From Alkalispirillum mobile (lineage in GTDB: Bacteria; Pseudomonadota; Gammaproteobacteria; Nitrococcales; Halorhodospiraceae): DNA of 64,000 nucleotides. The position numbers and the translations under genes are program-made. The DNA is taken from contig NZ_RCDA01000001.1 of assembly GCF_003664325.1 (NCBI RefSeq), positions 806,001 through 870,000 of the forward strand. The letters run 5' to 3'. The notes beneath the pieces were generated by a model, which had not been told where the DNA came from, did no database searches, and worked only from the letters and a program-made list of their open reading frames with translations. Of the stretch, positions 1 through 64,000 are shown in pieces. The stretch's first letter is position 1. The number at the start of each line of letters is the position of its first letter.

Positions 1-62
1 GCGCTGGTGGTGGTCTTGCCCACCCCGCCCTTGCCGGAGGTCACTACGACGATCTTTGCCAC
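1..62 (-). CDS. minD: Septum site-determining protein MinD (N-terminus only, runs off the left edge)
   Basis: Only the first about 20 codons are in the window, read on the minus strand from a GTG at 60-62. They encode VAKIVVVTSGKGGVGKTTTS, which contains the deviant Walker A motif KGGVGKTT of the MinD/ParA ATPase family. A GAGGAG Shine-Dalgarno lies about 8 nt upstream. MinD is the membrane-cycling ATPase that recruits MinC to block FtsZ assembly at the cell poles. The gene follows minC on the same strand with a 33-nt gap, the usual minC-minD order. The rest of the protein is not visible, but motif plus neighbour make the call safe. Confidence 0.93.
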   Translation of the reverse strand, partial: MAKIVVVTSGKGGVGKTTTS

Positions 63-95
63 GGGGTTATCTCCTCGATCTGTTGGGTCCGCCTC

Positions 96-827
96 TTACA
101 GCGGGGCCACCTTCAGGCTGTCGCCTTCCAGGTAGATCTGTACGTTTTTGCCACGCTCGTCATCGCCGATATGCTCGCTGACGCGGTATTGGCCGGCGAT
201 GGAGACCAGTTCCGGGTCCAACCGGGCGCAAAAGATGCGCGCCTCGGTATCCCCCTGCACGCCGGCCATGGCGCGTCCCTTGAGCGCGCCGTAGATGTGG
301 ATGTGGCCGTCGGCCAGCACCTCGGCACCGGCACTGACCATGGAGGTCACGATCAGGTCGCCACCCCGGGCATAGACCTGCTGGCCGGAGCGCACCGGCT
401 GCGTGATCAGCATCGATCGGGTCGGTTGCGGCTCCGGCGCGGGGGCGGGGGCCGGGGCCGCCTCAGGCATGGGCTCGGCCTTCCGCGGTGCCGGCTCCCG
501 ACCACTGGCCTCGATCAGCGGCAGGCCCGCGGCCGAGGCGAAGGCACCGGCCTCGTCACCGGCCGGCTTGACCCCCAGCACCACCAGGCCGTGCGCCTGC
601 AGCGCCTGGCACAGTGCCTCGCCGTCCAGCCCGGCCACCGCCTCACCCAGCGGCTCGGGGTCGAGCAACACCGGCAGCCCACGGAAAAACTCGGGGGCCT
701 CTGCAACGCGGGCGGCGAGGCTGTCCAGCAGATCCGCCTGCTGCGCCGTCAACAGACGCAGCACCGTGACGGTCATCATCCGCCCTTTGAATTCCAGGGC
801 GCTCACACGCGTGGCCTCCACGCTCAT
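96..827 (-). CDS. minC: Septum site-determining protein MinC
   Basis: The 243-aa product matches MinC in length and two-domain layout. Residues 1-105 are the N-terminal FtsZ-inhibiting domain. A Pro/Ala-rich linker (APAPAPEPQP) lies around 125-135. Residues 140-243 form the C-terminal beta-helix domain that dimerises and binds MinD, with the typical stretches PVRSGQQVYARGGDLIV and HIYGALKGRAMAG. In the Min system MinC blocks Z-ring formation away from midcell. minD follows immediately on the same strand, so the two are very probably co-transcribed. The roughly 195 bp upstream (828-1022) holds no gene and no clear promoter that I could identify. Confidence 0.95.
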   Translation of the reverse strand: MSVEATRVSALEFKGRMMTVTVLRLLTAQQADLLDSLAARVAEAPEFFRGLPVLLDPEPLGEAVAGLDGEALCQALQAHGLVVLGVKPAGDEAGAFASAAGLPLIEASGREPAPRKAEPMPEAAPAPAPAPEPQPTRSMLITQPVRSGQQVYARGGDLIVTSMVSAGAEVLADGHIHIYGALKGRAMAGVQGDTEARIFCARLDPELVSIAGQYRVSEHIGDDERGKNVQIYLEGDSLKVAPL

Positions 828-1022
828 GCGATGCCCACCCTCGCGGGGGATAGGGTCTCACGTTTGGTGATCATGGCTTCCTGCAGGGTTCAGAAAACAA
901 GGCGGCGCCCCCACCGTCCCGGCCGGAGCGCCGCGCCCTTTATAGCGCGCTGCAGCATGAGCAATCAACCCGTAAAGCAAGCCAATTCGGCGGAATGCGC
1001 CCAACAGCCGCCCGCCATGCAA

Positions 1023-1982
1023 TCAGGGCGGCGAAATCAGTCTGCCAGCGGCGCGATCCGGAAAGACTGCACCTCGGCGGGTCGGTAATGGTTCGGCATC
1101 ACGCCACCGCGGACCGCGGGCCTCTGGGTGAATGATGACCACCGGCCGGACCGAGAGGCCGGAGAGCAGCCGGTAGAGCCGGATCCGCAGGCGAGTGATC
1201 TCCGGCATGCGATCAGCCGGTAGACGGATCTCCAGAAGGAGATAGGGCCCCATCTTGGTGGAGCGCGCCTGCTCGGCCGGCACATCCGCCTTCGCCAACG
1301 CCTCGGCCACCCGGGCCTGCAGCTCGGCCGGCGGCGCGGCCAGAACCAGCTCGCGCACCGCCTCGGACGTCATTTTCATCGGCACGACGATGAAGTAACC
1401 CGCCACCAACAGCACCATGGCCGGGTCCGCATAGGCCGCGTAATCGCCCCAGTGGGTGCGTTCCAGTGCGGCTGCCAGCCCAAAACCGAGCAACACGGCC
1501 AGACTCAGCACGGTGTCCATCAGCCACTGACGGCGCTCGGCCGTGACAAGACCACTGCCCACATGGCGTTGCGCCCAGCGCAGGTAGCCCCATACCAGGG
1601 CACAGGCCAGCACGCTGATACCCGCAAAGGCCATGGCCAGCCCCGGCTCCACCAGACGACCGCCGGTCAACAGCGCGTGCACCGCCGACGCCATGGAGAG
1701 CAGGCAGATCAGGGTGATGGTCAACCCCTTGACCGTGATCACCAGCGGTTCGATGGCTCCCCGCCCAAACGGGAAGCGCTGGTTGGCCGGTTTCCGGACC
1801 ACCCGGGCGGCGTAAACCGAGAGCAACGTCAACACCAGACTGACCAGCGAGTAGGCCCCGTCGAACAGGATGACCAGGGAGTTGATCCATAACCCCCAGC
1901 CGACGCCGCCGAGCGCAAACAGCCCGGCAATGGCCGCCGACAGTTTCAGCGCCGTGTTTTCCCTCGCCCAGAACGAAATCAT
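1023..1982 (-). CDS. Cation diffusion facilitator (CDF) family transporter
   Basis: This 319-aa membrane protein has about six hydrophobic segments in its first 210 residues and a soluble C-terminal region. Family signs are FDGAYSLVS in the second segment, where CDF proteins carry a metal-binding Asp, the basic loop NQRFPFGRGAIEPL (classical form: HPYGHGR.E), and DTVLSLAV in the fifth segment. CDF proteins export Zn, Fe, Co or other divalent cations in exchange for protons. The second metal-site residue is not in its classical position, so the ion cannot be predicted. The start is backed by GGGAGG 6 nt upstream. It diverges from a LysR regulator 91 bp away, which may control it. Confidence 0.8.
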   Translation of the reverse strand: MISFWARENTALKLSAAIAGLFALGGVGWGLWINSLVILFDGAYSLVSLVLTLLSVYAARVVRKPANQRFPFGRGAIEPLVITVKGLTITLICLLSMASAVHALLTGGRLVEPGLAMAFAGISVLACALVWGYLRWAQRHVGSGLVTAERRQWLMDTVLSLAVLLGFGLAAALERTHWGDYAAYADPAMVLLVAGYFIVVPMKMTSEAVRELVLAAPPAELQARVAEALAKADVPAEQARSTKMGPYLLLEIRLPADRMPEITRLRIRLYRLLSGLSVRPVVIIHPEARGPRWRDAEPLPTRRGAVFPDRAAGRLISPP

Positions 1983-2045
1983 GATGACCTCCCGTTAATT
2001 CGACGGTTATTCTAGGGCCACCATTTGGCAAGCGTGAGTCGCTGA

Positions 2046-2064
2046 GCGACGGAATTCCCGTCGC
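2046..2064. promoter_or_regulatory. Inverted repeat in the CDF/LysR divergent gap (candidate LysR operator)
   Basis: The arms GCGACGG and CCGTCGC are perfect over 7 bp around a 5-nt centre (AATTC). A further half-site, TTCGACGG, occurs about 45 bp upstream near 1998-2005. Position between two divergent genes, one encoding a LysR regulator, suggests an operator. It ends 9 nt before the regulator's ATG, which lacks a clear Shine-Dalgarno, so it could also act as an RNA hairpin. Confidence 0.4.
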
Positions 2065-2073
2065 GTTAACACC

Positions 2074-2955
2074 ATGAAAGACAGTCAGATCGAGATATTC
2101 CTTGCCGTGGTGGAACACGGCAGCGTGGCGGGCGCCGCCCGCACCCTGGGACGCAGCCGCACCACGGTGAGCACCGCGCTCAGCGCGCTGGAGGATGAAC
2201 TGGGTGTGCCGCTGTTCGAGCGCAGCGGCAACCAGCTGCACCTCACGCCGGTGGGTGGCAGCATTGTCACGGACTGCCAGCGCCTGCAGCAGGTGGTCGG
2301 GCAAATACAGGCCCGTTGCCGACACCATATGAGCGGCGCTGAGTCCGCCCTGCGCATCGCCCGCGATGACGCCCTGCCCGAAGCCGCCTGGCGGGACCTG
2401 CTGCGCCGGATGAAACGCGCATTCCCGCACACCAGCGTTTCGGTCTACCTGGCCCCGCCCCGGGAGCTGCCCGACCTGGTGGAGCGCCAGGCCGTGGACG
2501 TGGCCTACGGCCTGATGCCCCAGATACTCAGCGTGGGCTACCAATGGTTCCGGGAACTGGCGGATGTCCGCATGCTGACGGTGGCGGCCAGCGACCACCC
2601 GCTGGCGACCCTGCCCCGAGTCACACAGGACGACCTGGTCGGGCACACCGAAATCGTGCTGGCTTATCTGGACAAGGACGGGTTGATTCCGGAATCGCCC
2701 GAGACGGACAACTACCTGGCCTTCACGCAGTATGAGTTGATCCGGGATGCCGTGATCGAGGGCGCGGGGTGGGCGGATCTGCCCCTGCCGCTGATCAGCC
2801 ATGCGCTGCGCCACGAGCAGTTACGCACCATCCCGCACCCCGGCGCAAAATGGTGGAAGACCTTCTGCGTGCTGGAGTCCGAGCAAGCCCACGGCGGGCC
2901 GGTGGTGACCTGGCTGGCCAATGAACTGGAGGCGTACCTGAGCCGGATCAGCTGA
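2074..2955 (+). CDS. LysR-family transcriptional regulator
   Basis: The 293-aa protein has the standard LysR length. Residues 1-60 form the winged helix-turn-helix, with FLAVVEHGSVAGAARTLGRS, then the recognition segment TVSTALSALEDELGVPLFER and the linker LTPVG. Residues 90-290 are the periplasmic-binding-like effector domain. The inducer is unknown. It diverges from the CDF transporter across 91 bp containing an inverted repeat, the usual arrangement of a LysR gene and its target, so the transporter is the first candidate target. It converges with the S24 repressor gene downstream, 31 bp apart. Confidence 0.9.
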   Translation: MKDSQIEIFLAVVEHGSVAGAARTLGRSRTTVSTALSALEDELGVPLFERSGNQLHLTPVGGSIVTDCQRLQQVVGQIQARCRHHMSGAESALRIARDDALPEAAWRDLLRRMKRAFPHTSVSVYLAPPRELPDLVERQAVDVAYGLMPQILSVGYQWFRELADVRMLTVAASDHPLATLPRVTQDDLVGHTEIVLAYLDKDGLIPESPETDNYLAFTQYELIRDAVIEGAGWADLPLPLISHALRHEQLRTIPHPGAKWWKTFCVLESEQAHGGPVVTWLANELEAYLSRIS

Positions 2956-2986
2956 GCCCCCGCGGAGGGGCGCCCGCACCCCGGCG

Positions 2987-3730
2987 TCAGATGCGGCGCG
3001 CCATCCAGACCACCCGCCCGACAATGTTGAGTTCGGCGGCGTCTTCAGTGCTTATGTGCTGGTCCGCGTACTGCGGGTTATCACTCCGTACCCACAGCCC
3101 CCCCTTCCAGTCCACCTGCAGGCGCTTGGCCACCACGTGGTGATCCAGGCGCAGGACGTAAATGGCGTCCTCGGCGAGGTCCCGCTCCCGGGTATCGACC
3201 ATAAGCAGGTCGCCGTCCGCCACCGTGGGCACCATGGAATCGCCCCCCGCGCAGACCAGCACCAGCCCCTCCGGGGCCAGTCCCTCCCCCAGCAGCCAAT
3301 CACGACGGAACGCCAAGCGCTCCGCCATCCGCTCATCCGGGGACTGGTCGGCGGCGCTGTCGCACTGGGCCTCGTACCAGGGAATCAGAGCAAACTCACC
3401 GGCATACCGCGCCTGCAGGGTATTTGCGACCCGAAGCCCGGCGGCCTCTCCGCACTCGCGCACCGGCAATTCGCCGGTAGCGAGCCAACCGACCCGTACG
3501 TCAGCGGCGCGGGCAATCATGATCAACTTCTCAAGCCCGGGCATCGAGCCCTCTAGATACTTCCGGATCAGGCTGTCGCTGATGCCGCACCGCTGCGCGA
3601 AGCGGAACACCGGCTGGTCACCGATCGCCAGGCGCAGACGGCGGGAAAACGCTGCACCCACGCTCTCCGGCTCGGGCCCTCCCCCTGTAATGACTGCCTC
3701 GAGCCGCTGCTGCTCTTGTGTTTTATGCAT
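2987..3730 (-). CDS. Phage-type repressor: XRE helix-turn-helix plus S24 LexA-like peptidase domain
   Basis: The 247-aa protein resembles CI/C2-type repressors. A helix-turn-helix lies around residues 30-65 (RFAQRCGISDSLIRKYLEGS). The S24 domain fills the second half, with the catalytic Ser in GGDSMVPTV and the catalytic Lys in VAKRLQV. Such repressors silence phage or stress genes and can self-cleave on RecA activation, although stand-alone chromosomal relatives often only sense. No other phage gene is adjacent. An AT-rich island with a near-perfect 14-bp palindrome lies upstream, a plausible site of autoregulation. It could be a prophage remnant or a domesticated regulator. Confidence 0.85.
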   Translation of the reverse strand: MHKTQEQQRLEAVITGGGPEPESVGAAFSRRLRLAIGDQPVFRFAQRCGISDSLIRKYLEGSMPGLEKLIMIARAADVRVGWLATGELPVRECGEAAGLRVANTLQARYAGEFALIPWYEAQCDSAADQSPDERMAERLAFRRDWLLGEGLAPEGLVLVCAGGDSMVPTVADGDLLMVDTRERDLAEDAIYVLRLDHHVVAKRLQVDWKGGLWVRSDNPQYADQHISTEDAAELNIVGRVVWMARRI

Positions 3731-4061
3731 AGTGACGCCTCAGAGTCTGGCGCAGGGCACTCGCCGCTTGCCGGCCGGGGCCGCTGACGCACTGATCACC
3801 ACCGCCGCGGTCGTCGACCGCGCCGGCTGCTTCTCCTCTTTACCTTAGGGTAACCATACCACTAATGTTTGCATTTTTCCGGCACGCTAAACCGGCATAT
3901 AATAAAAAACTACAAGCCCCGAAAAAACGGACTGGCCCTGCGACGCCTGGTCGCTTATTATTGAACAAAACAGAGGCCCTTGAGCGCCCATTAAATTCAG
4001 CTTTTTTTGTCATTATTTCCAACAAAAAACAAAAGACTCACACTCAGGAGCGAGTCGAGCC
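3731..4061. other. AT-rich intergenic island upstream of the S24 repressor
   Basis: From about 3855 to 4040 the base composition drops well below that of the surroundings, with A- and T-runs such as AATAAAAAAC and TTTTTTTGTC. It holds a 14-bp palindrome at 3840-3853 and a perfect TATAAT at 3898-3903 on the plus strand, preceded by a poor -35 (TTTTCC, 17-bp spacing). That box may drive the 60-aa protein at 4062. Short open frames crossing it show no coding character. Confidence 0.5.
3840..3853. promoter_or_regulatory. Near-perfect 14-bp palindrome, candidate repressor operator
   Basis: TTACCTTAGGGTAA is a palindrome with one mismatched pair (T-G) near the centre. It lies 110 bp upstream of the S24 repressor start. 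On the minus strand a TATGGT box (-10-like) sits directly before it, so a bound protein would cover the expected transcription start. This is the arrangement expected for autoregulation. It rests on pattern only. Confidence 0.4.
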
Positions 4062-4244
4062 ATGTGGATCTACGTTATCGTCACCGGCCTGGTTGCCTGG
4101 CACGGACTCACCTATCGCGACAAGAACGGTGAACACCCCCCTGTGCACCTGCTGTTCGGGTGCATTGCCCTGATGTTCTGCCTCCGCTTCCTGCTGGTGG
4201 ACATCATGGAACTCCCGATCCCGGGTGTGCCCACATCCGGCTGA
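4062..4244 (+). CDS. Small membrane protein of unknown function (60 aa)
   Basis: AGGAG precedes the ATG by 11 nt, and a perfect -10 hexamer lies about 160 bp upstream. The product has two hydrophobic stretches, IYVIVTGLVAWHGL (residues 3-16) and LLFGCIALMFCLRFLLV (30-46), separated by a charged loop (YRDKNGEHPP). I do not recognise a family. It is downstream of and divergent from the S24 repressor, so it could be a repressor-controlled small protein. Coding status is supported by the ribosome site and the membrane pattern rather than homology. Confidence 0.55.
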   Translation: MWIYVIVTGLVAWHGLTYRDKNGEHPPVHLLFGCIALMFCLRFLLVDIMELPIPGVPTSG

Positions 4245-4255
4245 TACCCACCGGA

Positions 4256-4276
4256 CCGGCGGCGGCCCGCCGCCGG
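4256..4276. terminator. GC hairpin between convergent genes
   Basis: CCGGCGGCGG and CCGCCGCCGG are perfect 10-bp arms around a single base, giving about 8-9 pairs with a short loop. It sits in the 33-bp gap between the convergent 60-aa protein and TPR genes. No T-run follows on either strand, so a bidirectional terminator is plausible but not certain. Confidence 0.4.
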
Positions 4277-4277
4277 A

Positions 4278-4859
4278 TCAGGGCCGCTGCCGGTAAGTCC
4301 GCTGCGCTTTATCCTCTTCCGGCATGCTCAGCATGCGCTCCTCCTCCGGCAGTGCCAGCTGCGCCCGCAGGTAATCGGCGCGGTCCGCCACCGTTGGCGG
4401 AGGCTCATTCATGTGCAACAGGCGGGTGATCAAGCCCGGTCCTTCCGCCACCGCGTCATCCAGGTGCATTGCAACCTCATAGTCCGCCAGCGCCTCCTCA
4501 AACAGCCCCATTCGGTCGTAGGCGATCCCGCGGTTGGCGTAGGTCCCGGCAAACTCGGGCTGCTGTTCAATGGCCTGATCAAACCAGCTAATGGCCTCCT
4601 CATGACGCCCCTTCTGGAGCAGGGCGCGGGCCTTCCCCCGGATGGCATCGGTGCGCTCGGGGTCCGCCTGCAGGGAGTCGCGGTAGTTGCGCAGGGCCCG
4701 CTCATAGTTGCCATCGGCAAAGGCACGGTCCGCCGCTTTATGGGCCACCTCGCCTGGCGCCGGGTCTGTGCGCAGGGCCTCGAAAATAATCCAGCCGGTG
4801 GATAGCACCATCACGGCCACGGCAATTCGGGTCAGGATTCGGCTGCTGAGTTCATCCAT
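4278..4859 (-). CDS. Membrane-anchored TPR-repeat protein
   Basis: The 193-aa product has an N-terminal membrane anchor (IAVAVMVLSTGWIIFEAL, residues 12-29). About three tetratricopeptide repeats follow between residues 40 and 140, for example AFADGNYERALRNYRDSLQA and GRHEEAISWFDQAIEQQPEF. TPR units mediate protein contacts, so this is probably a scaffold on the periplasmic face. It overlaps the end of the preceding two-TM gene by 8 nt. Together with the large symporter upstream they form one minus-strand operon, suggesting a role in assembly or control of that transporter. The precise function is unknown. Confidence 0.75.
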   Translation of the reverse strand: MDELSSRILTRIAVAVMVLSTGWIIFEALRTDPAPGEVAHKAADRAFADGNYERALRNYRDSLQADPERTDAIRGKARALLQKGRHEEAISWFDQAIEQQPEFAGTYANRGIAYDRMGLFEEALADYEVAMHLDDAVAEGPGLITRLLHMNEPPPTVADRADYLRAQLALPEEERMLSMPEEDKAQRTYRQRP

Positions 4860-5091
4860 AGGTCGGCATACCCACGATATTCAGACTGAAAATGAAGGAA
4901 AATGCGATGCTGATAAAGGTGGCCAACACCCAGGCGCGCCTTTTCTGGCCCGCCAACTCCTCATCAGACAGTTCCCGTTGCACCCGTATCTGCAATCGGC
5001 GCACGCTGAAATTGAAAATCAGGTGCCGCACGGGAAAAGACAAAAGAATTGCAAAAGCGATAACGTACATTGCAAACGTAAATGGCGTCAT
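4852..5091 (-). CDS. Small two-TM protein, candidate partner of the sodium symporter (79 aa)
   Basis: The chosen ATG at 5089-5091 has AGGAGGG about 6 nt upstream, better than the longer open frame reaching 5151. The product has a hydrophobic N-terminus (FAMYVIAFAILLSFPVRHLI), a charged central stretch (RVQRELSDEELAGQKRRAW) and a second hydrophobic segment (VLATFISIAFSFIFSLNIVG). It lies 63 nt after the 725-aa symporter and overlaps the TPR gene. Its position is like that of the DUF4212 small subunit beside the second symporter at 42271, which suggests a small subunit, but I see no DUF4212 signature. Confidence 0.65.
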   Translation of the reverse strand: MTPFTFAMYVIAFAILLSFPVRHLIFNFSVRRLQIRVQRELSDEELAGQKRRAWVLATFISIAFSFIFSLNIVGMPTYG

Positions 5092-5154
5092 CGACACCCT
5101 CCTCGAAGCAGAACGGCGGGCCGGCCAAGGCCGACCCGCCGTGTCCCTCACCGG

Positions 5155-7332
5155 TTAGCTCCTGGCCGGTTCCGGCTCGGGCTCACCCGCATCCGCATCC
5201 GTGGTGGCCGCGTCCTCGTCGTAGAGGATCTCGATCTCCTTCTTCGGCACGGTGCTCATTTCCATCTTGTAGCAGAGGAACCACATCATGAACACGCCGA
5301 ACAGCCAGCAAAGAATCTGGTAGGCGTAGATGGACGGGAAGCCGAACACCCACCAGGTCGACGGATCACTCGGGTTACCGAACAGGTAGGTCCCGATGAT
5401 GTTGCCCGGGCCAATGGCGAAGATGTAGTAAACCGCCACGATGCCCCAGGCCACCGGGATCAGCCGCCGCTTGTCCTGCGGCACCCCGGCATGCTCCCGC
5501 AGCCACTTGTGGAACGTCTCCTTGTGTTCCGTCTCGCGGGCATCCTGGGTGAACGCGGACACCGCGATGGCCACACCCATGTTCAGCACGATCCCCCAAC
5601 CACCGGAGTGGATGGTGAGCGGCCAACGGCCCCAGGGCAGATCCAGCCCCAGCGTGCTCGCCAGTGCCAGGCCCATGTTGTCGGTGAACAGCACGGCCAG
5701 GATACCGACGATCAGGCCGGCCACCACACCCTGCCGGGTCAGCCACGACCAGTAGCAGACCGCGATCAGCGGCACCCACATCTGCAGACCCAGGGCTACC
5801 GCGGTACCGCCCAGCAACACCAGGGCATCCGTGGTGAAGGTCGCCACGAGCAACGCCGCGAACACCAGGATGGTCACCACGATACGACCCACCTGCTTCT
5901 GGACATTGTGGCTGACATTGGGGTTGATGAACCGTCGGAGCACATCGCGGGTATAGATCCCGGACGTGGTGGACATGTAGGCCGCACCCGTGGACTGGAA
6001 CGCGCCCAGCGCACAGACCGCCAGCAGACCCACAAACCAGGGGGCAACCCCCTCCAGCAGACCCATCAGCTGCGGCACCAGACCGGTGTCACCACCGCCC
6101 TCGCGGCGCAGGTCCACCCAGCCAGAGGCTTCACGCGGATCCTCCCCGGCACGCAAGGCGTCCAGACCATCGTCGATCATCTGGTTGACCTCGTCGCGGC
6201 TCAACTCGGGGTTGAAGGTCGCGATCAGGCCACGCTGCAGCACCACGTCCTCCCGGGTGTCGTACAGATCCCGGTACTCCCCCAGGGTCTCCTCATAGGC
6301 CGGGTTGTGGACATCGCGGGCCAGGTCCGTGTTGGCGCCCAGGCCGTGACCGGCCATGGCCTGCACCGCCAGCAACACCACGATCACCGCACCGGAGATC
6401 AGCGCAGAAGCCCAGGTCTGCTGCGGGGCGAAGGGCCGCGGGTCCTTGTTGGAGAAGGCCCACATGGTGAAGGACGGCGAGGCCATGATGCCGGCCATGC
6501 TCATCATGTAGCTGAGCACCATCACCGAGGTCCAGGCACCACCGGTGGCATCCCCGACGTTGCTGACCCACTGGATCACCCCGGGTGTCGCCACGTAGCC
6601 ACTGTGTCCGGCCGGTGTGAGGCCGGGCCGGCCGGCTTCCTGACCGCCGGTGACCAGATCCCACTGGCTCGCCGCAGCGATGGCGCGGGACAGATCCCCG
6701 ATGGAACCCATGTAGTTGATGGCCACAAAGCTGATCGCGGTCATGCCGAACAGCAGCAGGATGCACTGCATGGCATCCACGTAGGCCACGGCTCGCAAGC
6801 CGCCCGACGCCACGTAGAACAGGACGATCGCGGAGAGGGCCCACATCCCCACGTTGGTGCCCAGCGCACCGTCCGTCAGGATGTTGAACAGGAACCCGGA
6901 GGCCCGCAGTTGGATACCCAGATAGGGGATCGCGAAGATGGTGGCAACGATCACCACCAGCCAGATAATGGCATTGCTGCGGAAGTAGGCGCTGTACATC
7001 TCACCCGGTGTCACGAACCCCCAGCGGCGCCCGATCATCCACTGCCGCTTTAGGAACAACATACCCGAGATGGGGATACCGATGGCGTACAGCCCGATAT
7101 AACCGTACTGCAACCCGGTCATGTAGAGCAGACCGGGGTGACCGACAAAGGTCCAGCCGGACCACGATGTGGCGGTAGCTGCGAGTATGAATACCCACAT
7201 GGGCACCGACCGCCCGGAAATAAAATAGTCACTGGCGGTTTTCGTCGCCAGGGCACCCTTGATGCCCCAGAAAATACAGTAGCCCCAATAGAGGCCGACG
7301 AAAACCAAAAGCCATATGGCCTTGGGTTCCAT
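5155..7332 (-). CDS. Sodium:solute symporter family (SSS/SLC5) transporter, locus A
   Basis: The 725-aa protein has the many hydrophobic helices of the SSS family. Typical segments include TASDYFISGRSVPMWV near residue 35, TATSWSGWTFVGHPGLLY near 55 (the region lining the Na+/substrate site in family members) and VASGGLRAVAYVDAMQ near 210. It is longer than the usual 500-600 aa because of a soluble insert of about 100 residues (roughly 355-455, including NPELSRDEVNQMIDDG) and an acidic C-terminal tail. The substrate is unknown. Two small membrane-associated genes follow. Upstream and divergent lies a cNMP/CBS/DUF294 gene, a neighbour type also found at the second symporter. A 407-bp AT-rich gap separates them. 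Confidence 0.85.
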   Translation of the reverse strand: MEPKAIWLLVFVGLYWGYCIFWGIKGALATKTASDYFISGRSVPMWVFILAATATSWSGWTFVGHPGLLYMTGLQYGYIGLYAIGIPISGMLFLKRQWMIGRRWGFVTPGEMYSAYFRSNAIIWLVVIVATIFAIPYLGIQLRASGFLFNILTDGALGTNVGMWALSAIVLFYVASGGLRAVAYVDAMQCILLLFGMTAISFVAINYMGSIGDLSRAIAAASQWDLVTGGQEAGRPGLTPAGHSGYVATPGVIQWVSNVGDATGGAWTSVMVLSYMMSMAGIMASPSFTMWAFSNKDPRPFAPQQTWASALISGAVIVVLLAVQAMAGHGLGANTDLARDVHNPAYEETLGEYRDLYDTREDVVLQRGLIATFNPELSRDEVNQMIDDGLDALRAGEDPREASGWVDLRREGGGDTGLVPQLMGLLEGVAPWFVGLLAVCALGAFQSTGAAYMSTTSGIYTRDVLRRFINPNVSHNVQKQVGRIVVTILVFAALLVATFTTDALVLLGGTAVALGLQMWVPLIAVCYWSWLTRQGVVAGLIVGILAVLFTDNMGLALASTLGLDLPWGRWPLTIHSGGWGIVLNMGVAIAVSAFTQDARETEHKETFHKWLREHAGVPQDKRRLIPVAWGIVAVYYIFAIGPGNIIGTYLFGNPSDPSTWWVFGFPSIYAYQILCWLFGVFMMWFLCYKMEMSTVPKKEIEILYDEDAATTDADAGEPEPEPARS

Positions 7333-7739
7333 TATTTCTCCCCTCCATCACATATTCAACTTATTTATATTGCAGAGCAGCACCGACCCGGCATTACAAC
7401 GAGAAGCAATTAAATCGGCTCGAGACCACTCTGATCCGGATTCTAGTCCAGCGGATATCGTTTTCCAATCTGCTGTTTTTGAAGTATTTTTCCACTTTTC
7501 AGCGACAAACTTTCACTTTTTTCACACGCGCCCAAAAAAACTTTCCCGCCGCTCTCAAAAAAGAGAAAAACCGCCTGCGTTCCTCCCTTTTTATTGGCGA
7601 CGGAATAAAAAACGAGCCATTTCTAGACGGCACTTCAGGCACTTTTTTGCCAGTCAACATTCCTGGCAAAAGCGGCTATCTTTGACGGCACGCCACAATG
7701 GATCCCGATCCACAAGCGGATGCAGAGGACTGACAGCAC
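7333..7739. other. AT-rich divergent regulatory region of symporter locus A
   Basis: This 407-bp gap separates the minus-strand symporter from the plus-strand cNMP/CBS/DUF294 gene. It is much more AT-rich than its surroundings. Close to the symporter start the minus strand carries GAGGGGAG as ribosome site and AT-rich -10-like boxes, but no pair I would call a promoter. Near the plus-strand gene are a 9-9-9 inverted repeat (7645-7671) and a short palindrome TGGATC-CC-GATCCA (7699-7712). I see no gene in it. Confidence 0.5.
7645..7671. promoter_or_regulatory. Perfect inverted repeat TTTTGCCAG-N9-CTGGCAAAA
   Basis: Two 9-bp arms match perfectly around a 9-nt spacer, starting 95 bp before the ATG of the cNMP/CBS/DUF294 gene. 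The arm-spacer-arm period places half-sites about 18 bp apart, suited to a dimeric regulator. It lacks a following T-run and neither neighbouring gene ends here, so it is better explained as an operator than a terminator. Confidence 0.45.
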
Positions 7740-9608
7740 ATGGAGATTGAACGCCTGGCCTCGGCAGAGGCCTTCGGTGCCGTAGGCAACGAGGCCCTGA
7801 GCGCCTTGTTGGCCCACGGCACAGAGCACCGCCTGGAGGATGGCGAGATCATCTTTCGTGTCGGGGAGCCGGATCAGAACATCCTGTACATCGTCTACGA
7901 CGGCCGCGTCACCCTGACCGGTACGGACGGGACCAGCACCCTGTACGAAGCCGTGGCGCTGCTCGGTCTGTCTAGCTACTTCGACGACGAGCCCTACTCG
8001 CTGACTGCCCGGGCGACGGGCCCCTGCCACCTCATCGAAGTGCCGTTCAGTGCTGTCCGGCGCCTGGAGCGGGAGCACCCTGCTCTCGCCGACGCCTTGA
8101 GTCACATCATTGCCGACCGCATCCGCGCCGGGACCACCCAGTGGCGCACGGGCGCAGTGGGTGCCCTTTCGCAGCCCGTCCGCTGGGCCATGACCGCGCC
8201 CCTCGTCAGCCTGCCGGCTAGCGCCCGTCTGACAGAGGCGTACCAGCTCATGGCCGCCCGCGGCATCGGTAGCCTGGGGGTGGTGGATGCACAGGACCGG
8301 CTGATCGGGCTGGCCACCATCAAATCCCTTGCCCAGAGCGTGCTCATCGAACGGCAGAGCCCGGATGCGCAGCTGTCCACCGCCGCCATGCCGGCCCGGC
8401 GCATCCCGCCGGATGCAGCACTTTGGCAGGCGGAGGAGATCCAGGCCCGGGAGGCGCTGAAGTACCTGGTGGTGGCCGAAAACGACCAACCGCTGGGCAT
8501 GCTCTCGCAGAGCAACATCATCGAGACCATTCGCGCCCACCAGACCCTGTTGCGGGACCGGGTGGCCCGTGCGGTCACTCTGACCGACCTGCAGGCCCTG
8601 GCCGCCGAGTTACCCACCGTCGCCCGCCAGGCGCGTGAGGCCAACCGCGAAGCCAGCCGGGCAGTCACCCAGCTCAGTGAATTCCACATACAGCTCCAGC
8701 GACGCTGCGTCGAGATGCTCCTCACGGAGTTGGCATCGGAAGGTCTTGGCCCCCCGCCCCGGCGCTATGCACTGCTAATCATGGGCTCCCTGGCCCGGCG
8801 GGAGTCGCTGCTCAATCCGGACCAGGACAATGCCCTGATCATCGCCGATAACCGGCCTGGCGAGACGGAGCCGAGCCCCCTCGACGACCGCGAGCAACGT
8901 TGGTTCGACACCTTCGCCGATCGCCTGAATCACCGGCTGGACGCCTTGGGCTACGACTGGTGCCAGGGCGACATCATGGCCCGCACGCCGGTATGGCACC
9001 GTCAACTGGGTGAGTGGCGGCAATGGGTCATGACGGCGACCCGACACCCGAACGGAGACCGGGCCCGCTGGGCCAATATCTTTCTGGACTTTGAACTGCT
9101 GCAGGGCGATGCCGGCCTGGTGGATGCGCTCTGGCGGGCGGTCCTGGAGGCCGTTGCGCAGCACCGAAAGCTGCTGCGGTTCATGGCCGCCGACGACGCC
9201 GAGGGCTCACCGGCGCTCGGGCTGTTCAACCGGTTGGTCACCTCCGAACGCGAAGAGGCGCGGGGTCGGGTCGATATCAAACGTAACGGCATGCGCATCC
9301 TGGCCAATGGCTGCCGCATTTACGCCCTTGGCCACCAGGTGCGGGCGACCGGCACCCTGGCCCGCTTGCAGGCCCTGCGCCACCACGGCGTGCTCACGCC
9401 GGACAAGGTGGATTCGTTGGTGGCCGCCCAGGAGGCCCTGCTGGGCCTGCTGCTGGACCACCAGCTCCGGCAGTGGGGCGAGGGCCGGCGCCCGGACAAG
9501 TACATCGCCCCGGACAGGCTGGACGAGATGCAGCGCCAGGCGCTGGTCACCAGCCTGCGCGCCATTCGCCGGTTCCAGGACCGGGTGCAAGGCGTCTTCG
9601 GCCTTTAG
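7740..9608 (+). CDS. cNMP-binding / CBS-pair / DUF294 nucleotidyltransferase-like signalling protein
   Basis: The 622-aa protein has three parts. Residues 1-120 resemble a cyclic-nucleotide-binding beta-barrel (DGEIIFRVGEPDQNILYIVY). Residues 150-280 form a CBS pair (MAARGIGSLGVVDAQDRLIG). From about 320 comes the DUF294 GlnD-like nucleotidyltransferase domain with MGSLARRE near 345 and NPDQDN near 360, so the Gly-Ser and Asp-x-Asp catalytic signature is intact, followed by the DUF294_C helical domain. The likely role is cytoplasmic signalling: adenine-nucleotide sensing by CBS coupled to nucleotidyl transfer; the target is unknown. AGAGGA lies 10 nt before the ATG. Two related genes follow on the same strand at short spacing, forming an operon. 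Confidence 0.85.
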   Translation: MEIERLASAEAFGAVGNEALSALLAHGTEHRLEDGEIIFRVGEPDQNILYIVYDGRVTLTGTDGTSTLYEAVALLGLSSYFDDEPYSLTARATGPCHLIEVPFSAVRRLEREHPALADALSHIIADRIRAGTTQWRTGAVGALSQPVRWAMTAPLVSLPASARLTEAYQLMAARGIGSLGVVDAQDRLIGLATIKSLAQSVLIERQSPDAQLSTAAMPARRIPPDAALWQAEEIQAREALKYLVVAENDQPLGMLSQSNIIETIRAHQTLLRDRVARAVTLTDLQALAAELPTVARQAREANREASRAVTQLSEFHIQLQRRCVEMLLTELASEGLGPPPRRYALLIMGSLARRESLLNPDQDNALIIADNRPGETEPSPLDDREQRWFDTFADRLNHRLDALGYDWCQGDIMARTPVWHRQLGEWRQWVMTATRHPNGDRARWANIFLDFELLQGDAGLVDALWRAVLEAVAQHRKLLRFMAADDAEGSPALGLFNRLVTSEREEARGRVDIKRNGMRILANGCRIYALGHQVRATGTLARLQALRHHGVLTPDKVDSLVAAQEALLGLLLDHQLRQWGEGRRPDKYIAPDRLDEMQRQALVTSLRAIRRFQDRVQGVFGL

Positions 9609-9622
9609 CGGAGTGCTCACTG

Positions 9623-10768
9623 ATGCCTGGCACCACCCTGCCCCTCCGGAACGGACACCACCTTTGCGGCCACCGCCCAGCCCCCGCCCCGGCCCCCGAG
9701 CGCCAGCTGATCGCAGCGCGCCTGGAGGCGGCACGCGGGCCACGGACGGGTGGGGGTCCGGCCCGGGTTGCCGCGGCACAGGTGCATCTGGTGGAACGGC
9801 TCCAGGCCCGGGGCCTGCCCGCGGGTCGTATACAGCGCCGGCTTACCACCCTGAACAATACGGTCATCCGCCGGCTCGCCCGGCAGGCGGTGGCGGTGGC
9901 GATGCGCCGCGGCGCCGGTCCGCCACCGGTGCGCTTCTGCCTGCTGATGATGGGATCAAGCGCCCGTGACGAGCACTTCCTGGGACCGGACCAGGATCAC
10001 GGCCTGGTCCTGGCGGACTATCCCGACCGGGATCACGACGCCGTCGATACCTGGTTCCGCGACTACAGCAACGACCTGGTCGATCGCCTGGCAGCCGCCG
10101 GCTTCCCCCGTGATACCGGCGAGGTCATGTGCACCAACCCGCTCTGGCGCAAGACGCTAGAGCAGTGGAGGCAGCAGGTCAGCACCTGGGCGCGGCGGGC
10201 TGACTCGGTCAGTCTCTGCCTCGCCGATGTACTACTGGACTGCCGCCCGCTGTTCGGCCCCCCGGCACTGGCCCGCGCCCTGCGCGCCGCGCTGAACCGG
10301 CAACTGACCACACCGGCGTTCCTGAAGGCCATGGTTACGGCCCATACCGACCGCGGTGTCGGACTGGGGTGGTTCAACCGTCTGGTCACCATGGACCGGT
10401 CCGATCCCCACCAGGGGTGCATCAACCTCAAGCACACCGCCCTGCTGCCCTTCATCACCGCCACACGGCAGTTGGCCCTTTACCACCGTGTCCCCGCACT
10501 CAGCACCCGGGGGCGCTTACGGGGCCTCCACCGCCGGGACGCCCTCACCGAAGCCGACCACCAAGCCCTGCAGACGGCCATGGACACCCTGGCGGACCAA
10601 GTCCTGCGTCACCAGCTCCGGCAGCTGCAGGAAGGGCAGACAGCGGACTATTTCCTCGACCCGAAGGCCCTGCCGACGGGGGAGCGGCACGCCTTGAAAC
10701 AGGCCCTGAAGCGAATTCGCCGCTTGCGCGACCAGGCGCGCAATGACATCACCGGACAGATCTTCTGA
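9623..10768 (+). CDS. DUF294 nucleotidyltransferase-like protein lacking sensor domains
   Basis: The chosen ATG gives 381 aa and has GGAG about 9 nt upstream; a longer in-frame extension overlaps the preceding gene and is low in coding character. The protein lacks cNMP and CBS domains. The nucleotidyltransferase signature is intact, with MGSSARDE near residue 109 and GPDQDHG near 122. The C-terminal half follows DUF294_C (VGLGWFNRLVTMDRSD, then the helical KALPTGERHALKQALKRIRR). It begins 14 nt after the sensor-bearing paralogue and precedes the exonuclease fusion, so the three are probably co-expressed. It may be a catalytic partner of the longer protein. Confidence 0.8.
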   Translation: MPGTTLPLRNGHHLCGHRPAPAPAPERQLIAARLEAARGPRTGGGPARVAAAQVHLVERLQARGLPAGRIQRRLTTLNNTVIRRLARQAVAVAMRRGAGPPPVRFCLLMMGSSARDEHFLGPDQDHGLVLADYPDRDHDAVDTWFRDYSNDLVDRLAAAGFPRDTGEVMCTNPLWRKTLEQWRQQVSTWARRADSVSLCLADVLLDCRPLFGPPALARALRAALNRQLTTPAFLKAMVTAHTDRGVGLGWFNRLVTMDRSDPHQGCINLKHTALLPFITATRQLALYHRVPALSTRGRLRGLHRRDALTEADHQALQTAMDTLADQVLRHQLRQLQEGQTADYFLDPKALPTGERHALKQALKRIRRLRDQARNDITGQIF

Positions 10769-10783
10769 GGAGGCACGAAGACC

Positions 10784-12973
10784 ATGTCTGTCTCTGATCA
10801 TAGTGAACACTGGGTGGAGCGGATCAGCCGGGGTCTGCTCGGCCGGCACGCCACGCCCACCGGCCACACCAGCCGCCGACTGCTGTTCTGGGCGCCGGCA
10901 ATGGGGCTGGCCGTTCTGCTGACAGCGCTGTTGCTCGGTCTCGCCTATCTCTCCCTCTCCGCGCTGCCCACCGACGCCGACCCAACACCCCTGGTGGTCG
11001 CCTTCGGCGCTGCGGGACTGCTCCTGTTGGCGGCGATCACGGCCATCTGGCTGTTGCTGGATGCCACCGTGCTGCGCTCCCTCTCCGCGCTGGCCCGGGA
11101 TGCCGCCATACTGGCCTACACCAACCCCGATCACCGGCTTCAGCTACCGTCGGTGCACCTGCTCGGGGAGTTGCCCGGGACACTGCGCAACCTCGCCCGC
11201 CAGTTGCAGGTCCGGCGCCGTGAGGTGGAGGCGGCAGCGGCAGCGGCCGCCGAGCAGGCCGAGGCCCAGAAGGCGCGACTGGAGGTGGTGCTGCGCGCCA
11301 TCCGCCAGGGCGTCGTGGTCTGTGATGCGGACGGGCGGATCCTGCTCTACAACCCCGCCGCGGGTGAGCTGCTCCACAGTGACGCGCTGGGGCTTGGCCG
11401 CTCCATTCATGAACTGTTGAACCCCGCCGCCATTGAGCACCCCCGGCAACTGCTGCAACACCGACTGGGCCAGGAGGAGAGCGACCCGGTGGCTGACGAT
11501 GGCGTGGAGTTCGTCTGCACCACCGTCGATGATGGCGCCCTGCTCCGCTGCCAGATGAGCCTGCTGCCCACCCACGGTCCGCTGCGCTCGGCCTTCGTCA
11601 TCACCCTGGAGGACATCACCCACCGGATCGAAGGGGTGGCGCGCCGCGACCAGGCCGTGCGCAGCGCCGTGGAGGCCCTGCGCTCGCCCCTGGCCGCCGC
11701 GTCGGTGGCGGCGGAACTGCTGAGCGAGTACCCGCAGATCGACGACGACTCCCGCCGCCGGTTCATTGACATCGTGGCCAAGGAGAGCCGCGTGCTGGTA
11801 CAACGTTTCGAGCGGATGGCGGAGGCCGCCCAGGCGCACGTCTCCGCCCCCTGGACCATGGCCGATATCAGCAGCGACGACCTGGTGGACAGCGTGCTGC
11901 TGCGCCACCACGACACCCTGCCCCGGGTGACACTGGCCGGGCTGCCGCTGTGGCTGCACGCGGAGGGCCATGCCATCGGCCTGGTGCTCACCCACCTGTT
12001 GCGCCACCTGAGGCGGGACCACGGCGTCCAGGCCGTGCGCATCGAAGCCCTGATGGGCAACCGCCGGGTCTACCTGGATATCTCCTGGGCGGGCGATCCG
12101 CTGCCCGGCCCTATCCTGGAGCAATGGCTCGAGGCGCCGTTGCCGGAGGCCACCGGGGAATTGACCGCCCGCGCCGTGTTGGAGCGGCACAACAGCCTGG
12201 CCTGGAGCCAACGGGTTGGCCAGCTGCCCGGCCGGGCCTGCCTGCGCCTCCCCCTGCCCGCGTCCAGTCGCCAGTGGAACCCGCCCGGGGAGCGGCTCCC
12301 CCCGCGACCGGAGTTCTACGACTTCTCCCTCGCCGAGCAGGCGGGGGACCAGGTTGCCCTGCTCGACCGCCCCCTGGACGCGTTGGCCTATGTCGTGTTC
12401 GACACCGAGACCACCGGCCTGTCACCGGCGGAGGGGGACGAGATCGTCTCCATCGCCGGGGTACGCATGGTCAACGGCCGTATTCTCGACGGCGAACGAT
12501 TCGAGCAACTGGTCAACCCGGGCCGGACCATCCCCCGTAGCTCCATCCTGTTCCACGGCATTCACGATACGACGGTCGCGGACAAGCCCCGCATCGAAGC
12601 CGTACTGCCGCGATTCCACACCTTCGTCGGCGACTCCGTACTGGTGGCCCACAACGCCGCCTTCGATATGAAGTTCATCCGGCTGAAGGAGCAGCGCTGC
12701 GGCGTGCGCTTCGACAACCCGGTGCTGGACACGCTGTTGCTCTCCGTCTTTCTCCACGACCACACCGCGGACCACACTCTGGAGGCCATCGCCGCCCGAC
12801 TCGGGGTGGAGGTGACTGCGCAGCATACCGCCTGGGGGGATGCCCTGGTCACGGCGCGGGTGCTCGCCCGCCTGTTACCGCTGCTGCGCGAACGCGGGGT
12901 TCACACGCTGCGGGATGCGGTGGCGGCATCGGAGCGGATGGTGGAGGTGCGCCGGCAACAGGCGCAGTTCTGA
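10784..12973 (+). CDS. Membrane PAS / pseudo-histidine-kinase / DEDDh 3'-5' exonuclease fusion, locus A
   Basis: The 729-aa protein has two N-terminal membrane segments (residues 42-60 and 73-95), a linker with a coiled-coil-like Ala/Glu stretch (145-165), a PAS domain (170-290) and a histidine-kinase-like dimerisation region. There EALRSPLA replaces the usual HELRTPLA, so the phospho-acceptor His is missing. A degenerate ATPase-like region follows. From about 530 comes a DnaQ/epsilon-type exonuclease with all motifs: [17 protein letters not shown] and HTAWGDAL. It probably senses a signal at the membrane and controls a phosphodiesterase activity. It starts 15 nt after the DUF294 gene. It is often auto-annotated as DNA polymerase III epsilon, which its architecture does not support. 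Confidence 0.85.
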
Positions 12974-12992
12974 TGAAGAGGGGGGAGGCGCC

Positions 12993-13020
12993 GGTGCGGG
13001 GCGGTGAACCGCCCCGCACC
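12993..13020. terminator. Strong hairpin between convergent exonuclease and htpG genes
   Basis: GGTGCGGGGCGGT and ACCGCCCCGCACC are perfect 13-bp arms around GA. It occupies the 63-bp gap between two convergent genes, 20 nt after the exonuclease stop. There is no T-run on either side, so termination would depend on the stem or on Rho. A bidirectional 3'-end stabiliser is the alternative. Confidence 0.55.
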
Positions 13021-13036
13021 CCGCTACTGCTGTGGA

Positions 13037-14995
13037 TCAGTCCTCGCGGGCGGCGCTGTCCTTCGCTTCACCGGCCCGGGCCTGCTCGGTGAGCAGGGCG
13101 TTGACGCGCTTGACGAAAGCGGCCGGGTCCTCGAGCTGCCCGCCCTCGGTAAGCAGGGCCTGGTCGTGGAGCACCGCCGCCCAGTCGCTGAAGCGGGCAT
13201 CGTCCAGCCCCTTGTCCAAGCGCTGCACAATGGGGTGGTCGATGTTGATCTCCAGTGCCGGCTTGCCCTGGGGCATGGCGTGGCCGGCGGCCTTGAGCAG
13301 CCGCTGCATCCCCATGCCGAAGTCGTACTCGCCGACCACCAGGCAGGCCGGGGAGTCGGTCAGGCGGGTGGAGACGCGCACCTCGCTCACCTTGTCCTCC
13401 AGTGCGCCCTTGAGCTTCTCCAGCAGGTCCTTGTGGCTTTCGGTGGCCTCTTCGGCGGCCTTTTTCTCCTCCTGGTCCTCCAGGTCGCCCAGGTCCAGGC
13501 CGCCCTTGGCCACCGACTTCAGCGGCTTGCCGTCGTACTCGTTCAGGTGGGTGATGACCCACTCGTCCACCGGATCGGGGAGCAGCAGCACCTCGACGCC
13601 CTTCTTGCGGAAGACCTCCAGGTGGGGGCTGTTGCGCGCCGCGTTGAAGCTCTCGGCGGTGACGTAGTAGATGGCCTCCTGGCCCTCTTTCATCCGGCCG
13701 ATGTAGTCGTCCAGGCTGACCGCCGGGGTCTCGTCCTCGTCCTGGGTGGTGGAGAAGCGGAGCAGCCTCGCGATGCGCTCGCGGTTGGCGAAATCCTCGG
13801 CCACGCCCTCCTTCAGCACCTTGCCGAAGTTGCCGTAGAACTCGGCGTACTGCTCCGGTTCGTTCTTGGCCATCTTCTCGAGGCGGTCGAGGATGCGCTT
13901 GACCGACGCGCTGCGGATCTTGTCCAGCAGCGGGTTGTGCTGCAGCAGCTCGCGGGAGACGTTGAGCGGCAGGTCGTCGGAGTCCACCAGCCCGCGCACG
14001 AAGCGCAGGTAGCGCGGCATCAGCTTCTCGGTGTCCTCCATGATGAACACGCGACGCACGTAGAGCTTGATGCCGTGGGCCGGCTCCCGCTCATACAGGT
14101 CGAAGGGCGGGTTCTTCGGGATGTAGAGCAGCGAGGTGTAGGACTGGCGCCCTTCCACGTGGTTGTGCAGCCACACCATGGGGTCGTCGAAGTCGTGGGC
14201 CACGTGCTTGTAGAACGCCTTGTAGTCGTCGTCGCTGATCTCCGACTTGGGCCGCGTCCACAGGGCATTGGTGTTGTTCACCGTCTCCCAGGTCTCGGCC
14301 GCCTCGGCCTTCTCGGCCTCGTCTTCCTGCTCGTCCTTGTCTTCAGCCTGGGCGGGCATCTGGATGGGCACGTCGATGTGGTCGGAGTAGCGGCGGATGA
14401 TGCCCTTCAAGCGCCAGTCGTCCAGGTACTCGCTCTGGGACTCGGGCAGGGTCAGGACGACCCGGGTACCGCGCTCGGGGTTCTCCTCGGATTCCAGCGT
14501 GTAGGCGCCCTTTCCGTCGGAGGACCAGCGCACGCCGTGCTCGGCGCCCAGACCGGCCTTGCGGGTGTGCACGGTGACGTGCTCGGCCACCACGAAGGCG
14601 GAGTAAAAGCCGACGCCGAACTGGCCGATGAGCTTGGCATCCTTCTGCTGGTCGCCGGTAAGCTGTTCCAGGAAGGCCTTGGTGCCGGAGCGGGCGATGG
14701 TGCCCAGGTTCTCCGCCACCTCATCACGGGTCATGCCGATGCCGTTGTCGGCCACGGTGATGGTGCGGGCGTCCTTGTCCACGGAGACGCGGATGCGCAG
14801 GTCGCCCTCGCCCTCCAGCAGGGATTCATCCTGCAGGGACTGGAAGCGAAGCTTGTCGATGGCATCCGAAGCGTTGGAGATCAACTCGCGTAGGAAGATG
14901 TCCTTGTTGGAGTAGAGCGAGTGGATCATCAGGTGCAGGAGCTGCTGCACCTCGGCCTGGAACTCCAGGGTCTCCTTGTGTGCGTCTGTCGCCAT
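13037..14995 (-). CDS. htpG: Molecular chaperone HtpG (Hsp90 family)
   Basis: The 652-aa protein is slightly longer than E. coli HtpG. The N-terminal GHKL ATPase domain shows [16 protein letters not shown] (about residues 37-52), [15 protein letters not shown] and [11 protein letters not shown]. The middle domain (about 230-500) contains LPLNVSRE. The C-terminal dimerisation domain follows. HtpG is a cytosolic ATP-dependent chaperone. It is read on the minus strand, alone, from a region with an excellent sigma-32 heat-shock promoter at 15063-15091. Its 3' end faces the exonuclease fusion gene. Confidence 0.97.
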
Positions 14996-15062
14996 GGCTG
15001 TCTGGCCTCTCCTCGATTTGGCAGTGAATCACGGGGTTGCCGTCAATTCGGAACTGCTCGAG

Positions 15063-15091
15063 ATCTGGGGCCAGCACGGGGATTTTTCAAG
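15063..15091 (-). promoter_or_regulatory. Sigma-32 heat-shock promoter of htpG
   Basis: Read on the minus strand, CTTGAAA (15085-15091) is followed after 14 nt by CCCCAGAT (15063-15070). The known E. coli RpoH consensus is CTTGAAA-N11-16-CCCCATNT, so the -35 is perfect and the -10 nearly so. The start codon of htpG, a classic RpoH target, is 68 bp downstream. Confidence 0.8.
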
Positions 15092-15136
15092 GGGCCGGAC
15101 TGATGCCGGGGGGCAGGCGGCAGAGTCAGGGGCGGG

Positions 15137-15322
15137 CTACTGCGGGCCGGGCGGCTCCTCGCTGCGATCGGAGAGGAAGAAGTACATGCCCACCCCGGCC
15201 AACAATACCCAGAGCACCAGCACACCGACACCCAGCCGCTCCCACAGTGGGCCGACGAAGAAGAGTACCAGCACCGACAGGCCGAGAAAGATATGGCCCA
15301 GTGTCATGCGGTTCAGAGTCAT
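15137..15322 (-). CDS. Small two-TM membrane protein after ogt (61 aa)
   Basis: The start ATG follows the ogt stop codon directly (TGA-ATG), which points to translational coupling. The product has two hydrophobic segments, IFLGLSVLVLFFVGPLW (about 11-27) and VLVLWVLLAGVGMYFFL (about 33-49), and an acidic/proline C-terminus (DRSEEPPGPQ). I do not recognise the family. A role as a small inner-membrane protein is all that can be said. Confidence 0.6.
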   Translation of the reverse strand: MTLNRMTLGHIFLGLSVLVLFFVGPLWERLGVGVLVLWVLLAGVGMYFFLSDRSEEPPGPQ

Positions 15323-15799
15323 TCAGCGTTGTCCTCGCTCGTGCACCAGCAACCAGCGCTTGCGTTCCAGCGCCCGGTCCGGCGCCCCGCCCCGGTAACC
15401 GCCCAGCCCCTGGCGGGCCACCACCCGGTGGCAGGGCACCAGGATCAGCAGCGGGTTGGCCGCACAGGCCGTCCCCACCGCCCGCGGCGCGCTGTCCACC
15501 TCGGCCGCCAGCTCGCCGTAGGTGCGGGTCTCGCCGGCGGGAATGGCCAGCAATGCGGTCCGAACGCGCTGTTGATAAGGGGTGGCCGCCGGCGCCAGGG
15601 GTAGATCCAGGGGCACGCTTGGGTCCGCAAACCAGGCAGCCAGGCGTTCGGCGGCACGGTGCGCCAGCGGGTGCCGGGAACCCACCGCACCAACGGTCGC
15701 GCCATCGTCCCAGTCCACCGCGGTGATCACTCGCGCATCACCGCGAAGCGACAGCGGGCCGAGGGGTGTATCCAGCGTGATCTGCCAGGTCACTGGCAC
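15323..15799 (-). CDS. ogt: Methylated-DNA--protein-cysteine methyltransferase (O6-alkylguanine repair)
   Basis: The 158-aa protein carries the active-site motif PCHRVV with the alkyl-acceptor Cys. The DNA-binding region before it reads PYQQRVRTALLAIPAGETRTYGEL, cut here by family as PYQQRV and IPAGETRTYGEL, with the Asn-hinge region AANPLLILVPC. It irreversibly takes alkyl groups from O6-guanine and O4-thymine. There is no Ada-type N-terminal Zn domain, so this is the Ogt/AGT form. It is followed without gap by a small membrane-protein gene and preceded by ilvB on the same strand, about 30 nt away. Confidence 0.93.
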   Translation of the reverse strand: MPVTWQITLDTPLGPLSLRGDARVITAVDWDDGATVGAVGSRHPLAHRAAERLAAWFADPSVPLDLPLAPAATPYQQRVRTALLAIPAGETRTYGELAAEVDSAPRAVGTACAANPLLILVPCHRVVARQGLGGYRGGAPDRALERKRWLLVHERGQR

Positions 15800-15829
15800 G
15801 GCACACCTCCCCGCCCGGCCCGCGCCGGA

Positions 15830-17716
15830 TCAGAACAGGTCCGGGGTCTCGTTCTCGTCGGTGTCCCGGGTCTGCATCGGCCGCTCCCGCGGCGTGATCC
15901 AGTCACCGGTGACCATCTCCTTGTAACCGGCCCCCGGGCCCACCATGGGCAGCACCGAGGCCTCCGGGTCGATCATGACCTCCAGGAAGGCCGGCCCGTC
16001 GAACTCGATAAAGGCCTTGAGCGCCTCCGGCACCTCGGCCTTGTCGGTGACCCGCCGGGCGAACTCGAAGCCGTCGGACTCGGCGCACTTGATGAAGTCC
16101 TTGCGGTGCAGGGACTTGTCCGAGCCGGAGAAGCGGTCACCGAAGTAGAGCCGCTGCCACTGGCGGACCATGCCGTCGCCGTTGTTGTTCAGCAGCAGCA
16201 CCTTCACCGGCAGGCCGTAGGTGGTGGCCGTCTCCAGCTCGCCCAGGTTCATGCGCAAGCTGCCGTCGCCGTCCACGTCGATCACCAGCGCATCCGGCCG
16301 GGCAAACTGGGCGCCGATGGCGGCCGGCAGGCCGAAGCCCATGGTGCCCATGCTGCCGGAGGTGAGCCAGAGGCGCGGGTCGCGGTAATCGCAGTACTGC
16401 GCCGCCCACATCTGGTGCTGACCGACGCCGGTGGCGATCACGGCCCGGCCGCCGGTGACCTTGTTCATCTCCTCCAGCACGTAGTGGGGCTGGATCACCT
16501 CGCTCTCGCGGTCGTAATTCATGCCGTGACGCTCACGCAGCGCCGTGCAGTGGTCCAACCAAGCCTGGAAGTCGCCCTTGAAGCCCATGGACTCGCCGTA
16601 ACGGAGGAGCTGGCGCAGGCTGCGGCCCGACTCTCCCACGTGGGCCCAGTCCACCGACTTCACCTTGCCGATCTCGGCGGCGTCGATGTCGATGTGAGCG
16701 ATCTGCTCGGCCAGCGGGGCAAAGTCCGCCACCTTGCCCGCCACCCGGTCATCAAACCGCGAGCCCACGGCGATGAGGAAGTCGCAGTCTTCCACCGCGT
16801 AGTTGGCGTGGGCGAAGCCGTGCATGCCGAGCATGCCCATGCAGAGTTCGTCGGTGGTGTCGACCGCACCGAGGCCCATCAGCGTGGTGACCACCGGGAT
16901 ACGGAAGTGTCGGGCAAAGTCCCGCAGCTGCTCGGCCGCATCACCGTTGATCACACCGCCGCCGGCGTAGATCAGCGGCCGGCGGGATTTGGCCAACATC
17001 TCGAAGAACTGGCGGCACTTGCGATCGGAGAGCTTGGCGGAGCGCAGCGACTCCATGCGCTGGCGGTAGCCGCGCATGTCCAGAAGGCCCGTGCCCTGGA
17101 ACTGCCCGATCCAGTTCTGGCTGTCCTTGGGCACGTCCACCACCACCGGGCCGGGCCGGCCGGAGCGGGCCACCTCGAAGGCGGTGCGGATGGTCGCCTC
17201 CAGCTGTTCCGGCTTGGTGACCAGGAACACGTGCTTGGCGCACGCCCCCATGATGTTGACGATCGGCGCCTCCTGGAAGGCGTCGGTGCCCATGGCGTGA
17301 GTAGGCACCTGGCCGGTGATGGCCACCACCGGGATGGAATCGGCCATGCAGTCCCGGATGGGGGTAACGGTGTTGGTGGCCCCGGGGCCTGAGGTGACCA
17401 TGAACACCCCCACCTTACCGCTGGCCCGGGCGTAGCCGGCAGCCATGAAGCCGGCGCCCTGCTCGTTGGCGGGCACGATCAGCTTGATCGGGTCGTCTTC
17501 GCTGCCATCCGGGCGATGCCGCTCGTTGTAGCGGAAGATAGCATCGTAGGTGGGCAGGATGGCGCCGCCGCTGTAACCGAATACCGTGTCTACACCTTCC
17601 TGGGCCAGTACCTCGACGATCATGTCGGAGCCGGACATGGTTTCACCGGCAACGGGGTGGGCCTGCGGGTCGGTGTGCTGTTCGGTCTTCGCGGTTGCGC
17701 TGTCCATGGTGCTCAT
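15830..17716 (-). CDS. ilvB: Acetolactate synthase large subunit (ThDP-dependent)
   Basis: The 628-aa protein has the three domains of acetohydroxyacid synthase. The N-terminal ThDP domain has VFGYSGGAILP and the catalytic Glu in ANEQGAGFMAAGYAR. The central FAD-type domain contains PLIYAGGGV and GSRFDDRVAGK. The C-terminal ThDP domain holds the GDG...NN motif (VDGDGSLRMN, then LLLNNNGDGMV). It condenses pyruvate with pyruvate or 2-oxobutyrate in branched-chain amino-acid synthesis. An N-terminal extension of about 25 polar residues precedes the domain. No ilvN-like small subunit lies next to it, which is unusual for a biosynthetic enzyme. The start has only a weak ribosome site. Confidence 0.92.
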   Translation of the reverse strand: MSTMDSATAKTEQHTDPQAHPVAGETMSGSDMIVEVLAQEGVDTVFGYSGGAILPTYDAIFRYNERHRPDGSEDDPIKLIVPANEQGAGFMAAGYARASGKVGVFMVTSGPGATNTVTPIRDCMADSIPVVAITGQVPTHAMGTDAFQEAPIVNIMGACAKHVFLVTKPEQLEATIRTAFEVARSGRPGPVVVDVPKDSQNWIGQFQGTGLLDMRGYRQRMESLRSAKLSDRKCRQFFEMLAKSRRPLIYAGGGVINGDAAEQLRDFARHFRIPVVTTLMGLGAVDTTDELCMGMLGMHGFAHANYAVEDCDFLIAVGSRFDDRVAGKVADFAPLAEQIAHIDIDAAEIGKVKSVDWAHVGESGRSLRQLLRYGESMGFKGDFQAWLDHCTALRERHGMNYDRESEVIQPHYVLEEMNKVTGGRAVIATGVGQHQMWAAQYCDYRDPRLWLTSGSMGTMGFGLPAAIGAQFARPDALVIDVDGDGSLRMNLGELETATTYGLPVKVLLLNNNGDGMVRQWQRLYFGDRFSGSDKSLHRKDFIKCAESDGFEFARRVTDKAEVPEALKAFIEFDGPAFLEVMIDPEASVLPMVGPGAGYKEMVTGDWITPRERPMQTRDTDENETPDLF

Positions 17717-17775
17717 ATACCTGTTGCGGATTAACGGTCTGCCAGGTTCACCGGCACGGATGGCCGGCAGGGTGA

Positions 17776-17794
17776 CCCACCATCATACGGTGGG
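17776..17794. other. Short hairpin upstream of ilvB
   Basis: CCCACC and GGTGGG pair over 6 bp around ATCATAC. It lies in the 133-bp gap between msrB and ilvB, both read on the minus strand. It may end msrB transcription or form part of the ilvB leader. No T-run and no leader peptide rich in Leu, Val or Ile was seen, so attenuation is not supported. Confidence 0.3.
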
Positions 17795-17849
17795 ACAGCC
17801 CAAACTGGAACCCGCGGCAGAATGCACCAGCCCGTCCCGGGGCGCCGTC

Positions 17850-18242
17850 TCAGCCCGGTTTCAGGCTCAGGCAGACGGAATTGATGCAGTAGCGCAACCC
17901 GGTCGGCATCGGGCCATCCGGGAAGACGTGCCCCAGGTGGGCATCGCAGTGGGCGCAGCGCACCTCCTCGCGCACCATCCCGAGGCTGTGGTCCTGGAGA
18001 ATCCGCAGGTCGTCGTCGGAGACCGGCGCCCAGAAGCTGGGCCAGCCCGACCCGGAGTCGTACTTGGTCCGGCTGCTGAACAGCGGCGTGTCGCAACAGA
18101 CACAGTGATAAGTGCCCGATTCCTTGCAGTGGTAGTACGCCCCGGTAAAGGGCCGTTCCGTACCGCCCTGACGACAGACGGCGTACTGCTCATCGGTCAG
18201 CTCCGCCCGCCACTGGGCATCGCTCTTCTCCACCCTGGCCAT
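17850..18242 (-). CDS. msrB: Peptide-methionine (R)-S-oxide reductase MsrB
   Basis: The 130-aa protein shows the MsrB signature. Two CxxC pairs bind zinc (CVCC and CAHC). The substrate region is [11 protein letters not shown], and LGHVFPDGP precedes the catalytic Cys in RYCINS. It repairs methionine-R-sulfoxide in proteins with thioredoxin. No signal peptide is present, so it is cytosolic. It sits between ilvB and a Sir2 gene on the minus strand. Confidence 0.95.
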
Positions 18243-18279
18243 GGGGCATGTCCTCCTTCAGCTGGTCGTTAGGGTGTTA

Positions 18280-19002
18280 TTAATATTGGCTCTCCCGGGT
18301 CACAACCGCCACCAGGCGCGGCAGCCAGGCCGAGGCGGTGCCGGGCAGCCAATGATCCACCCGGTCGCTGAGCGGGGTGGCCTCGGGGTTGATCTCCACC
18401 ACCGGCACCCCGGCGGCCAGCGCCTCTTCGGGCAGGGACGCCGCCGGCTGCACCAGCGTGGACGTGCCCACGCTGAGCACCAGGTCGGCCTCGACGACTG
18501 CCTGGAAGGCCTGGCGCAGGGCCTGCTCCGGCAGCATTTCGCCGAACCAGACCACGTCCGGGCGCAGGGGGCCACCGCAGCGGGCGCAGGCCTTGGCGGG
18601 TGGTTCGGCCACCGCCGCGCAGTGGTGGCAGCGATCTCGATCGATGCGGCCGTGGAGTTCCACAACCCGGTGACTGCCGGCACGCTGGTGCATGCCGTCG
18701 ACATTCTGGGTGATCACCCACAGCGCCGGGTTGGCCGCCTCCCAATGGGCCAGCGCCCGATGTCCGGCGTGGGGCTTGGCGCGGGCCACCAGCTCACGAC
18801 GCCAGGCGTACCAGTCGAGCACCCGCTGCGGGTGGCGCTCGAACGCCTCCGGTGTCGCCAGCTCCATGGGGTCGAAACGCGCCCAGAGCCCGGACTGGGC
18901 CTCGCGGAAGGTGGGCACGCCGCTCTCCGCGGACATGCCCGCACCGGTAAGCACCACCGGCCGGCGGGCAGCGCGCAACCGGGTGACCAGATGCTGATTC
19001 AT
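18280..19002 (-). CDS. cobB: Sir2-family NAD-dependent protein deacylase
   Basis: The start at MNQHLV gives 240 aa and puts the NAD-binding motif GAGMSAESGVPTFR about 15 residues in, as in the family; an ATG ten codons earlier is possible. Other motifs are TQNVDGMHQRAG, the catalytic His in VELHG, and a Cys4 zinc site (CHHC...CARC). YAWRR near residue 75 matches the Tyr-x-x-Arg pair that lets SIRT5/CobB-type enzymes bind succinyl- or malonyl-lysine. The enzyme removes acyl groups from lysines using NAD. In bacteria a common target is acetyl-CoA synthetase, of interest given the acetate-type symporter at 42271. It diverges from serB. Confidence 0.9.
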   Translation of the reverse strand: MNQHLVTRLRAARRPVVLTGAGMSAESGVPTFREAQSGLWARFDPMELATPEAFERHPQRVLDWYAWRRELVARAKPHAGHRALAHWEAANPALWVITQNVDGMHQRAGSHRVVELHGRIDRDRCHHCAAVAEPPAKACARCGGPLRPDVVWFGEMLPEQALRQAFQAVVEADLVLSVGTSTLVQPAASLPEEALAAGVPVVEINPEATPLSDRVDHWLPGTASAWLPRLVAVVTRESQY

Positions 19003-19090
19003 TGCCTCGCTCGCCACATCCCGCTCCCGCATTCGCTACAATGGCCACCTCACCAGCATGACCCATCAGCCAGAGGGAACCCAAGCGATT

Positions 19091-20305
19091 ATGAGCGAGA
19101 TCATCCTCATCAACGTCTCCGGTCAGGACCAGCCCGGTCTCACCTCCTCGCTGATGGGCATTCTGGCGGAGTACAACGTGGGCATCCTGGACATCGGCCA
19201 GGCGATGATCCACGACACCCTGTCACTGGGCATCCTCATCGAGGTGCCGGAGGAGGCCAACGTCTCGCCGGTACTCAAGGATGTGCTCTTCCACCTGCAC
19301 GACAAGGGGATGCAGGTCCGTTTCACCCCGATTAGCGAGGCGGAGTACAGCGCCTGGGTGGCAGGGGCCGGCCGCGCCCGTTACATCATCACGCTGCTCG
19401 GCCGACGGATCACCGCCGAACAGATCGCCCGGATCGCCAGCGTGATCAGCGCCCAGGGGCAGAACATCGAGGATGTCATCCGCTTGTCGGGACGCCGGCC
19501 GCTGCACAAGGCAGGGGAGCATTCCCGGGCCTGTGTGGAGCTGACCGTCCGCGGCCAGCCGGTGGACCTGGACGCCATGAAACGCGACTTCCTCGAGATA
19601 TCCGGCGAGCTGGGCATCGACATCTCCTTCCAGGAGGACAATGTCTACCGGCGCAACCGCCGCCTGGTGGCCTTCGACATGGACTCGACCCTTATCCAGC
19701 AGGAGGTGATCGACGAGATGGCCAAGGCAGCCGGCGCCGGTGAACAGGTGGCCGAGGTGACCGAGGCGGCCATGCGCGGCGAGATCGACTTCAAGGAGAG
19801 CCTGCGCCAGCGGGTCGCCTGCCTGGAGGGGTTACCGGAATCCACCCTGCAGACCGTCGCGGAGCGGCTGACCTTGACCGAGGGCGCGGAGCGCCTGGTG
19901 CGCACCCTGAAAAGCTTCGGCTACCGCACGGCGATCATCTCCGGCGGCTTCACCTACTTTGGCCGCATGCTGCAGGAGCGCCTGGGCATCGACTACGTCT
20001 TCGCCAACGAGCTGGAGATCGAGGGCGGCCACCTCACCGGCCGCGTCACCGGGCCCATCGTCGACGGGCCGCGGAAGGCCGAACTGCTCCGCGAGATCGC
20101 CCAGCAGGAGCAGATCCGCCTCGACCAGGTGATCGCCATCGGTGACGGCGCCAACGACCTGCCGATGCTGCGTCTGGCCGGGCTGGGCATCGCCTTCCAC
20201 GCCAAGCCGGTGGTACGGGAGAGCGCCCGGCAGTCCATCTCCACCTTGGGGCTGGACGCCACGCTGTACCTGATGGGCATCAAGGACACCGAAACCCCGG
20301 CCTGA
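19091..20305 (+). CDS. serB: Phosphoserine phosphatase with two ACT domains
   Basis: The chosen ATG opens with the family-typical SEIILINVSGQDQPGLTS; an ATG 33 nt earlier is also in frame. Residues 1-170 hold two ACT regulatory domains. The HAD phosphatase domain follows, with the nucleophile motif FDMDSTLIQQEVIDE near 195, SGGFTYF near 285 and the magnesium site GDGANDLPM near 355. It dephosphorylates phosphoserine in the last step of serine synthesis. At 404 aa it matches the long gammaproteobacterial form. It diverges from the Sir2 gene with less than 100 bp between the two starts. Confidence 0.94.
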   Translation: MSEIILINVSGQDQPGLTSSLMGILAEYNVGILDIGQAMIHDTLSLGILIEVPEEANVSPVLKDVLFHLHDKGMQVRFTPISEAEYSAWVAGAGRARYIITLLGRRITAEQIARIASVISAQGQNIEDVIRLSGRRPLHKAGEHSRACVELTVRGQPVDLDAMKRDFLEISGELGIDISFQEDNVYRRNRRLVAFDMDSTLIQQEVIDEMAKAAGAGEQVAEVTEAAMRGEIDFKESLRQRVACLEGLPESTLQTVAERLTLTEGAERLVRTLKSFGYRTAIISGGFTYFGRMLQERLGIDYVFANELEIEGGHLTGRVTGPIVDGPRKAELLREIAQQEQIRLDQVIAIGDGANDLPMLRLAGLGIAFHAKPVVRESARQSISTLGLDATLYLMGIKDTETPA

Positions 20306-20322
20306 GTCAACGACAATAAATA

Positions 20323-20351
20323 TTTACGCTGCCCGATTATTTGCTGATAAT
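20323..20351 (+). promoter_or_regulatory. Sigma-70-like promoter for the EAL gene
   Basis: TTTACG (20323-20328) and GATAAT (20346-20351) are 17 bp apart, the ideal spacing, with 4/6 and 5/6 consensus matches. They lie in the 93-bp gap after serB, in a locally AT-rich stretch, about 48 bp before the EAL start codon. Confidence 0.5.
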
Positions 20352-20398
20352 CCATCAGGGGAATCGGTGACGGAATATCAAGAACACGAGGGGGCTAG

Positions 20399-21457
20399 AT
20401 GAGCTGTCCAGGTTGCGAGCAGGTCCCGGAACAACAACAGGGCGCGGGAACGCTCTACATCCTGCCGGCCCAGCCCCACGCCGCGGCCACCATCGCCGAG
20501 GCGGTCATCGGCAAGGGCTGGCCCCTGGAGCGCGAGGGCGACTCGGTACTCTCCGTACCGGTCCCCGATGGCGAACTCGGCACCGTGATGGGTGCGCTGA
20601 ACGAGGCGCTCACGCCGCAGGAACAGGCCGCCTGCCTGGCCAACTTCTTCACCGAGGGCGACAGCTGGTCACCGCAGGCGCTGCTGGCCACGCGCCCACT
20701 GGACGTACTGGTGGCCCGCAGCCAGTCGCAATGGCTCAGCGACCTCATCGATGAGCAGCGACTGCAGATGCACTTCCAGCCCATCGTCCACGCCGACGAC
20801 GGCCGCACCGTCTTCGCCTACGAATCCCTGGCCCGGGGGCTGGACGCCGACGGCGGACTCATTTCCCCGGGCGAACTCTTCCCCGCCGCCCGGGCCGCCA
20901 ACCTCATGTTCCACCTGGACCGGGCGGCCCGCGTCAGCGCGATCCGCCAATCCCACCAGCACGGCATCCGTCACCCGGTTTTTATCAACTTTAACCCCAC
21001 CGCGGTCTACGACCCCGGGTTCTGCCTGCGGACCACATTCAAAGAGGTGCGCCGGCTGGGCATCGAGCCGCACAACTTCGTCTTCGAGGTGGTGGAGACC
21101 GACTCGGTGGCCGACGAAGCGCACCTGAAGTCCATCCTGGAGGAATACCGCCGCCAGGGCTTTCGGATTGCCCTGGACGATCTGGGCGCCGGCTTCGGCT
21201 CGCTGACGCTGATGAAGCAGATCCGCCCCGACTTCATCAAGCTGGACCGGGAGCTGGTAGACGGCGTGCACTGGGACCGTTACAAGGCCGCCATCACCTC
21301 CCACCTGATCGAGATGGGCAAAACCCTCCAGGTGCAGATCATCGCCGAGGGGATCGAGCAGGCCGAGGACTGGCACTGGTTACGCGAGCGGGGGGTGCAT
21401 TACGTCCAGGGCTATTACTTCGCTCGGCCGGCCAGCCCGCCACCGACGCTGGACTGA
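20399..21457 (+). CDS. EAL-domain cyclic-di-GMP phosphodiesterase
   Basis: The 352-aa protein has a short N-terminal region with a CPGC motif (residues 3-6) and an EAL domain from about residue 115. Catalytic features are present: YESLARG (ESL in place of EAL), the Asn in FINFNPTAV, the Glu in FEVVET, the DD motif in ALDDLGAGFGS, the Lys in IKLDREL and the Glu in IAEGIEQ. It should hydrolyse c-di-GMP. No membrane segment or GGDEF domain is present. The N-terminal 100 residues resemble no sensor I know. GAGGGGG lies just before the ATG. It converges with the sigma-54 regulator. Confidence 0.88.
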   Translation: MSCPGCEQVPEQQQGAGTLYILPAQPHAAATIAEAVIGKGWPLEREGDSVLSVPVPDGELGTVMGALNEALTPQEQAACLANFFTEGDSWSPQALLATRPLDVLVARSQSQWLSDLIDEQRLQMHFQPIVHADDGRTVFAYESLARGLDADGGLISPGELFPAARAANLMFHLDRAARVSAIRQSHQHGIRHPVFINFNPTAVYDPGFCLRTTFKEVRRLGIEPHNFVFEVVETDSVADEAHLKSILEEYRRQGFRIALDDLGAGFGSLTLMKQIRPDFIKLDRELVDGVHWDRYKAAITSHLIEMGKTLQVQIIAEGIEQAEDWHWLRERGVHYVQGYYFARPASPPPTLD

Positions 21458-21477
21458 CCCACAGGACGACCCCGGGG

Positions 21478-22917
21478 TCAGCCCAGACCGTGGCGGCGTA
21501 GCTTGCGGTACAAGGTGCGCTCGCTCACGCCCAGCATCTGCGCCAGGCTGGCGCGATCGCCCTGGTGCAACGCCAGGGCCCGGCCCAAGTAGTGCGCCTC
21601 CGCCTCCTCCAGCGTCAGCAGTTCGTCCTCCGGCAGCACCGCCAGGCCCTTTTGCCCCACCACCTCCGGCGGCAGGTGCTCCACCAGGATCTCGGGGCCA
21701 TCCGCCAACAAGCTGGCCCGCTCCAGGACATTGCGTAACTCCCGGACATTGCCCGGGAAGTCATAGGCCTGCAGGCCAGCCAATGCCTCCTCGGAGAGCT
21801 GACGCCCCTGGCCATACTCCAGCCGCCGGAGGATCGCCTCACACAGGATCTGCAGGTCATCCAGCCGGTCACGCAACGGCGGCACGTTAATCGGAAAGGT
21901 GGAGATCCGGTAGTACAGGTCTTCCCGGAACTGGCCCTGCTCCACCATCCGGCGCAGATCCCGGTGGGTCGCCGCCACCAGCCGGAAATCGGCCCGTCGC
22001 GGCTCCACACTGCCCACGCGCCGGAAGCTGCGGGTCTCCAGCAGCCGCAGCAGCTTTACCTGCAACGACAGCGGAATATCCCCCACCTCGTCCAGGAACA
22101 GCGTCCCTCCCGCCGCGGCCTCCACCAGTCCGATCCGTGAGGACACGGCGCCGGTAAAGGACCCCTTCTCGTGACCGAACAGCTCGCTCTCGAACAGGGT
22201 CTCGGTAAGCCCGGAGCAGTCCACCGGCACGAAGGGCGCCTCGTGGCGGAGACTGGCGTTGTGCACGGCCCGGGCAATCAGTTCCTTGCCGGTGCCCGTC
22301 TCACCCTGGAGCAGCACGGAGACATCGCTGGGTGCGGCCCGGGTGACCAGCCCCAGCATCCGGTTGAAGGCCCGGGAGCGCCCCGTGAGCTCACTGCCAT
22401 TGGCCTGGGCACTGGCCACGGGCAGAGGCCGCAGCACCTCGATGAAGAAGCGGGTATCCCCTTCCGCCCCGGGGACAGGCCAGGTTTCCACGTCCACGTG
22501 TTCCTGCCCATGGGGGCCATGGTGAACGTGCAGCACCCGTTGTCGGCGCCGGGTATTCAGCGACGCACGCAGCGGACAGGCCTCGCCGGCCTGGTCACAG
22601 GGGACCTGGTAATGGTGGGAGACTTCGAAGCAGCGCACCCCCTCGCGCAGGGGGATATCCCCGTAGAGGCGTCGGTAGGCGCGGTTGGCGGCCAGGATGA
22701 CGTAATCCAGGCCGATAAGAATGGCCGGCTCCTCGAAGGCCTCGAGCATGGCCTGGGCGTCCGGTAACCAGCGGGCGGTCGCCCCCACCCGCGCCACTTG
22801 CTCGGGCAACACGCAGTCGCCCTGGGCGTAGTACGGGCAGGGGTCCACCTCGGCATCCCGCAGGATGCATTGATCGGGGGCGTTGCGGGCGCAGGGGCCA
22901 CGAGGATCGTCACTCAT
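21478..22917 (-). CDS. Sigma-54-dependent transcriptional activator with Cys-rich N-terminus and PAS domain
   Basis: The start at MSDDPRG gives 479 aa. The N-terminus has Cys at 9, 17, 27 and 35, then a PAS-like domain (about 50-160) with Cys96, HH101-102, Cys107 and Cys114 in the pattern SHHYQVPC...CPL. This looks like a metal or redox sensing site. The AAA+ domain has Walker A GETGTGKE, the sigma-54 contact loop GSFTGA (usually GAFTGA) and Walker [13 protein letters not shown] Fis-type helix-turn-helix ends the protein ([18 protein letters not shown]). It lies 31 nt after cioB on the same strand. A sigma-54 promoter precedes cioA, so it probably controls its own operon. Confidence 0.9.
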
Positions 22918-22948
22918 GGCCCCATGATAGCCCATTGCCCCCGGCGGC

Positions 22949-23953
22949 TCAGTGGTAGCCCTCACCCGGGCGCACCTTGCCGCGGAAGACCCAGTAGGTC
23001 CAACCGGTATACCCCATGACCACCGGCAGCACGAACAGCATGCCGATAAGCAGGAAGAGCTGGGTATCCGGGCTGGAAGCCGCATCCCAGAAGGTATGCT
23101 CCGGCGGCACCGCATAGGGCCACTTGCTGATCAGCATCCCCACGTAGAAAGAGGCGAACAGGGTCATTGCGGCGACAAAGGGCGTGCCCTCCTGACGCAG
23201 CTCCAGCGCCCGCCACAACCAGTAACTCACGACCACGGTGATCGCGGGGAACACCCACAGCCAGTGCAGGTTGTCCATCCAGCGGTTCATCACCTCTTCA
23301 TGGGCGAGCGGCGTCCACAGGCTGACGATCACGAAGAAGGCCAACACCGCGATCAGCGCCTTGCTGGCGATGCCGCGGGCCCACTCCTGAAGATCGCCCT
23401 CGGTCTTCATGATCAGCCACGCGCAACCGAGGAGCACATAACCGACCACAACACCCAGACCGGTCATCACGGTGAAGGGCGTCAACCAGTCCAGCGGACC
23501 ACCCACGTAGGTAAAGCCCTCGGTCTCGAAGCCCTGGATATACGCGCCGGCCACGGCCCCCTGCGCGAAGGCGGCCACCCCGGAGCCCAGGGTAAAGGCC
23601 CAGTTCCACAACGGCCGCGAGCGCGAACCGGCCTTGAACCGGAACTCGAAGGCCACACCCCGGAAGATGAGCCCGGCAAGCAGCAGAAACACGCCGATGT
23701 AGAGGGCCGGCAGGAAGACGGAGTAGACGAGCGGGAAGGCCCCAAGCAGGCCCGCCCCACCGAGCACCAGCCAGGTCTCGTTGCCGTCCCAGACCGGGGC
23801 CACGGAGTTCATCATGACATCCCGGTCTTCCTCGCTCCGGGCGAAGGGGAAAAGGATCCCCACGCCCAGGTCGAAGCCGTCCAGCAGGACGTACATGAAC
23901 ACGCCCAGCCCGATGATGGCGATCCAGATCAGTGTCAGATCAAGTAATTCCAT
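22949..23953 (-). CDS. cioB: Cytochrome bd-type (cyanide-insensitive) quinol oxidase subunit II
   Basis: The 334-aa protein has eight or so membrane segments and the CydB/CioB features [29 protein letters not shown] and [20 protein letters not shown]. Subunit II supports the haem-bearing subunit I in oxidising quinol and reducing O2 to water. Its Shine-Dalgarno GGGAGG overlaps the end of cioA, so the pair is translationally linked. The regulator gene follows. Length is shorter than E. coli CydB (379 aa), as in CIO-type enzymes. Confidence 0.92.
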
Positions 23954-23960
23954 TGCGCTA

Positions 23961-25373
23961 TTACCTCCCGCTGGGCTGCGGCATCTCGTCGTCGAAGGCG
24001 GAACCCGCCGCGGACATGGGGCGCTTGGGGTGCCCGCCGGTGGCCGGCGTCTCCACCTCGATGGCCTCCGGGCCCTTGCGGATCAGCCGGGTCACGTAAT
24101 AAACCCCGGCAGTGAACACCACCGCGTAGACCGTGATGTAACCGATCAGGGTGAACAGGGCCATGCCACCGGTGAGCGACGGCGAAACGGCATCCTCAAG
24201 GCGCATGATGCCGTGCACCACCCAGGGCTGGCGCCCCACCTCGGTGACGAACCAGCCGGACAGCACCGCGATGAAGGGCAGCGGAATCATCCAACTGAAC
24301 ACCCGCAGGGTGGCATTGGACTCCCACAGGGTGCCGCGCCAGCGCTTCCAGGCACCGACGAAGGCCATCAGGATCATAAGCATCCCGATACCCACCATGA
24401 TGCGGAAGGCCCAGAACACGATCGGCATGTTGGGCCTATCCTCCGCGGCCCAGTCCTTGAGCCCCTGAACTTCGCCATCCAGGGAATGGGTGAGAATCAG
24501 GCTCGCCCCGTAGGGGATGCCGATCTCCAGGAAGTTGCGCTCCTGCTCCATGCTCGGGATGGCGAACAGCAGCAACGGCGCGCCCTCCTGGGTCTCCCAG
24601 ACCCCCTCCATCGCCGCCACCTTCTCCGGCTGATGCTCGAAGGTGTTCAGGCCGTGGATGTCGCCCACCACCAGCTGCGCGGGTGCGACGATGGCCAGCA
24701 GCACCACCGTCATGCCCAACGCCTTGCGGGACTCCACCACCGCCCGGTCACGCAGCAGGTACCAGGCGCTGACGCCCGCCACCACGAACCCGGCGGTCAG
24801 GAAGGAGGCCAGGGCCATGTGGAAGAAACGCGGCCAGAAGGAAGGATTGAAGATCGCCTCCATCCAGGACGTCACGAAGAACACCCCGTCCCGCAGCTCG
24901 GTACCGGCCGGGGTCTGCATCCAGCTATTGGCAGAGAGGATCCAGAAAGAGGAGATGAACGTCCCGATGGCCACCATGCAGGCCGCGAACAGGTGCGTGC
25001 CCCGGGGCACCTTGTTCCGCCCGAAGAGCAGAATGCCCAGGAACACCGCCTCGAGGAAGAAGGCCGTGATTACCTCATAGCTGAGAATCGGGCCGAGGAA
25101 GTTCGCCGAGGCGTAAGAGAAGTCACTCCAGTTGGTCCCGAACTGGAACGACATGACAATGCCGGACACCACGCCCATGCCGAAGACCACGGCAAAGACC
25201 TGGGTCCAGAACTTGGCGAGGCGCTCGTACACCGGGTTGCCGGTGCGGTAAAGCAGCGCCTCCAGGGTGGCAATGTAGGACGCCAACCCGATGGTAAAGA
25301 CCGGGAATATGGCATGGAACGACACCACGAACCCGAACTGTAGTCGCGAGAGAAAAACCGGATCCAGCTCCAT
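23961..25373 (-). CDS. cioA: Cytochrome bd-type (cyanide-insensitive) quinol oxidase subunit I
   Basis: The start ATG has GGAGG 7 nt upstream and gives 470 aa; a longer frame to 25484 is not needed. Family marks are RLQFGFVVSFHAIFP near residue 9 (haem ligand His), the helix around SFQFGTNW, the haem-ligand His in FFHMALASFL, and GWFVTEVGRQPW near 390. The Q-loop segment (LNTFEHQPEKVAAMEG) keeps the quinol-site Lys and Glu but lacks the long insertion of E. coli CydA, so it belongs to the short-Q-loop CIO group. It is a terminal oxidase of the inner membrane. A sigma-54-type promoter and upstream dyad precede it. Confidence 0.92.
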   Translation of the reverse strand: MELDPVFLSRLQFGFVVSFHAIFPVFTIGLASYIATLEALLYRTGNPVYERLAKFWTQVFAVVFGMGVVSGIVMSFQFGTNWSDFSYASANFLGPILSYEVITAFFLEAVFLGILLFGRNKVPRGTHLFAACMVAIGTFISSFWILSANSWMQTPAGTELRDGVFFVTSWMEAIFNPSFWPRFFHMALASFLTAGFVVAGVSAWYLLRDRAVVESRKALGMTVVLLAIVAPAQLVVGDIHGLNTFEHQPEKVAAMEGVWETQEGAPLLLFAIPSMEQERNFLEIGIPYGASLILTHSLDGEVQGLKDWAAEDRPNMPIVFWAFRIMVGIGMLMILMAFVGAWKRWRGTLWESNATLRVFSWMIPLPFIAVLSGWFVTEVGRQPWVVHGIMRLEDAVSPSLTGGMALFTLIGYITVYAVVFTAGVYYVTRLIRKGPEAIEVETPATGGHPKRPMSAAGSAFDDEMPQPSGR

Positions 25374-25429
25374 TATCAACCTCCGTTGCAACACTGCGAC
25401 GCTGCAGCGAGCTGTTCGTACGCGTCGGT

Positions 25430-25445
25430 AGCAAGCCGTATGCCA
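25430..25445 (-). promoter_or_regulatory. Sigma-54 (-24/-12) promoter of cioAB
   Basis: On the minus strand the sequence is TGGCATACGGCTTGCT. The consensus is TGGCAYR-N4-TTGCW, so TGGCA, the YR pair, the spacing and TTGCT all fit; GG and GC are exactly 10 nt apart. It lies about 57 bp upstream of the cioA start. The same operon encodes a sigma-54 activator. Confidence 0.75.
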
Positions 25446-25553
25446 CGGTGCACCACTTCGATGCGACGTCCCTTTTTCCTTCACCGGATCATGGGCTTAC
25501 ACATAGATATGGCACTCGGCCCCGTCACATCACCGGATCACCGACGCGGCATA

Positions 25554-25582
25554 TGACAGACACGGCTGTCACCTGACTGTCA
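25554..25582. promoter_or_regulatory. Candidate enhancer site: TGACAG-N6-CTGTCA plus a third CTGTCA
   Basis: TGACAG (25554-25559) and CTGTCA (25566-25571) form a perfect dyad; a second CTGTCA follows at 25577-25582, 11 bp after the first. They lie about 110-140 bp upstream of the -24/-12 element, the usual distance for enhancer sites of sigma-54 activators. The operon's own Fis-type regulator is the natural candidate to bind. Confidence 0.55.
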
Positions 25583-25707
25583 TTTTTGGCAGCGCTTCCC
25601 GGCCAGTGATCTCTCGGTTGCGCGTCGCTAACTTACCGACCACGCTACATATCATAGATCATGGCCCCACCCGCTTTGCTCCACCCTGCGACAATCGGCC
25701 GCGGAAT

Positions 25708-25727
25708 TTCTGCCAATGACGGCAGAA
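25708..25727. promoter_or_regulatory. Inverted repeat TTCTGCC-N6-GGCAGAA upstream of the Lrp gene
   Basis: Perfect 7-bp arms around 6 nt, centred about 85 bp before the Lrp/AsnC start. Autoregulation is common in this family, so it may be the regulator's own site. It is not a match to the E. coli Lrp consensus. Confidence 0.35.
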
Positions 25728-25801
25728 CCCGACCATTCCACTCTGGCGTGCAGCTTGCAAAGCAAACCGGGACTTGCGGATCAACCAAGGAGTGCCCACA
25801 G

Positions 25802-26245
25802 ATGGAACAACAGACCGCCATCCTGCGCATGCTCATGCGCAACAGCCGGATGTCGTACGCCGAGGTGGCCAGGGAGCTGGGCTGCTCCCGCGCCCACGCC
25901 CGCGAGCAGGTGCAACGTCTGGTTGAGGATGGGGTGATCGAGCAATTCACCGTGGTGCTGAACCCGGACAAGCTCGGGCGCACGGTATCCGCCTTCCTGG
26001 ACGTGGAGGTGGCGCCGAAGGGGCTGGAGGCGGCCGCGGAGGAACTGGCCGCCACCGACGAGGTGGTCAGCCTTTACATCATGAGCGACATGCGCAGCCT
26101 GCACATCCACACCCTGACGGCGGACAACGCCGGACTGGACCGCTTCATCCGCGAGCACCTGCTTGGTCGCGACCACATTGTCCGACTGGACTGCAAGCTG
26201 CTGATGGAACGGGTGAAGCACCGGCGCGGCGGGCCCAGGCTGTAG
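25802..26245 (+). CDS. Lrp/AsnC-family transcriptional regulator
   Basis: The ATG at 25802, with AAGGAG about 10 nt upstream, gives 147 aa, the normal family length; a longer frame begins 47 codons earlier without a ribosome site. The N-terminal helix-turn-helix reads AEVARELGCSRAHAREQVQR. The C-terminal RAM domain (about 60-140) binds small ligands, usually amino acids. It diverges from cioA and converges with the TauE gene. The target is unknown; a role in the neighbouring TRAP/GGT/TauE operon or autoregulation is possible. Confidence 0.88.
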   Translation: MEQQTAILRMLMRNSRMSYAEVARELGCSRAHAREQVQRLVEDGVIEQFTVVLNPDKLGRTVSAFLDVEVAPKGLEAAAEELAATDEVVSLYIMSDMRSLHIHTLTADNAGLDRFIREHLLGRDHIVRLDCKLLMERVKHRRGGPRL

Positions 26246-26270
26246 GGCCGCCGCGCCGGAGGCGGGGCCG

Positions 26271-27092
26271 TCAACCGAAGAAGGTGCGGTGCAGCATCAG
26301 CACTGCGGTAATGAACAGAAACAGTGCAAAGGCGCGGCGCAGCTGCACCGTATTGAGGCGCATGGCCAGTTTCACGCCGTAGGGTGCGAAGAACACCGTG
26401 GCCGGGGCGATCAACAAGAAGCCGAGCAGGCTCACGTAACCGATGCTGAACGGCGGCCGGTCCGGCACCCCGAGGCCGGCCCAGAGAAACCCGATGACCC
26501 CGGGGATGGAGATGATGCAGCCGATGGCCGCGGCCGTTCCCACCGAGCGGTGCATGGGGAACCGGAGCGCCTGGAAGATGGGCACACTCAGGGTCCCTCC
26601 ACCGATGCCCATCATGGTGGAGACCGTGCCCACGAAGCCGCCGATGGCGCGCTGGCCCCAGATGCCGGGCGTTCGCTCCGCCAGATGCGGCGGCGGGGCC
26701 GCACGCGCCATGTTCAATGCCACCAGGAGAGCGACGAAACCGAACACGCCGGTCAACACCGCGCCCGAAACCCAGGCGCTCAGGGCCACCCCCAACAGCA
26801 CGCCGATCAACAGAGCCGGCCAGAGCGTTCTGAGCAGCGGAACATCCACGGTGCCATTGCGGTGGTGGTTGATGGCCGAACGGAGCGAGGTGGGCACCAC
26901 CACTGCCAACGACGTGCCCACCGCCAGGTGCATCTGGACCGCGGGGTCCACTTCCAGCAGGGTGAAGACGTAAAAGAGCACCGGCACGATGACGATACCG
27001 CCCCCCACCCCGAGCAGCCCGGCCATGATGCCGGCCAGCACCCCGGTGCCCAGCAGCCCCACGACCAGTAACACCAGCTCCAGACCATTCAT
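26271..27092 (-). CDS. TauE/SafE-family anion (sulfite/organic acid) exporter
   Basis: The 273-aa membrane protein shows the internally repeated TauE signature: AGIMAGLLGVGGGIVIVP near residue 20 and GTVSTMMGIGGGTLSVP near 155, each at the start of a four-helix bundle. The family moves sulfite, sulfoacetate or other anions out of the cell. The ATG overlaps the stop of the GGT-family gene (ATGA), so it is the last gene of the TRAP operon. The combination suggests export of a sulfur anion made from an imported compound. The substrate cannot be told from sequence. Confidence 0.87.
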   Translation of the reverse strand: MNGLELVLLVVGLLGTGVLAGIMAGLLGVGGGIVIVPVLFYVFTLLEVDPAVQMHLAVGTSLAVVVPTSLRSAINHHRNGTVDVPLLRTLWPALLIGVLLGVALSAWVSGAVLTGVFGFVALLVALNMARAAPPPHLAERTPGIWGQRAIGGFVGTVSTMMGIGGGTLSVPIFQALRFPMHRSVGTAAAIGCIISIPGVIGFLWAGLGVPDRPPFSIGYVSLLGFLLIAPATVFFAPYGVKLAMRLNTVQLRRAFALFLFITAVLMLHRTFFG

Positions 27093-28690
27093 ACGCCCGC
27101 CACTCCCCCATCGCTGCGCGGATCGGATGCGGCGAGGATGTTGCCCGCATCATCGCGCACCAGCAAGCCGGCGTGGCCCATGGCGCTGTTGCAGGCCGGC
27201 ACCACTTCCAGGTCGTGCCCCTGGCCGCGCAGGGTTTCCACCAGCGCCGGCGGGAAGTCGGCCTCCAGCTTCAGGGTGTCCGTGCCAGCGCCCCAGGTCT
27301 TGCCCAGGAGCCAGCGCGGTGCCGCCACCGCCTCGCCCGGTGATTGGTTGAACACCGCCGCACGGGCAAAGACCGCCGCCTGGGTCTGTGGCTGCCCCTC
27401 GCCCCCCATGGTGCCGTAAACCAATGTGCGCCCGTCCTCCAGGCAGGCCATGGCCGGGTTCAGGGTGTGGAAGGGCCGGCGCCCCGGGTGCAGGGCGTTG
27501 AGCGCCCCGGGGTCGAGCGAGAAACTGCAGCCACGGTTCTGCCAGGTCACCCCGGTCTCCGGGACAACCACGCCGCTGCCGAACTCGTGGAACAGGCTCT
27601 GGATGAAGCTCACGCAACGGCCCTCGGCGTCGATGGCGCCGAGCCAGACGGTATCGCCCAGGTGGGCGGGCTGCGGCCAGGGCAGCGCCCGCTCCCGGTC
27701 CACCGCATCCGCAAGGGCATCGAGCGCTTCGGGCCTGAGCCACTGCTGCGGGTCCTCCGGCAGGTGGTCCGGGTCGGTGACCACGCGGTTTCGCACCAGA
27801 AAGGCCTGCTTGATGGACTCCACCATCGCGTGCACCCACTCGGGGCTCTCGGCCGCCACCGGATGGCGCCGCTGCAGCCGGTCGAACACCCCGAGAATGA
27901 TCAACGAGGCCAACCCCTGGGTGGGCGGCGGCATATTCCAGAGCGTACCCAGGCTGTGGTTCATCTCCAGCGGCGCCACCTGACGGGCGGCATAAGCGGC
28001 CAGATCTTCAGGCTGCAGCGGGCTGCCGGCGGCAGCCAGCCCCTCGCCGAGCGCCCGGCCCAACTCGCCGGTGTAGAAATCCTGCAGCCCCGCACGGGCG
28101 AGCCGCTCCAGCGTGTCGGCCAGTGCCGGCTGACGGAACCCCTCCCCGGGCACCGGCAAGGCCCCGCCGGGCAGGAAATGCGCATCGAACCCCGGTTGGG
28201 GGGCCAGCTCGCTGTGCTTGTCCCGTGTAGCCTCGGCCTGACTGCGGGTCATGGCAAAGCCGTCGCGGGCATGGACAATGGCCGGTGCTAGCAGGCGACC
28301 CAGGGGCAAGCGACCGCCCCACTCCGCCTCGCTCAGCGCCAGCGCCTTCCGCCAGCCGGCCACCGTCCCGGCCACCGTATTGGCGGCCACCGGCCCGCGG
28401 TGGGGGATCTCGTCCAGGCCCTGCTCGCGGTACCAGGCCGGGGTGGCCCGGGCCGCCGCCGTGCCACAGGCCTCCACGCCGAGCGGTGCCTTGCCGGGCT
28501 CACGCAGCAACCAGAAGCTGTCGCCCCCGAGCCCGTTCATGTGGGGGTAGACCACCGCGATGGTGGCCGCCGCGGCCACCATGGCCTCAATGGCGTTTCC
28601 TCCCTCCTCCAGCACCCCGGCACCGGCCTCCGCTGCCAGATAGTGCGGTGCCGTGACCGCTGCCCGCAGCGGCTCATTATTGGCAAGCAT
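27089..28690 (-). CDS. Gamma-glutamyltransferase family protein
   Basis: The start at MLANNEPL gives 533 aa with GGTGGAG 8 nt upstream. N-terminal family features include AGAGVLEEGGNAIEAMVAAA and the conserved NGLGGDSF. The autocleavage Thr is probably in GDTVWLGAID near residue 340, followed by QSLFHEFGSGVVVPETG and FHTLNPAMA. Family members are N-terminal-nucleophile hydrolases that cleave gamma-glutamyl bonds or act as acylases. There is no clear signal peptide, unlike periplasmic Ggt. It follows dctM and overlaps tauE by 4 nt, so the imported TRAP substrate or its product may be processed here. Confidence 0.85.
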   Translation of the reverse strand: MLANNEPLRAAVTAPHYLAAEAGAGVLEEGGNAIEAMVAAAATIAVVYPHMNGLGGDSFWLLREPGKAPLGVEACGTAAARATPAWYREQGLDEIPHRGPVAANTVAGTVAGWRKALALSEAEWGGRLPLGRLLAPAIVHARDGFAMTRSQAEATRDKHSELAPQPGFDAHFLPGGALPVPGEGFRQPALADTLERLARAGLQDFYTGELGRALGEGLAAAGSPLQPEDLAAYAARQVAPLEMNHSLGTLWNMPPPTQGLASLIILGVFDRLQRRHPVAAESPEWVHAMVESIKQAFLVRNRVVTDPDHLPEDPQQWLRPEALDALADAVDRERALPWPQPAHLGDTVWLGAIDAEGRCVSFIQSLFHEFGSGVVVPETGVTWQNRGCSFSLDPGALNALHPGRRPFHTLNPAMACLEDGRTLVYGTMGGEGQPQTQAAVFARAAVFNQSPGEAVAAPRWLLGKTWGAGTDTLKLEADFPPALVETLRGQGHDLEVVPACNSAMGHAGLLVRDDAGNILAASDPRSDGGVAGV

Positions 28691-28769
28691 GGTTTTGTCT
28701 CCACCTGTTCTCAGTTGATTGGATGCGCCTTGCATTCTTTTCACAGGACCGGTTCCCGGTCCACCCGGG

Positions 28770-30095
28770 TCACCAGCCGATCAGCTCCGGCAACCAGAGC
28801 ACAATGCCGGGGAAGTACATCAATACCGCCAGCGTGATGATCTGAATGGCCACGAAGGGCACGGCACCACGGTAGATCTCGCTGGTCTTCACATCGGGCG
28901 GTGCCACGCCCTTCAGGAACAGCAGCGACCAGCCGAAGGGTGGCGTCAGGAAGGAGGTCTGCAGGTTCATGGCGATCAGGATGGCCACCCACACCATGGA
29001 GATCTCGGGGTTACCGCCCAGGAAGGGCAGGAACAGTGGCACGGCGATGTAGCTGATCTGAATCCACTCCAGGAAGAAGCCCAGAAAGAAGATCAGGACC
29101 AGCATGAAAATCAGCGTGCCGTAGAAGCCACCCGGCACCCAGTCGAACATCGCCTGCACGAGCAACTCCCCGTCCAGGCCCCGGAACGCCAGGGCAAAGA
29201 CCTGCGATGCGATCAGCACGAAGAAGATCATGCAGCTGATCCTCAACGTCATGGTCACCGTCTCGCTGAACACCGTCCGGTTCAGCCGCCCGGTGAACAG
29301 GGTCAGCAGGAAGGCCCCCACCGCGCCCACCGACGCGGCCTCGGTGGGCGCGGCAACGCCGCCGACAATGGAGCCGAGCACTGCAAAGACCAGACCCAGG
29401 GGCGGCAAGACCACGATGGCCAGATCCTTGGCCAGCGCCATCCGGCTGACCGAAGCCCGCTCCTCGGCGGAGATCGCCGGCACATCCCCGGCGGAGAAGA
29501 ACGCCAGCGCCAGCAGGTAGGCCAGATAAAGGCCGGAGAGCAGCAGCCCCGGAACCAGCGCGGCGGCGAACAGGCTGCCGACGGAGATGTTCATGATATC
29601 CGCCAGCACCAGCAACACCAGGCTGGGCGGAATGATCTGGCCCAGGGTCCCGGCCGCGCAGATGGTCCCGCAGGCCACGCTTCGCTTGTACCCCCGCCGG
29701 ACCAGGGTGGGCAGTGCCATCAGGGTGAGCGTGACGATCGCCGCGCCGACTATGCCGGTCGCGGCCCCCAGCAGCACGCCCACCAGGATCACGGCAAGGG
29801 CCATGCCGCCGGGCAGGCCGCCACAGGCGTGGCCGATCACGTCCAGCATTCGCTCGGCTATTCGCGACTTCTCCAGCATCACCCCCATGAAGACGAACAG
29901 GGGGATGGCCAGCAGGGTGTAGTTGGTGATCACCCCGTAGATCCGCGAGGGCAGCAGCTCGAAGAGCCAGCCCTCGAAGCCGATGAAGCCGAACACGAAC
30001 CCGGTCGCGGCGATGGCGAAGCCCACCGGCATGCCGGTGAGCACCAGCACGAAAAAGCCGATGATCATCGCCAGCGCATAGTATTCAAGCGGCAT
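28770..30095 (-). CDS. dctM: TRAP transporter large permease subunit (DctM family)
   Basis: The 441-aa protein has about 12 hydrophobic helices and the DctM patterns MPVGFAIAATG, TLLAIPLFVFMGVMLEKS, GAATGIVGAAIVTLTLMALP and IIPPSLVLLVLADI. It is the transport subunit that works with DctQ and the binding protein DctP, using the Na+ gradient. It begins 4 nt after the dctQ stop. It precedes the GGT-family gene by about 80 nt. Confidence 0.93.
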   Translation of the reverse strand: MPLEYYALAMIIGFFVLVLTGMPVGFAIAATGFVFGFIGFEGWLFELLPSRIYGVITNYTLLAIPLFVFMGVMLEKSRIAERMLDVIGHACGGLPGGMALAVILVGVLLGAATGIVGAAIVTLTLMALPTLVRRGYKRSVACGTICAAGTLGQIIPPSLVLLVLADIMNISVGSLFAAALVPGLLLSGLYLAYLLALAFFSAGDVPAISAEERASVSRMALAKDLAIVVLPPLGLVFAVLGSIVGGVAAPTEAASVGAVGAFLLTLFTGRLNRTVFSETVTMTLRISCMIFFVLIASQVFALAFRGLDGELLVQAMFDWVPGGFYGTLIFMLVLIFFLGFFLEWIQISYIAVPLFLPFLGGNPEISMVWVAILIAMNLQTSFLTPPFGWSLLFLKGVAPPDVKTSEIYRGAVPFVAIQIITLAVLMYFPGIVLWLPELIGW

Positions 30096-30099
30096 GGTC

Positions 30100-30660
30100 T
30101 CAGGCCCCCTTCAGCGCCGCAGCCTGGCTGCGTTGCAGCCAAAGGGCGTGATAGTGATAGACCAGCTTGCGGCCGTTGGTCAGCGTTTGCGCCAGGGCCT
30201 CGATGGCCACGAAGACAAAGCCCACCACCACCAGCGCCTTGGGAATAAAACGCCAGGGCAGTCCGGAGGAGTTCGGCGACCGCTCACCCCTCACAAAGGA
30301 GCTCTCTGCGAAGGGGTAACCGAAATAGATAATCAGCGCGGCGCAGGGCAGTGCCACAAGCAGCGCCGTGAGGAAGTTGAGCCAAAGCGTGCCGGTGCGG
30401 TTGAAACGGTGCGAAATGATGTCCACCCGCACGTGGTCATCGTTGCGCATGGCATAGGCGATACCGAGCATGGCCGAGAAGGCCAGCAGGTACCACTCCA
30501 GCTCCTGCGCCCAGACCGCACCAAAGCCGAATGCATAGCGGGCCACCACGTTGCCGAAGACCAGCATCACCATGGCCACCAGCGCCACCCCGGCCAGCAG
30601 GCCCGCGAGCCCGCTGATGCGGTGCAGCCAGGTTTCGAGAAATAGCGTCGTGCGCAGCAT
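30100..30660 (-). CDS. dctQ: TRAP transporter small permease subunit (DctQ family)
   Basis: The start at MLRTTLF has GGGAG 8 nt upstream and gives 186 aa. Four hydrophobic segments and the motif GNVVARYAFGFGAVWAQELEWY, cut here as GNVVARYAFG and WAQELEWYL, identify DctQ. DctQ is required for coupling binding protein and DctM. It lies between dctP and dctM in the same direction. A hairpin in the gap to dctP may lower its expression relative to the binding protein. Confidence 0.92.
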   Translation of the reverse strand: MLRTTLFLETWLHRISGLAGLLAGVALVAMVMLVFGNVVARYAFGFGAVWAQELEWYLLAFSAMLGIAYAMRNDDHVRVDIISHRFNRTGTLWLNFLTALLVALPCAALIIYFGYPFAESSFVRGERSPNSSGLPWRFIPKALVVVGFVFVAIEALAQTLTNGRKLVYHYHALWLQRSQAAALKGA

Positions 30661-30672
30661 GACAGTTCTCCC

Positions 30673-30693
30673 GGGGGTGCAGGACGCACCCCC
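30673..30693. terminator. Intra-operon hairpin between dctP and dctQ
   Basis: GGGGGTGC and GCACCCCC pair over 8 bp around AGGAC. Placed between the stop of dctP and the start of dctQ, it could act as a partial terminator or an mRNA 3'-end stabiliser, which would yield more binding protein than permease. No T-run follows. Confidence 0.45.
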
Positions 30694-30728
30694 ACGGTGT
30701 GGATTGGGCATCAGGAAAGAGGGAGGGC

Positions 30729-31850
30729 TTAGCCGAGCATCTTCCGACCCTTGTCACGAATCTGGGTCTGGAAGATGGTCTCGCTGTTCTCCTGCCACTC
30801 GTCGTGCTTCTTCTTGAAGGTCCAGAAGGACTCATTGACCTTCTTCACCAGCGGGTCCTTGGCGGACTCATCGCTCATGATGTCGCGGGTCGCTTCGAAC
30901 AGCGCGTCGATGACATCCTCGGGCAGGGCCTCGAACTTCACCCCGTGGTTCTGGATCAGGTCCTGCAGCGCCTCGCCGTTGCGCGCCTCAAGCCAGGCGT
31001 GGGAGGTGAGGTTGCACGCCTGGGCGGCGTTCTTGATCACCGCCTGCAGGTCGGCCGGCAGCTCGCCGTAGGCATCCCGGTTGATGGCGACCTCGGTGGT
31101 GGTGCAGGGCTCGTGCCAGCCACTGGAGTAGTAGTAATCGGCCGCGTTGTGCAGACCGAGCTCCCGATCCAGGTAGGGACCGACCCACTCGGCGGCATCG
31201 ATGGCGCCACGCTCCAGGGCGGGGAAGATCTCACCGCCGGGCAGCAGTCGGGCGTTGGCACCGATCGCGTTGTAGACATCGCCGGCCAGCCCGGGCATCC
31301 GGATATTCAGGCCACGGAAATCATCCAGGCTCTCTACCGGGTTACGGAACCAGCCCACCGGCTGCACCCCGGTGCAACCCACAGCGAAGGGGATCAGGTT
31401 GAAGGGCTCGTACACCTCCTTCCAGAGCTCATAGCCGCCACCGTCGGTCAGCCAGGCATTGAAGCCCTGAAAGGTCATGCCGAAGGGCACCGTGGTGAAG
31501 TACTGCGCCGCCCAGCTCTCACCGGCCCAGTAGTAGGAGCAGCCGTGGTTGAGCTGGACCTGCCGACCCCTGGACGCCGCATCGAAACCGTCGAACGCCG
31601 GCACTAGCTCATCCGCTGCATAGACGCGGATCTGGATACGGCCATCGGACATCTCTTCCACCCGCTTGGCGAAGTCCGTCGCGCTGCCCGGTCCGGTCTG
31701 ATAGAACGGCAGCCCTGCGGGCCAAGTGGTGGTCATCCGCCACTGGAAGGTCTCCCGCGCCTTTACGACGGCCGGCGCTGCCACCGTGCCCGCGGTCACG
31801 GCGGCCGCGGAGCCGCCCAGCTTGAGGAACTTGCGTCGATTGATGGTCAT
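30729..31850 (-). CDS. dctP: TRAP transporter substrate-binding protein, Tat-exported, 2-oxoacid/lactate-like
   Basis: The ATG with AGGAG 8 nt upstream gives 373 aa. It opens with a twin-arginine signal (NRRKFLKLGG followed by an Ala-rich h-region), so the folded protein is exported to the periplasm. The mature part matches DctP: TWPAGLPFYQTGPG, FRGLNIRMPGLAGDVY, and AAEWVGPYLDRELGL with YYYSSGWHEP. The last pattern recalls TakP and lactate-binding relatives, which bind 2-oxo or 2-hydroxy monocarboxylates; this is a memory-based comparison. It starts the operon dctP-dctQ-dctM-ggt-tauE. Confidence 0.9.
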   Translation of the reverse strand: MTINRRKFLKLGGSAAAVTAGTVAAPAVVKARETFQWRMTTTWPAGLPFYQTGPGSATDFAKRVEEMSDGRIQIRVYAADELVPAFDGFDAASRGRQVQLNHGCSYYWAGESWAAQYFTTVPFGMTFQGFNAWLTDGGGYELWKEVYEPFNLIPFAVGCTGVQPVGWFRNPVESLDDFRGLNIRMPGLAGDVYNAIGANARLLPGGEIFPALERGAIDAAEWVGPYLDRELGLHNAADYYYSSGWHEPCTTTEVAINRDAYGELPADLQAVIKNAAQACNLTSHAWLEARNGEALQDLIQNHGVKFEALPEDVIDALFEATRDIMSDESAKDPLVKKVNESFWTFKKKHDEWQENSETIFQTQIRDKGRKMLG

Positions 31851-32252
31851 TGGCTTTTCTCCTGCAGAGATCCGATAGTCCGCACGACCGGGGTCGCGCT
31901 TGGAGATACGGTCAGCAAGAGCCGGGCCAAACCCCGGAAAAACGACATAGGCTATTGTTATAAAAAGCGAAAAAACATCAGAACCATCACCCACAAGCGC
32001 CCCCGCTCTTGCACCAGCCCGAGGCCCGGCACCCGGTCAGCCGTTGGCCGGAACGGGGGGCTCAGACGTCGCTGGGCACCATTCCGTGCAGCACCTCACC
32101 CTTGGCCGATACAAATGGTCAGTCCGCCACGTCATGTGGTTGACAACCGGTCGCAATGCGCCGCATCGGCGCGCCCGCACCTTTTTGGTGCGCCCGAAAC
32201 CGCTGCCATCGTGCTACGCTGCTGCCGGTTACACGCACGGGAGGAACCACCG
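31851..32252. other. Divergent region between the TRAP operon and ttrS
   Basis: On the minus strand, TATAAC (31957-31962) lies in an AT-rich stretch about 110 bp before dctP and may be its -10; the -35 is poor. On the plus strand a perfect TTGACA occurs at 32140-32145 but no good -10 follows at 16-18 bp. GGGAGGA at 32239-32245 is the ribosome site of ttrS. No gene is seen. Confidence 0.4.
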
Positions 32253-34109
32253 CTGAGAGCCCTCACCCTGGCCATTGCCCTGCTCCCGCTGCTCTGTGCC
32301 CTGCCCCCGGCAGCGGGCGGCCCGGACACCGGCGCTGGCGGCCTACCCACCGCGGCCGCGCCCACCACCCCGGCGAACGCCCAGCCCCTCCGGATCGGTG
32401 TACTCGCCTGGCGCGGGTCTGAGCGCGCCCTCTCGAGCTGGATGCCCACCGCCGAACACCTGCGTGAACGCCTGCCCGACCATGCGATCCGCCTGGTCCC
32501 CCTGGGGCTCGAGGAGATGGAAACGGCCGTCGCCAGCGGCGAACTGGACTTTCTCATCACCAACCCCGGGCACTACGTTCACCTGGAGAACACCCACGGC
32601 GTCGGGCGCATCGCCACCCTGGAGACCCACACACTGCAGACGCCCAGCCAGGCCCTGGGCTCCGTGGTGATCGCCCGGGCGGACCGTGATGACCTGCAGG
32701 CGCTCAGTGACCTGGCCGGCCAACGGCTCCTGGCCGTCTCCCCCGAGGCCTTCGGCGGCTTCCAGATCATCCAGGACGAGTTGCGCCGGGTGGGCATCCA
32801 ACCGCGGCGCGATCTGCAGGAGTTGCGCTACACCGGCTTTCCCATGGACCAGATCGTCGACCAGGTGCGGGTCGGGGCGGCAGACGCCGGTATCATCCGA
32901 AGCTGCCTGCTGGAAAGCCTGGTGGCGGAGGGCCTGGTTGAGCCGGAGCAGTTCCGGGTGGTGGGGGAGCGCGCCGAGCCGGGCTTCCCCTGCCGGCTGT
33001 CGAGCCGGCTCTACCCCGATTGGCCCTTCGCCCGCCTGGCCCATACCGATCGTGACCTGGCGCGGCGCGTGGCCATCGCGCTCATGGAGATGGCACCGCC
33101 CGAAGACAGCGAGGCCCTGGGCTGGACGGTGCCGCTCTCCTACCAACCGGTCAACGAGCTGTTTGAGCGCTTGCGCATCGGCCCCTACGCCGACTTTCCA
33201 GAGAACCCGCTGGCGGAACTGCTCTACCGCTACCGCTGGCCCCTGCTGGCGGGCCTGCTGGTGATGCTGATCGGCTTCGGCCACCACGTGCGGGCGGAAT
33301 ACCTGATCCGGCAACGCACTCAGGCGCTGCACGAGACCATGCGCCAGCGCGAGGCCGCCGAGGAGGCCGCCCGCCACCGCCAGGAAGAGCTGGCCCACGT
33401 GGCGCGCATCAGTACCATGGGGGAGCTGGCGGCGGGCCTGGCGCACGAGCTCAACCAACCCCTCGCTGCCATCGTCAACTACGCCAACGGCTGCCGCCGC
33501 TACCTGGAGCCCATGGACGAGCGGCAGGTACCGCAGAAGGCCCGGCTACTAGAGGCCACAAGGCATATCGCCGAGCACGGTGGGCAGGCGGCGGAGGTCA
33601 TCCGCAACCTGCGCGCCTTCCTGCGCAAGGAACCGGGCGAGTTCCGGCCAGTGGATGTCAACCAGATCATCGATGAGGCGCTGGGCTTCATGGCGGTCGC
33701 CCTGCGGCGGGCGGAGACCCGGGTGGAATGCCGACTGGGCACGGGCCTGCCGCCGGTACGGGGCAATTCGGTGCAGCTGGTCCAGGTGCTGCTGAACCTC
33801 CTGAGCAACGCCCTGGAGTCCCAGGCCGAATTGCCCGCAACAGCGCGTTTCATCCATCTTTCCAGCGAACGTGCCGGCGATCGGGTGCGCATCACCGTGG
33901 CCGACCCCGGCGAGGGCATGGCCGACGCCGTCCGTGCCCGCGCCTTCGAGCCCTTCTTCACTACCAAGGACCGGGGCATGGGGCTCGGGCTCTCCCTCAG
34001 CCACTCGCTGGTACAGGAGCACGGCGGGCGGCTGAGCCTGCGCCCCCGCAAGTCTGGGGGTACACTGGCCACCATCGAACTGCCGCTGCAGGAGGAGACC
34101 GACGCATGA
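32253..34109 (+). CDS. ttrS: Tetrathionate-sensing histidine kinase TtrS
   Basis: The protein joins a signal peptide (ALTLAIALLPLLCALPPAAG), a periplasmic PhnD-like binding domain (about residues 40-300, LRIGVLAWRG, DFLITNPGHYV), a membrane helix (LLAGLLVMLIGFGHHV) and a FixL-like kinase. The H-box is LAHELNQPLAAIVNY, then N-box LLNLLSNALE and G-boxes DPGEGM and MGLGLSLSHSLVQ. The binding domain fused to a kinase is typical of TtrS, which detects tetrathionate and phosphorylates TtrR. The best ribosome site (GGGAGGA) is 7 nt before a CTG at 32253, giving 618 aa. A GTG at 32211 is the alternative start. It overlaps ttrR by 4 nt (ATGA). Confidence 0.88.
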   Translation: MRALTLAIALLPLLCALPPAAGGPDTGAGGLPTAAAPTTPANAQPLRIGVLAWRGSERALSSWMPTAEHLRERLPDHAIRLVPLGLEEMETAVASGELDFLITNPGHYVHLENTHGVGRIATLETHTLQTPSQALGSVVIARADRDDLQALSDLAGQRLLAVSPEAFGGFQIIQDELRRVGIQPRRDLQELRYTGFPMDQIVDQVRVGAADAGIIRSCLLESLVAEGLVEPEQFRVVGERAEPGFPCRLSSRLYPDWPFARLAHTDRDLARRVAIALMEMAPPEDSEALGWTVPLSYQPVNELFERLRIGPYADFPENPLAELLYRYRWPLLAGLLVMLIGFGHHVRAEYLIRQRTQALHETMRQREAAEEAARHRQEELAHVARISTMGELAAGLAHELNQPLAAIVNYANGCRRYLEPMDERQVPQKARLLEATRHIAEHGGQAAEVIRNLRAFLRKEPGEFRPVDVNQIIDEALGFMAVALRRAETRVECRLGTGLPPVRGNSVQLVQVLLNLLSNALESQAELPATARFIHLSSERAGDRVRITVADPGEGMADAVRARAFEPFFTTKDRGMGLGLSLSHSLVQEHGGRLSLRPRKSGGTLATIELPLQEETDA

Positions 34110-34750
34110 GCCCAGCCAACAGCGACCGGGTCTGGGTGGTGGAAGACGACGAGCGGGTCCGTCGTTCCCTCACCTGGCTGCTGGAGTCGGTCGGCCTGGC
34201 GGTGCACGAGTTTCCCGGCGCCGAGCCCTTCCTGGAGGCGTTGGACCCGACCCGACCGGGCTGTGTCCTGCTGGATATCCGCATGCCCGGGATGGGAGGG
34301 CTGGAGCTACAGCAGTTGCTGGCCCGCGACCACCCACTGCTGCCGGTCATCCTGATCACCGGCCACGGCGATGTCCCCATGGCCGTGCGTGCGCTGAAGG
34401 CCGGCGCCTACGACTTTTTTGAAAAACCCTTCAACGACCAGGAACTCCTGGAGCGGGCGCAAGCCGCCATCCAGCAACACCGGGCCGCCCTGGCTGAAGC
34501 CGCCAGCCGCGCAGGCATTGAGCAGCGCATCGCCCGCCTCACCCCCCGGGAGCGGGACGTGCTCGCGCTGATGCTGGAGGGGGCGCCGGGCAAGGTCATG
34601 GCCGCCCGCCTGCACATCAGCCCCCGCACCGCGGATGTCCACCGCCACAACGTGATGGAGAAGATGGAGGCCGCCTCCCTGGCGGAACTGATCCAGCTCT
34701 GCCTGGCGGCCGGGCTGAAGCCCGGGCAGCCCGCCGAGGGCAACCACTGA
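34106..34750 (+). CDS. ttrR: Response regulator TtrR (FixJ type)
   Basis: The 214-aa protein has a receiver domain with the acidic pair VVEDDE, the phospho-acceptor Asp in VLLDIRMPGMGG, Thr in LITGHGD and Lys in FFEKPFND. A LuxR/FixJ helix-turn-helix follows from about 145 (LTPRERDVLALMLEG, ISPRTADVHRHNVMEKM). Its ATG overlaps the stop of ttrS, so the pair is co-translated. TtrR should activate ttrBCA, which starts 142 bp downstream. Confidence 0.92.
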   Translation: MSPANSDRVWVVEDDERVRRSLTWLLESVGLAVHEFPGAEPFLEALDPTRPGCVLLDIRMPGMGGLELQQLLARDHPLLPVILITGHGDVPMAVRALKAGAYDFFEKPFNDQELLERAQAAIQQHRAALAEAASRAGIEQRIARLTPRERDVLALMLEGAPGKVMAARLHISPRTADVHRHNVMEKMEAASLAELIQLCLAAGLKPGQPAEGNH

Positions 34751-34892
34751 CCCCCACCGCAATACCCGAGTGTTTTAATAACCTACCAGTAATTCCTTTA
34801 GACCGACGCGGAAACCCCACAATATCCGCGCCTACGCCCCCCGCCGTACGCTGACTTCCAATGGCATCGAAACCACCCCGGGAGTCAGCACC

Positions 34893-35603
34893 ATGAAGAT
34901 CAACCGCCGTAGCTTCCTGAAAAGTGCCGGGGTTCTGGCAGCCGGCACGGCCAGCGCCCCGGCGGCCGCCGCGGAGGCCGCCGCCGAGCCCACACCCCGA
35001 TGGGCGATGCTCATTGACTTGCGCAAGTGCATCGGCTGCCAGGCCTGCACCGTATCCTGCATCCACGAAAACGCCGTCCCCGAGGACAGTTACCGCACCG
35101 TGGTGACCACCTACGAGGTGGCCTCAGAGGGGCGGGTGGACGCTTACATGCTACCCCGCCTGTGCAACCACTGCGCTAATCCCCCCTGCGTCCCGGTCTG
35201 CCCGGTCGGCGCCACCTGGGCCGAGCCGGGCGGCGCGGTGCTGGTGGACAACGAGCGCTGCGTCGGTTGCGGCTACTGCGTCCAGGCCTGTCCCTACGAC
35301 GCCCGCTTCATCAACCACGAGACCCAGACCGCCGACAAGTGCACCTTCTGCCTGCACCGAGTCGAGGCGGGACTGCTCCCGGCCTGTGTCGAGAGCTGCG
35401 TGGGGGGTGCGCGCATCTTCGGGGATCTGAACGAGCCGGACGGCGACCTGCGCCGGGCCATGGACGAGGCCGAATCGCTCAAGGTGCTGCGCCCGGAACA
35501 GGGCACCGCACCCCACGTCTTCTACATCGGGCTGGAACCGGAGTTTGCCGGCGACGTGGACGCCGAGCCAGTGCTCTGGGACGCCCGCGCCGAGCGGAGG
35601 TAA
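34893..35603 (+). CDS. ttrB: Tetrathionate reductase iron-sulfur subunit TtrB
   Basis: The 236-aa protein begins with a twin-arginine signal (NRRSFLKSAG). Four cysteine groups for four [4Fe-4S] clusters follow: CIGCQACTVSC, CNHCANPPCVPVCP, CVGCGYCVQACP and CTFCLHRVEAGLLPAC. It passes electrons from the membrane subunit TtrC to the catalytic subunit TtrA on the periplasmic side. The 142-bp gap before it should contain the TtrR-dependent promoter; I could not pick out a site. ttrC starts 5 nt after its stop. Confidence 0.93.
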   Translation: MKINRRSFLKSAGVLAAGTASAPAAAAEAAAEPTPRWAMLIDLRKCIGCQACTVSCIHENAVPEDSYRTVVTTYEVASEGRVDAYMLPRLCNHCANPPCVPVCPVGATWAEPGGAVLVDNERCVGCGYCVQACPYDARFINHETQTADKCTFCLHRVEAGLLPACVESCVGGARIFGDLNEPDGDLRRAMDEAESLKVLRPEQGTAPHVFYIGLEPEFAGDVDAEPVLWDARAERR

Positions 35604-35608
35604 TCGCC

Positions 35609-36742
35609 ATGGACCCCACAATCATCGAGATGGTCAACGTCAGCCGCGAGGTGGCCTGGCTGCCCTGGGCGGTGCAGTACTTCTTCCTGATCGGCTTGAG
35701 CATCGGCGCGCTGCTGATCGCCCTGCCCGGCACCCTGTTCGGCCTGCCGCGCTGGCAGCGGGTCAGTGCCATCGCCCTGCTGGTGGCACTCATCACCGGC
35801 CTGGCCGCACCCGTGGCCCTGCTGGCGGACCTGCACCAGCCCTTCCGCTTCTACCACTTCTACCTCTACCCGCAGACCAGTTCCTGGATGGCCTGGGGGG
35901 CCTTCTTCCTGCCCGCCTACGTGCTACTGCTGGTGATGCACGCCTGGCTGGTCTACCGGCCTGCTCTCAGCGAACAGGCTGAGACCGGGCCCCGTCTGCT
36001 GTCCGGGCTGTTTCGTCGCCTTGGCGGCGAGGCCCGCCCCCGGCTCCAGCAGGCCAGCGGCCTGGCCGCGCTGCTGGCGGCCCTGGCCGTGCTGACCTAT
36101 ACCGGCATGGAACTGGCCGTAGTGGCAGCCCGCCCTCTCTGGCACACGCCCCTGCTGCCCTGGCAGCTCTTCGCCACCGCGCTGGTGGGCGCCGCCGGCA
36201 TGGCCCTGCTGCTCCAGCGGCTGCTGGTGGGTGCCGGTGATGCCCATACCGTGCGCCACCTGCAGCGGCTGCTGATCGGCAGTGCCATCGGTGTAGCGGC
36301 CATCGGCCTGCTCTGGCTGTTCCTGGGCTTCAGTGGCACCAGCCCCTCCTACCAACAGGCCATCACCCAGCTCACCCGCAACCCCGGCTGGCAGCTGAAC
36401 GCCGCCTGGACAGCGCTGGCCTTGGTGGCGCCGGTGGCCGCCGCCTGGCTGCTGCCCCGGCACGGCTGGCTCAGCGGCCTGCTCGCCCTGCACTTCGCCT
36501 GGATGTTCCGCTGGTCGGTCTTCATGGACGTCCAGTCCCTGCCCAAGGCCGCCGCCGGCTACCAGCCCTACGTCCTGCCCTTCGGGACCGACGGCCTGCT
36601 GGGCATCGTCGGCACCGCGGGCCTGGTGGTCTTCCTGGTGCTGGTACTGAGCAGCCTGCTGCCCTGGCAGCGCCCCGCCCTTCCCGCCCTGACTCACCAC
36701 GCCCCGGCCACCCTGCCGGGCCACCGTCCCGAGGAGGTCTGA
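35609..36742 (+). CDS. ttrC: Tetrathionate reductase membrane subunit TtrC (NrfD family)
   Basis: The 377-aa protein has nine or so membrane helices and NrfD-like segments: AWLPWAVQYFFLIGLSIGA near the start, then LADLHQPFRFYHFYLYPQTSSWM and WGAFFLPAYVLLL. The subunit anchors the complex and oxidises quinol. A longer overlapping frame exists, but the ATG right after ttrB (GGAGG overlapping its end) fits best. ttrA follows after 3 nt. Order B-C-A is the same as in Salmonella. Confidence 0.92.
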   Translation: MDPTIIEMVNVSREVAWLPWAVQYFFLIGLSIGALLIALPGTLFGLPRWQRVSAIALLVALITGLAAPVALLADLHQPFRFYHFYLYPQTSSWMAWGAFFLPAYVLLLVMHAWLVYRPALSEQAETGPRLLSGLFRRLGGEARPRLQQASGLAALLAALAVLTYTGMELAVVAARPLWHTPLLPWQLFATALVGAAGMALLLQRLLVGAGDAHTVRHLQRLLIGSAIGVAAIGLLWLFLGFSGTSPSYQQAITQLTRNPGWQLNAAWTALALVAPVAAAWLLPRHGWLSGLLALHFAWMFRWSVFMDVQSLPKAAAGYQPYVLPFGTDGLLGIVGTAGLVVFLVLVLSSLLPWQRPALPALTHHAPATLPGHRPEEV

Positions 36743-36745
36743 GCC

Positions 36746-39700
36746 ATGGACCGTTCCCGTCGCAATCTATTGAAGACCGGCGCCGCGGGCGCCGCCCTCG
36801 CCACCGCCGCCGTGGGTTATTCCGGTGTGCTGGGCAAGATGAGCCAGGGCCAGTGGGCCGGGGAGCGCCCGCCCAGCGCCCTGCACGGCAAGTCGCTGGC
36901 ACCGGAGTTCCAGGTGGACGCCATCACCGGCGCCATCACCCCCAATCCGGACCAGCGCACCGCCTTCACCATGTGCATGGGTTGCACCACCTTCTGCGGC
37001 GTGCGCCTGCGCATCGACCGGCAGAGCGGTGACGTACTGCGGGTGGCCGGCAACCCCTACAGCCCCCTCTCCGCGGACCCCGCCCTGCCCTGGGAGACAC
37101 CGGTGGAGGAGGCGCTGCACAGTCTCTCCCGCCACGGCAAACGCGGTCTGGAGGGCCGTTCCACCGCCTGCGGCCGGGGCGCAGCAGTGCTGGAGCAGAT
37201 GCGCTCGCCCCACCGGGTGACCCAGCCCCTGAAGCGGGTCGGCCCGCGCAACGGCGGCGAGTGGCAGCCCATCTCCTTCGAGCAACTGATCGAGGAGCTG
37301 GTGGAAGGGGGCGACCTGTTCGGCGAGGGGCACGTGGACGGCCTCCGCGCCATCCGCGACCTGGACACCCCCATCGACCCGGAACGCCCGGAACTGGGCC
37401 CCCGGGCCAACCAGTTGGCAGTGATCGACGCCGCCAACGACGGCGGCCGCGCCTTCGCCCAGCGCTTCTCCCGGCTGGCCTTCGGCAGCCAGAACTACGC
37501 CGGCCACGGCTCCTACTGCGGCGGGGCCTACCGCTCCGGTTCGGCGGCCATGTTCGGCCACCTCCGGCAGATGCCCCACGCCAAGCCCGACTTCCGCCAC
37601 GCGGATTTCGTGCTGTTCATCGGCACCGCGCCCGGCAACGCGGGCAACCCCTTCAAGCGCCAGGGCCGGCAGATCGCCGACGCCCGCAGCGACGCCGGGC
37701 GCAACTTCGAGTACGTGGTCATCGACCCGGTGCTCACCCACGCCGGCAACAAGCCCAGCGCCCACGCCGGCCGCTGGGTACCCATCAAGCCCGGCACCGA
37801 CGGCGCCATGGCCATGGCCCTGATCCGCTGGATCCTGGACAACAAGCGGGAGGACCAGACCTACCTGGCCCAACCCAACCCGGACGCCGCCGAGGCCGCC
37901 GGCGAGGCCAGCTGGAGCAATGCTACCCACCTGGTGGTGCAGACCCCCGGTGATCGCCGCGACGGCCGCATGCTCCGGGCCGCCGACCTGGGCCTGGGTA
38001 GCGACGAGCAGTACGTGGTCCTCCCGGACGACGGGGACGAGCCGGTGGCGCACGACCGTCTGACCGGCCCTGCCCGGCGCTACTTCCGTGGCCAGGTGAC
38101 CACCGCCGACGGGGAGAGCCTGACCGTCGCCACCAGCCTCACCCTGCTGCGCGAGGCGGCCGAGCAGCACACCCTGGCCGAGTACTCGGCGATCTGCGGC
38201 ATCCCCGAGCAGACCCTGATTGACCTGGCCGATACCTTTACCCGCCACGGCAAGCGGGCGGCGGCCAACACCCACGGCGGCATGATGGCCGGCAACGGCT
38301 TCTACAACGCCTGGGCGGTGGTGATGCTGAACACCCTGATCGGCAACCTGAACTGCAAGGGGGGCACGGTGGTGGCCGGCGGGCGCTACCCGGAGGTGGC
38401 CCCGGGTCCCCGCTACAACCTGGTGGACTTTCCGGGCAAGGTGGCCCCCCGCGGCCGGCATGTCAGCCGCAACAGCCAGCCGTTGACCGATCGGCCCGTG
38501 GAGGCGCCCTGGTTCCCGGTGGCGCCCAACCTCACCGTGGAGCTGTTCAGCTCTGCGCTGGACGGCTACCCCTATGGCCTGAAGGCACTCTTCCTGCGCA
38601 ACGCCAACCCGCTCTACGGCATCCCGGGCATGGCCAAGCACCTGGAAGAGAAGCTGCGCGACCCCGGGCGCATCCCGCTGCTGGTCTCCATCGACCCCTT
38701 CATGAACGAGACTTCCGCCTACGCCGATTACGTGGTGCCGGACACCTTCATGTACGAGGCCTGGGGCTGGGCCGCCCCGTGGGCCGGCGTGCCCACCCGG
38801 GTAACCACCGCCCGCTGGCCGGCGGTGGAGTCCCCCAACGCCCGCACGGCGGAGGGGAGCCCGGTCTGCATGGAGAGCCTGTTCATCGGCCTGGCCAAGG
38901 CCATGGACCTCCCCGGCTTCGGCGACGACGCCATCCCCGACGCCGACGGCCGACTGCACCCCCTGCACCGGCCGGAGGATTACTACGTCCGCGCCGGCGC
39001 CAACGTGGCCTGGGCCGATGACCCGGTACCGGAGGTGAATGACACCGAGCTGGCCCTGAGCGGCGTGGACCACATTCGCCCGGTGCTGGAAGACTGCCTC
39101 AAGCCCGAGGAGTGGCGGCGGGTGGCCTACGTCTACGCCCGGGGCGGCCGCTACGAGGACGAAGCCCGCGCCTTCGAGGGGACCAAGACCCGGCACCGCT
39201 TTGGCGGCCCCATGCACCTCTACCGCGAGGAGGTGGGCACGGCCAGCAACGGCCTCATGGAAGAGCGCTTCCCCGGCACCCCCACCTGGTACCCGGCCCG
39301 CTTCGCCGACGGTAGCAAGGTCGCCGAACATTACCCGGAACCGGAGTGGCCGGCGCAACTGATCAGCTTCAAGTCACCGCTGCAGAACTCCTACAGCATC
39401 GCGGTGAAACGCCTGCGCCAGCTGCATCCGGACAACCCGGTACTGGTCCACCCGGAGGACGCGGCGCGCTGGGGCCTGCGCAACGGCCAAAGCGTACGCA
39501 TCACCACCCCCGGAGGCAGTGAAACCGCCATCGTGCAGCTGCGCCGGGGGGTGCAGCGGGGCGTGATCGCCGTGGAGCACAGCTTCGGGCACAAGGAGTT
39601 GGGGGCGCGGCAGCACCGGATCGGCGATCAGGACTTCGGGGGTGAGGGGGCCCTGGCGGCCGGGCTCAACCTCAACGATCTGGGGCTGGCGGACCCCACC

Positions 39701-39784
39701 CGGTCCGGCAGTTCCGTCTGGGTGGACCCCGTGGCCGGCAGTACAGTGCGGCAGGGCCTGCCGGCGCGTATCACACCAGCCTGA
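36746..39784 (+). CDS. ttrA: Tetrathionate reductase catalytic subunit TtrA (molybdopterin)
   Basis: The 1012-aa protein is the size of known TtrA (about 1020). It has a twin-arginine signal (SRRNLLKTG), an N-terminal [4Fe-4S] site (Cys77, Cys80, Cys84, Cys142) and a likely Mo-ligand Cys258 in SYCGGAYRSG. Stretches highly similar to Salmonella TtrA by memory include EGGDLFGEGHVDGLRAI, GGMMAGNGFYNAW and the C-terminal GLNLNDLGLADPTR. It reduces tetrathionate to two thiosulfates in the periplasm as terminal step of anaerobic respiration. Related ArrA/ArxA/SrrA enzymes are the alternative, but these segments and the ttrSRBC context make TtrA very likely. Confidence 0.93.
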   Translation: MDRSRRNLLKTGAAGAALATAAVGYSGVLGKMSQGQWAGERPPSALHGKSLAPEFQVDAITGAITPNPDQRTAFTMCMGCTTFCGVRLRIDRQSGDVLRVAGNPYSPLSADPALPWETPVEEALHSLSRHGKRGLEGRSTACGRGAAVLEQMRSPHRVTQPLKRVGPRNGGEWQPISFEQLIEELVEGGDLFGEGHVDGLRAIRDLDTPIDPERPELGPRANQLAVIDAANDGGRAFAQRFSRLAFGSQNYAGHGSYCGGAYRSGSAAMFGHLRQMPHAKPDFRHADFVLFIGTAPGNAGNPFKRQGRQIADARSDAGRNFEYVVIDPVLTHAGNKPSAHAGRWVPIKPGTDGAMAMALIRWILDNKREDQTYLAQPNPDAAEAAGEASWSNATHLVVQTPGDRRDGRMLRAADLGLGSDEQYVVLPDDGDEPVAHDRLTGPARRYFRGQVTTADGESLTVATSLTLLREAAEQHTLAEYSAICGIPEQTLIDLADTFTRHGKRAAANTHGGMMAGNGFYNAWAVVMLNTLIGNLNCKGGTVVAGGRYPEVAPGPRYNLVDFPGKVAPRGRHVSRNSQPLTDRPVEAPWFPVAPNLTVELFSSALDGYPYGLKALFLRNANPLYGIPGMAKHLEEKLRDPGRIPLLVSIDPFMNETSAYADYVVPDTFMYEAWGWAAPWAGVPTRVTTARWPAVESPNARTAEGSPVCMESLFIGLAKAMDLPGFGDDAIPDADGRLHPLHRPEDYYVRAGANVAWADDPVPEVNDTELALSGVDHIRPVLEDCLKPEEWRRVAYVYARGGRYEDEARAFEGTKTRHRFGGPMHLYREEVGTASNGLMEERFPGTPTWYPARFADGSKVAEHYPEPEWPAQLISFKSPLQNSYSIAVKRLRQLHPDNPVLVHPEDAARWGLRNGQSVRITTPGGSETAIVQLRRGVQRGVIAVEHSFGHKELGARQHRIGDQDFGGEGALAAGLNLNDLGLADPTRSGSSVWVDPVAGSTVRQGLPARITPA

Positions 39785-39829
39785 GAGGATCGACTATGAT
39801 CTAGTCAGGTTCCGCCACAGGAGCACGGC

Positions 39830-40927
39830 GTGATTGGAGACCGCCGCGTCATCGCCTTCCACGACGCCCGGATGCTGGAGCACCGGCCGGATGTTCAGGA
39901 CGCATACCAGCCGGGCCGGCTGGCCACCCGCGTGAAGCGCATGCTGGACGGGCTCACCATCCAGTGGAACTACCCGGAACACCCGGGCCGGCTCACCGCC
40001 ATCGTCGACCTGCTGGTACGTGAGCCGGTTCCCGGGGTGACCTTCCGCGCCGGGCGCACCGCCTCCCCGGCGGAGCTGGCCCGGGTTCACACGTACTCCT
40101 ACCTTGAGAGCATCTACGCCTTACGCGGTAAACACGCCTGGCTGGACGTGGACACCACCGCGGTCTCCCCCGGCAGCGTGGACGCCGCCGAAGTGGCCGC
40201 CGGTACTGCCATCGCCGCCGTGGAAGCGGTGTTCGGCGGTGAGGCGGATGCCGCCTTCGCCCTGGCGCGGCCACCCGGGCATCACGCCGAGGCGGTGCGG
40301 GCGCGCGGATTCTGCCTGTTCAACAACGTGGCCGTCGCAGCCGCCCACGCCCAGGCGGCGTTGGGCTGCGAGCGGGTACTGATCGTCGACTGGGACGCCC
40401 ACCACGGCAACGGCACCCAGGATATCTTCCGCGCAGACCCCGACGTACTCTTCTTCGACACCCATCGGGCCCCTCCCTTCTACCCCGGTTCCGGCCGGCT
40501 GGAGGAGATCGGTGACGGCCTCGGTGAAGGGGCCACTGTCAACGTACCGCTGCCCGCCGGAGCCGGGGACGCCGCCCTGCTGCGCGCCTTCCGGGACGTC
40601 CTGGTACCCGCCGCCGACTGGTTCCGCCCCGACCTGGTGCTGGTGTCCGCCGGGTTCGACCCGCACCGGCTGGATCAGGCACTGGACGTCAGTTACGAGG
40701 GCTTTGCGGCCCTGACCGGCGTCGTACAGGACATTGCCGACCGGCACAGTCGCGGGCGTATCGCCTTCGTGTTGGAAGGGGGCTACAACGTTGAAGCCCT
40801 GTCACGGGGTGCGCGGACGGTGCTGGAAGTCCTGGCCGGCCGGGCACCGACGCCCGTGGCGGAAACCGGTATGGACGAGGTGGAGGACGCCATCCAGTTT
40901 CATCGGGACGCCTTCCAGGCGCCCTGA
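39830..40927 (+). CDS. Histone-deacetylase-family (AcuC-like) deacetylase
   Basis: The GTG start has AGGAG about 8 nt upstream and gives 365 aa. The arginase/deacetylase fold is recognisable: catalytic His pair in RPPGHHAE, FCLFNNVAVAA, zinc ligands in DWDAHHGNGTQ and in SAGFDPHR, and LEGGYN near the end. Bacterial members deacetylate acetyl-lysine, acetylpolyamines or acetylated metabolites. It stands 45 bp after ttrA but in front of the acetate-type symporter locus B; AcuC-type deacetylases act on acetyl-CoA synthetase in some bacteria, so a link to acetate use is plausible but unproven. Confidence 0.9.
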   Translation: MIGDRRVIAFHDARMLEHRPDVQDAYQPGRLATRVKRMLDGLTIQWNYPEHPGRLTAIVDLLVREPVPGVTFRAGRTASPAELARVHTYSYLESIYALRGKHAWLDVDTTAVSPGSVDAAEVAAGTAIAAVEAVFGGEADAAFALARPPGHHAEAVRARGFCLFNNVAVAAAHAQAALGCERVLIVDWDAHHGNGTQDIFRADPDVLFFDTHRAPPFYPGSGRLEEIGDGLGEGATVNVPLPAGAGDAALLRAFRDVLVPAADWFRPDLVLVSAGFDPHRLDQALDVSYEGFAALTGVVQDIADRHSRGRIAFVLEGGYNVEALSRGARTVLEVLAGRAPTPVAETGMDEVEDAIQFHRDAFQAP

Positions 40928-40960
40928 GCCCGGGGCCTCCACCCCGCCCGGCGACAACGA

Positions 40961-42067
40961 TTACAACCCCTCCCGGATCACTGCCTGACGCAGTACCCGC
41001 TGCCGGCGCAGAATGGCGCGAAAGGCACCCCGCACGGCCCGGTATTCCGCCCCCGTCAGGTCCGCGACCGGTACCTGGTTGTGCAACGGGCGCCCGGCCC
41101 GAATGGCCTCCGCGTGCAGGCGGGCCCGGGTCGCGATCACGGCACGGTAGCCGGCCATCAGCCGCTCGGCGTCATCCTCGGCCAATGCACCGGCCGCAGC
41201 CGCCTGCTCCAACCTCTCCAGCGTGTGGCGGGCGCTCACTCCGGCGCGCACGGCGTACACCCGAGCCAGCTGGACCAACGGCAGGATCGCGCCCTGTTTC
41301 AGGTCCACCCGGCCCGCGTGCTCGCCGACCCAGGGGGTCCAGATGCGCCCCAACGCATGCCACGGGGGTCGTGGCCGCGTAGCGCCATCGCTCAGCCGGG
41401 CAATAAAACGCCGGTTGGCTGCGGCCGCCGCCAAGGCCTCTTCGCGGACCGGCTCGAACAGCGAGGGGTCACCGGCCACCCCGCGAAGGTCCAGGTAATG
41501 GGTGGCCAACATGACGGCCTTGCGCTCCGGGGCCTCGACCACCGAGCGCATCGCCTGCCGCCAACCGGACACGCTGCGCCGCCACTCCCGGTTCGCCGGG
41601 CTGACACCACCGGGGCAATGGGGCAGCCCACAGGCATCGAGCCCGCCAGTCACCCGTTGCGCGAGGGCGCGGTACCAGTCATCCGCCCCCTTGGGCAGGC
41701 CGTCGGCATAAACCAGGGCGTTGTCCTGGTCGGTATGCACGGTCTGCTCCGCCCGGCCCTGGGAACCGCAAGCCAGCCAGGCCCAAGGGCCGGGGGCGGG
41801 TTCGGCAAGCTCCGCCTCCGCCAGGGCGATCAGACGCCGGGTGAGCGTATCCACCAGCCCGGTGATGAGGCGGGCCTGGGCGGTGCCCGCCATACCCGAG
41901 TGCGCCAGCGAGGCCTGCAGCGGCACGAACTCACCCGCCAGGCGCTGCAGGGCAGGCTGGCCCTCGGCCCTGCCCAGTGCCTGCGCGAGGTCGGCCACCG
42001 CCGCCGGCGGGCCGGTGGCAAGCCCCTCAACGACGGGCCCAATCACTGTGTTCAAGTCGGTCAACAC
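40961..42067 (-). CDS. DUF294 nucleotidyltransferase-like protein without CBS domains, locus B
   Basis: The 368-aa product has a helical N-terminal region (1-90), the GlnD-like nucleotidyltransferase signature near residue 100 (ACGSQGRAEQ, then TDQDNAL) and the DUF294_C domain (LKQGAILPLVQLARVYAVR, then helices). No cNMP or CBS region is present. It lies beyond a strong terminator from the symporter at 42271, so it has its own promoter; none was identified. It faces the deacetylase gene. Likely a signalling nucleotidyltransferase related to the two larger DUF294 proteins of this locus. Confidence 0.8.
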   Translation of the reverse strand: MLTDLNTVIGPVVEGLATGPPAAVADLAQALGRAEGQPALQRLAGEFVPLQASLAHSGMAGTAQARLITGLVDTLTRRLIALAEAELAEPAPGPWAWLACGSQGRAEQTVHTDQDNALVYADGLPKGADDWYRALAQRVTGGLDACGLPHCPGGVSPANREWRRSVSGWRQAMRSVVEAPERKAVMLATHYLDLRGVAGDPSLFEPVREEALAAAAANRRFIARLSDGATRPRPPWHALGRIWTPWVGEHAGRVDLKQGAILPLVQLARVYAVRAGVSARHTLERLEQAAAAGALAEDDAERLMAGYRAVIATRARLHAEAIRAGRPLHNQVPVADLTGAEYRAVRGAFRAILRRQRVLRQAVIREGL

Positions 42068-42180
42068 GCTCCCCTTCCCGGCGGTGCCGGAAGCAGCTAT
42101 GGGATTGAGCTTAGCGCACCAAGGGGCCCCGCCCTACCGGGGCTCGCCGGCGCCTCGCGGAGAAACCGCCGACCGATACG

Positions 42181-42205
42181 AAAAAAGCCCGCCAAAAGGC
42201 GGGCT
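42181..42205 (-). terminator. Intrinsic terminator after the ActP-like symporter
   Basis: Read on the minus strand: AGCCCGCC, loop TTTT, GGCGGGCT, then a run of six T. Stem of 8 bp, GC-rich, followed by the T-run: a classical Rho-independent terminator. It ends the minus-strand transcript of the symporter operon. Confidence 0.88.
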
Positions 42206-42222
42206 CAAGAGAATCAGTGAGG

Positions 42223-42252
42223 CGGATGCCGCACCGGCTGGTGCGGCATCCG
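42223..42252. other. 13-bp perfect hairpin between symporter stop and terminator
   Basis: CGGATGCCGCACC and GGTGCGGCATCCG form a 13-bp perfect stem with a 4-nt loop, 18 nt after the symporter stop and 17 nt before the intrinsic terminator. It has no T-run of its own. It may protect the mRNA 3' end from exonucleases or help termination. Confidence 0.6.
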
Positions 42253-42270
42253 GATCGCTCCAGTCAGCGA

Positions 42271-44052
42271 TCAGTCGGCGCGCGGCACACGCACGCTTTC
42301 CACCAGCTTCTGGATCTCGGCCGGCGGCGGCGCGGTCATCTTGGCCACGCTGAAGGCCACGATGGCGTTCACGCAGGCACCGATCACCCCGAAGCTGCCC
42401 GGGTTGATACCGAACAGCCAGTACTCGGCGGTGTCCGGCAGCAGGGCAAGCTGCGGGAAGAACAGGAAGCCCTTGTAGGTGAACACGTAGCCCAGGGTGA
42501 CAATCAGACCGGCCAGCATACCGGCGATGGCACCCTCGCGGTTCATCTTGCGGTAGAAGATGCCCATCATCAGCACCGGGAACAGGCTGGCTGCGGCAAG
42601 GCCGAAGGCCAGTGCCACCACCTCGGCCGCGAAGCCGGGCGGATTAAGCCCCAGGTAACCGGCGAAGATGATCGCCACGGCCATGGAGATACGGGCCGCA
42701 AGCATCTCGTTCTTCTCGCTGATATCCGGCTTGAACACACCCTTGAGCAGGTCGTGAGAGATCGCCGAAGAGATGGCCAACAGCAGACCCGCCGCGGTGG
42801 ACAGGGCCGCCGCGATACCACCCGCAGCCACCAGGGCGATCACCCAGGTCGGCAGACCGGCGATCTCCGGGTTGGCCAGCACGATGATGTCACGGTCCAA
42901 GGTAGTGAGCTCAGAGCCTTCCCAGCCCCACTCTTCCTCGGCCATCTGGGCAAACTCTTCGTTCGCATCGTTGTAGTACTGGATACGGCCGTCGTTGTTC
43001 TTGTCCTCGAACGCCAGCAGGCCGGTCTCACTCCAGCGCTCCATCCAGGCCGGCATCTCGTCGTAAGCCAGATGGGACTCTTCCTGACCAATGTTGTGAC
43101 GGTCGGTGACCACGGTGTCGATCAGGTTCCACATGGCCATCGCACCCACGGCCGGGGCAGTGGTGTACAGAATGGCGATGAAGACCAGGGACCAGCCGGC
43201 GGACTTACGCGCGTCGCGGATACGCGGCACGGTGAAGAAGCGGATGATCACGTGCGGCAGACCGGCGGTACCGATCATCAGCGAGGCGGTGAGCAGGAAC
43301 ATGTTGAGCATGTTCATGCCGCCCTCAGTGGCCGAGTAGGCGGTGAAGCCCAGGTCCACCAGGGTCTGGTCCAGCGCCTCGAGCAGGTAGGTATCGGAAC
43401 CCACCAGGGTGCTACCCAGGCCGATCTGCGGGATCGGCACACCGGTGATGGCGATGGCAATGAAGACCGCCGGCACGGTGTAGGCGAAGATCATCACGCA
43501 GTACTGGGCAATCTGGGTGTAGGTGATGCCCTTCATGCCGCCGAACACCGCGTACAGGAACACCACGAACATGCCGGAGATCAGACCCACGGTCAGGTCC
43601 ACTTCCAGGATGTTCGAGAAGGCGATCCCGACACCGCGCATCTGGCCGATAACGTAGGTGATGGAGATGGCCAGCAGGCAGATAACCGCGATGACCCGCG
43701 CCGTCTTCGAGTAGAACCGGTCGCCGATGAACTCCGGCACCGTGAACTTACCGAACTTACGCAGGTAGGGGGCCAGCAGCAGGGCCATCAGCACGTAGCC
43801 GCCCGTCCAACCCATCAGGAAGGCGCCGCCCGTGAAGCCCAGGAAGGCGATAAGGCCGGCCATGGAGATGAAGCTCGCCGCGGACATCCAGTCCGCCGCG
43901 GTGGCCATGCCGTTGGCAACCGGGTTGATGCCCTTGCCAGCAACGTAGAACTCGCTGGTGCTACCGGTGCGGGCCCAGATCGCGATACCGATGTAGAGCG
44001 CGAACGTGAGACCCACCACGGTCAGGTTAAGTATCTGTTGAGATCCTTCCAT
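42271..44052 (-). CDS. Sodium:solute (acetate-type) symporter, VC_2705-like, locus B
   Basis: The 593-aa protein resembles ActP-type SSS symporters: TSEFYVAGKGINPVANGMA near residue 32, AADWMSAASFISMAGLIAF near 52, VIGQMRGVGIAFSNIL near 135 and GGMKGITYTQIAQY near 175. The insert of about 100 residues (315-410) lies between membrane helices; within it DKNNDGRIQYYN looks like an EF-hand calcium loop. The DUF4212 small subunit is directly upstream, which is typical of the VC_2705 subfamily. Expected role: Na+-coupled uptake of acetate or a similar short carboxylate. It is the last gene of the minus-strand operon, followed by a terminator. Confidence 0.9.
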   Translation of the reverse strand: MEGSQQILNLTVVGLTFALYIGIAIWARTGSTSEFYVAGKGINPVANGMATAADWMSAASFISMAGLIAFLGFTGGAFLMGWTGGYVLMALLLAPYLRKFGKFTVPEFIGDRFYSKTARVIAVICLLAISITYVIGQMRGVGIAFSNILEVDLTVGLISGMFVVFLYAVFGGMKGITYTQIAQYCVMIFAYTVPAVFIAIAITGVPIPQIGLGSTLVGSDTYLLEALDQTLVDLGFTAYSATEGGMNMLNMFLLTASLMIGTAGLPHVIIRFFTVPRIRDARKSAGWSLVFIAILYTTAPAVGAMAMWNLIDTVVTDRHNIGQEESHLAYDEMPAWMERWSETGLLAFEDKNNDGRIQYYNDANEEFAQMAEEEWGWEGSELTTLDRDIIVLANPEIAGLPTWVIALVAAGGIAAALSTAAGLLLAISSAISHDLLKGVFKPDISEKNEMLAARISMAVAIIFAGYLGLNPPGFAAEVVALAFGLAAASLFPVLMMGIFYRKMNREGAIAGMLAGLIVTLGYVFTYKGFLFFPQLALLPDTAEYWLFGINPGSFGVIGACVNAIVAFSVAKMTAPPPAEIQKLVESVRVPRAD

Positions 44053-44064
44053 TGTTATTCAGCC

Positions 44065-44340
44065 TCAGTCCTCGTAGACGTCGTATTCGCGATCAAGTTT
44101 GTTCATGCGCCATGCATAGAAGAAAATGATCACCAGGAAGGTATAGATGGAGCCCTGTTGCGCCACCCAGAACCCAAGCGGGTAGCCACCGATGCTGAAG
44201 TTGTTCAGCCAGTCGGCCAGCAGCACACCCAGACCCAGGCCTACGACGGCCCAGACGACGAGGCAGCCCCCAATGATTCTGAGGTTAGCCCGCCAGTACT
44301 CGCCTCTGTCTTTTGTCACCTGATTTTCCGAATCAGACAT
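44065..44340 (-). CDS. DUF4212 small subunit of the sodium:solute symporter
   Basis: The ATG at 44340 has GAGGAG 8 nt upstream and gives 91 aa; a GTG three codons earlier overlaps that site. Family-like features: YWRANLRIIGGCLVVWAVVG, then FSIGGYPLGFWVAQQGSIYTF, cut here as GGYPLGFWVAQQGS, and a Tyr/Asp-rich C-terminus (LDREYDVYED). Two membrane helices. DUF4212 proteins are found next to VC_2705-type symporters and are regarded as their small subunit. It lies 12 nt before the symporter gene. Confidence 0.92.
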   Translation of the reverse strand: MSDSENQVTKDRGEYWRANLRIIGGCLVVWAVVGLGLGVLLADWLNNFSIGGYPLGFWVAQQGSIYTFLVIIFFYAWRMNKLDREYDVYED

Positions 44341-44408
44341 TGATGACACTCCTCTTTCCTAGGATTGAAGTGATGATTCAGCAATTCCCTTTGCCGTATT
44401 CAAGGCCT

Positions 44409-46352
44409 TTACAGTTGATACTCTGAAGTGAGTTTTGATTGTAATTTTCTCGCTTCTCGAAATGCCTCCTTAAGAATTTTTTTATCCAGTTCATTTAGCT
44501 CGGTGGGTGAAACATGATTGCTTAGCGGCTTCCCGGCCGCTGCCTGCTCCTGGTGCTTACGGGTGCGCAGCACCTGGATGTAGTGGTAGGCGATGATCCA
44601 CGCCTCCACATCACCCCGGGCAAGGGCACCGGCCTCTGCCGCCTCCTTGAGGCGGTCCACCGTGTTGGTGGCGGGCAGCCGATGAGCCAGGGAAAAGATA
44701 CGCGCCGCGTCCGTGAAGGGCGTGACGCCGTTGAGCTTGAGGTCGATGACATCGCGCTGGTCGCCGTGGCTCCGCGTGACGAAGTCGCGGATCACGCCCA
44801 GCGGCGGCCGGTTGCGCAGGGCGTTGGCCGCCATCTGCTTGCGGAACCGGCTGTTGCGCGAGGTGCGCTCGAGCAGCCACGCGCGCAGGCCCTCGGCCCC
44901 GGCGGCCGCCCCATAAATGACCCGGAAGTCGAAGAAAATGGCCGCCTTTAGCAGGTGCTCCGGCGTGCCCTGGTCGATCCAGCGCTTGAACCGCTGCTGC
45001 CACTCTTCCAGCGACAGGCAGCATTCCGGATTGCTGGCCATGATGTTGCCCGGGCAGAGCGGGTAGCCGCAGCGGTCCAGCGCTTCGTTGATGCGCCGCG
45101 CTACCGGCAGCAGGCGCTTGCGCAGGGCGTCGGCATCGGGCCCGTCATCGGGCACCATGAACAGGATGCCGTTGTCCTGGTCGGTCTTCAGGGTCTGCTC
45201 CTGGCGCCCCTCGCTACCGAAGGCAATCCAGCAGAAGTCGATATCGGCCAGGTCGTCATCACTGTCGGCCAGGCAGAGTTCGATGATCCGCTCGCCAATG
45301 TGGTCGTTGAGCAGCGTGATGATCTGCATGATCTGCCCGACCTTCACGCCTTGGTCGATCATCTGCCCCACCAGGCGGTGGATATCGGCCTGCAACGGGG
45401 CCAGGGCCTCTACCGACTTGGCCCGCTTGATAGTGCGGGTCAGGTTCACCAGGCCCACCCGCTGCAGGGAGAAGAGATCCCGCTCGGAGATCACCCCCTG
45501 AAGCCGACCCTGATCGACCACGCAAATGTGGTGGATGCCGTGCTGCGCCATGACCATGGCCGCCTCGAAGGCGAACGCCGTCGATGGCATGGCCACCGGG
45601 TCGGGGGTCATCACGTCCCGGATGGGGCGGGTCAGGTCCACCTGGGGCAGGGCTACGCGGCGCAGCAAATCGTGCAGGGTGAAGACACCGAGCGGGGCGA
45701 GCTGGTCATCGGTGACGATGACGCTCCCGACCCGCCCGGTGTCCATGGCCTGCAGCGCTTCTTTTATTGTGGTCTCCTCCCGGCAGGTAACCGGTTCGCG
45801 CCGCAAACGCTCGCTCAGGGGGATATCCAGCGAGGTATCGCCGTTCCCCAGCCCCTTCACCTCCTGGCTCTCGTACTGGACCAGGATCTGGTCGAGCATG
45901 GTGGAGAGCCAGCGCGTGCAGAAGGAGTGAAACTCCTCCGACACGTGCAGCAAATGGGTAAAGTCGCCTTTATCGAGTTCGAAACAGGTGGTTGCTTCCA
46001 GGGCCCGGTGGATAGTGCGCGGCGGCTTGCCCGTGATGAGTGCGCCCACTGGGAAGCACTCGCCGGCGTGGAGTTCCCAGACGGGACGACCGTCCTGCTC
46101 CTCGCCCCGGGGCGACTCCCCGCCCACGCGGCCCGAACGGATGATGAACAGGCGTTCGGCGGGACCATCGTCGGGATGAATCAGCGCCTCGCCCCGGGCG
46201 TAGTCCCGCGTGGTCAGGCGCTCCACCAGGTAGTCCAGGTGCTCGCCGGCCATGTCGTCGAAGGGCGCGTACTGACGCAGGAAGGCCTGCACTTCCTCCC
46301 GGGGGGAGGCCGTGGCGCCCTGCTCCAGCTTATTGTGATTGTCGTCGCCCAT
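44409..46352 (-). CDS. cNMP-binding / CBS-pair / DUF294 nucleotidyltransferase-like protein, locus B
   Basis: The ATG at 46352 gives 647 aa; an upstream TTG at 46409 is possible, and the AGGAG nearby is farther than usual. Residues 20-150 form a cNMP-type barrel (RGEALIHPDDGPAERLFIIR). A CBS pair follows (about 180-310, DTGRVGSVIVTDDQLAPLGV). The nucleotidyltransferase signature FGSEGRQEQ near 380 and TDQDNGILF is intact, then DUF294_C. It lies between the exonuclease fusion and the DUF4212/symporter genes in one direction. An array of GGTAAC/GTCACC repeats precedes it. Likely senses nucleotides and modifies or controls a partner, possibly the symporter. Confidence 0.88.
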   Translation of the reverse strand: MGDDNHNKLEQGATASPREEVQAFLRQYAPFDDMAGEHLDYLVERLTTRDYARGEALIHPDDGPAERLFIIRSGRVGGESPRGEEQDGRPVWELHAGECFPVGALITGKPPRTIHRALEATTCFELDKGDFTHLLHVSEEFHSFCTRWLSTMLDQILVQYESQEVKGLGNGDTSLDIPLSERLRREPVTCREETTIKEALQAMDTGRVGSVIVTDDQLAPLGVFTLHDLLRRVALPQVDLTRPIRDVMTPDPVAMPSTAFAFEAAMVMAQHGIHHICVVDQGRLQGVISERDLFSLQRVGLVNLTRTIKRAKSVEALAPLQADIHRLVGQMIDQGVKVGQIMQIITLLNDHIGERIIELCLADSDDDLADIDFCWIAFGSEGRQEQTLKTDQDNGILFMVPDDGPDADALRKRLLPVARRINEALDRCGYPLCPGNIMASNPECCLSLEEWQQRFKRWIDQGTPEHLLKAAIFFDFRVIYGAAAGAEGLRAWLLERTSRNSRFRKQMAANALRNRPPLGVIRDFVTRSHGDQRDVIDLKLNGVTPFTDAARIFSLAHRLPATNTVDRLKEAAEAGALARGDVEAWIIAYHYIQVLRTRKHQEQAAAGKPLSNHVSPTELNELDKKILKEAFREARKLQSKLTSEYQL

Positions 46353-46444
46353 CTGCAAGCCACTGTGCTCCTGTAAGTACCGCACAGTGGTTTGCAGGAG
46401 TCGTGCCAATGCAGTGGCACCTAGGAATCAGCAGCTTGGAGCGG

Positions 46445-46530
46445 GGTAACACAGAGGCGTGTCACCCGAGGTAACAGCTTGTCACCGTTAGTGACGTGAG
46501 GATTCGCAACGGGAGGTAACCCGAGGTAAC
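46445..46530. promoter_or_regulatory. Array of GGTAAC / GTCACC half-sites forming two dyads 20 bp apart
   Basis: GGTAAC occurs at 46445, 46470, 46515 and 46525; GTCACC at 46461 and 46481. GTCACCCGAGGTAAC (46461-46475) and GTCACCGTTAGTGAC (46481-46495) are two 15-bp dyads with starts exactly 20 bp apart. The last two copies are direct repeats 10 bp apart. All fall in the 187-bp gap upstream of the cNMP/CBS/DUF294 gene. The spacing by whole helical turns suggests cooperative binding of a dimeric regulator. No candidate DNA-binding regulator is encoded in locus B. Confidence 0.6.
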
Positions 46531-46539
46531 GCCGGAGGG

Positions 46540-48684
46540 TCAGCTGCGGGCGGATTCCATCCCTTCACCCGATGCACTGAAGACCGCGCTGCGATGGCGG
46601 AGTTCCGCGGCCATGTGGGAAGCTTTCATGACCTCGCCGAAGGTGCGGTAGCCCTGCGCCTCCAGCCGCTCGATGATGCGGACCAACAACTCGGCCGTGG
46701 CCAGCGTGTCACCGAGCGCGGTGTGCCGCCCGGTGATCGCGATACCGTACCGGTCACAGAGCGCGTCCAGGGAGTGATCCTCCTCGTCCCCGTCCAGCAG
46801 GGCGGAGAGCAGCAGCGTGTCGAGCACCGGGTTGTCGAACGTCACCCCGGCCTCGCGCTCCTTCATGCTCACGAACTTCATGTCGAAGGCCGCGTTGTGC
46901 GCCACCAGCACATCGTCACCGGCGAAGGACTTGAACTGCGGCAGCACCACCTCCACCGGCGGCTTGTCCTGCACATCCTCGTCGGTGATGCCGTGGAAGC
47001 GGATCGAGCCGGGCGGGATGGGACGACCGGGATTGATCACCCGGTCGAAGGTCTCGCCGGTGAGCACCCGCCCTTTGACCACCCGCACCCCGGCTATGGA
47101 GATGATTTCATCCCCCCCCTCGGGGTTGAGCCCGGTCATCTCGCAGTCGAACACCACAAAGCTGAGCTCCGCCAGCTTCTTGGCGGCCAGCGTCTTGTCA
47201 CCGGCGTACTCCTGCATGAGCCCGAAGTCGTAGAACTCCGGGCGCGCGGGCAGCCGCTCCTCTTCCTGCATGAACTGCGGCCGATGCGAGGCCATCAAGG
47301 GCAGGCGCAACAGGGCGTACCCCTCACGCTTGGCCGACTGGCTCCAGGGCTCGCAGCCGTGGCGCTCCAGGGCATCCCCCAGGCGCTGGGCCCCCACTTC
47401 ATCGTCCGCGCAAGGGCTCTCCATCCAGCGGTTCAGCTCGCTGGTGGGGATCGGATCACCCGCCCAACTGATATCCACATAGACCCGCCGGTCGCCCAGC
47501 AGGGCCTCCACGTCGTAGGTCGTCGCCCCGGTATATTCGTGGATACGGCGAACCAGGCAGTCCATGGCGAGCATTAGCGAGAGGCTGTCGCCGTGCACCC
47601 ACAGCGGCAGCCCCACCAGGGTCACGCGAACATCCGGCAGGTCTTTCAGCCGCTGCTGCAGGCAATTAACGAGGTCGCCGACGAAGACATCGGCCATGGG
47701 CCAGCGCCCGAGGTTATAGCCCCGGATCTGGTGCGCCAGGTCATCGATCTGCTCACTCAGCTTTTCACTCTCGCTGCGGATGACCTCGTCGAAGGACCGG
47801 CGCTCGTCGGGCTTCATCTCCGGGTAACTGGCCACGGTCTCCGCCGCGGCGCGCAGGTTGCCCACCACGCCGCGCAGATCCCGGGTCAGCGCCCGGCGCA
47901 CGGCGTCGCCCTGCGCAAGCCGGCTCAGATCGCTGGATATGTCGACCAGGGTGATCAGGTAGCCGGTGATCTGCCCCTGGCTGTTCTGGATCAGTGCCAT
48001 CCGGCCGTGGAACATGCGCTGGGCGTCGGCGCTGGTGCAAACGAAGGGCGCGGAGAGTTCCGCTGGCAGATCCACGTCCCCCCCGTGGCGCCGTTCCAGG
48101 CGCTCCAGAGTGTGCTGCACGGGTGGGCTGGACAGGACATTGAACAGCGGCCGCCCCAGACCGATGGCCTCCGGGTGGCCGAGGATGCTGACCGCCGCCC
48201 GGTTGTAGAGCATGACCTGGTGTTGCCGGTTACAGACCAGCACCCCCTCGCTAAGCCCCTGGAGAATGGTCTCCAGCCAGGTCTTTTGCTCGGAGAGTTC
48301 GGCGGTGGCCGACTGCATGGCCTTGCGGGTCTCGCGCCGGGACTTGCGCAGCGCATCCGCCAGCGCTTCAACCGCCTTGGTCAGATCGCCGAGCGCATGG
48401 TGCCGGGGCAGGATGATCTCCTGATCGGCCTGGCGGGACTCCAGCAGCGCGCGCACGCCCCGGGAGAGCTTCCGCGTCGGCCGCATGAGCAGCCGCTCCA
48501 GTAAAAACCAACCCACCAGCCCCACCCCGACCAGACCGACGCCGGCCAGGGTGATGACCATGGGGAGTTGCTCGCGCATGCCGGATCCCTCCGGCACGAC
48601 GCTGTAGACCGCCAGGGTGAGTATGGCGAGGGCCGCCGCAACAATGCCCAGTAGGACCCAGGTAACGAACGGCCGTTGCTGCAT
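46540..48684 (-). CDS. Membrane PAS / pseudo-histidine-kinase / DEDDh 3'-5' exonuclease fusion, locus B
   Basis: The 714-aa protein has two N-terminal membrane helices (residues 8-27 and 38-62), a HAMP-like linker, a PAS domain (about 135-250) and a kinase-like dimerisation helix in which LTRDLRGVVGNLRAA stands where HELRTPL is expected, so the His is lost. The ATPase-like region ([27 protein letters not shown]) lacks its Asn and Gly motifs. The exonuclease from about 510 is complete: [26 protein letters not shown]. Homologous along its length to the 10784 protein. It overlaps the stop of the response regulator by one base (TAATG), so the two are co-translated. Confidence 0.87.
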   Translation of the reverse strand: MQQRPFVTWVLLGIVAAALAILTLAVYSVVPEGSGMREQLPMVITLAGVGLVGVGLVGWFLLERLLMRPTRKLSRGVRALLESRQADQEIILPRHHALGDLTKAVEALADALRKSRRETRKAMQSATAELSEQKTWLETILQGLSEGVLVCNRQHQVMLYNRAAVSILGHPEAIGLGRPLFNVLSSPPVQHTLERLERRHGGDVDLPAELSAPFVCTSADAQRMFHGRMALIQNSQGQITGYLITLVDISSDLSRLAQGDAVRRALTRDLRGVVGNLRAAAETVASYPEMKPDERRSFDEVIRSESEKLSEQIDDLAHQIRGYNLGRWPMADVFVGDLVNCLQQRLKDLPDVRVTLVGLPLWVHGDSLSLMLAMDCLVRRIHEYTGATTYDVEALLGDRRVYVDISWAGDPIPTSELNRWMESPCADDEVGAQRLGDALERHGCEPWSQSAKREGYALLRLPLMASHRPQFMQEEERLPARPEFYDFGLMQEYAGDKTLAAKKLAELSFVVFDCEMTGLNPEGGDEIISIAGVRVVKGRVLTGETFDRVINPGRPIPPGSIRFHGITDEDVQDKPPVEVVLPQFKSFAGDDVLVAHNAAFDMKFVSMKEREAGVTFDNPVLDTLLLSALLDGDEEDHSLDALCDRYGIAITGRHTALGDTLATAELLVRIIERLEAQGYRTFGEVMKASHMAAELRHRSAVFSASGEGMESARS

Positions 48685-49115
48685 TACATGCTTCCGGCCA
48701 CGGCCGTCGGGCCGATTTGACCGGATGGCTGGTCCTGACGCGCGGGTCCTGCCATGTACTGGCGGACGCAGTCGAGCAGCTCACGGGTGCTGAACGGCTT
48801 GGTGATGTAGTCGTCTGCGCCCAGTGCAAGGCCCTTCTCCCGCTCGGTCTCACGCCCGCGTGCGGTCAACATGATGATGCCGGCATTCTCCAGGCCCGGT
48901 GTCTGGCGCATCTGCTGGCAGACCTCGTAGCCGTCCTGGCCTGGCAGCATCAGGTCGAGCAGCACCACCCGCGGCTGGTGCTCGCGCGCCAGATCGATTG
49001 CCTGGTGGCCATCAACGGCCACGTGCACGGGGTAGCCCTCCGCCCGCATGAGAAACCGGAGCGAGAGGACGATATTGGGTTCGTCGTCCACGACGAGTAT
49101 GGAATCGGATTTCAT
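48684..49115 (-). CDS. Receiver-only response regulator
   Basis: The 143-aa protein is a single receiver domain: acidic pair VVDDEPN, phospho-Asp in VVLLDLMLPGQDG, Thr in IIMLTARGRE and Lys in YITKPFSTRELL. A short tail without DNA-binding domain follows. It heads the minus-strand operon, upstream of and co-translated with the exonuclease/pseudo-kinase. Since that partner lacks the phospho-acceptor His, the receiver must be phosphorylated by another kinase, or binds the pseudo-kinase directly. GGGAGGAG is 3-5 nt before the ATG. Confidence 0.9.
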   Translation of the reverse strand: MKSDSILVVDDEPNIVLSLRFLMRAEGYPVHVAVDGHQAIDLAREHQPRVVLLDLMLPGQDGYEVCQQMRQTPGLENAGIIMLTARGRETEREKGLALGADDYITKPFSTRELLDCVRQYMAGPARQDQPSGQIGPTAVAGSM

Positions 49116-49192
49116 GTCTCCTCCCGAAACCTTCTTCGCTGCCCGGGCCCTGCTTCGGGGCCCGTTGGATCAGCTCGTATCGTTTTGCGAAA

Positions 49193-49222
49193 AACATAGC
49201 ACAGCGGCAAGCCGGCCGTCAT
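49193..49222 (-). promoter_or_regulatory. Candidate sigma-70 promoter of the locus B operon
   Basis: On the minus strand ATGACG (49217-49222) and TATGTT (49193-49198) are 18 bp apart, with TGC before the -10 (extended -10). About 78 bp upstream of the receiver gene; a 7-bp hairpin (49144-49164) lies in the leader. Confidence 0.4.
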
Positions 49223-49335
49223 GCGCCGTGATTGCAGCGTGTGTTACTTGATCGGCGGGCGCGGACTCCCTATTCTGATCGCCCAATCATTGGCATGCGG
49301 CGGGCCGAACCACCGCGGGATAGCGGAGCAGCAAC

Positions 49336-49587
49336 ATGGCGAACCAGGAAAAACGCAACGTCATTCCACCGGATCGCGTTTTACGTATATTAATGAAAAT
49401 CGGCATCCCGATCGCGGTATTCAGCCTGCTCTGCCTGTGGCTGTCCTATTTCCTGGATGCACCCATTCTCCTGCCGGTTTTCTTCATCACCGCGCTGATG
49501 GCCTTCGGCATCGGGCTCGCCTACAACGTGCGGGTCGTCCTGCTGATGCTGCGGCAGCGACGGGAGGCCGAGAACGCGGAGAAATAG
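49336..49587 (+). CDS. Small two-TM protein in locus B (83 aa)
   Basis: GGAG lies about 8 nt before the ATG. Two hydrophobic segments (IGIPIAVFSLLCLWLSYFL and LPVFFITALMAFGIGLAY, about 22-40 and 46-63) are joined by a short loop, with basic ends (VLRILMK; LRQRREAENAEK). It diverges from the receiver operon and converges with the CBS/DUF294 gene at 49605. I do not recognise the family. Another small two-TM protein near a symporter/DUF294 locus. Confidence 0.65.
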   Translation: MANQEKRNVIPPDRVLRILMKIGIPIAVFSLLCLWLSYFLDAPILLPVFFITALMAFGIGLAYNVRVVLLMLRQRREAENAEK

Positions 49588-49604
49588 ACGCGCCCTGCCC
49601 GGAC

Positions 49605-51089
49605 TCAGACATCGCCCACCAGGAGCCGGCGCAGGCGGCGTAGCAGCGAGGACGATGTCTTCATGCTCCGCACCAGTTGGTCCCGCTCACGGCTGGTGAG
49701 CGCGCCGGGCGGCACGTGGGCGCGCGGCGGTTGCCCGGCCAGGCTCTCCTGGACCTGGCGGGCCAGCAGCAGCCGGCACATGAAGCCGTGGGCATGCAGC
49801 AATGCATCCAGGCCGTCCGCGTCCAACACCCCCTCGTCGTGCAGTCGATTCAGCCGCTCGCGGGTACTGGTGGCCTCCACGCCATGGGCCAGCGCGTAGA
49901 GCCTGGCCGCCTCGACAATAGGCATGATGCCGTTGCGCTTGAGGTGGATCTCACCCTCGTGGGCGGAATCGCCCGGCTCGGTGACCAACCGGTCGAACCA
50001 GCCCAGCCCGACCTGCTTGGTGGAGTCATTCAGCATCAGTGCCCGCATGAAACCACTGGAGCCACCGATCCGCTCCACCATGGCACCACGCAGGCTCCGC
50101 CCCAGGGCGAAATCGCCGCATACCGCACGGAAGTCGAGCAGGATGCTGGCGTTCAGCAGGGCCTGCGGGCTGCGGCTGCGCTTCCAGTAGTCCAGCTGCG
50201 CCAGCCATTGCGAGTACGTCTTGCGCCATAGCGGGTTGCTGGCCATCACGTCACCGGCGCAGTAGGGAATGCCCACCGCGTCCAGGTCGCGGGTCAGGCG
50301 CCGGGCCAGCTCGGCGAAGTAGGCGTCCACCGCGGTGTGCTCCGCATCCGGGTAGTCGGCGATGACCAGGCCGTTGTCCTGGTCCGGCCCCAGGAAGCTC
50401 TCCTGGCGCCCTCCCGAGCCCATGACGATGACGGCAAAACCCACCGGCGGCCGCCCCCAGCCATCCAGCGCCAGCCCCTCCACGGTGTTTCTGACCAGCT
50501 GGCGATAGATGTCCTCGTTGATGCCGGAAAGGAGCGCCTGGATCTCCGGGGCATCCAGTCGGTCGGCCAACAGGTCCGCCGCCAGTTCCGGCTGGGCGTG
50601 GCGCATGGCGCGGAGTCCCTCCACGGTGGCGGCCTGGGCGAAACGGTCCAGCCGCTCCAGGTAGCGGGGCAGCCCGGCGCCCAGGGCATCGGCCCGCGAG
50701 AGCAGCCCCATCACCCGTCCGGCATCGTCCACCACCGGCAGGTACTGCGCCCGGGTGACCCGCATGACCCCGACCAGGCGGTAGAGCCGCTCATCGTGGC
50801 GGGCCACCCGCAGCGGCCCGGTCAACACCTCGCCCACCGGGGTGCCGGACGGGACGCGGAAGGCCACGCGGTGGGTGACATCGCGACCGCTCAGCTGGCC
50901 GACCACACGACCGGCACCCCGGGTGATGACCGCACAGTTGCTCCCGGTTTCCGCCATCCTTGCAGTGACGTCCTCGCAAGGCGTGTGCTGGTCGCAGACC
51001 ACCAGCGCCGGGCGCATGGCATCCTTGGCGGTACGGGTGAACAGTGCTGAATAGCCAGCCACAGCGCCTCCTAACCCGAACGTGTCCAT
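49605..51089 (-). CDS. CBS-pair / DUF294 nucleotidyltransferase-like protein
   Basis: The 494-aa protein starts directly with a CBS pair (residues 22-140, AKDAMRPALVVC, MGLLSRADALGAG), without a cNMP domain. The nucleotidyltransferase signature is intact near 221 (MGSGGRQES, then GPDQDNGLVIADY). DUF294_C follows (GLGWFDRLVTEPGD, LKRNGIMPIVEAARLYAL). It is closest in sequence pattern to the protein at 9623. The ATG has no good ribosome site and a hairpin lies in its leader (51106-51130); an internal ATG at 51017 with AAGGA would cut into the CBS domain. It is transcribed separately from the receiver operon. Confidence 0.85.
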   Translation of the reverse strand: MDTFGLGGAVAGYSALFTRTAKDAMRPALVVCDQHTPCEDVTARMAETGSNCAVITRGAGRVVGQLSGRDVTHRVAFRVPSGTPVGEVLTGPLRVARHDERLYRLVGVMRVTRAQYLPVVDDAGRVMGLLSRADALGAGLPRYLERLDRFAQAATVEGLRAMRHAQPELAADLLADRLDAPEIQALLSGINEDIYRQLVRNTVEGLALDGWGRPPVGFAVIVMGSGGRQESFLGPDQDNGLVIADYPDAEHTAVDAYFAELARRLTRDLDAVGIPYCAGDVMASNPLWRKTYSQWLAQLDYWKRSRSPQALLNASILLDFRAVCGDFALGRSLRGAMVERIGGSSGFMRALMLNDSTKQVGLGWFDRLVTEPGDSAHEGEIHLKRNGIMPIVEAARLYALAHGVEATSTRERLNRLHDEGVLDADGLDALLHAHGFMCRLLLARQVQESLAGQPPRAHVPPGALTSRERDQLVRSMKTSSSLLRRLRRLLVGDV

Positions 51090-51105
51090 TAGCTAACGGG
51101 GGAAA

Positions 51106-51130
51106 GCCCGGCGCTGAGGCAGCGCCGGGC
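51106..51130. other. Leader hairpin upstream of the CBS/DUF294 gene
   Basis: GCCCGGCGCTG and CAGCGCCGGGC pair over 11 bp around AGG. On the minus strand the stem is followed by TTTCCCCC and then, 17 nt after the stem, by the ATG. It looks like a terminator-type stem in the 5' leader and could attenuate expression. Confidence 0.45.
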
Positions 51131-51278
51131 CGTTACCGGCAAGCATGGCACGAAGAGGGCATCCCGTCTGCCGCCCGGCCCTGACCCAGGGGCCACCCCG
51201 GGCTGGGTGCGCCCGGCACCCTTCCGGTACACTGCCGCACACATCCATAGACCGGCGTTGATGAGGCCCGCGACGCTC

Positions 51279-51668
51279 ATGCCGCACAGAGACCATGAAT
51301 CCCTTCCCTTCGGCCAGTGGTTACTGGCGTTCTGGTTCGCCCATTGGCACCTGGCACGGATGCCCCGCGCCACCGAGGAGGACCGCCTGCGGCGGGCGGC
51401 GTGGTGCCGGGATCACTGCGGCAAGTTTGCGGCGCGCTGGTTTATCCTCGCCCTGGTGCTGATCGCCGTACAGACATCACCGCTGGGTACGCTGTTCATT
51501 GTCGGCACCGTGCCGTTGCTGCTGCCGCTCTTCCCGCTCGCCTTTGCGATCGCCATTGCCCACGTGGCCTCGCAGATCGTCTCGCAGAAAAAGGCCGGTC
51601 CTCCCCGCATCGATCCACCGCAGGAGTGGCGCAAGGAAGATGACGACGAGGACGACCGCCGCTTTTAG
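51279..51668 (+). CDS. Uncharacterised membrane protein (about 129 aa)
   Basis: The start at MPHRDHESLP is chosen because the sequence before it has little coding character; the ribosome site (GAGG, 12 nt upstream) is weak. A polar N-terminus with several Trp/His (LAFWFAHWHLARMPRAT) is followed by two hydrophobic segments (WFILALVLIAVQTSPLG and LFPLAFAIAIAHVASQIV) and an acidic tail (EDDDEDDRRF). No family recognised. It converges with the racemase-family gene, overlapping by 4 nt. Confidence 0.55.
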   Translation: MPHRDHESLPFGQWLLAFWFAHWHLARMPRATEEDRLRRAAWCRDHCGKFAARWFILALVLIAVQTSPLGTLFIVGTVPLLLPLFPLAFAIAIAHVASQIVSQKKAGPPRIDPPQEWRKEDDDEDDRRF

Positions 51669-52756
51669 TCCACACCACCGCCCGGCGCAGGGGGCGATAA
51701 GGCGATAGACGCCCCGGGGGTTTCCAGGATGTGCTCGAGTTGGAAGGGCCGCATCATGGGGGCATCGATGTCGATGGTCATCTCCATGTTGGCCACCGGG
51801 TAGGGCACCGCGGTTATGGTGGTGTCCACCGCCTCGTACCCGCCCACCCGCGGATAGCCGGTGATCACGCCGGTGAACGCGTTCCCGGAGGGTGAGACGG
51901 CCTCCAGCAGCTCCCCCTCGTCGATCTCGCCGCGACGGGCCATCAGGGCCAGTCGGGCCGAGGTCCCGGTGCCGGTCGGGCAACGCCAGATCACACCGGG
52001 GTGGCCGTAGGTGGCAGAGGGGGTGTGCAGGCGGCCGTCGGCCCGCCGCTCCACCGGGCCCATGAAGTGCAGAAAGCGCGGCAGCCCGACGGCCCCGAGC
52101 TCCGGGTGCTGGTGCCGAAAGTCCCCCTGCACCGCGTTGACGATACGCTCCGCGGTCAGGATCATGCCGCCGGTCTGCTCCGCCACCACCCGGTGCCCGA
52201 GGCTGGCGGCATCCACCATGATGTAATACCCCCCGCTCCAGACCAGGTCGTAACGCACTTCGCCCAGACCGGGCACCTGGACCACCTCGTCCTGGGCCTG
52301 GATGAAGGCCGAGGAGCCCTGCGCGGTCACGGATTCCACTACCCCGTCGCGGTTGCGCGCCCGCACTGTCGTGAGCCCGCCCGGCGCCTCTAACCGCAGG
52401 GTCTGTTCACCCTCCTCCATGGGGATCAGCCCCGCCTCGAGCACCGCGGTGGCGGTGGCGATGGTGTTTGAGCCCGAGTAGTAGGGGTACCCCATCACCT
52501 CCATGATCACGTAGCCCAGTTGCGCCTCCGGGAGACAGGCGGGCATCACCAGGTCCACGCACATGGAGTCGTAGCCGAACGGCTCGCTGATGAGCAGTCG
52601 GCGCAAGCCATCCGCGCGGGATTCCAGGTAGTCCATGCTGTCGCGGACGGTCGGGCCAGGGCAGCGGGCCACACCGCCCATCACCACGCGGTGCACGTCG
52701 CCGCCCACGTCCACGTCCACCAGCCGCAACCGGCGCAGGCTCGCCTTAGCGCGCAT
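51665..52756 (-). CDS. Proline racemase / hydroxyproline epimerase family enzyme (Ser/Cys pair)
   Basis: The start at MRAKASLRR gives 363 aa and overlaps the preceding dehydrogenase by 11 nt. The two catalytic positions of the family are visible: YYSGSNTI, where Ser replaces the first Cys of MCGH-type enzymes, and CPTGTGTSA, which keeps the second Cys. Family work links the Cys/Cys pair with proline racemase or 4-hydroxyproline epimerase, Cys/Thr with trans-3-hydroxyproline dehydratase and Ser/Cys with further hydroxyproline epimerases. An epimerase is thus more likely than a dehydratase. Partner gene: the dehydrogenase directly upstream. Confidence 0.85.
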   Translation of the reverse strand: MRAKASLRRLRLVDVDVGGDVHRVVMGGVARCPGPTVRDSMDYLESRADGLRRLLISEPFGYDSMCVDLVMPACLPEAQLGYVIMEVMGYPYYSGSNTIATATAVLEAGLIPMEEGEQTLRLEAPGGLTTVRARNRDGVVESVTAQGSSAFIQAQDEVVQVPGLGEVRYDLVWSGGYYIMVDAASLGHRVVAEQTGGMILTAERIVNAVQGDFRHQHPELGAVGLPRFLHFMGPVERRADGRLHTPSATYGHPGVIWRCPTGTGTSARLALMARRGEIDEGELLEAVSPSGNAFTGVITGYPRVGGYEAVDTTITAVPYPVANMEMTIDIDAPMMRPFQLEHILETPGASIALSPPAPGGGVD

Positions 52757-53846
52757 GGGGGCGGCCCACCTCGTCCCACTTGTGGTCGGGCACCACCACC
52801 AGCTTGCCGATGTAGGCCTTCTCCATGAAGTCGCGCTGGGCACGGTGGAAGTCGGATAGCCGGTAGGTGTTGTAGAGCAACGGCTTGATTTTACCCGCCT
52901 CGATATAGCGGACCAGGCGCTGAAAGTCCTGGCGGGTGCCCTGGGAGGAGCCGTGCAACTGCAGGTGCTTCAGGTACATGGTGCGCAGGTCGAGCTGCAC
53001 CAGCGGGCCGGCAATCGCACCGGCGGTGGTGTACCGGCCTTCCGGGCGCAACACCCGCAGCAGGTCATTGAACAGGGGGCCCGCCACCAGATCGGCCACC
53101 ACGTCGATGGGCGCCCCGCCGGTGGCCTCTTCCACTGCCCCCACCAGGTCCTCGGCGTCGCGGGGGATGACCGCCTCGGCGCCGATCCCACGCACCGCGT
53201 CCGCCTTGGCGGCGCCGGTCACCGCGTAAGGAATGGCGCCGCGGGCGCGGCAGAGCTGGACGATACCGGAGCCGACACCGCCCGAGGCCCCGGTCACCAG
53301 CACCCGCTCGCCGGGCCGGACCCCGGCCCGCTCCAGCATGTGCTCGCCGGTGAGATAGGCGCAGCAAAAGGTGGCCAGCTCGGCGTCCGTCAGGTCAGTG
53401 TCGACCACGTGGGCGTTCTCCGCCGGCACGGTGGTGTACTCGGCATACCCGCCGTCGCGCCCGTGGCCGATGTAGTCGATATCCGCCAGGCTGTCGTCGT
53501 CGCGGTTGTAGAGACTGAAATCCACCATGACCCGTTCACCGACCCGCGATTCCGGCACCCCCTCGCCCACGGCGACGATACGGCCAACGGTGTCGGTGCC
53601 CTGGATGCGGGGAAAGGTAAGCGTGGAGCGGCCCCGCCGCCAGGTGGACACCTCCTCGGCGTCGGTCTCGGTGCCGTAGGCCCCCTGCCGGACCCAGACG
53701 TCGGTGTTGTTCATGCCGCAGGCGCTCACCTCGATGAGCACCTCGCCGGGTGCCGGCTGGGGCCGGGGCACATTCTCGCGGTAGACCAGGACATCCAGAT
53801 CGCCGTGCCCCGTCAGCTGCACGGCCCGCATGGTGGCTTCAGCCAT
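52746..53846 (-). CDS. Medium-chain alcohol dehydrogenase / quinone oxidoreductase family protein
   Basis: The ATG with GGAGGAG 9 nt upstream gives 366 aa. The N-terminal GroES-like domain has EVSACGMNNTDVWVRQGAYG, cut here as SACGMNNTDVWVRQG, and the Rossmann domain VTGASGGVGSGIVQLC. The structural-zinc Cys cluster is missing, so it is the quinone-oxidoreductase-like or zinc-poor MDR type. NADP(H)-dependent reduction or oxidation of an alcohol/carbonyl is likely. It overlaps the racemase-family gene, so both probably act on one pathway, for instance a hydroxy-acid or hydroxyproline derivative. Confidence 0.82.
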   Translation of the reverse strand: MAEATMRAVQLTGHGDLDVLVYRENVPRPQPAPGEVLIEVSACGMNNTDVWVRQGAYGTETDAEEVSTWRRGRSTLTFPRIQGTDTVGRIVAVGEGVPESRVGERVMVDFSLYNRDDDSLADIDYIGHGRDGGYAEYTTVPAENAHVVDTDLTDAELATFCCAYLTGEHMLERAGVRPGERVLVTGASGGVGSGIVQLCRARGAIPYAVTGAAKADAVRGIGAEAVIPRDAEDLVGAVEEATGGAPIDVVADLVAGPLFNDLLRVLRPEGRYTTAGAIAGPLVQLDLRTMYLKHLQLHGSSQGTRQDFQRLVRYIEAGKIKPLLYNTYRLSDFHRAQRDFMEKAYIGKLVVVPDHKWDEVGRPHAR

Positions 53847-53971
53847 AGGCAATGCTCCTCCTGTGCTACGACGTATAACCGACAAACCTGCTACCCCCTT
53901 GATTCTAGGACTTAAAACGCAGCTTGTGCAGCCCCGGCGTACATCCCTCGGTCAGACCAATTCGCATTTTG

Positions 53972-54000
53972 TTGCAGCGCACAAGGCAGTGCGTTATCAT
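53972..54000 (+). promoter_or_regulatory. Candidate promoter of the phasin-like gene
   Basis: TTGCAG (53972-53977) and TATCAT (53995-54000) are 17 bp apart; -35 match 3/6, -10 match 5/6. It lies 54 bp before the ATG at 54054. Confidence 0.4.
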
Positions 54001-54053
54001 TGCCTCTGCAGTGCTTTCACTGTGGCCGAATGCTCAATCGGAGTGCCGACACC

Positions 54054-54434
54054 ATGTCTACGTCAGCTCTCAACCCCGCTGCGATGCCGCTCCAGCAGTT
54101 GATGATCAGCCCGCTCAAGGCCCTGACCGGGCTGACACTGGTCTACCTGGAGCGCCTGATACTGGAACAGCTGACTGCTGGCCAGCAGCAGAGCGATAAC
54201 CTGATCGCCCTGGCCCGCCAGGGGCTCGCCGTGCGCGACGAGGAGAGCCTCAAGGCCTTCATCCGCGCCCAACAGGAGGTGGTGAGCCGCGGCCACGCGC
54301 AGGCGGTGGATGATGTGCACAAGCAAGCGCGACTGCACCGCCTGTACCTGGAGCACATCCAGATCCTCTCCCGTGACACCACGGAAGGCCTGAACGAGGC
54401 ATTCAGAACGGAGAAGCCCCGGCAGGCGGCCTGA
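54054..54434 (+). CDS. Phasin-like protein
   Basis: The start at MSTSALNPAAMPL has GGAG 10 nt upstream and gives 126 aa; an ATG 54 nt earlier would add a Cys-rich stretch. The protein is almost wholly helical, with an N-terminal hydrophobic helix (LKALTGLTLVYLERLILEQ) and amphipathic heptad-like helices (AFIRAQQEVVSRGHAQAVDDV). Pattern and length fit phasins that coat polyhydroxyalkanoate granules. No PHA synthase is in the window. Confidence is moderate since helical proteins look alike. Confidence 0.6.
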   Translation: MSTSALNPAAMPLQQLMISPLKALTGLTLVYLERLILEQLTAGQQQSDNLIALARQGLAVRDEESLKAFIRAQQEVVSRGHAQAVDDVHKQARLHRLYLEHIQILSRDTTEGLNEAFRTEKPRQAA

Positions 54435-54533
54435 TCGCCGGGAACCAGGTGCACGCTGGCCCAGCCCGACGGCCTGTTCACCCCGGTGACGGGCCGTCAT
54501 AATCCGCGTATTGGGTCACAAAGGCAGCGGAAC

Positions 54534-55862
54534 ATGCGCGCGGACGAGCACTGGTACGGCAACCCGGCCCTGGACAAGGCCTACCGCACCCTGGTGGACG
54601 AGGAGGACGCCCGCGTCTGCCGCAACATCAGCGACGAGGCGTGCCACGTCGTCCCCGGGAATTTCTTTCTCCAGATCCTCAGCCACTTCTTCACCAAACT
54701 CGGCGACGCGGTGGCCAACCCCAAGACCGTGCTGCCCTGGCTGCTCAGCGCCCTTGCCGCGCCGGGCTTTTTCACCGCCCTGCTGGTCCCTATCCGCGAA
54801 TCCGGGTCGCTCATTCCGCAGCTTTTCATCGCCAGCTACGTGCGCCGCGTGGCCCAGCGCAAGTGGGCCTTCGTGCTGGGTTGCGTGCTGCAGGCGGTGG
54901 CCGTGCTGGCCATGGCCCTGGTGGCTGTCGGGCTCGATGGAATGGCGGCCGGCACCGGTCTGATCGCGGCCCTGGTGCTGTTCAGCCTGGCCCGCGGCCT
55001 GTGCTCCGTGGCCTCCAAGGACGTCCTGGGCAAAACGGTACCCAAGACCCGGCGCGGCCAGGTGAATGGTTGGTCCGCTGCTGCCGCCGGGCTGGTCACC
55101 ATTACCGTGGGGGCCCTACTGCTGCTGGGCGGGGGCGAGGCCGGCGACACCGCGGTCTACCTGTTGCTGCTCGGTGGGGCCGCCCTGCTCTGGCTACTGG
55201 CGGCCGCGTCCTACGGGGCCATCCGGGAATACCCCGGCGCGACCACCGGTGGCGGCAATGCCTTTTCCGAGGCGATCCACCGGCTGGACCGCCTGCGCAC
55301 CGATGCGCCCTTCCGACGTTTCGTTATTGCGCGGGCGCTATTGCTCTGCTCGGCGCTTACCGCGCCGTTCATCATCATGCTCGCGCATGAGCAGACCCGG
55401 GGCGCGGCGCTGGTGCTGGGCCTGTTCGTGATCGCAGACGGCCTGGCCAGCCTGCTCTCCGCCCCCTTCTGGGGCCGGTTTGCCGACGCCTCCAGCCGGC
55501 GGGTGATGGTGCTGGCCGGCGCAGGGGCCGGTGGCGTCGGGCTGACACTGGTAGTGCTGACCCAGGTCGCACCCGCCCTGGCACAGAGCGCCTGGCTCTA
55601 CCCGCTCTTTTTCTTCCTGCTGGCCATCGCCCACGCCGGGGTGCGGCTGGGGCGCAAGACCTACGTGGTGGACCTGGCCGGCGGGGACAAGCGGACCGAC
55701 TACGTCTCGGTGAGTAACACCGTCATCGGCGTGGTGCTGCTGCTGATGGGCAGTGTCGGACTGCTGACCGCCGTGGTGCCGGTCGCCGGCGTGATCCTGC
55801 TCCTGTCAGGGATGGGCATCGCCGGGGCTTGGCTGTCCGCCCGACTGCCGGAGGTCACCTGA
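54534..55862 (+). CDS. Major facilitator superfamily transporter
   Basis: The start at MRADEHWYGN gives 442 aa; a longer frame adds 16 residues. About ten to twelve hydrophobic helices are seen, after an unusual polar N-terminal region of about 60 residues (DKAYRTLVDEEDARVCRNIS). MFS-type cytoplasmic loops include ARGLCSVASKDVLGKTVPKTRRGQ, cut here as SVASKDVLGKTVPKTRRG, and GRFADASSRRVM. The substrate is unknown. Its last 57 nt overlap the 3' end of the convergent mechanosensitive channel gene. Confidence 0.8.
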   Translation: MRADEHWYGNPALDKAYRTLVDEEDARVCRNISDEACHVVPGNFFLQILSHFFTKLGDAVANPKTVLPWLLSALAAPGFFTALLVPIRESGSLIPQLFIASYVRRVAQRKWAFVLGCVLQAVAVLAMALVAVGLDGMAAGTGLIAALVLFSLARGLCSVASKDVLGKTVPKTRRGQVNGWSAAAAGLVTITVGALLLLGGGEAGDTAVYLLLLGGAALLWLLAAASYGAIREYPGATTGGGNAFSEAIHRLDRLRTDAPFRRFVIARALLLCSALTAPFIIMLAHEQTRGAALVLGLFVIADGLASLLSAPFWGRFADASSRRVMVLAGAGAGGVGLTLVVLTQVAPALAQSAWLYPLFFFLLAIAHAGVRLGRKTYVVDLAGGDKRTDYVSVSNTVIGVVLLLMGSVGLLTAVVPVAGVILLLSGMGIAGAWLSARLPEVT

Positions 55863-58064
55863 GGCGGGGGTCTGCCCCGAATCGGTCGGCTCTACGGCCG
55901 GCACCTCGCCACCGCCGCGCCCCTCCATCTGCACGCTGAGCCGGGGCGCCGCCACGTCAATGCCCAACTCCTCCATGCGCTGTTTGAGGAGCAGGTTGAA
56001 GCCACGGGCCACGTCCCACTGCCACTCTGGTGCGGTGCGCATGCGCACCCGCAGGATAGCGCCCCCCTCATCGAAACGCTCCACCCCCTGCACCTCCAGA
56101 CGGGACCAGACCCGGAAACCGAGGAAGGTATCCCGGCGGAGGTCGGCGGCCACCTCGCGCAGCAGCTTGATGGTATCGTCCACCGGCATCGACTGCGGCA
56201 CCCGCACCCGGATCAGCGCAATGCCGAACTGGCGCGACATGTTGTTGATCACCTGGATCTGGCTGAAGGTGATGATGTGCAGCACCCCGTCCAGGTCGCG
56301 CAGCCGCACGGTGCGCAGGGTCAGGCCCTCCACCGTACCCATGTGTCCGCCAATCTCCACGAAGTCGTCCACCGCCAGCGAATCCTCGATCAGGATGAAG
56401 ATACCGGTGATCACATCCTGCACCAGCGCCTGGGCACCGAAGCCCAACGCCAGGCCCACCACGCCGGCCCCCGCGAGCAGCGGCGTGACATTCACGCCCA
56501 GATTGGCCAGCACCGCAATGCCTGCCAGCACCAGGATGACGCTGAACAGGATGTTGCGCAGCATCGGGGTAATCGTCTGCACCCGGGCCACGTTCACCCG
56601 TCGGCCGCGGGCCCGGGCGGTGGATGTGAGCGCCCGCTGGATCGCGGTATCGGCCAGGATCCACACCAGCCAGGCCACCAGCACGGTGATAATCACCGCC
56701 AGCACCGCCTGCCCCAGGCGGGCCGTCAGGCCCTCGGTGCCCAGGCCCAGCAGCGTGCCACCCCAGACCTGCAGCGAGACCTCCACAAAGGCGACCCAGA
56801 TGGCCAGGTGGCCCAGGGTGTAACCGAACCGCTCCAGGCGCTCCCGGTAGAGCGACATCCGGCGGCGACTCATCCGCCGCTCGCCCTGGCGGCGCACGAG
56901 CCGCGTGACCACCAGGGTGAAGACCAACAGCGCGGCGGTAACCATGGCGCGGGTGACGGCGGCACCCGGGTCGCCGGCCTCCAGCAGCACCGCCAACGAC
57001 GACGCACCGATCAGCAGCAACGCGGGGATGTGCCAGACATTACCCAGCAGACGCAGCACATCATCGGCGGTGCTCCAGTGGTGGCGGCGGGGATAGGGCC
57101 GGTTGACCAGCAGGTGCCGGACCGGTCGTTTGAAGCGCAGCACAAAGGCCCCGAGTAGCACGGCTGCCGCCAGGCTGGCCAGAAGCGAGACCAATTCGGC
57201 CAGCTCCGCACCGAGGAAGCCGACCACCCGCTGACTGTCCAGGGCATCGGCCAGTGCCACCAACGACCCCACCGTGAATAGCAGCCCCAGCGAGCGCTCA
57301 CGCAGGATGCGCACCGCCACGCGCCGGTGCCCGCGGGTATAAAGGGAGAAGACCGTCTCCGCGGCGAGGGCCAGCAGCCGACCCAACAGCGCCACGTAGG
57401 CGATGACCAGGGCGCTCGCGTGCCCCGGCGATGTCTGCAGGAACTGGTTGAGCCCCAGTACCAGGGCGAACGCCAGCGCCCAGGGCAACAGCCGGCGGGT
57501 GAAGTGCACGGCCAGCAGGTAGACGTGGGCCTCATTGGGGAGCTGATCCGGCCAGTGCTGGCGGCGATCGAGCAGCCGCGCCAAACCCAGGAGCAGGAAC
57601 AGCGTGACCACCCAGAACATCAGGAAGAGGCCCGCATCCAGCAGAAACTGGGCGATATCGCCCGCGTCGGCCTCGCCGAGCAGTCGCCTAAGGTCCGCCC
57701 CGGCGTCCTCGAAGCGGGCCGCCCACGACTCCACCGGCGCCTCATCCCCGGTGGCCGCCTCACGCAGCTCCGCCAGGCCTTCACCCAGCACACCGAGGAC
57801 GCCCTGCCGAGCGCCCCCCTCCAGCAACTCCTCCCCTTCGCCGAGCACGGCACGGAGCCGCCGCAGGTCTTCCAGCAACACCTCTCGCTGCTCGCCATCC
57901 TCCAGCGTGTGGATGACGTCATCGAGCGATTCCATGGCTTCCTGCCGCTCCTGCGGCTCCCGCTCCCCGCCATCGGCCGACCAGGCCGGTGCCCCGCTCC
58001 ACGACAACAGGAAGAGCGCCAGCAGGCAGAGGGCGTAACGGGGCAGGCTTCGGGGCTGCGACAT
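55806..58064 (-). CDS. Mechanosensitive ion channel, MscS family (large, YbiO/MscM-like)
   Basis: The 752-aa protein has a signal peptide (LCLLALFLLSWSGAPAWSA), a periplasmic helical region (30-130), many membrane helices (about 135-520) and the MscS core: pore helix LLAGAGVVGLALGFGAQALVQD, cut here as LLAGAGVVGLALGFGAQAL, then FILIEDSLAVDDFVEIGG and the beta domain GTVEGLTLRTVRLRD. It opens under osmotic downshock to release solutes, apt in a salt-adapted cell. A long Pro/Gly-rich tail ends the protein. Its 3' end overlaps that of the MFS gene. Confidence 0.93.
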   Translation of the reverse strand: MSQPRSLPRYALCLLALFLLSWSGAPAWSADGGEREPQERQEAMESLDDVIHTLEDGEQREVLLEDLRRLRAVLGEGEELLEGGARQGVLGVLGEGLAELREAATGDEAPVESWAARFEDAGADLRRLLGEADAGDIAQFLLDAGLFLMFWVVTLFLLLGLARLLDRRQHWPDQLPNEAHVYLLAVHFTRRLLPWALAFALVLGLNQFLQTSPGHASALVIAYVALLGRLLALAAETVFSLYTRGHRRVAVRILRERSLGLLFTVGSLVALADALDSQRVVGFLGAELAELVSLLASLAAAVLLGAFVLRFKRPVRHLLVNRPYPRRHHWSTADDVLRLLGNVWHIPALLLIGASSLAVLLEAGDPGAAVTRAMVTAALLVFTLVVTRLVRRQGERRMSRRRMSLYRERLERFGYTLGHLAIWVAFVEVSLQVWGGTLLGLGTEGLTARLGQAVLAVIITVLVAWLVWILADTAIQRALTSTARARGRRVNVARVQTITPMLRNILFSVILVLAGIAVLANLGVNVTPLLAGAGVVGLALGFGAQALVQDVITGIFILIEDSLAVDDFVEIGGHMGTVEGLTLRTVRLRDLDGVLHIITFSQIQVINNMSRQFGIALIRVRVPQSMPVDDTIKLLREVAADLRRDTFLGFRVWSRLEVQGVERFDEGGAILRVRMRTAPEWQWDVARGFNLLLKQRMEELGIDVAAPRLSVQMEGRGGGEVPAVEPTDSGQTPASGDLRQSGGQPSPGDAHP

Positions 58065-58154
58065 GGACGACAGGACCGGCGGTTGGGGACGATGCCCGCA
58101 GTCTAACGCACCCGGGCGCGGGATCTCAGGGTCGGCGCCTGCTGCCAGGCGCGA

Positions 58155-58322
58155 TCAACCGGTTCGCAGCCCCTGCCAGGGCTGCCAGCGCCGCCGCGCC
58201 CGCTCATGCCCGCGGTAGTCGATCACCCGGCCACCGGGGCGTGCCCCCCCGGCGGGCCCGCTGGTGGGTTGCGGTGCCAGCATCCATTGCCACCAGATCA
58301 CGGCGTAGAACAGGGGATTCAT
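58155..58322 (-). CDS. Possible small protein (55 aa)
   Basis: GGGAGGG about 7 nt before the ATG supports translation. The product starts with a Trp-rich hydrophobic stretch (LFYAVIWWQWMLAP) and is then Pro/Gly/Arg-rich. It sits between the MscS and HypE-like genes on the same strand. No family recognised; a chance frame remains possible. Confidence 0.35.
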   Translation of the reverse strand: MNPLFYAVIWWQWMLAPQPTSGPAGGARPGGRVIDYRGHERARRRWQPWQGLRTG

Positions 58323-58427
58323 GGGGGCACCCTCCCGGCCACCTGGGCCGACTCGCGGTTGGTTGCTGCTCACCCATGGTATCGGCCGGGATCGCGCGCG
58401 CTTGAATGGCCGGACGGCGAGCCGGCC

Positions 58428-59441
58428 TCAGATCAGGCGGGCCAGCTCATCCTGGGCCGGCGGCGCCAGCGGCCGGCTGCCCTCGGGCGTGCACCAGTCC
58501 ACGCCAACCGGGCCGGTGGCGACCCTGCCGATGGCAGTGCAGGCTATGCCCTTCCTTTCCAGGGCGCCGCTGATCGCCGCCGCCTCACCCGGTGGGACCG
58601 CCAGCAGGAGTGCGCCGGATGCGATGGTGGCCAGCGGGTCCAGACCCAGGTGCTCGCAGATGCGCCGGGCCAGGTCAGGAACGGGGATACGCGCCGCATC
58701 GACCCGCAGCCGCCGGCCACTGGCCTGCGCCAGCTCCCAGAGTGCGGCCTTGAGCCCGCCTTCGGTGGGGTCGTGCATGGCGTGCACCGTGCCGGCCGCC
58801 AGGGCGGCCTGGGCATCCCGGAGCACTCCGATACCCGGCTCGGTGACATAGGCGGCCGCCTCGTCCAATGCCTGCTCGCTGAACGCCCCGACCAGGCGCC
58901 CGCGGCACTCCGACGCCAGGATCGCTGCCCCCTCCAGCGGCACGCCCTTGGTCAACAGCAGCACGTCGCCCGGCTCAGCCCCGGTGGGTGTGACCAGCCG
59001 TTCCGGACCGACCTCGCCCAGCAGGCAGCCCACGGCCACCGGGCGCGTCACTGCCGTGGTCACCTCGGTGTGCCCGCCCACCAGGGTGATCCCCAGGCGC
59101 CCGCAGGCATCGGTGATCTGCCCCATGATCCGCGCCGGCTGTGCCGCCGGTGTATCCTCCGCCGGCAGCAACAGCGTGACCAGCAGCCAGCGGGGCGTGG
59201 CGCCGGTGGTGGCCAGGTCATTGACGTTGATCTGCACCAGGTATTCACCCAGGGCATCGGAAACAAAGGTGACCGGATCGGATTTGCAGACCAGCAACCG
59301 CTCGCCCAGCCGGACCACGGCGCAGTCGAGCCCGACACCCGGGCCCACCACCACGTCCTCGCCCACGGGCGGCAGACCGCCCAGCATGCGTGCCATCAGC
59401 TCGGGGGGTAGCTTCCCCGTGTCCAGACTGTCTTCGGCCAT
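58428..59441 (-). CDS. HypE-like AIR synthase-related protein
   Basis: The 337-aa protein has the two-domain ATP-binding fold of the PurM/HypE/SelD group: VGPGVGLDCAVVRLGE near 32, SDPVTFVSDALGEYLVQINVNDLATTGATP, cut here as NVNDLATTGATPRW, GGHTEVT near 125 and HDPTEGGLKAALWEL near 220. True HypE ends in PRIC with the Cys that receives carbamoyl; here the end is QDELARLI, so that chemistry is not possible. No hydrogenase gene is near. It probably makes an acyl-phosphate or ATP-activated product of unknown type. Confidence 0.82.
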   Translation of the reverse strand: MAEDSLDTGKLPPELMARMLGGLPPVGEDVVVGPGVGLDCAVVRLGERLLVCKSDPVTFVSDALGEYLVQINVNDLATTGATPRWLLVTLLLPAEDTPAAQPARIMGQITDACGRLGITLVGGHTEVTTAVTRPVAVGCLLGEVGPERLVTPTGAEPGDVLLLTKGVPLEGAAILASECRGRLVGAFSEQALDEAAAYVTEPGIGVLRDAQAALAAGTVHAMHDPTEGGLKAALWELAQASGRRLRVDAARIPVPDLARRICEHLGLDPLATIASGALLLAVPPGEAAAISGALERKGIACTAIGRVATGPVGVDWCTPEGSRPLAPPAQDELARLI

Positions 59442-59532
59442 ACCCTCTTCCGTCTGCGCTCGCTGTGTTAACCGGGGCCTCCAGCTGATACCCCCTCGGG
59501 GCTGACCGTTTTATGCCCCCACCCCGGCCAGG

Positions 59533-59558
59533 TCAACCGGCTCCGGGCAGTCCGATAC
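59533..59558 (+). promoter_or_regulatory. Candidate sigma-28 (FliA-type) promoter for the YjfB-like gene
   Basis: TCAA (59533-59536) and TCCGATAC (59551-59558) are 14 bp apart. The E. coli consensus is TAAA-N15-GCCGATAA, so the -10 fits at CCGATA and spacing is one short. It precedes a YjfB-like gene, a family annotated as putative motility proteins, by about 90 bp. Confidence 0.3.
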
Positions 59559-59650
59559 CAACCTGCCCCCGCTACGGGCACCCGCAGCGCTTCACAGGGA
59601 CGCCGGGGGCAGGCAAACTGGACGGAGGGAAAACGCATCAGGAGGTCCCG

Positions 59651-59869
59651 ATGGCAGACGTCAGCAGCATCGCCAGCCTGGCCACGGGCCTGTCGCAGGC
59701 CAACCTGCAACAGGCGGTACAGACCAGCGTGCAAAAAACGGCCATGGATATTCAGGAGTCCAGTGCCCTGCAGTTGATCGATGCCACCCTGGAGGGGGGC
59801 AAGCCGGCCCCGGCCGCCCCATCGGTCCCCTCAGAACAGGTAGGCTCTCGGCTCGACGTCATGGCCTGA
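59651..59869 (+). CDS. YjfB-like putative motility protein (72 aa)
   Basis: AGGAGG lies 6 nt before the ATG. The N-terminal half matches the YjfB pattern from memory: DVSSIASLATGLSQANLQQA followed by VQTSVQKTAMDIQ and ALQLIDA. The C-terminal part is Pro-rich. The family is small, soluble and often FliA-controlled near motility genes, but its function is unknown. The TAXI receptor gene starts 16 nt downstream. Confidence 0.72.
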   Translation: MADVSSIASLATGLSQANLQQAVQTSVQKTAMDIQESSALQLIDATLEGGKPAPAAPSVPSEQVGSRLDVMA

Positions 59870-59885
59870 GCCCGCGACGACCACC

Positions 59886-61259
59886 GTGGCCGCGACACCC
59901 GCCCCCCGCAAGCCCAGCCTTGGCGCCCGCCTGCCGGGCGGGCCGTTGGCCATCTGGGGGGGCATCCTGCTCCTCGGTATCGTTGCCCTGGTGGTGACCT
60001 GGCAGTTCGTCGAGCCCGCCCCGCCCCGCCACGTCACCCTGGCCACCGGCACCGCCGGCGGCGCCTACGAGCAAATCGGCAGTGAATACGCCGACTGGTT
60101 CCAGGACCGGGGCATCACTCTGGAAACGGTGGCCACCGAGGGGGCAACCGAGAACTGGCAGCGCCTGCTGGAGGGCGAGGTGGACGCGGCGATCGTCCAG
60201 GGGGGCACCGCCCCGCCGGGTGCCGACGAGCAGCTGGAAGGGCTGGTCAGCGTGGCCCACGAGCCGCTGTTCGTGTTCTACCGCGACGACGCCCTGAACG
60301 CCGCGCAGCTCCTGGACAGCCGACCGGACACGCCACAGCGGCTGGACACCCTTTCCGGCCTGCGTATCGCCATCGGCGCCGAAGGCAGCGGCACCCGCAC
60401 GCTGGTGCTGACCCTGCTGGAGGAACTGGGCCTCGCCGGCTCCGAGGCGTTGGAGACCGACCTGTTACCCTTGGGCGGAGCGGCCGCCAGCCAGGCCCTG
60501 CTTGACGGCGAGGTGGGCGCGGCGGCGTTTGTCATGTCCCCCAATGCCCCGTTGGTGCAGGAGTTGCTGTCCGCTCCGGGTATCAGCGCCCTCAGCCAGT
60601 CCCAGGCACTCTCTTTCAGCCAGCGCCTCCCCTACCTGGCACCGGTGACGCTCTTCGAGGGCGTGGTGGACCCGCGGCGCAACCTTCCGCCCCACGACGT
60701 GCTCATGCTGGCGCCGGCCACCTACCTGGTGAGCCGCAAGGACACCCACCGCGCCGTGGTCCAGCTCTTGGTGGAGGCGGAGCAACGCAGTCAGCGGGTG
60801 CACCTGGTGGGCAACGGCAACGAGTTCCCCTCCTTGGAGCAGATGGACATCCCGGTCTCCGAAGAGGCGCGCTACTTCTTCCAGCGCGGCCCGGGGTTCC
60901 TGCACCGCCACCTGCCCTTCTGGGCCGCCTCGCTGGTGGACCGGACGGCCATCCTGATCATCCCCCTGCTCACCATCATCATCCCGCTGGTGCGGATCGC
61001 CCCCGCGGCGGTCACCTGGAGCATGCGGCGCCGGATCTTCCGCTGGTACCGCCAGCTACGGGTAATCGACGAGGAGTTGGGCCGGCACGACGTGCCCGTG
61101 GCGCGGCTGGAGAGCGACCTGGAGCAGCTGGAGAAGCTGGACCACGACGTGTCGGAAACGGAGGTGCCACTCTCCTACATGGAGGAGTTCTACAACCTGC
61201 GCCTGCATATCGCCTACATGCGCCAGCGGGTCCGCGAACGCCTCGACCGCGCCAACTGA
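59886..61259 (+). CDS. TAXI-family TRAP solute receptor with two membrane anchors
   Basis: The GTG start gives 457 aa. An N-terminal membrane anchor (IWGGILLLGIVALVVTWQF, residues 23-41) precedes the TAXI binding domain (about 48-330, TLATGTAGGAYEQIGSEY, VQGGTAPPGA, GAEGSGTRTLV). A second hydrophobic segment (AILIIPLLTIIIPLVRIAP, about 358-376) is followed by a charged, helical C-terminal tail (to 457). Standard TAXI receptors have only a signal peptide and serve fused TRAP permeases. No such permease is adjacent, so it may act as a tethered sensor or receptor. Confidence 0.85.
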   Translation: MAATPAPRKPSLGARLPGGPLAIWGGILLLGIVALVVTWQFVEPAPPRHVTLATGTAGGAYEQIGSEYADWFQDRGITLETVATEGATENWQRLLEGEVDAAIVQGGTAPPGADEQLEGLVSVAHEPLFVFYRDDALNAAQLLDSRPDTPQRLDTLSGLRIAIGAEGSGTRTLVLTLLEELGLAGSEALETDLLPLGGAAASQALLDGEVGAAAFVMSPNAPLVQELLSAPGISALSQSQALSFSQRLPYLAPVTLFEGVVDPRRNLPPHDVLMLAPATYLVSRKDTHRAVVQLLVEAEQRSQRVHLVGNGNEFPSLEQMDIPVSEEARYFFQRGPGFLHRHLPFWAASLVDRTAILIIPLLTIIIPLVRIAPAAVTWSMRRRIFRWYRQLRVIDEELGRHDVPVARLESDLEQLEKLDHDVSETEVPLSYMEEFYNLRLHIAYMRQRVRERLDRAN

Positions 61260-61269
61260 CCCCGCCCCG

Positions 61270-62148
61270 ATGACCCACGACCGCTTGGCACTGCTCTACG
61301 GGCTGGGCGCGGTGGGCCTCTGGTCCACGGTGGCCACCGCCTTCAAGCTGGCCCTGGAGACCCTGTCCCCGCTGGAACTGATCTGGCTGGCCGCGCTCAC
61401 CTCCTGGCTGCTCCAGGGCGCGGTGCTCGGGTACCGCGGCGAGTGGCGCCAGGCACTGACGGCCCGGGGCTGGCGAACCGCCCTGTGGGCGGGCGTGCTG
61501 AACCCGGTGGCCTACTACCTGGTGCTGTTCGGCGCCTACGACCGGCTCCCCGGCCAGGAGGCGATGGCGCTGAACTACACCTGGGCGCTGACCATGGCCT
61601 TCCTGGCCGTGCCGATCCTCGGCCACCGCTTGACCGGCCGCGACCTGGTGGCCGGGCTGATCGCCTACGCGGGGGTCTGGGTGATCGCCACCCGCGGGGC
61701 GGTGCTGGACCTGCGCTTCGAGGACGGCTTGGGGGTGGCGCTGGCCCTGCTCTCCACCCTGCTCTGGGCCGGCTACTGGTTGTTCAGCGCCCGGGACAGC
61801 CGACCGGTCCTGGTGGGCCAATGGCAGAACTTCAGCGTCGCCCTGCCACTGCTCACCCTGTTCATGCTGCTGGGGCCGGGCTTCAGCTGGCCAGGCTGGG
61901 GGGCCGTGGGTGCCGGGATCTACGTCGGGCTGTTCGAGATGGGCCTGGCCTTCATGCTCTGGCAGCTGGCGGTAAACACCACCCGGCGAACCGCCCGCAT
62001 CTCCAACCTGATCTTCCTCTCGCCGCCGGTCTCACTGCTGCTGCTGCACTTTATCGTGGGGGAAGCGCTGCTGCCCTCCACCTTGGTGGGTCTGGTGTTG
62101 ATCCTCGCCGGACTGGGGTTGCAGCAACAGGGCCGCCAGACAAGCTGA
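61270..62148 (+). CDS. EamA/DMT-family transporter
   Basis: The 292-aa protein has about ten membrane helices in two repeats of the EamA type: GLGAVGLWSTVATAFKLAL at the start, LNYTWALTMAFLAVPILGH in the first half and FEMGLAFMLWQLAVNTT in the second. Family members export amino acids and other metabolites. It starts 10 nt after the TAXI gene, so they may be co-transcribed. The substrate is unknown. Confidence 0.87.
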   Translation: MTHDRLALLYGLGAVGLWSTVATAFKLALETLSPLELIWLAALTSWLLQGAVLGYRGEWRQALTARGWRTALWAGVLNPVAYYLVLFGAYDRLPGQEAMALNYTWALTMAFLAVPILGHRLTGRDLVAGLIAYAGVWVIATRGAVLDLRFEDGLGVALALLSTLLWAGYWLFSARDSRPVLVGQWQNFSVALPLLTLFMLLGPGFSWPGWGAVGAGIYVGLFEMGLAFMLWQLAVNTTRRTARISNLIFLSPPVSLLLLHFIVGEALLPSTLVGLVLILAGLGLQQQGRQTS

Positions 62149-62172
62149 CATCTCGCCCCGGGCGCAACTCGG

Positions 62173-62904
62173 CTACGCCCCGACCCGCTGCACGCCCAGG
62201 ACCTCCACCACCCCTTCGACCACCCGCCAGTGGACATCCAGGTCATAGAGGCGCACCCCGTACTGCCGCCCGGCGCTCTTTTGATAGGCCGGACGCGGGT
62301 CCGCCGCGAGCACCGCCTCGATCAAGGCGACCAGCCCTGCATGCCGCCCGGCCTCCGCCTCGGCCCGCCTGCGGGCAGCGTCGGTCCAGACCACTCGCAG
62401 CAGCGGGTCCGGGGCCGTGGCGGCAAACCCACCCCGGGCATCGGGGACCGCATCGCAGTAGGGCACGTAGGGCTTCACGTCCAGCAATGGCGTGCGGTCC
62501 AGCAGGTCGGGGCCTCGGATCACGATGCGGGCCCGGGGCCCGGACAGGTCCGCCTCGGCCAGGCGCACCAGGCTTAGTCCCATGGGGTTGGGCCGGTAGG
62601 GGGCGCGGGTCGCGAACACGCCGAGGCGCCGGTTGCCCCCAAGCCGCGGCGGGCGCACGGTCAGCCCGCCCTGCCCCTTCCCGGCGTGAAACCAGGTGAC
62701 CAGCCACAGGTGGCTAAAGGCCTCGATGCCCTGCCAGGCCTCGGGGCGGTCGTGGGGTGCATCCAGATCCAGGGTACCCGGGATGGCCTCCACCAGCCCG
62801 CCCTGACGGGGGATGCCGAACCGCTCCGGGAACGGCGTACGGACCCGGCCAATGGGTTGGATCGGGGGCAATTCGGCCACCCCTCCCGGTAGTCGATCAA
62901 CCAC
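62173..62904 (-). CDS. trmO: tRNA (N6-threonylcarbamoyladenosine(37)-N6)-methyltransferase TrmO
   Basis: The 243-aa protein matches the TrmO/YaeB (UPF0066) family: IGRVRTPFPERFGIPRQ at the N-terminus, HLWLVTWFHAG near 65, GVFATRAPYRPNPMGLS near 95 (SAM-binding region) and LLDVKPYVPYCDA near 140. The C-terminal domain contains YQKSAGRQYGV. It methylates t6A37 of threonine tRNAs. Its start overlaps the stop of recD by 8 nt. Confidence 0.94.
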   Translation of the reverse strand: MVDRLPGGVAELPPIQPIGRVRTPFPERFGIPRQGGLVEAIPGTLDLDAPHDRPEAWQGIEAFSHLWLVTWFHAGKGQGGLTVRPPRLGGNRRLGVFATRAPYRPNPMGLSLVRLAEADLSGPRARIVIRGPDLLDRTPLLDVKPYVPYCDAVPDARGGFAATAPDPLLRVVWTDAARRRAEAEAGRHAGLVALIEAVLAADPRPAYQKSAGRQYGVRLYDLDVHWRVVEGVVEVLGVQRVGA

Positions 62905-64000
62905 TTTCCGACACGCTCCCGTCCATCAATGCGCCCCGCAATCCCCCGCTGCGCAAGGTGCGCTGGCCCATGGCCCGGGCAAGCACCCGCGGCTCACTGC
63001 TGAGCAGGGTGAACCAGCGGCTGGCGCGGGTGATGCCGGTATAGAGCAGTTCGCGGGTCAGAACCGGGCTGTTGCGGTCCGGGAGTACCAGCGCCGCGTG
63101 GCGGAACTCCGAGCCCTGGGCCTTGTGTACCGTCAGCGCGTAGGCGGTCTCCACCTGCTCCAGCCGGCTGGGCAGCACCCAGCGGATGCGGCCGCTGCCA
63201 TCGTTGGCCAAAAAGGCCACCCGCAGCAGGTCCCGGGCCCCATCGGCCGCGGCGAGTGCCGGCTCCGGGCCGGCCTGCCCCTGGGCCAGCCAGGCCGGCA
63301 CCGCCAACGTGACCCCCATATCACCGTTGATCAGCCCCAGGTCGTAGTCGTTGCGGGTGACGATCACCGGCCGGCCCGCATACCAAACGCCCTCACCGCG
63401 CACCAGGCCACGATCGCGCAGGGCGGCGGCGATCCGCTGGTTCAGCGTCTCCACGCCCCAGGGCCCACGCCGCACCGCCGCCAGCAGTTGGAAGGCGCCC
63501 TGGGCCTGCAGGACCCCACGGGCCCAGTCCTCCCACGCGGTGCGCGGGGCATCGGGCGCGGGACGCCCCTGGTGCAGCACCTGCAGGTAGTGCTGCTGGC
63601 CCGCGGGCACAGCACCGTCGGTCGACGGCGCGAAGTGTTCGCCCCCGCCGCTGACTGCTAGCGCCTCGAGGCGCGCGTCCTCCGGCCCGGCCAGGTCCAG
63701 TCGGGCAATATCAGGGTGGCGCCCGCGCTCGGCAAACAGCCCCTCGGCATCCCGGACCACCCCATCATTCACGGCGCGGGCGAGACGACCAATGCCGCTC
63801 TCGGCACCGAAGCGGTGGCTGTACCGGAGCATGACGATGTGCTGATCCAGGGGGCGACCGGCGCTGTCCTGGTAGTGCCGGGGAATGGCTTCGCCGGAGA
63901 CCCCGGCCAGCCAGGCCGCGGTCTCCGGGGTGTAGTGGCCGCCATCCGCCCGGTGGCAGAGCTCGCCCATCACCGCCCCGGCCTCCACCGACGCCAGCTG
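62897..64000 (-). CDS. recD: Exodeoxyribonuclease V alpha chain RecD (C-terminal part, runs off the right edge)
   Basis: About 367 codons of the C-terminal part are visible. The 5' end lies beyond the window. Helicase signs are QLASVEAGAVMGELC at the edge, QHIVMLRYSHRFG, the UvrD-like motif AYALTVHKAQGSEF and LLYTGITRAS near the end. RecD is the 5'-3' helicase of RecBCD for double-strand break repair. trmO follows with an 8-nt overlap. Confidence 0.95.
   Translation of the reverse strand, partial: QLASVEAGAVMGELCHRADGGHYTPETAAWLAGVSGEAIPRHYQDSAGRPLDQHIVMLRYSHRFGAESGIGRLARAVNDGVVRDAEGLFAERGRHPDIARLDLAGPEDARLEALAVSGGGEHFAPSTDGAVPAGQQHYLQVLHQGRPAPDAPRTAWEDWARGVLQAQGAFQLLAAVRRGPWGVETLNQRIAAALRDRGLVRGEGVWYAGRPVIVTRNDYDLGLINGDMGVTLAVPAWLAQGQAGPEPALAAADGARDLLRVAFLANDGSGRIRWVLPSRLEQVETAYALTVHKAQGSEFRHAALVLPDRNSPVLTRELLYTGITRASRWFTLLSSEPRVLARAMGQRTLRSGGLRGALMDGSVSESG

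Follow-up and report, generated by a model that had tools for sequence, protein, structure and literature searches.

The 64,000 nucleotides of the Alkalispirillum mobile genome analysed here (the window) contain a bd oxidase operon, cioA-cioB-fisR, whose third gene encodes a sigma-54 activator of the FisR type. From the sequence, we consider it quite likely that sulfide-derived persulfides activate this FisR, and that FisR and RpoN would in turn induce an oxidase of a sulfide-resistant class and, by gene order, more FisR. The genes, the family of the regulator, the conserved operator and promoter and the repeated linkage of regulator and oxidase genes were all obtained by computation. Beyond the window, FisR sensing sulfane sulfur via TGTCA-N4-TGACA is probably a widespread, repeatedly evolved switch for sulfide-resistant bd oxidases, both of the short CIO-like and of the long CydA form; the window would hold a stripped-down version of it, with the oxidase as the main target and fisR in its operon. 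If this is true, a dedicated terminal oxidase comes with the sulfide-detoxification programme.

The cio-fisR locus and its regulator

On the minus strand the genes follow one another in the order cioA, cioB, fisR, and fisR, with its start methionine taken at 22917, lies 31 nt past the cioB stop (Table 1), which bears out the original prediction that the operon encodes a sigma-54 activator. Both subunits of the oxidase score above the Pfam cut-off. CioA, a protein of 470 aa, gives a single continuous match to the chains 5doq and 7nkz, while the longer chains from E. coli (7ose and 6rko) are matched in two stretches; the oxidase may be of the short, CIO-like form. The genome contains an rpoN gene and also encodes domains of flavocytochrome c sulfide dehydrogenase (FCSD): FCSD_central scores 172 bits and FCSD-flav_bind 99. 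No SQR or PDO gene was found beside the locus, where the neighbours are cioAB and lrp, and a single SQR-type query against the genome matched the FCSD gene only.

The fisR product contains the PAS_4, Sigma54_activat and HTH_8 domains, all above cut-off. The whole regulator has 17 matches in the genome, through the shared AAA+ part, versus one for the sensor domain, and a sensor-domain match occurs in 81 of 369 genomes drawn from the class. Solved structures gave weak PAS matches to this domain (best E 0.007). Conservation of the cysteine triad was read from an alignment of 42 rows, comprising the window, locus L124 and 40 better-scoring loci of the class (Table 1). In the Cupriavidus metallidurans relative (L212), which is divergent from PDO-like and SQR-like genes, the triad occupies residues 53, 64 and 71, with the same spacing, and we take these residues to be the published FisR cysteine numbers. 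In a 118-row tree, the window regulator falls with the C. metallidurans protein in a group of 101 rows (support 98), separate from four paralogues of its own genome and from a second branch of 13 rows. We file the window protein as FisR-type because its domains, its cysteine spacing and its C. metallidurans relative match published FisR, and the family points to sulfane sulfur, published as the FisR signal, as the predicted signal. Excerpts of the literature describe FisR as a sulfide-inducible sigma-54 activator (PMC7315123) in which disulfide or tetrasulfide links form among three conserved cysteines (PMC9774590). The triad does not by itself define the sulfide response, since FisR of Acinetobacter baumannii lacks the three conserved cysteines and still responds to sulfide (excerpt of PMC7315123).

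Near its start the window protein also carries a stretch of four cysteines, C-x7-C-x9-C-x7-C (22813-22893, minus strand), possibly an added metal or redox site; among 117 FisR-like proteins, some of them cut by contig ends, the pattern occurs in one, that of the window. A second FisR-like branch (L068-L070, L072-L078, L080 and L082) mostly has an ERTLYRYI-like recognition helix, not ERTLYRKL, and its operator may differ.

Table 1. Features of the cio-fisR locus; positions are those of the window.
Feature	Position	Strand	Basis or remark
cioA, bd oxidase subunit I	23961..25373	-	PF01654, 555 bits; ATG at 25373
cioB, bd oxidase subunit II	22949..23953	-	PF02322, 332 bits; TIGR00203 above cut-off
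fisR-like sigma-54 activator, 479 aa, operon gene 3	21478..22917	-	Pfam domains and tree; 53% identity (residues 57-479) to C. metallidurans relative
Cysteine triad codons C96, C107, C114 (C-x10-C-x6-C) in sensor domain	22576..22632	-	All three in 42/42 aligned rows
Lrp/AsnC-family gene (lrp), 147 aa, divergent neighbour	25802..26245	+	PF01037, PF13404
Predicted sigma-54 promoter of cioA, TGGCATACGGCTTGCT	25430..25445	-	Exact TGGCAYR-N4-TTGCW
Divergent sigma-54 site, TGGCGTGCAGCTTGCA	25744..25759	+	One mismatch; ends 42 nt before lrp ATG; absent from the original prediction
Predicted FisR operator, TGTCATTTTTGGCA	25578..25591		One mismatch to TGTCA-N4-TGACA; some 150 bp upstream of the -12 element; likewise absent from the original prediction
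Possible degenerate second operators, AGACACGGCTGTCA (25558-25571; 20 bp off, 3 mismatches) or CGCGGCATATGACA (25545-25558; 33 bp off, 4 mismatches)	25545..25571		Weak in the window

Sigma-54 promoters and a conserved operator

The sigma-54 element that had been predicted ahead of cioA proves to be an exact match to the consensus, with the first base of TGGCATACGGCTTGCT 72 nt ahead of the cioA ATG, and transcription of cioA would be expected to start near 25420. Exact TGGCAYR-N4-TTGCW occurs at six sites in the 2.95 Mb genome and the reversed pattern at none. At up to two mismatches the window holds 19 sites against 27.6 in shuffles, i.e. no excess, so that the weight of the cioA site is carried solely by its exact match and its position; it has the GG-N10-GC core with near-consensus flanks and lies at a fitting distance from the gene. 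The divergent site facing lrp shares 13 of 16 bases, compared by eye, with the divergent site of the Thioalkalivibrio locus L196. Between cioA and lrp a simple scan, which is crude and covers part of the promoter types, found no sigma-70-like promoter.

Further along the window, a one-mismatch sigma-54 site (31914-31929, minus strand) lies near the start of the TRAP transporter gene dctP, and the loci L224-L230 each have a sigma-54 site at one mismatch or fewer just beyond their dctP match; these sites suggest a sigma-54-controlled TRAP operon. Beside this TRAP/ggt/tauE block lies a gene for a sensor kinase with a phosphonate-binding-like periplasmic domain (32115-34109, plus strand), a make-up known from tetrathionate sensors.

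The operator motif was sought among palindromes in the regulator upstream regions of the 42 discovery loci and validated on 73 held-out regions. The latter derive from a search of named genomes with the sensor-domain alignment, which confirmed at least 587 places; the best 80 were taken for neighbour counts, and seven of these, none with a bd gene, repeat discovery loci. TGTCA-N4-TGACA with at most one mismatch was found in 19 of the 42 discovery regions, the window counted, against 1 for the reversed motif and 0.4 in shuffles, gaps of 0 and 6 being likewise raised in this set (9/42 and 7/42). It was then found in 40 of the 73 held-out regions, which include close relatives (nine Marinomonas, three Zhongshania) and are not independent, against 2 for the reversed motif and, on average, 1.7 in dinucleotide shuffles; 33 of the 73 have no operator at one mismatch. 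The remaining twelve gaps between 0 and 12 gave held-out counts of 1 to 11, among which those for gaps 7 and 8 (11 and 10) exceed the shuffles and that for gap 0 does not. Another palindrome, CCGGC-N5-GCCGG, was a further operator candidate, seen in five discovery regions. The FisR upstream regions also contain sigma-54 sites at one mismatch or fewer that read away from FisR (21/41 discovery, 51/73 held-out; shuffled means 0.6 and 0.8), while sites reading toward FisR occur in 0/41 and 2/73.

In the window, the centre of the predicted operator lies 152 bp from the -12 element, the median over 41 regions with both elements being 130 bp. Some relatives have a second operator copy, usually set off by 21-22 bp or by about 29-33 bp, distances close to two or three turns of the helix. 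Genome-wide, the relaxed pattern TGTCANNNNTGRCA matches exactly at four places. The other three lie within predicted ORFs and their 3-kb loci hold no sigma-54 site at one mismatch or fewer, and we therefore propose no wider FisR regulon in this genome. At one mismatch TGTCANNNNTGRCA is non-specific, with 152 genome matches on both strands against 89 for the reversed pattern, so that the credibility of the window operator comes only from its place and its conservation.

Recurrent linkage of fisR to bd oxidase genes

Among the best 80 of the at least 587 places, the fetched flanks contain an SQR-like gene at 48, a PDO-like gene at 41, a SulP permease gene at 33 and a bd subunit I gene at 28, and many relatives are without an SQR-like gene, a PDO-like gene or both within these flanks. 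Gene names were given by profile. The SQR queries hit Pyr_redox_2 and, with scores under the cut-off, type III SQR. For PDO, one query reached 361 bits against the dioxygenase part of Blh, less than the whole-protein cut-off requires, and the short L054-type query found hardly any support among the profiles. A bd oxidase gene is linked to the regulator at 38 of 114 loci (28/73 held-out, 9/40 discovery and L124), which are the best-scoring ones and thus an unfair sample of the family; this may be an undercount, some unlabelled rows being on short contigs. A sigma-54 site at one mismatch or fewer lies within 450 bp of 21 of these 38 bd genes and an operator within the same distance of 13, some of the genes sitting within longer operons. 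On the 118-row tree the bd label changes 19 times, 8 changes being forced by well-supported branches, against 32.9 with shuffled labels, which suggests that the wiring of FisR to bd oxidases arose more than once among these relatives. Terminal oxidases are classically controlled by FNR or ArcA, and against that background the original description of the circuit as unusual may hold; among best-scoring FisR loci a linked bd oxidase is common.

Three individual records are worth reporting. On a Pseudoalteromonas xiamenensis plasmid (L213), the FisR-like gene is divergent from a cyd operon with an operator-like TGTCATAAGTGGCA and a one-mismatch sigma-54 site, the cydA and cydB matches falling within one annotated CDS. 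A record titled as a Klebsiella pneumoniae MAG (L186) has a FisR that groups with those of unclassified Gammaproteobacteria MAGs and is probably a mislabelled bin. In an Opitutaceae (Verrucomicrobiota) MAG (L178), FisR accompanies PDO-like, SQR-like and bd genes and groups with Porticoccaceae, a placement that reflects transfer or misbinning.

Of the 54 genomes of the window's order, 47 have CioA matches, at 63 places of which some are partial, and three have the FisR sensor domain, one of them marginally. The same locus was not found in relatives of the family or order; among 11 other family genomes, one has a marginal sensor-domain match (E 9e-4) and ten have none. Besides L124, 40 cioA copies unlinked to FisR were fetched, of which 39 remained once L086 (less than 300 bp upstream) was dropped; one of the 39, L122, comes from a genome (G372) with FisR elsewhere. 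None of these 39 upstream regions contains a sigma-54 site or an operator at one mismatch or fewer, and three have a sigma-54 site at two mismatches. The FisR gene of G372 (L124), the other clear one in the order, is divergent from a long-form bd gene; the sigma-54 site there is exact and the operator has one mismatch.

Ten of the best 80 loci are titled Thioalkalivibrio, and the four that are bd-linked (Thioalkalivibrio sp. ALE31, L196; ALE14, L200; ALJ24, L185; ALJT, L174) resemble the window in their gene order, cioA-cioB-fisR, and in their divergent sigma-54 sites with operator-like sites between. Their CioA proteins are 69.5-69.8% identical to that of the window. Their cioA genes are preceded, 68-74 nt ahead of the ATG (72 nt in the window), by a one-mismatch sigma-54 site, and operator-like sites with 1-2 mismatches lie 172-205 nt ahead of that ATG. 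A further sigma-54 site, with 1-2 mismatches, points the other way, to an SQR-like gene. The four loci differ from the window in that the divergent gene is SQR-like in place of lrp, in that the operators are nearer TGCCA-N4-TGGCA, and in that their CioA lies on another branch. The window FisR is sister to the four Thioalkalivibrio FisRs (support 97), whereas the window CioA groups with those of order relatives without FisR (99, FastTree); because the two trees disagree, the cio-fisR operon is not one inherited unit. The prediction that the activator of the operon controls cioA through sigma-54 is well supported by these comparisons: the FisR-unlinked cioA genes lack the sites, and the four loci repeat the layout.

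A search for lrp gave no match in 121 FisR loci or in the 40 order cioA loci. The relatives of lrp adjoin tauE/ggt (L222 and L223) or dctP (L224-L230), and the loci of the two nearest, L222 and L223 (73 and 69% identity), hold no sigma-54 site at one mismatch or fewer. Judged by these comparisons, lrp is part of a resident block. A simple reading would be that fisR and the FisR promoter module arrived beside this block, with lrp acquiring the divergent promoter which in Thioalkalivibrio faces the SQR-like gene.

Alternative readings and the proposed circuit

The original prediction placed the enhancer at a TGACAG-N6-CTGTCA dyad and left the signal of the regulator unspecified. This dyad, TGACAGACACGGCTGTCA, is present at 25554-25571 as a perfect palindrome that occurs nowhere else in the genome in exact form. 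Both of its halves are similar to FisR half-sites, and its core, TGACA-N8-TGTCA, is somewhat raised at one mismatch in the held-out regions (14 against 3 reversed), so that half-sites recur. The six-base dyad is however not conserved: the 73 held-out regulator upstream regions have 0 exact copies and 1 at one mismatch (reversed 1), and the counts at two and three mismatches are 13 against 10 and 34 against 36 for the reversed pattern. The suggested search at cio loci of relatives was equally negative, with no copy at one mismatch or fewer upstream of the fetched order cioA genes, and by simple arithmetic chance alone would yield a perfect dyad of 6+6 bases, with sequence and spacing left free, about once per 430 bp. 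TGACAG-N6-CTGTCA is thus ruled out as a conserved enhancer, and we regard the dyad-centred reading as most improbable: the strongly conserved spacing is N4, and it is found just past the dyad, with which it has half-sites in common. What stands is that the dyad is part of the enhancer region, where both second-copy candidates (20 and 33 bp) overlap it.

It also seems very unlikely that the sigma-54 promoter is a relic or of minor use, carried in with fisR while cio is transcribed mainly from another, oxygen-controlled promoter. Such a history would suit the discordant FisR and CioA trees and the lack of one-mismatch sigma-54 sites in 39/39 FisR-unlinked order cioA upstream regions, but the crude scan, of part of the promoter types, revealed no sigma-70-like promoter between the genes, and neither the exact sigma-54 consensus nor the near-consensus operator has decayed, as would be predicted under selection. 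A changed signal has more to recommend it: the same FisR/RpoN circuit might respond to another oxidase poison or redox state (cyanide, nitric oxide, oxygen) via the PAS domain or the N-terminal four-cysteine stretch. The usual SQR/PDO neighbours are absent at the locus, the four-cysteine pattern is peculiar to the window protein among the 117 compared (some cut by contig ends) and, in Chromobacterium, cioRAB was induced by cyanide alone of five compounds, sulfide not being among the names given in the excerpt of PMC11837568. Against this, (i) the cysteine triad is exactly kept, (ii) the sister Thioalkalivibrio FisRs lie beside an SQR-like gene and cioAB and (iii) the genome encodes FCSD, and we consider a changed signal unlikely.

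We thus favour a sulfide-responsive circuit, whose signal, binding, transcription and feedback we infer from the sequences. Sulfide oxidation, at least via flavocytochrome c sulfide dehydrogenase, would produce persulfides and polysulfides, and these may cross-link the three sensor cysteines of the PAS-type domain or modify them. Activated FisR would then bind TGTCATTTTTGGCA at 25578-25591, possibly together with the weaker site 20 or 33 bp away, hydrolyse ATP and open RpoN-polymerase at 25430-25445(-). The product would be cioAB, of an oxidase class resistant to sulfide and cyanide, and bd oxidases are indeed reported as sulfide-resistant (PMC8148161, in excerpt). With fisR in third place in the operon, more FisR would be made as well, and the same bound FisR could reach the second sigma-54 site, at 25744-25759(+), which is directed at lrp. 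The positive feedback of the original prediction is therefore plausible by gene order, here and in the four Thioalkalivibrio loci; across the family, however, upstream sigma-54 sites rarely point toward the regulator (0/41 and 2/73).

Earlier work has described FisR itself, the control of sulfide genes through sigma-54 and the induction of bd oxidases by sulfide, and excerpts of PMC7315123 and PMC8148161 report that sulfide induces bd oxidases in several bacteria and that bd oxidases resist sulfide. The titles and abstract starts of open-licence PMC articles yielded neither FisR tied to a cio or cyd promoter nor a TGTCA-N4-TGACA operator; relative to these, the direct wiring of FisR to cio/cyd promoters, the recurrence of this wiring and the operator are new, with the qualification that Li et al. 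2017 may give a binding site. With a specific activator, operator and promoter beside a bd oxidase (38/114 best-scoring loci, 8 forced tree changes), the link between sulfide and bd oxidases becomes directly testable, and the operator motif can be used to find FisR targets elsewhere.

Three described systems come close to the window. FisR of Cupriavidus pinatubonensis JMP134, as presented by papers citing Li et al. 2017, is likewise a sigma-54 activator with three conserved sensor cysteines; its known targets are sulfide-oxidation genes, whereas the target in the window would be a bd oxidase, with fisR inside the operon. In A. baumannii, FisR is likewise a sigma-54 activator of the sulfide response, which drives pdo1-sqr-tauE-hsd and in which the regulatory cysteines are not conserved; cydAB is sulfide-induced there, and the excerpt of PMC7315123 names no regulator linking sulfide to cydAB and makes no assignment to FisR. 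Finally, excerpts of PMC11837568 describe in Chromobacterium violaceum a short-form bd oxidase that likewise has a regulator in its operon, cioRAB, and that protects against sulfide and cyanide: CioR is a MarR-type repressor encoded by the first gene, whereas the window regulator is a sigma-54 activator encoded by the third.
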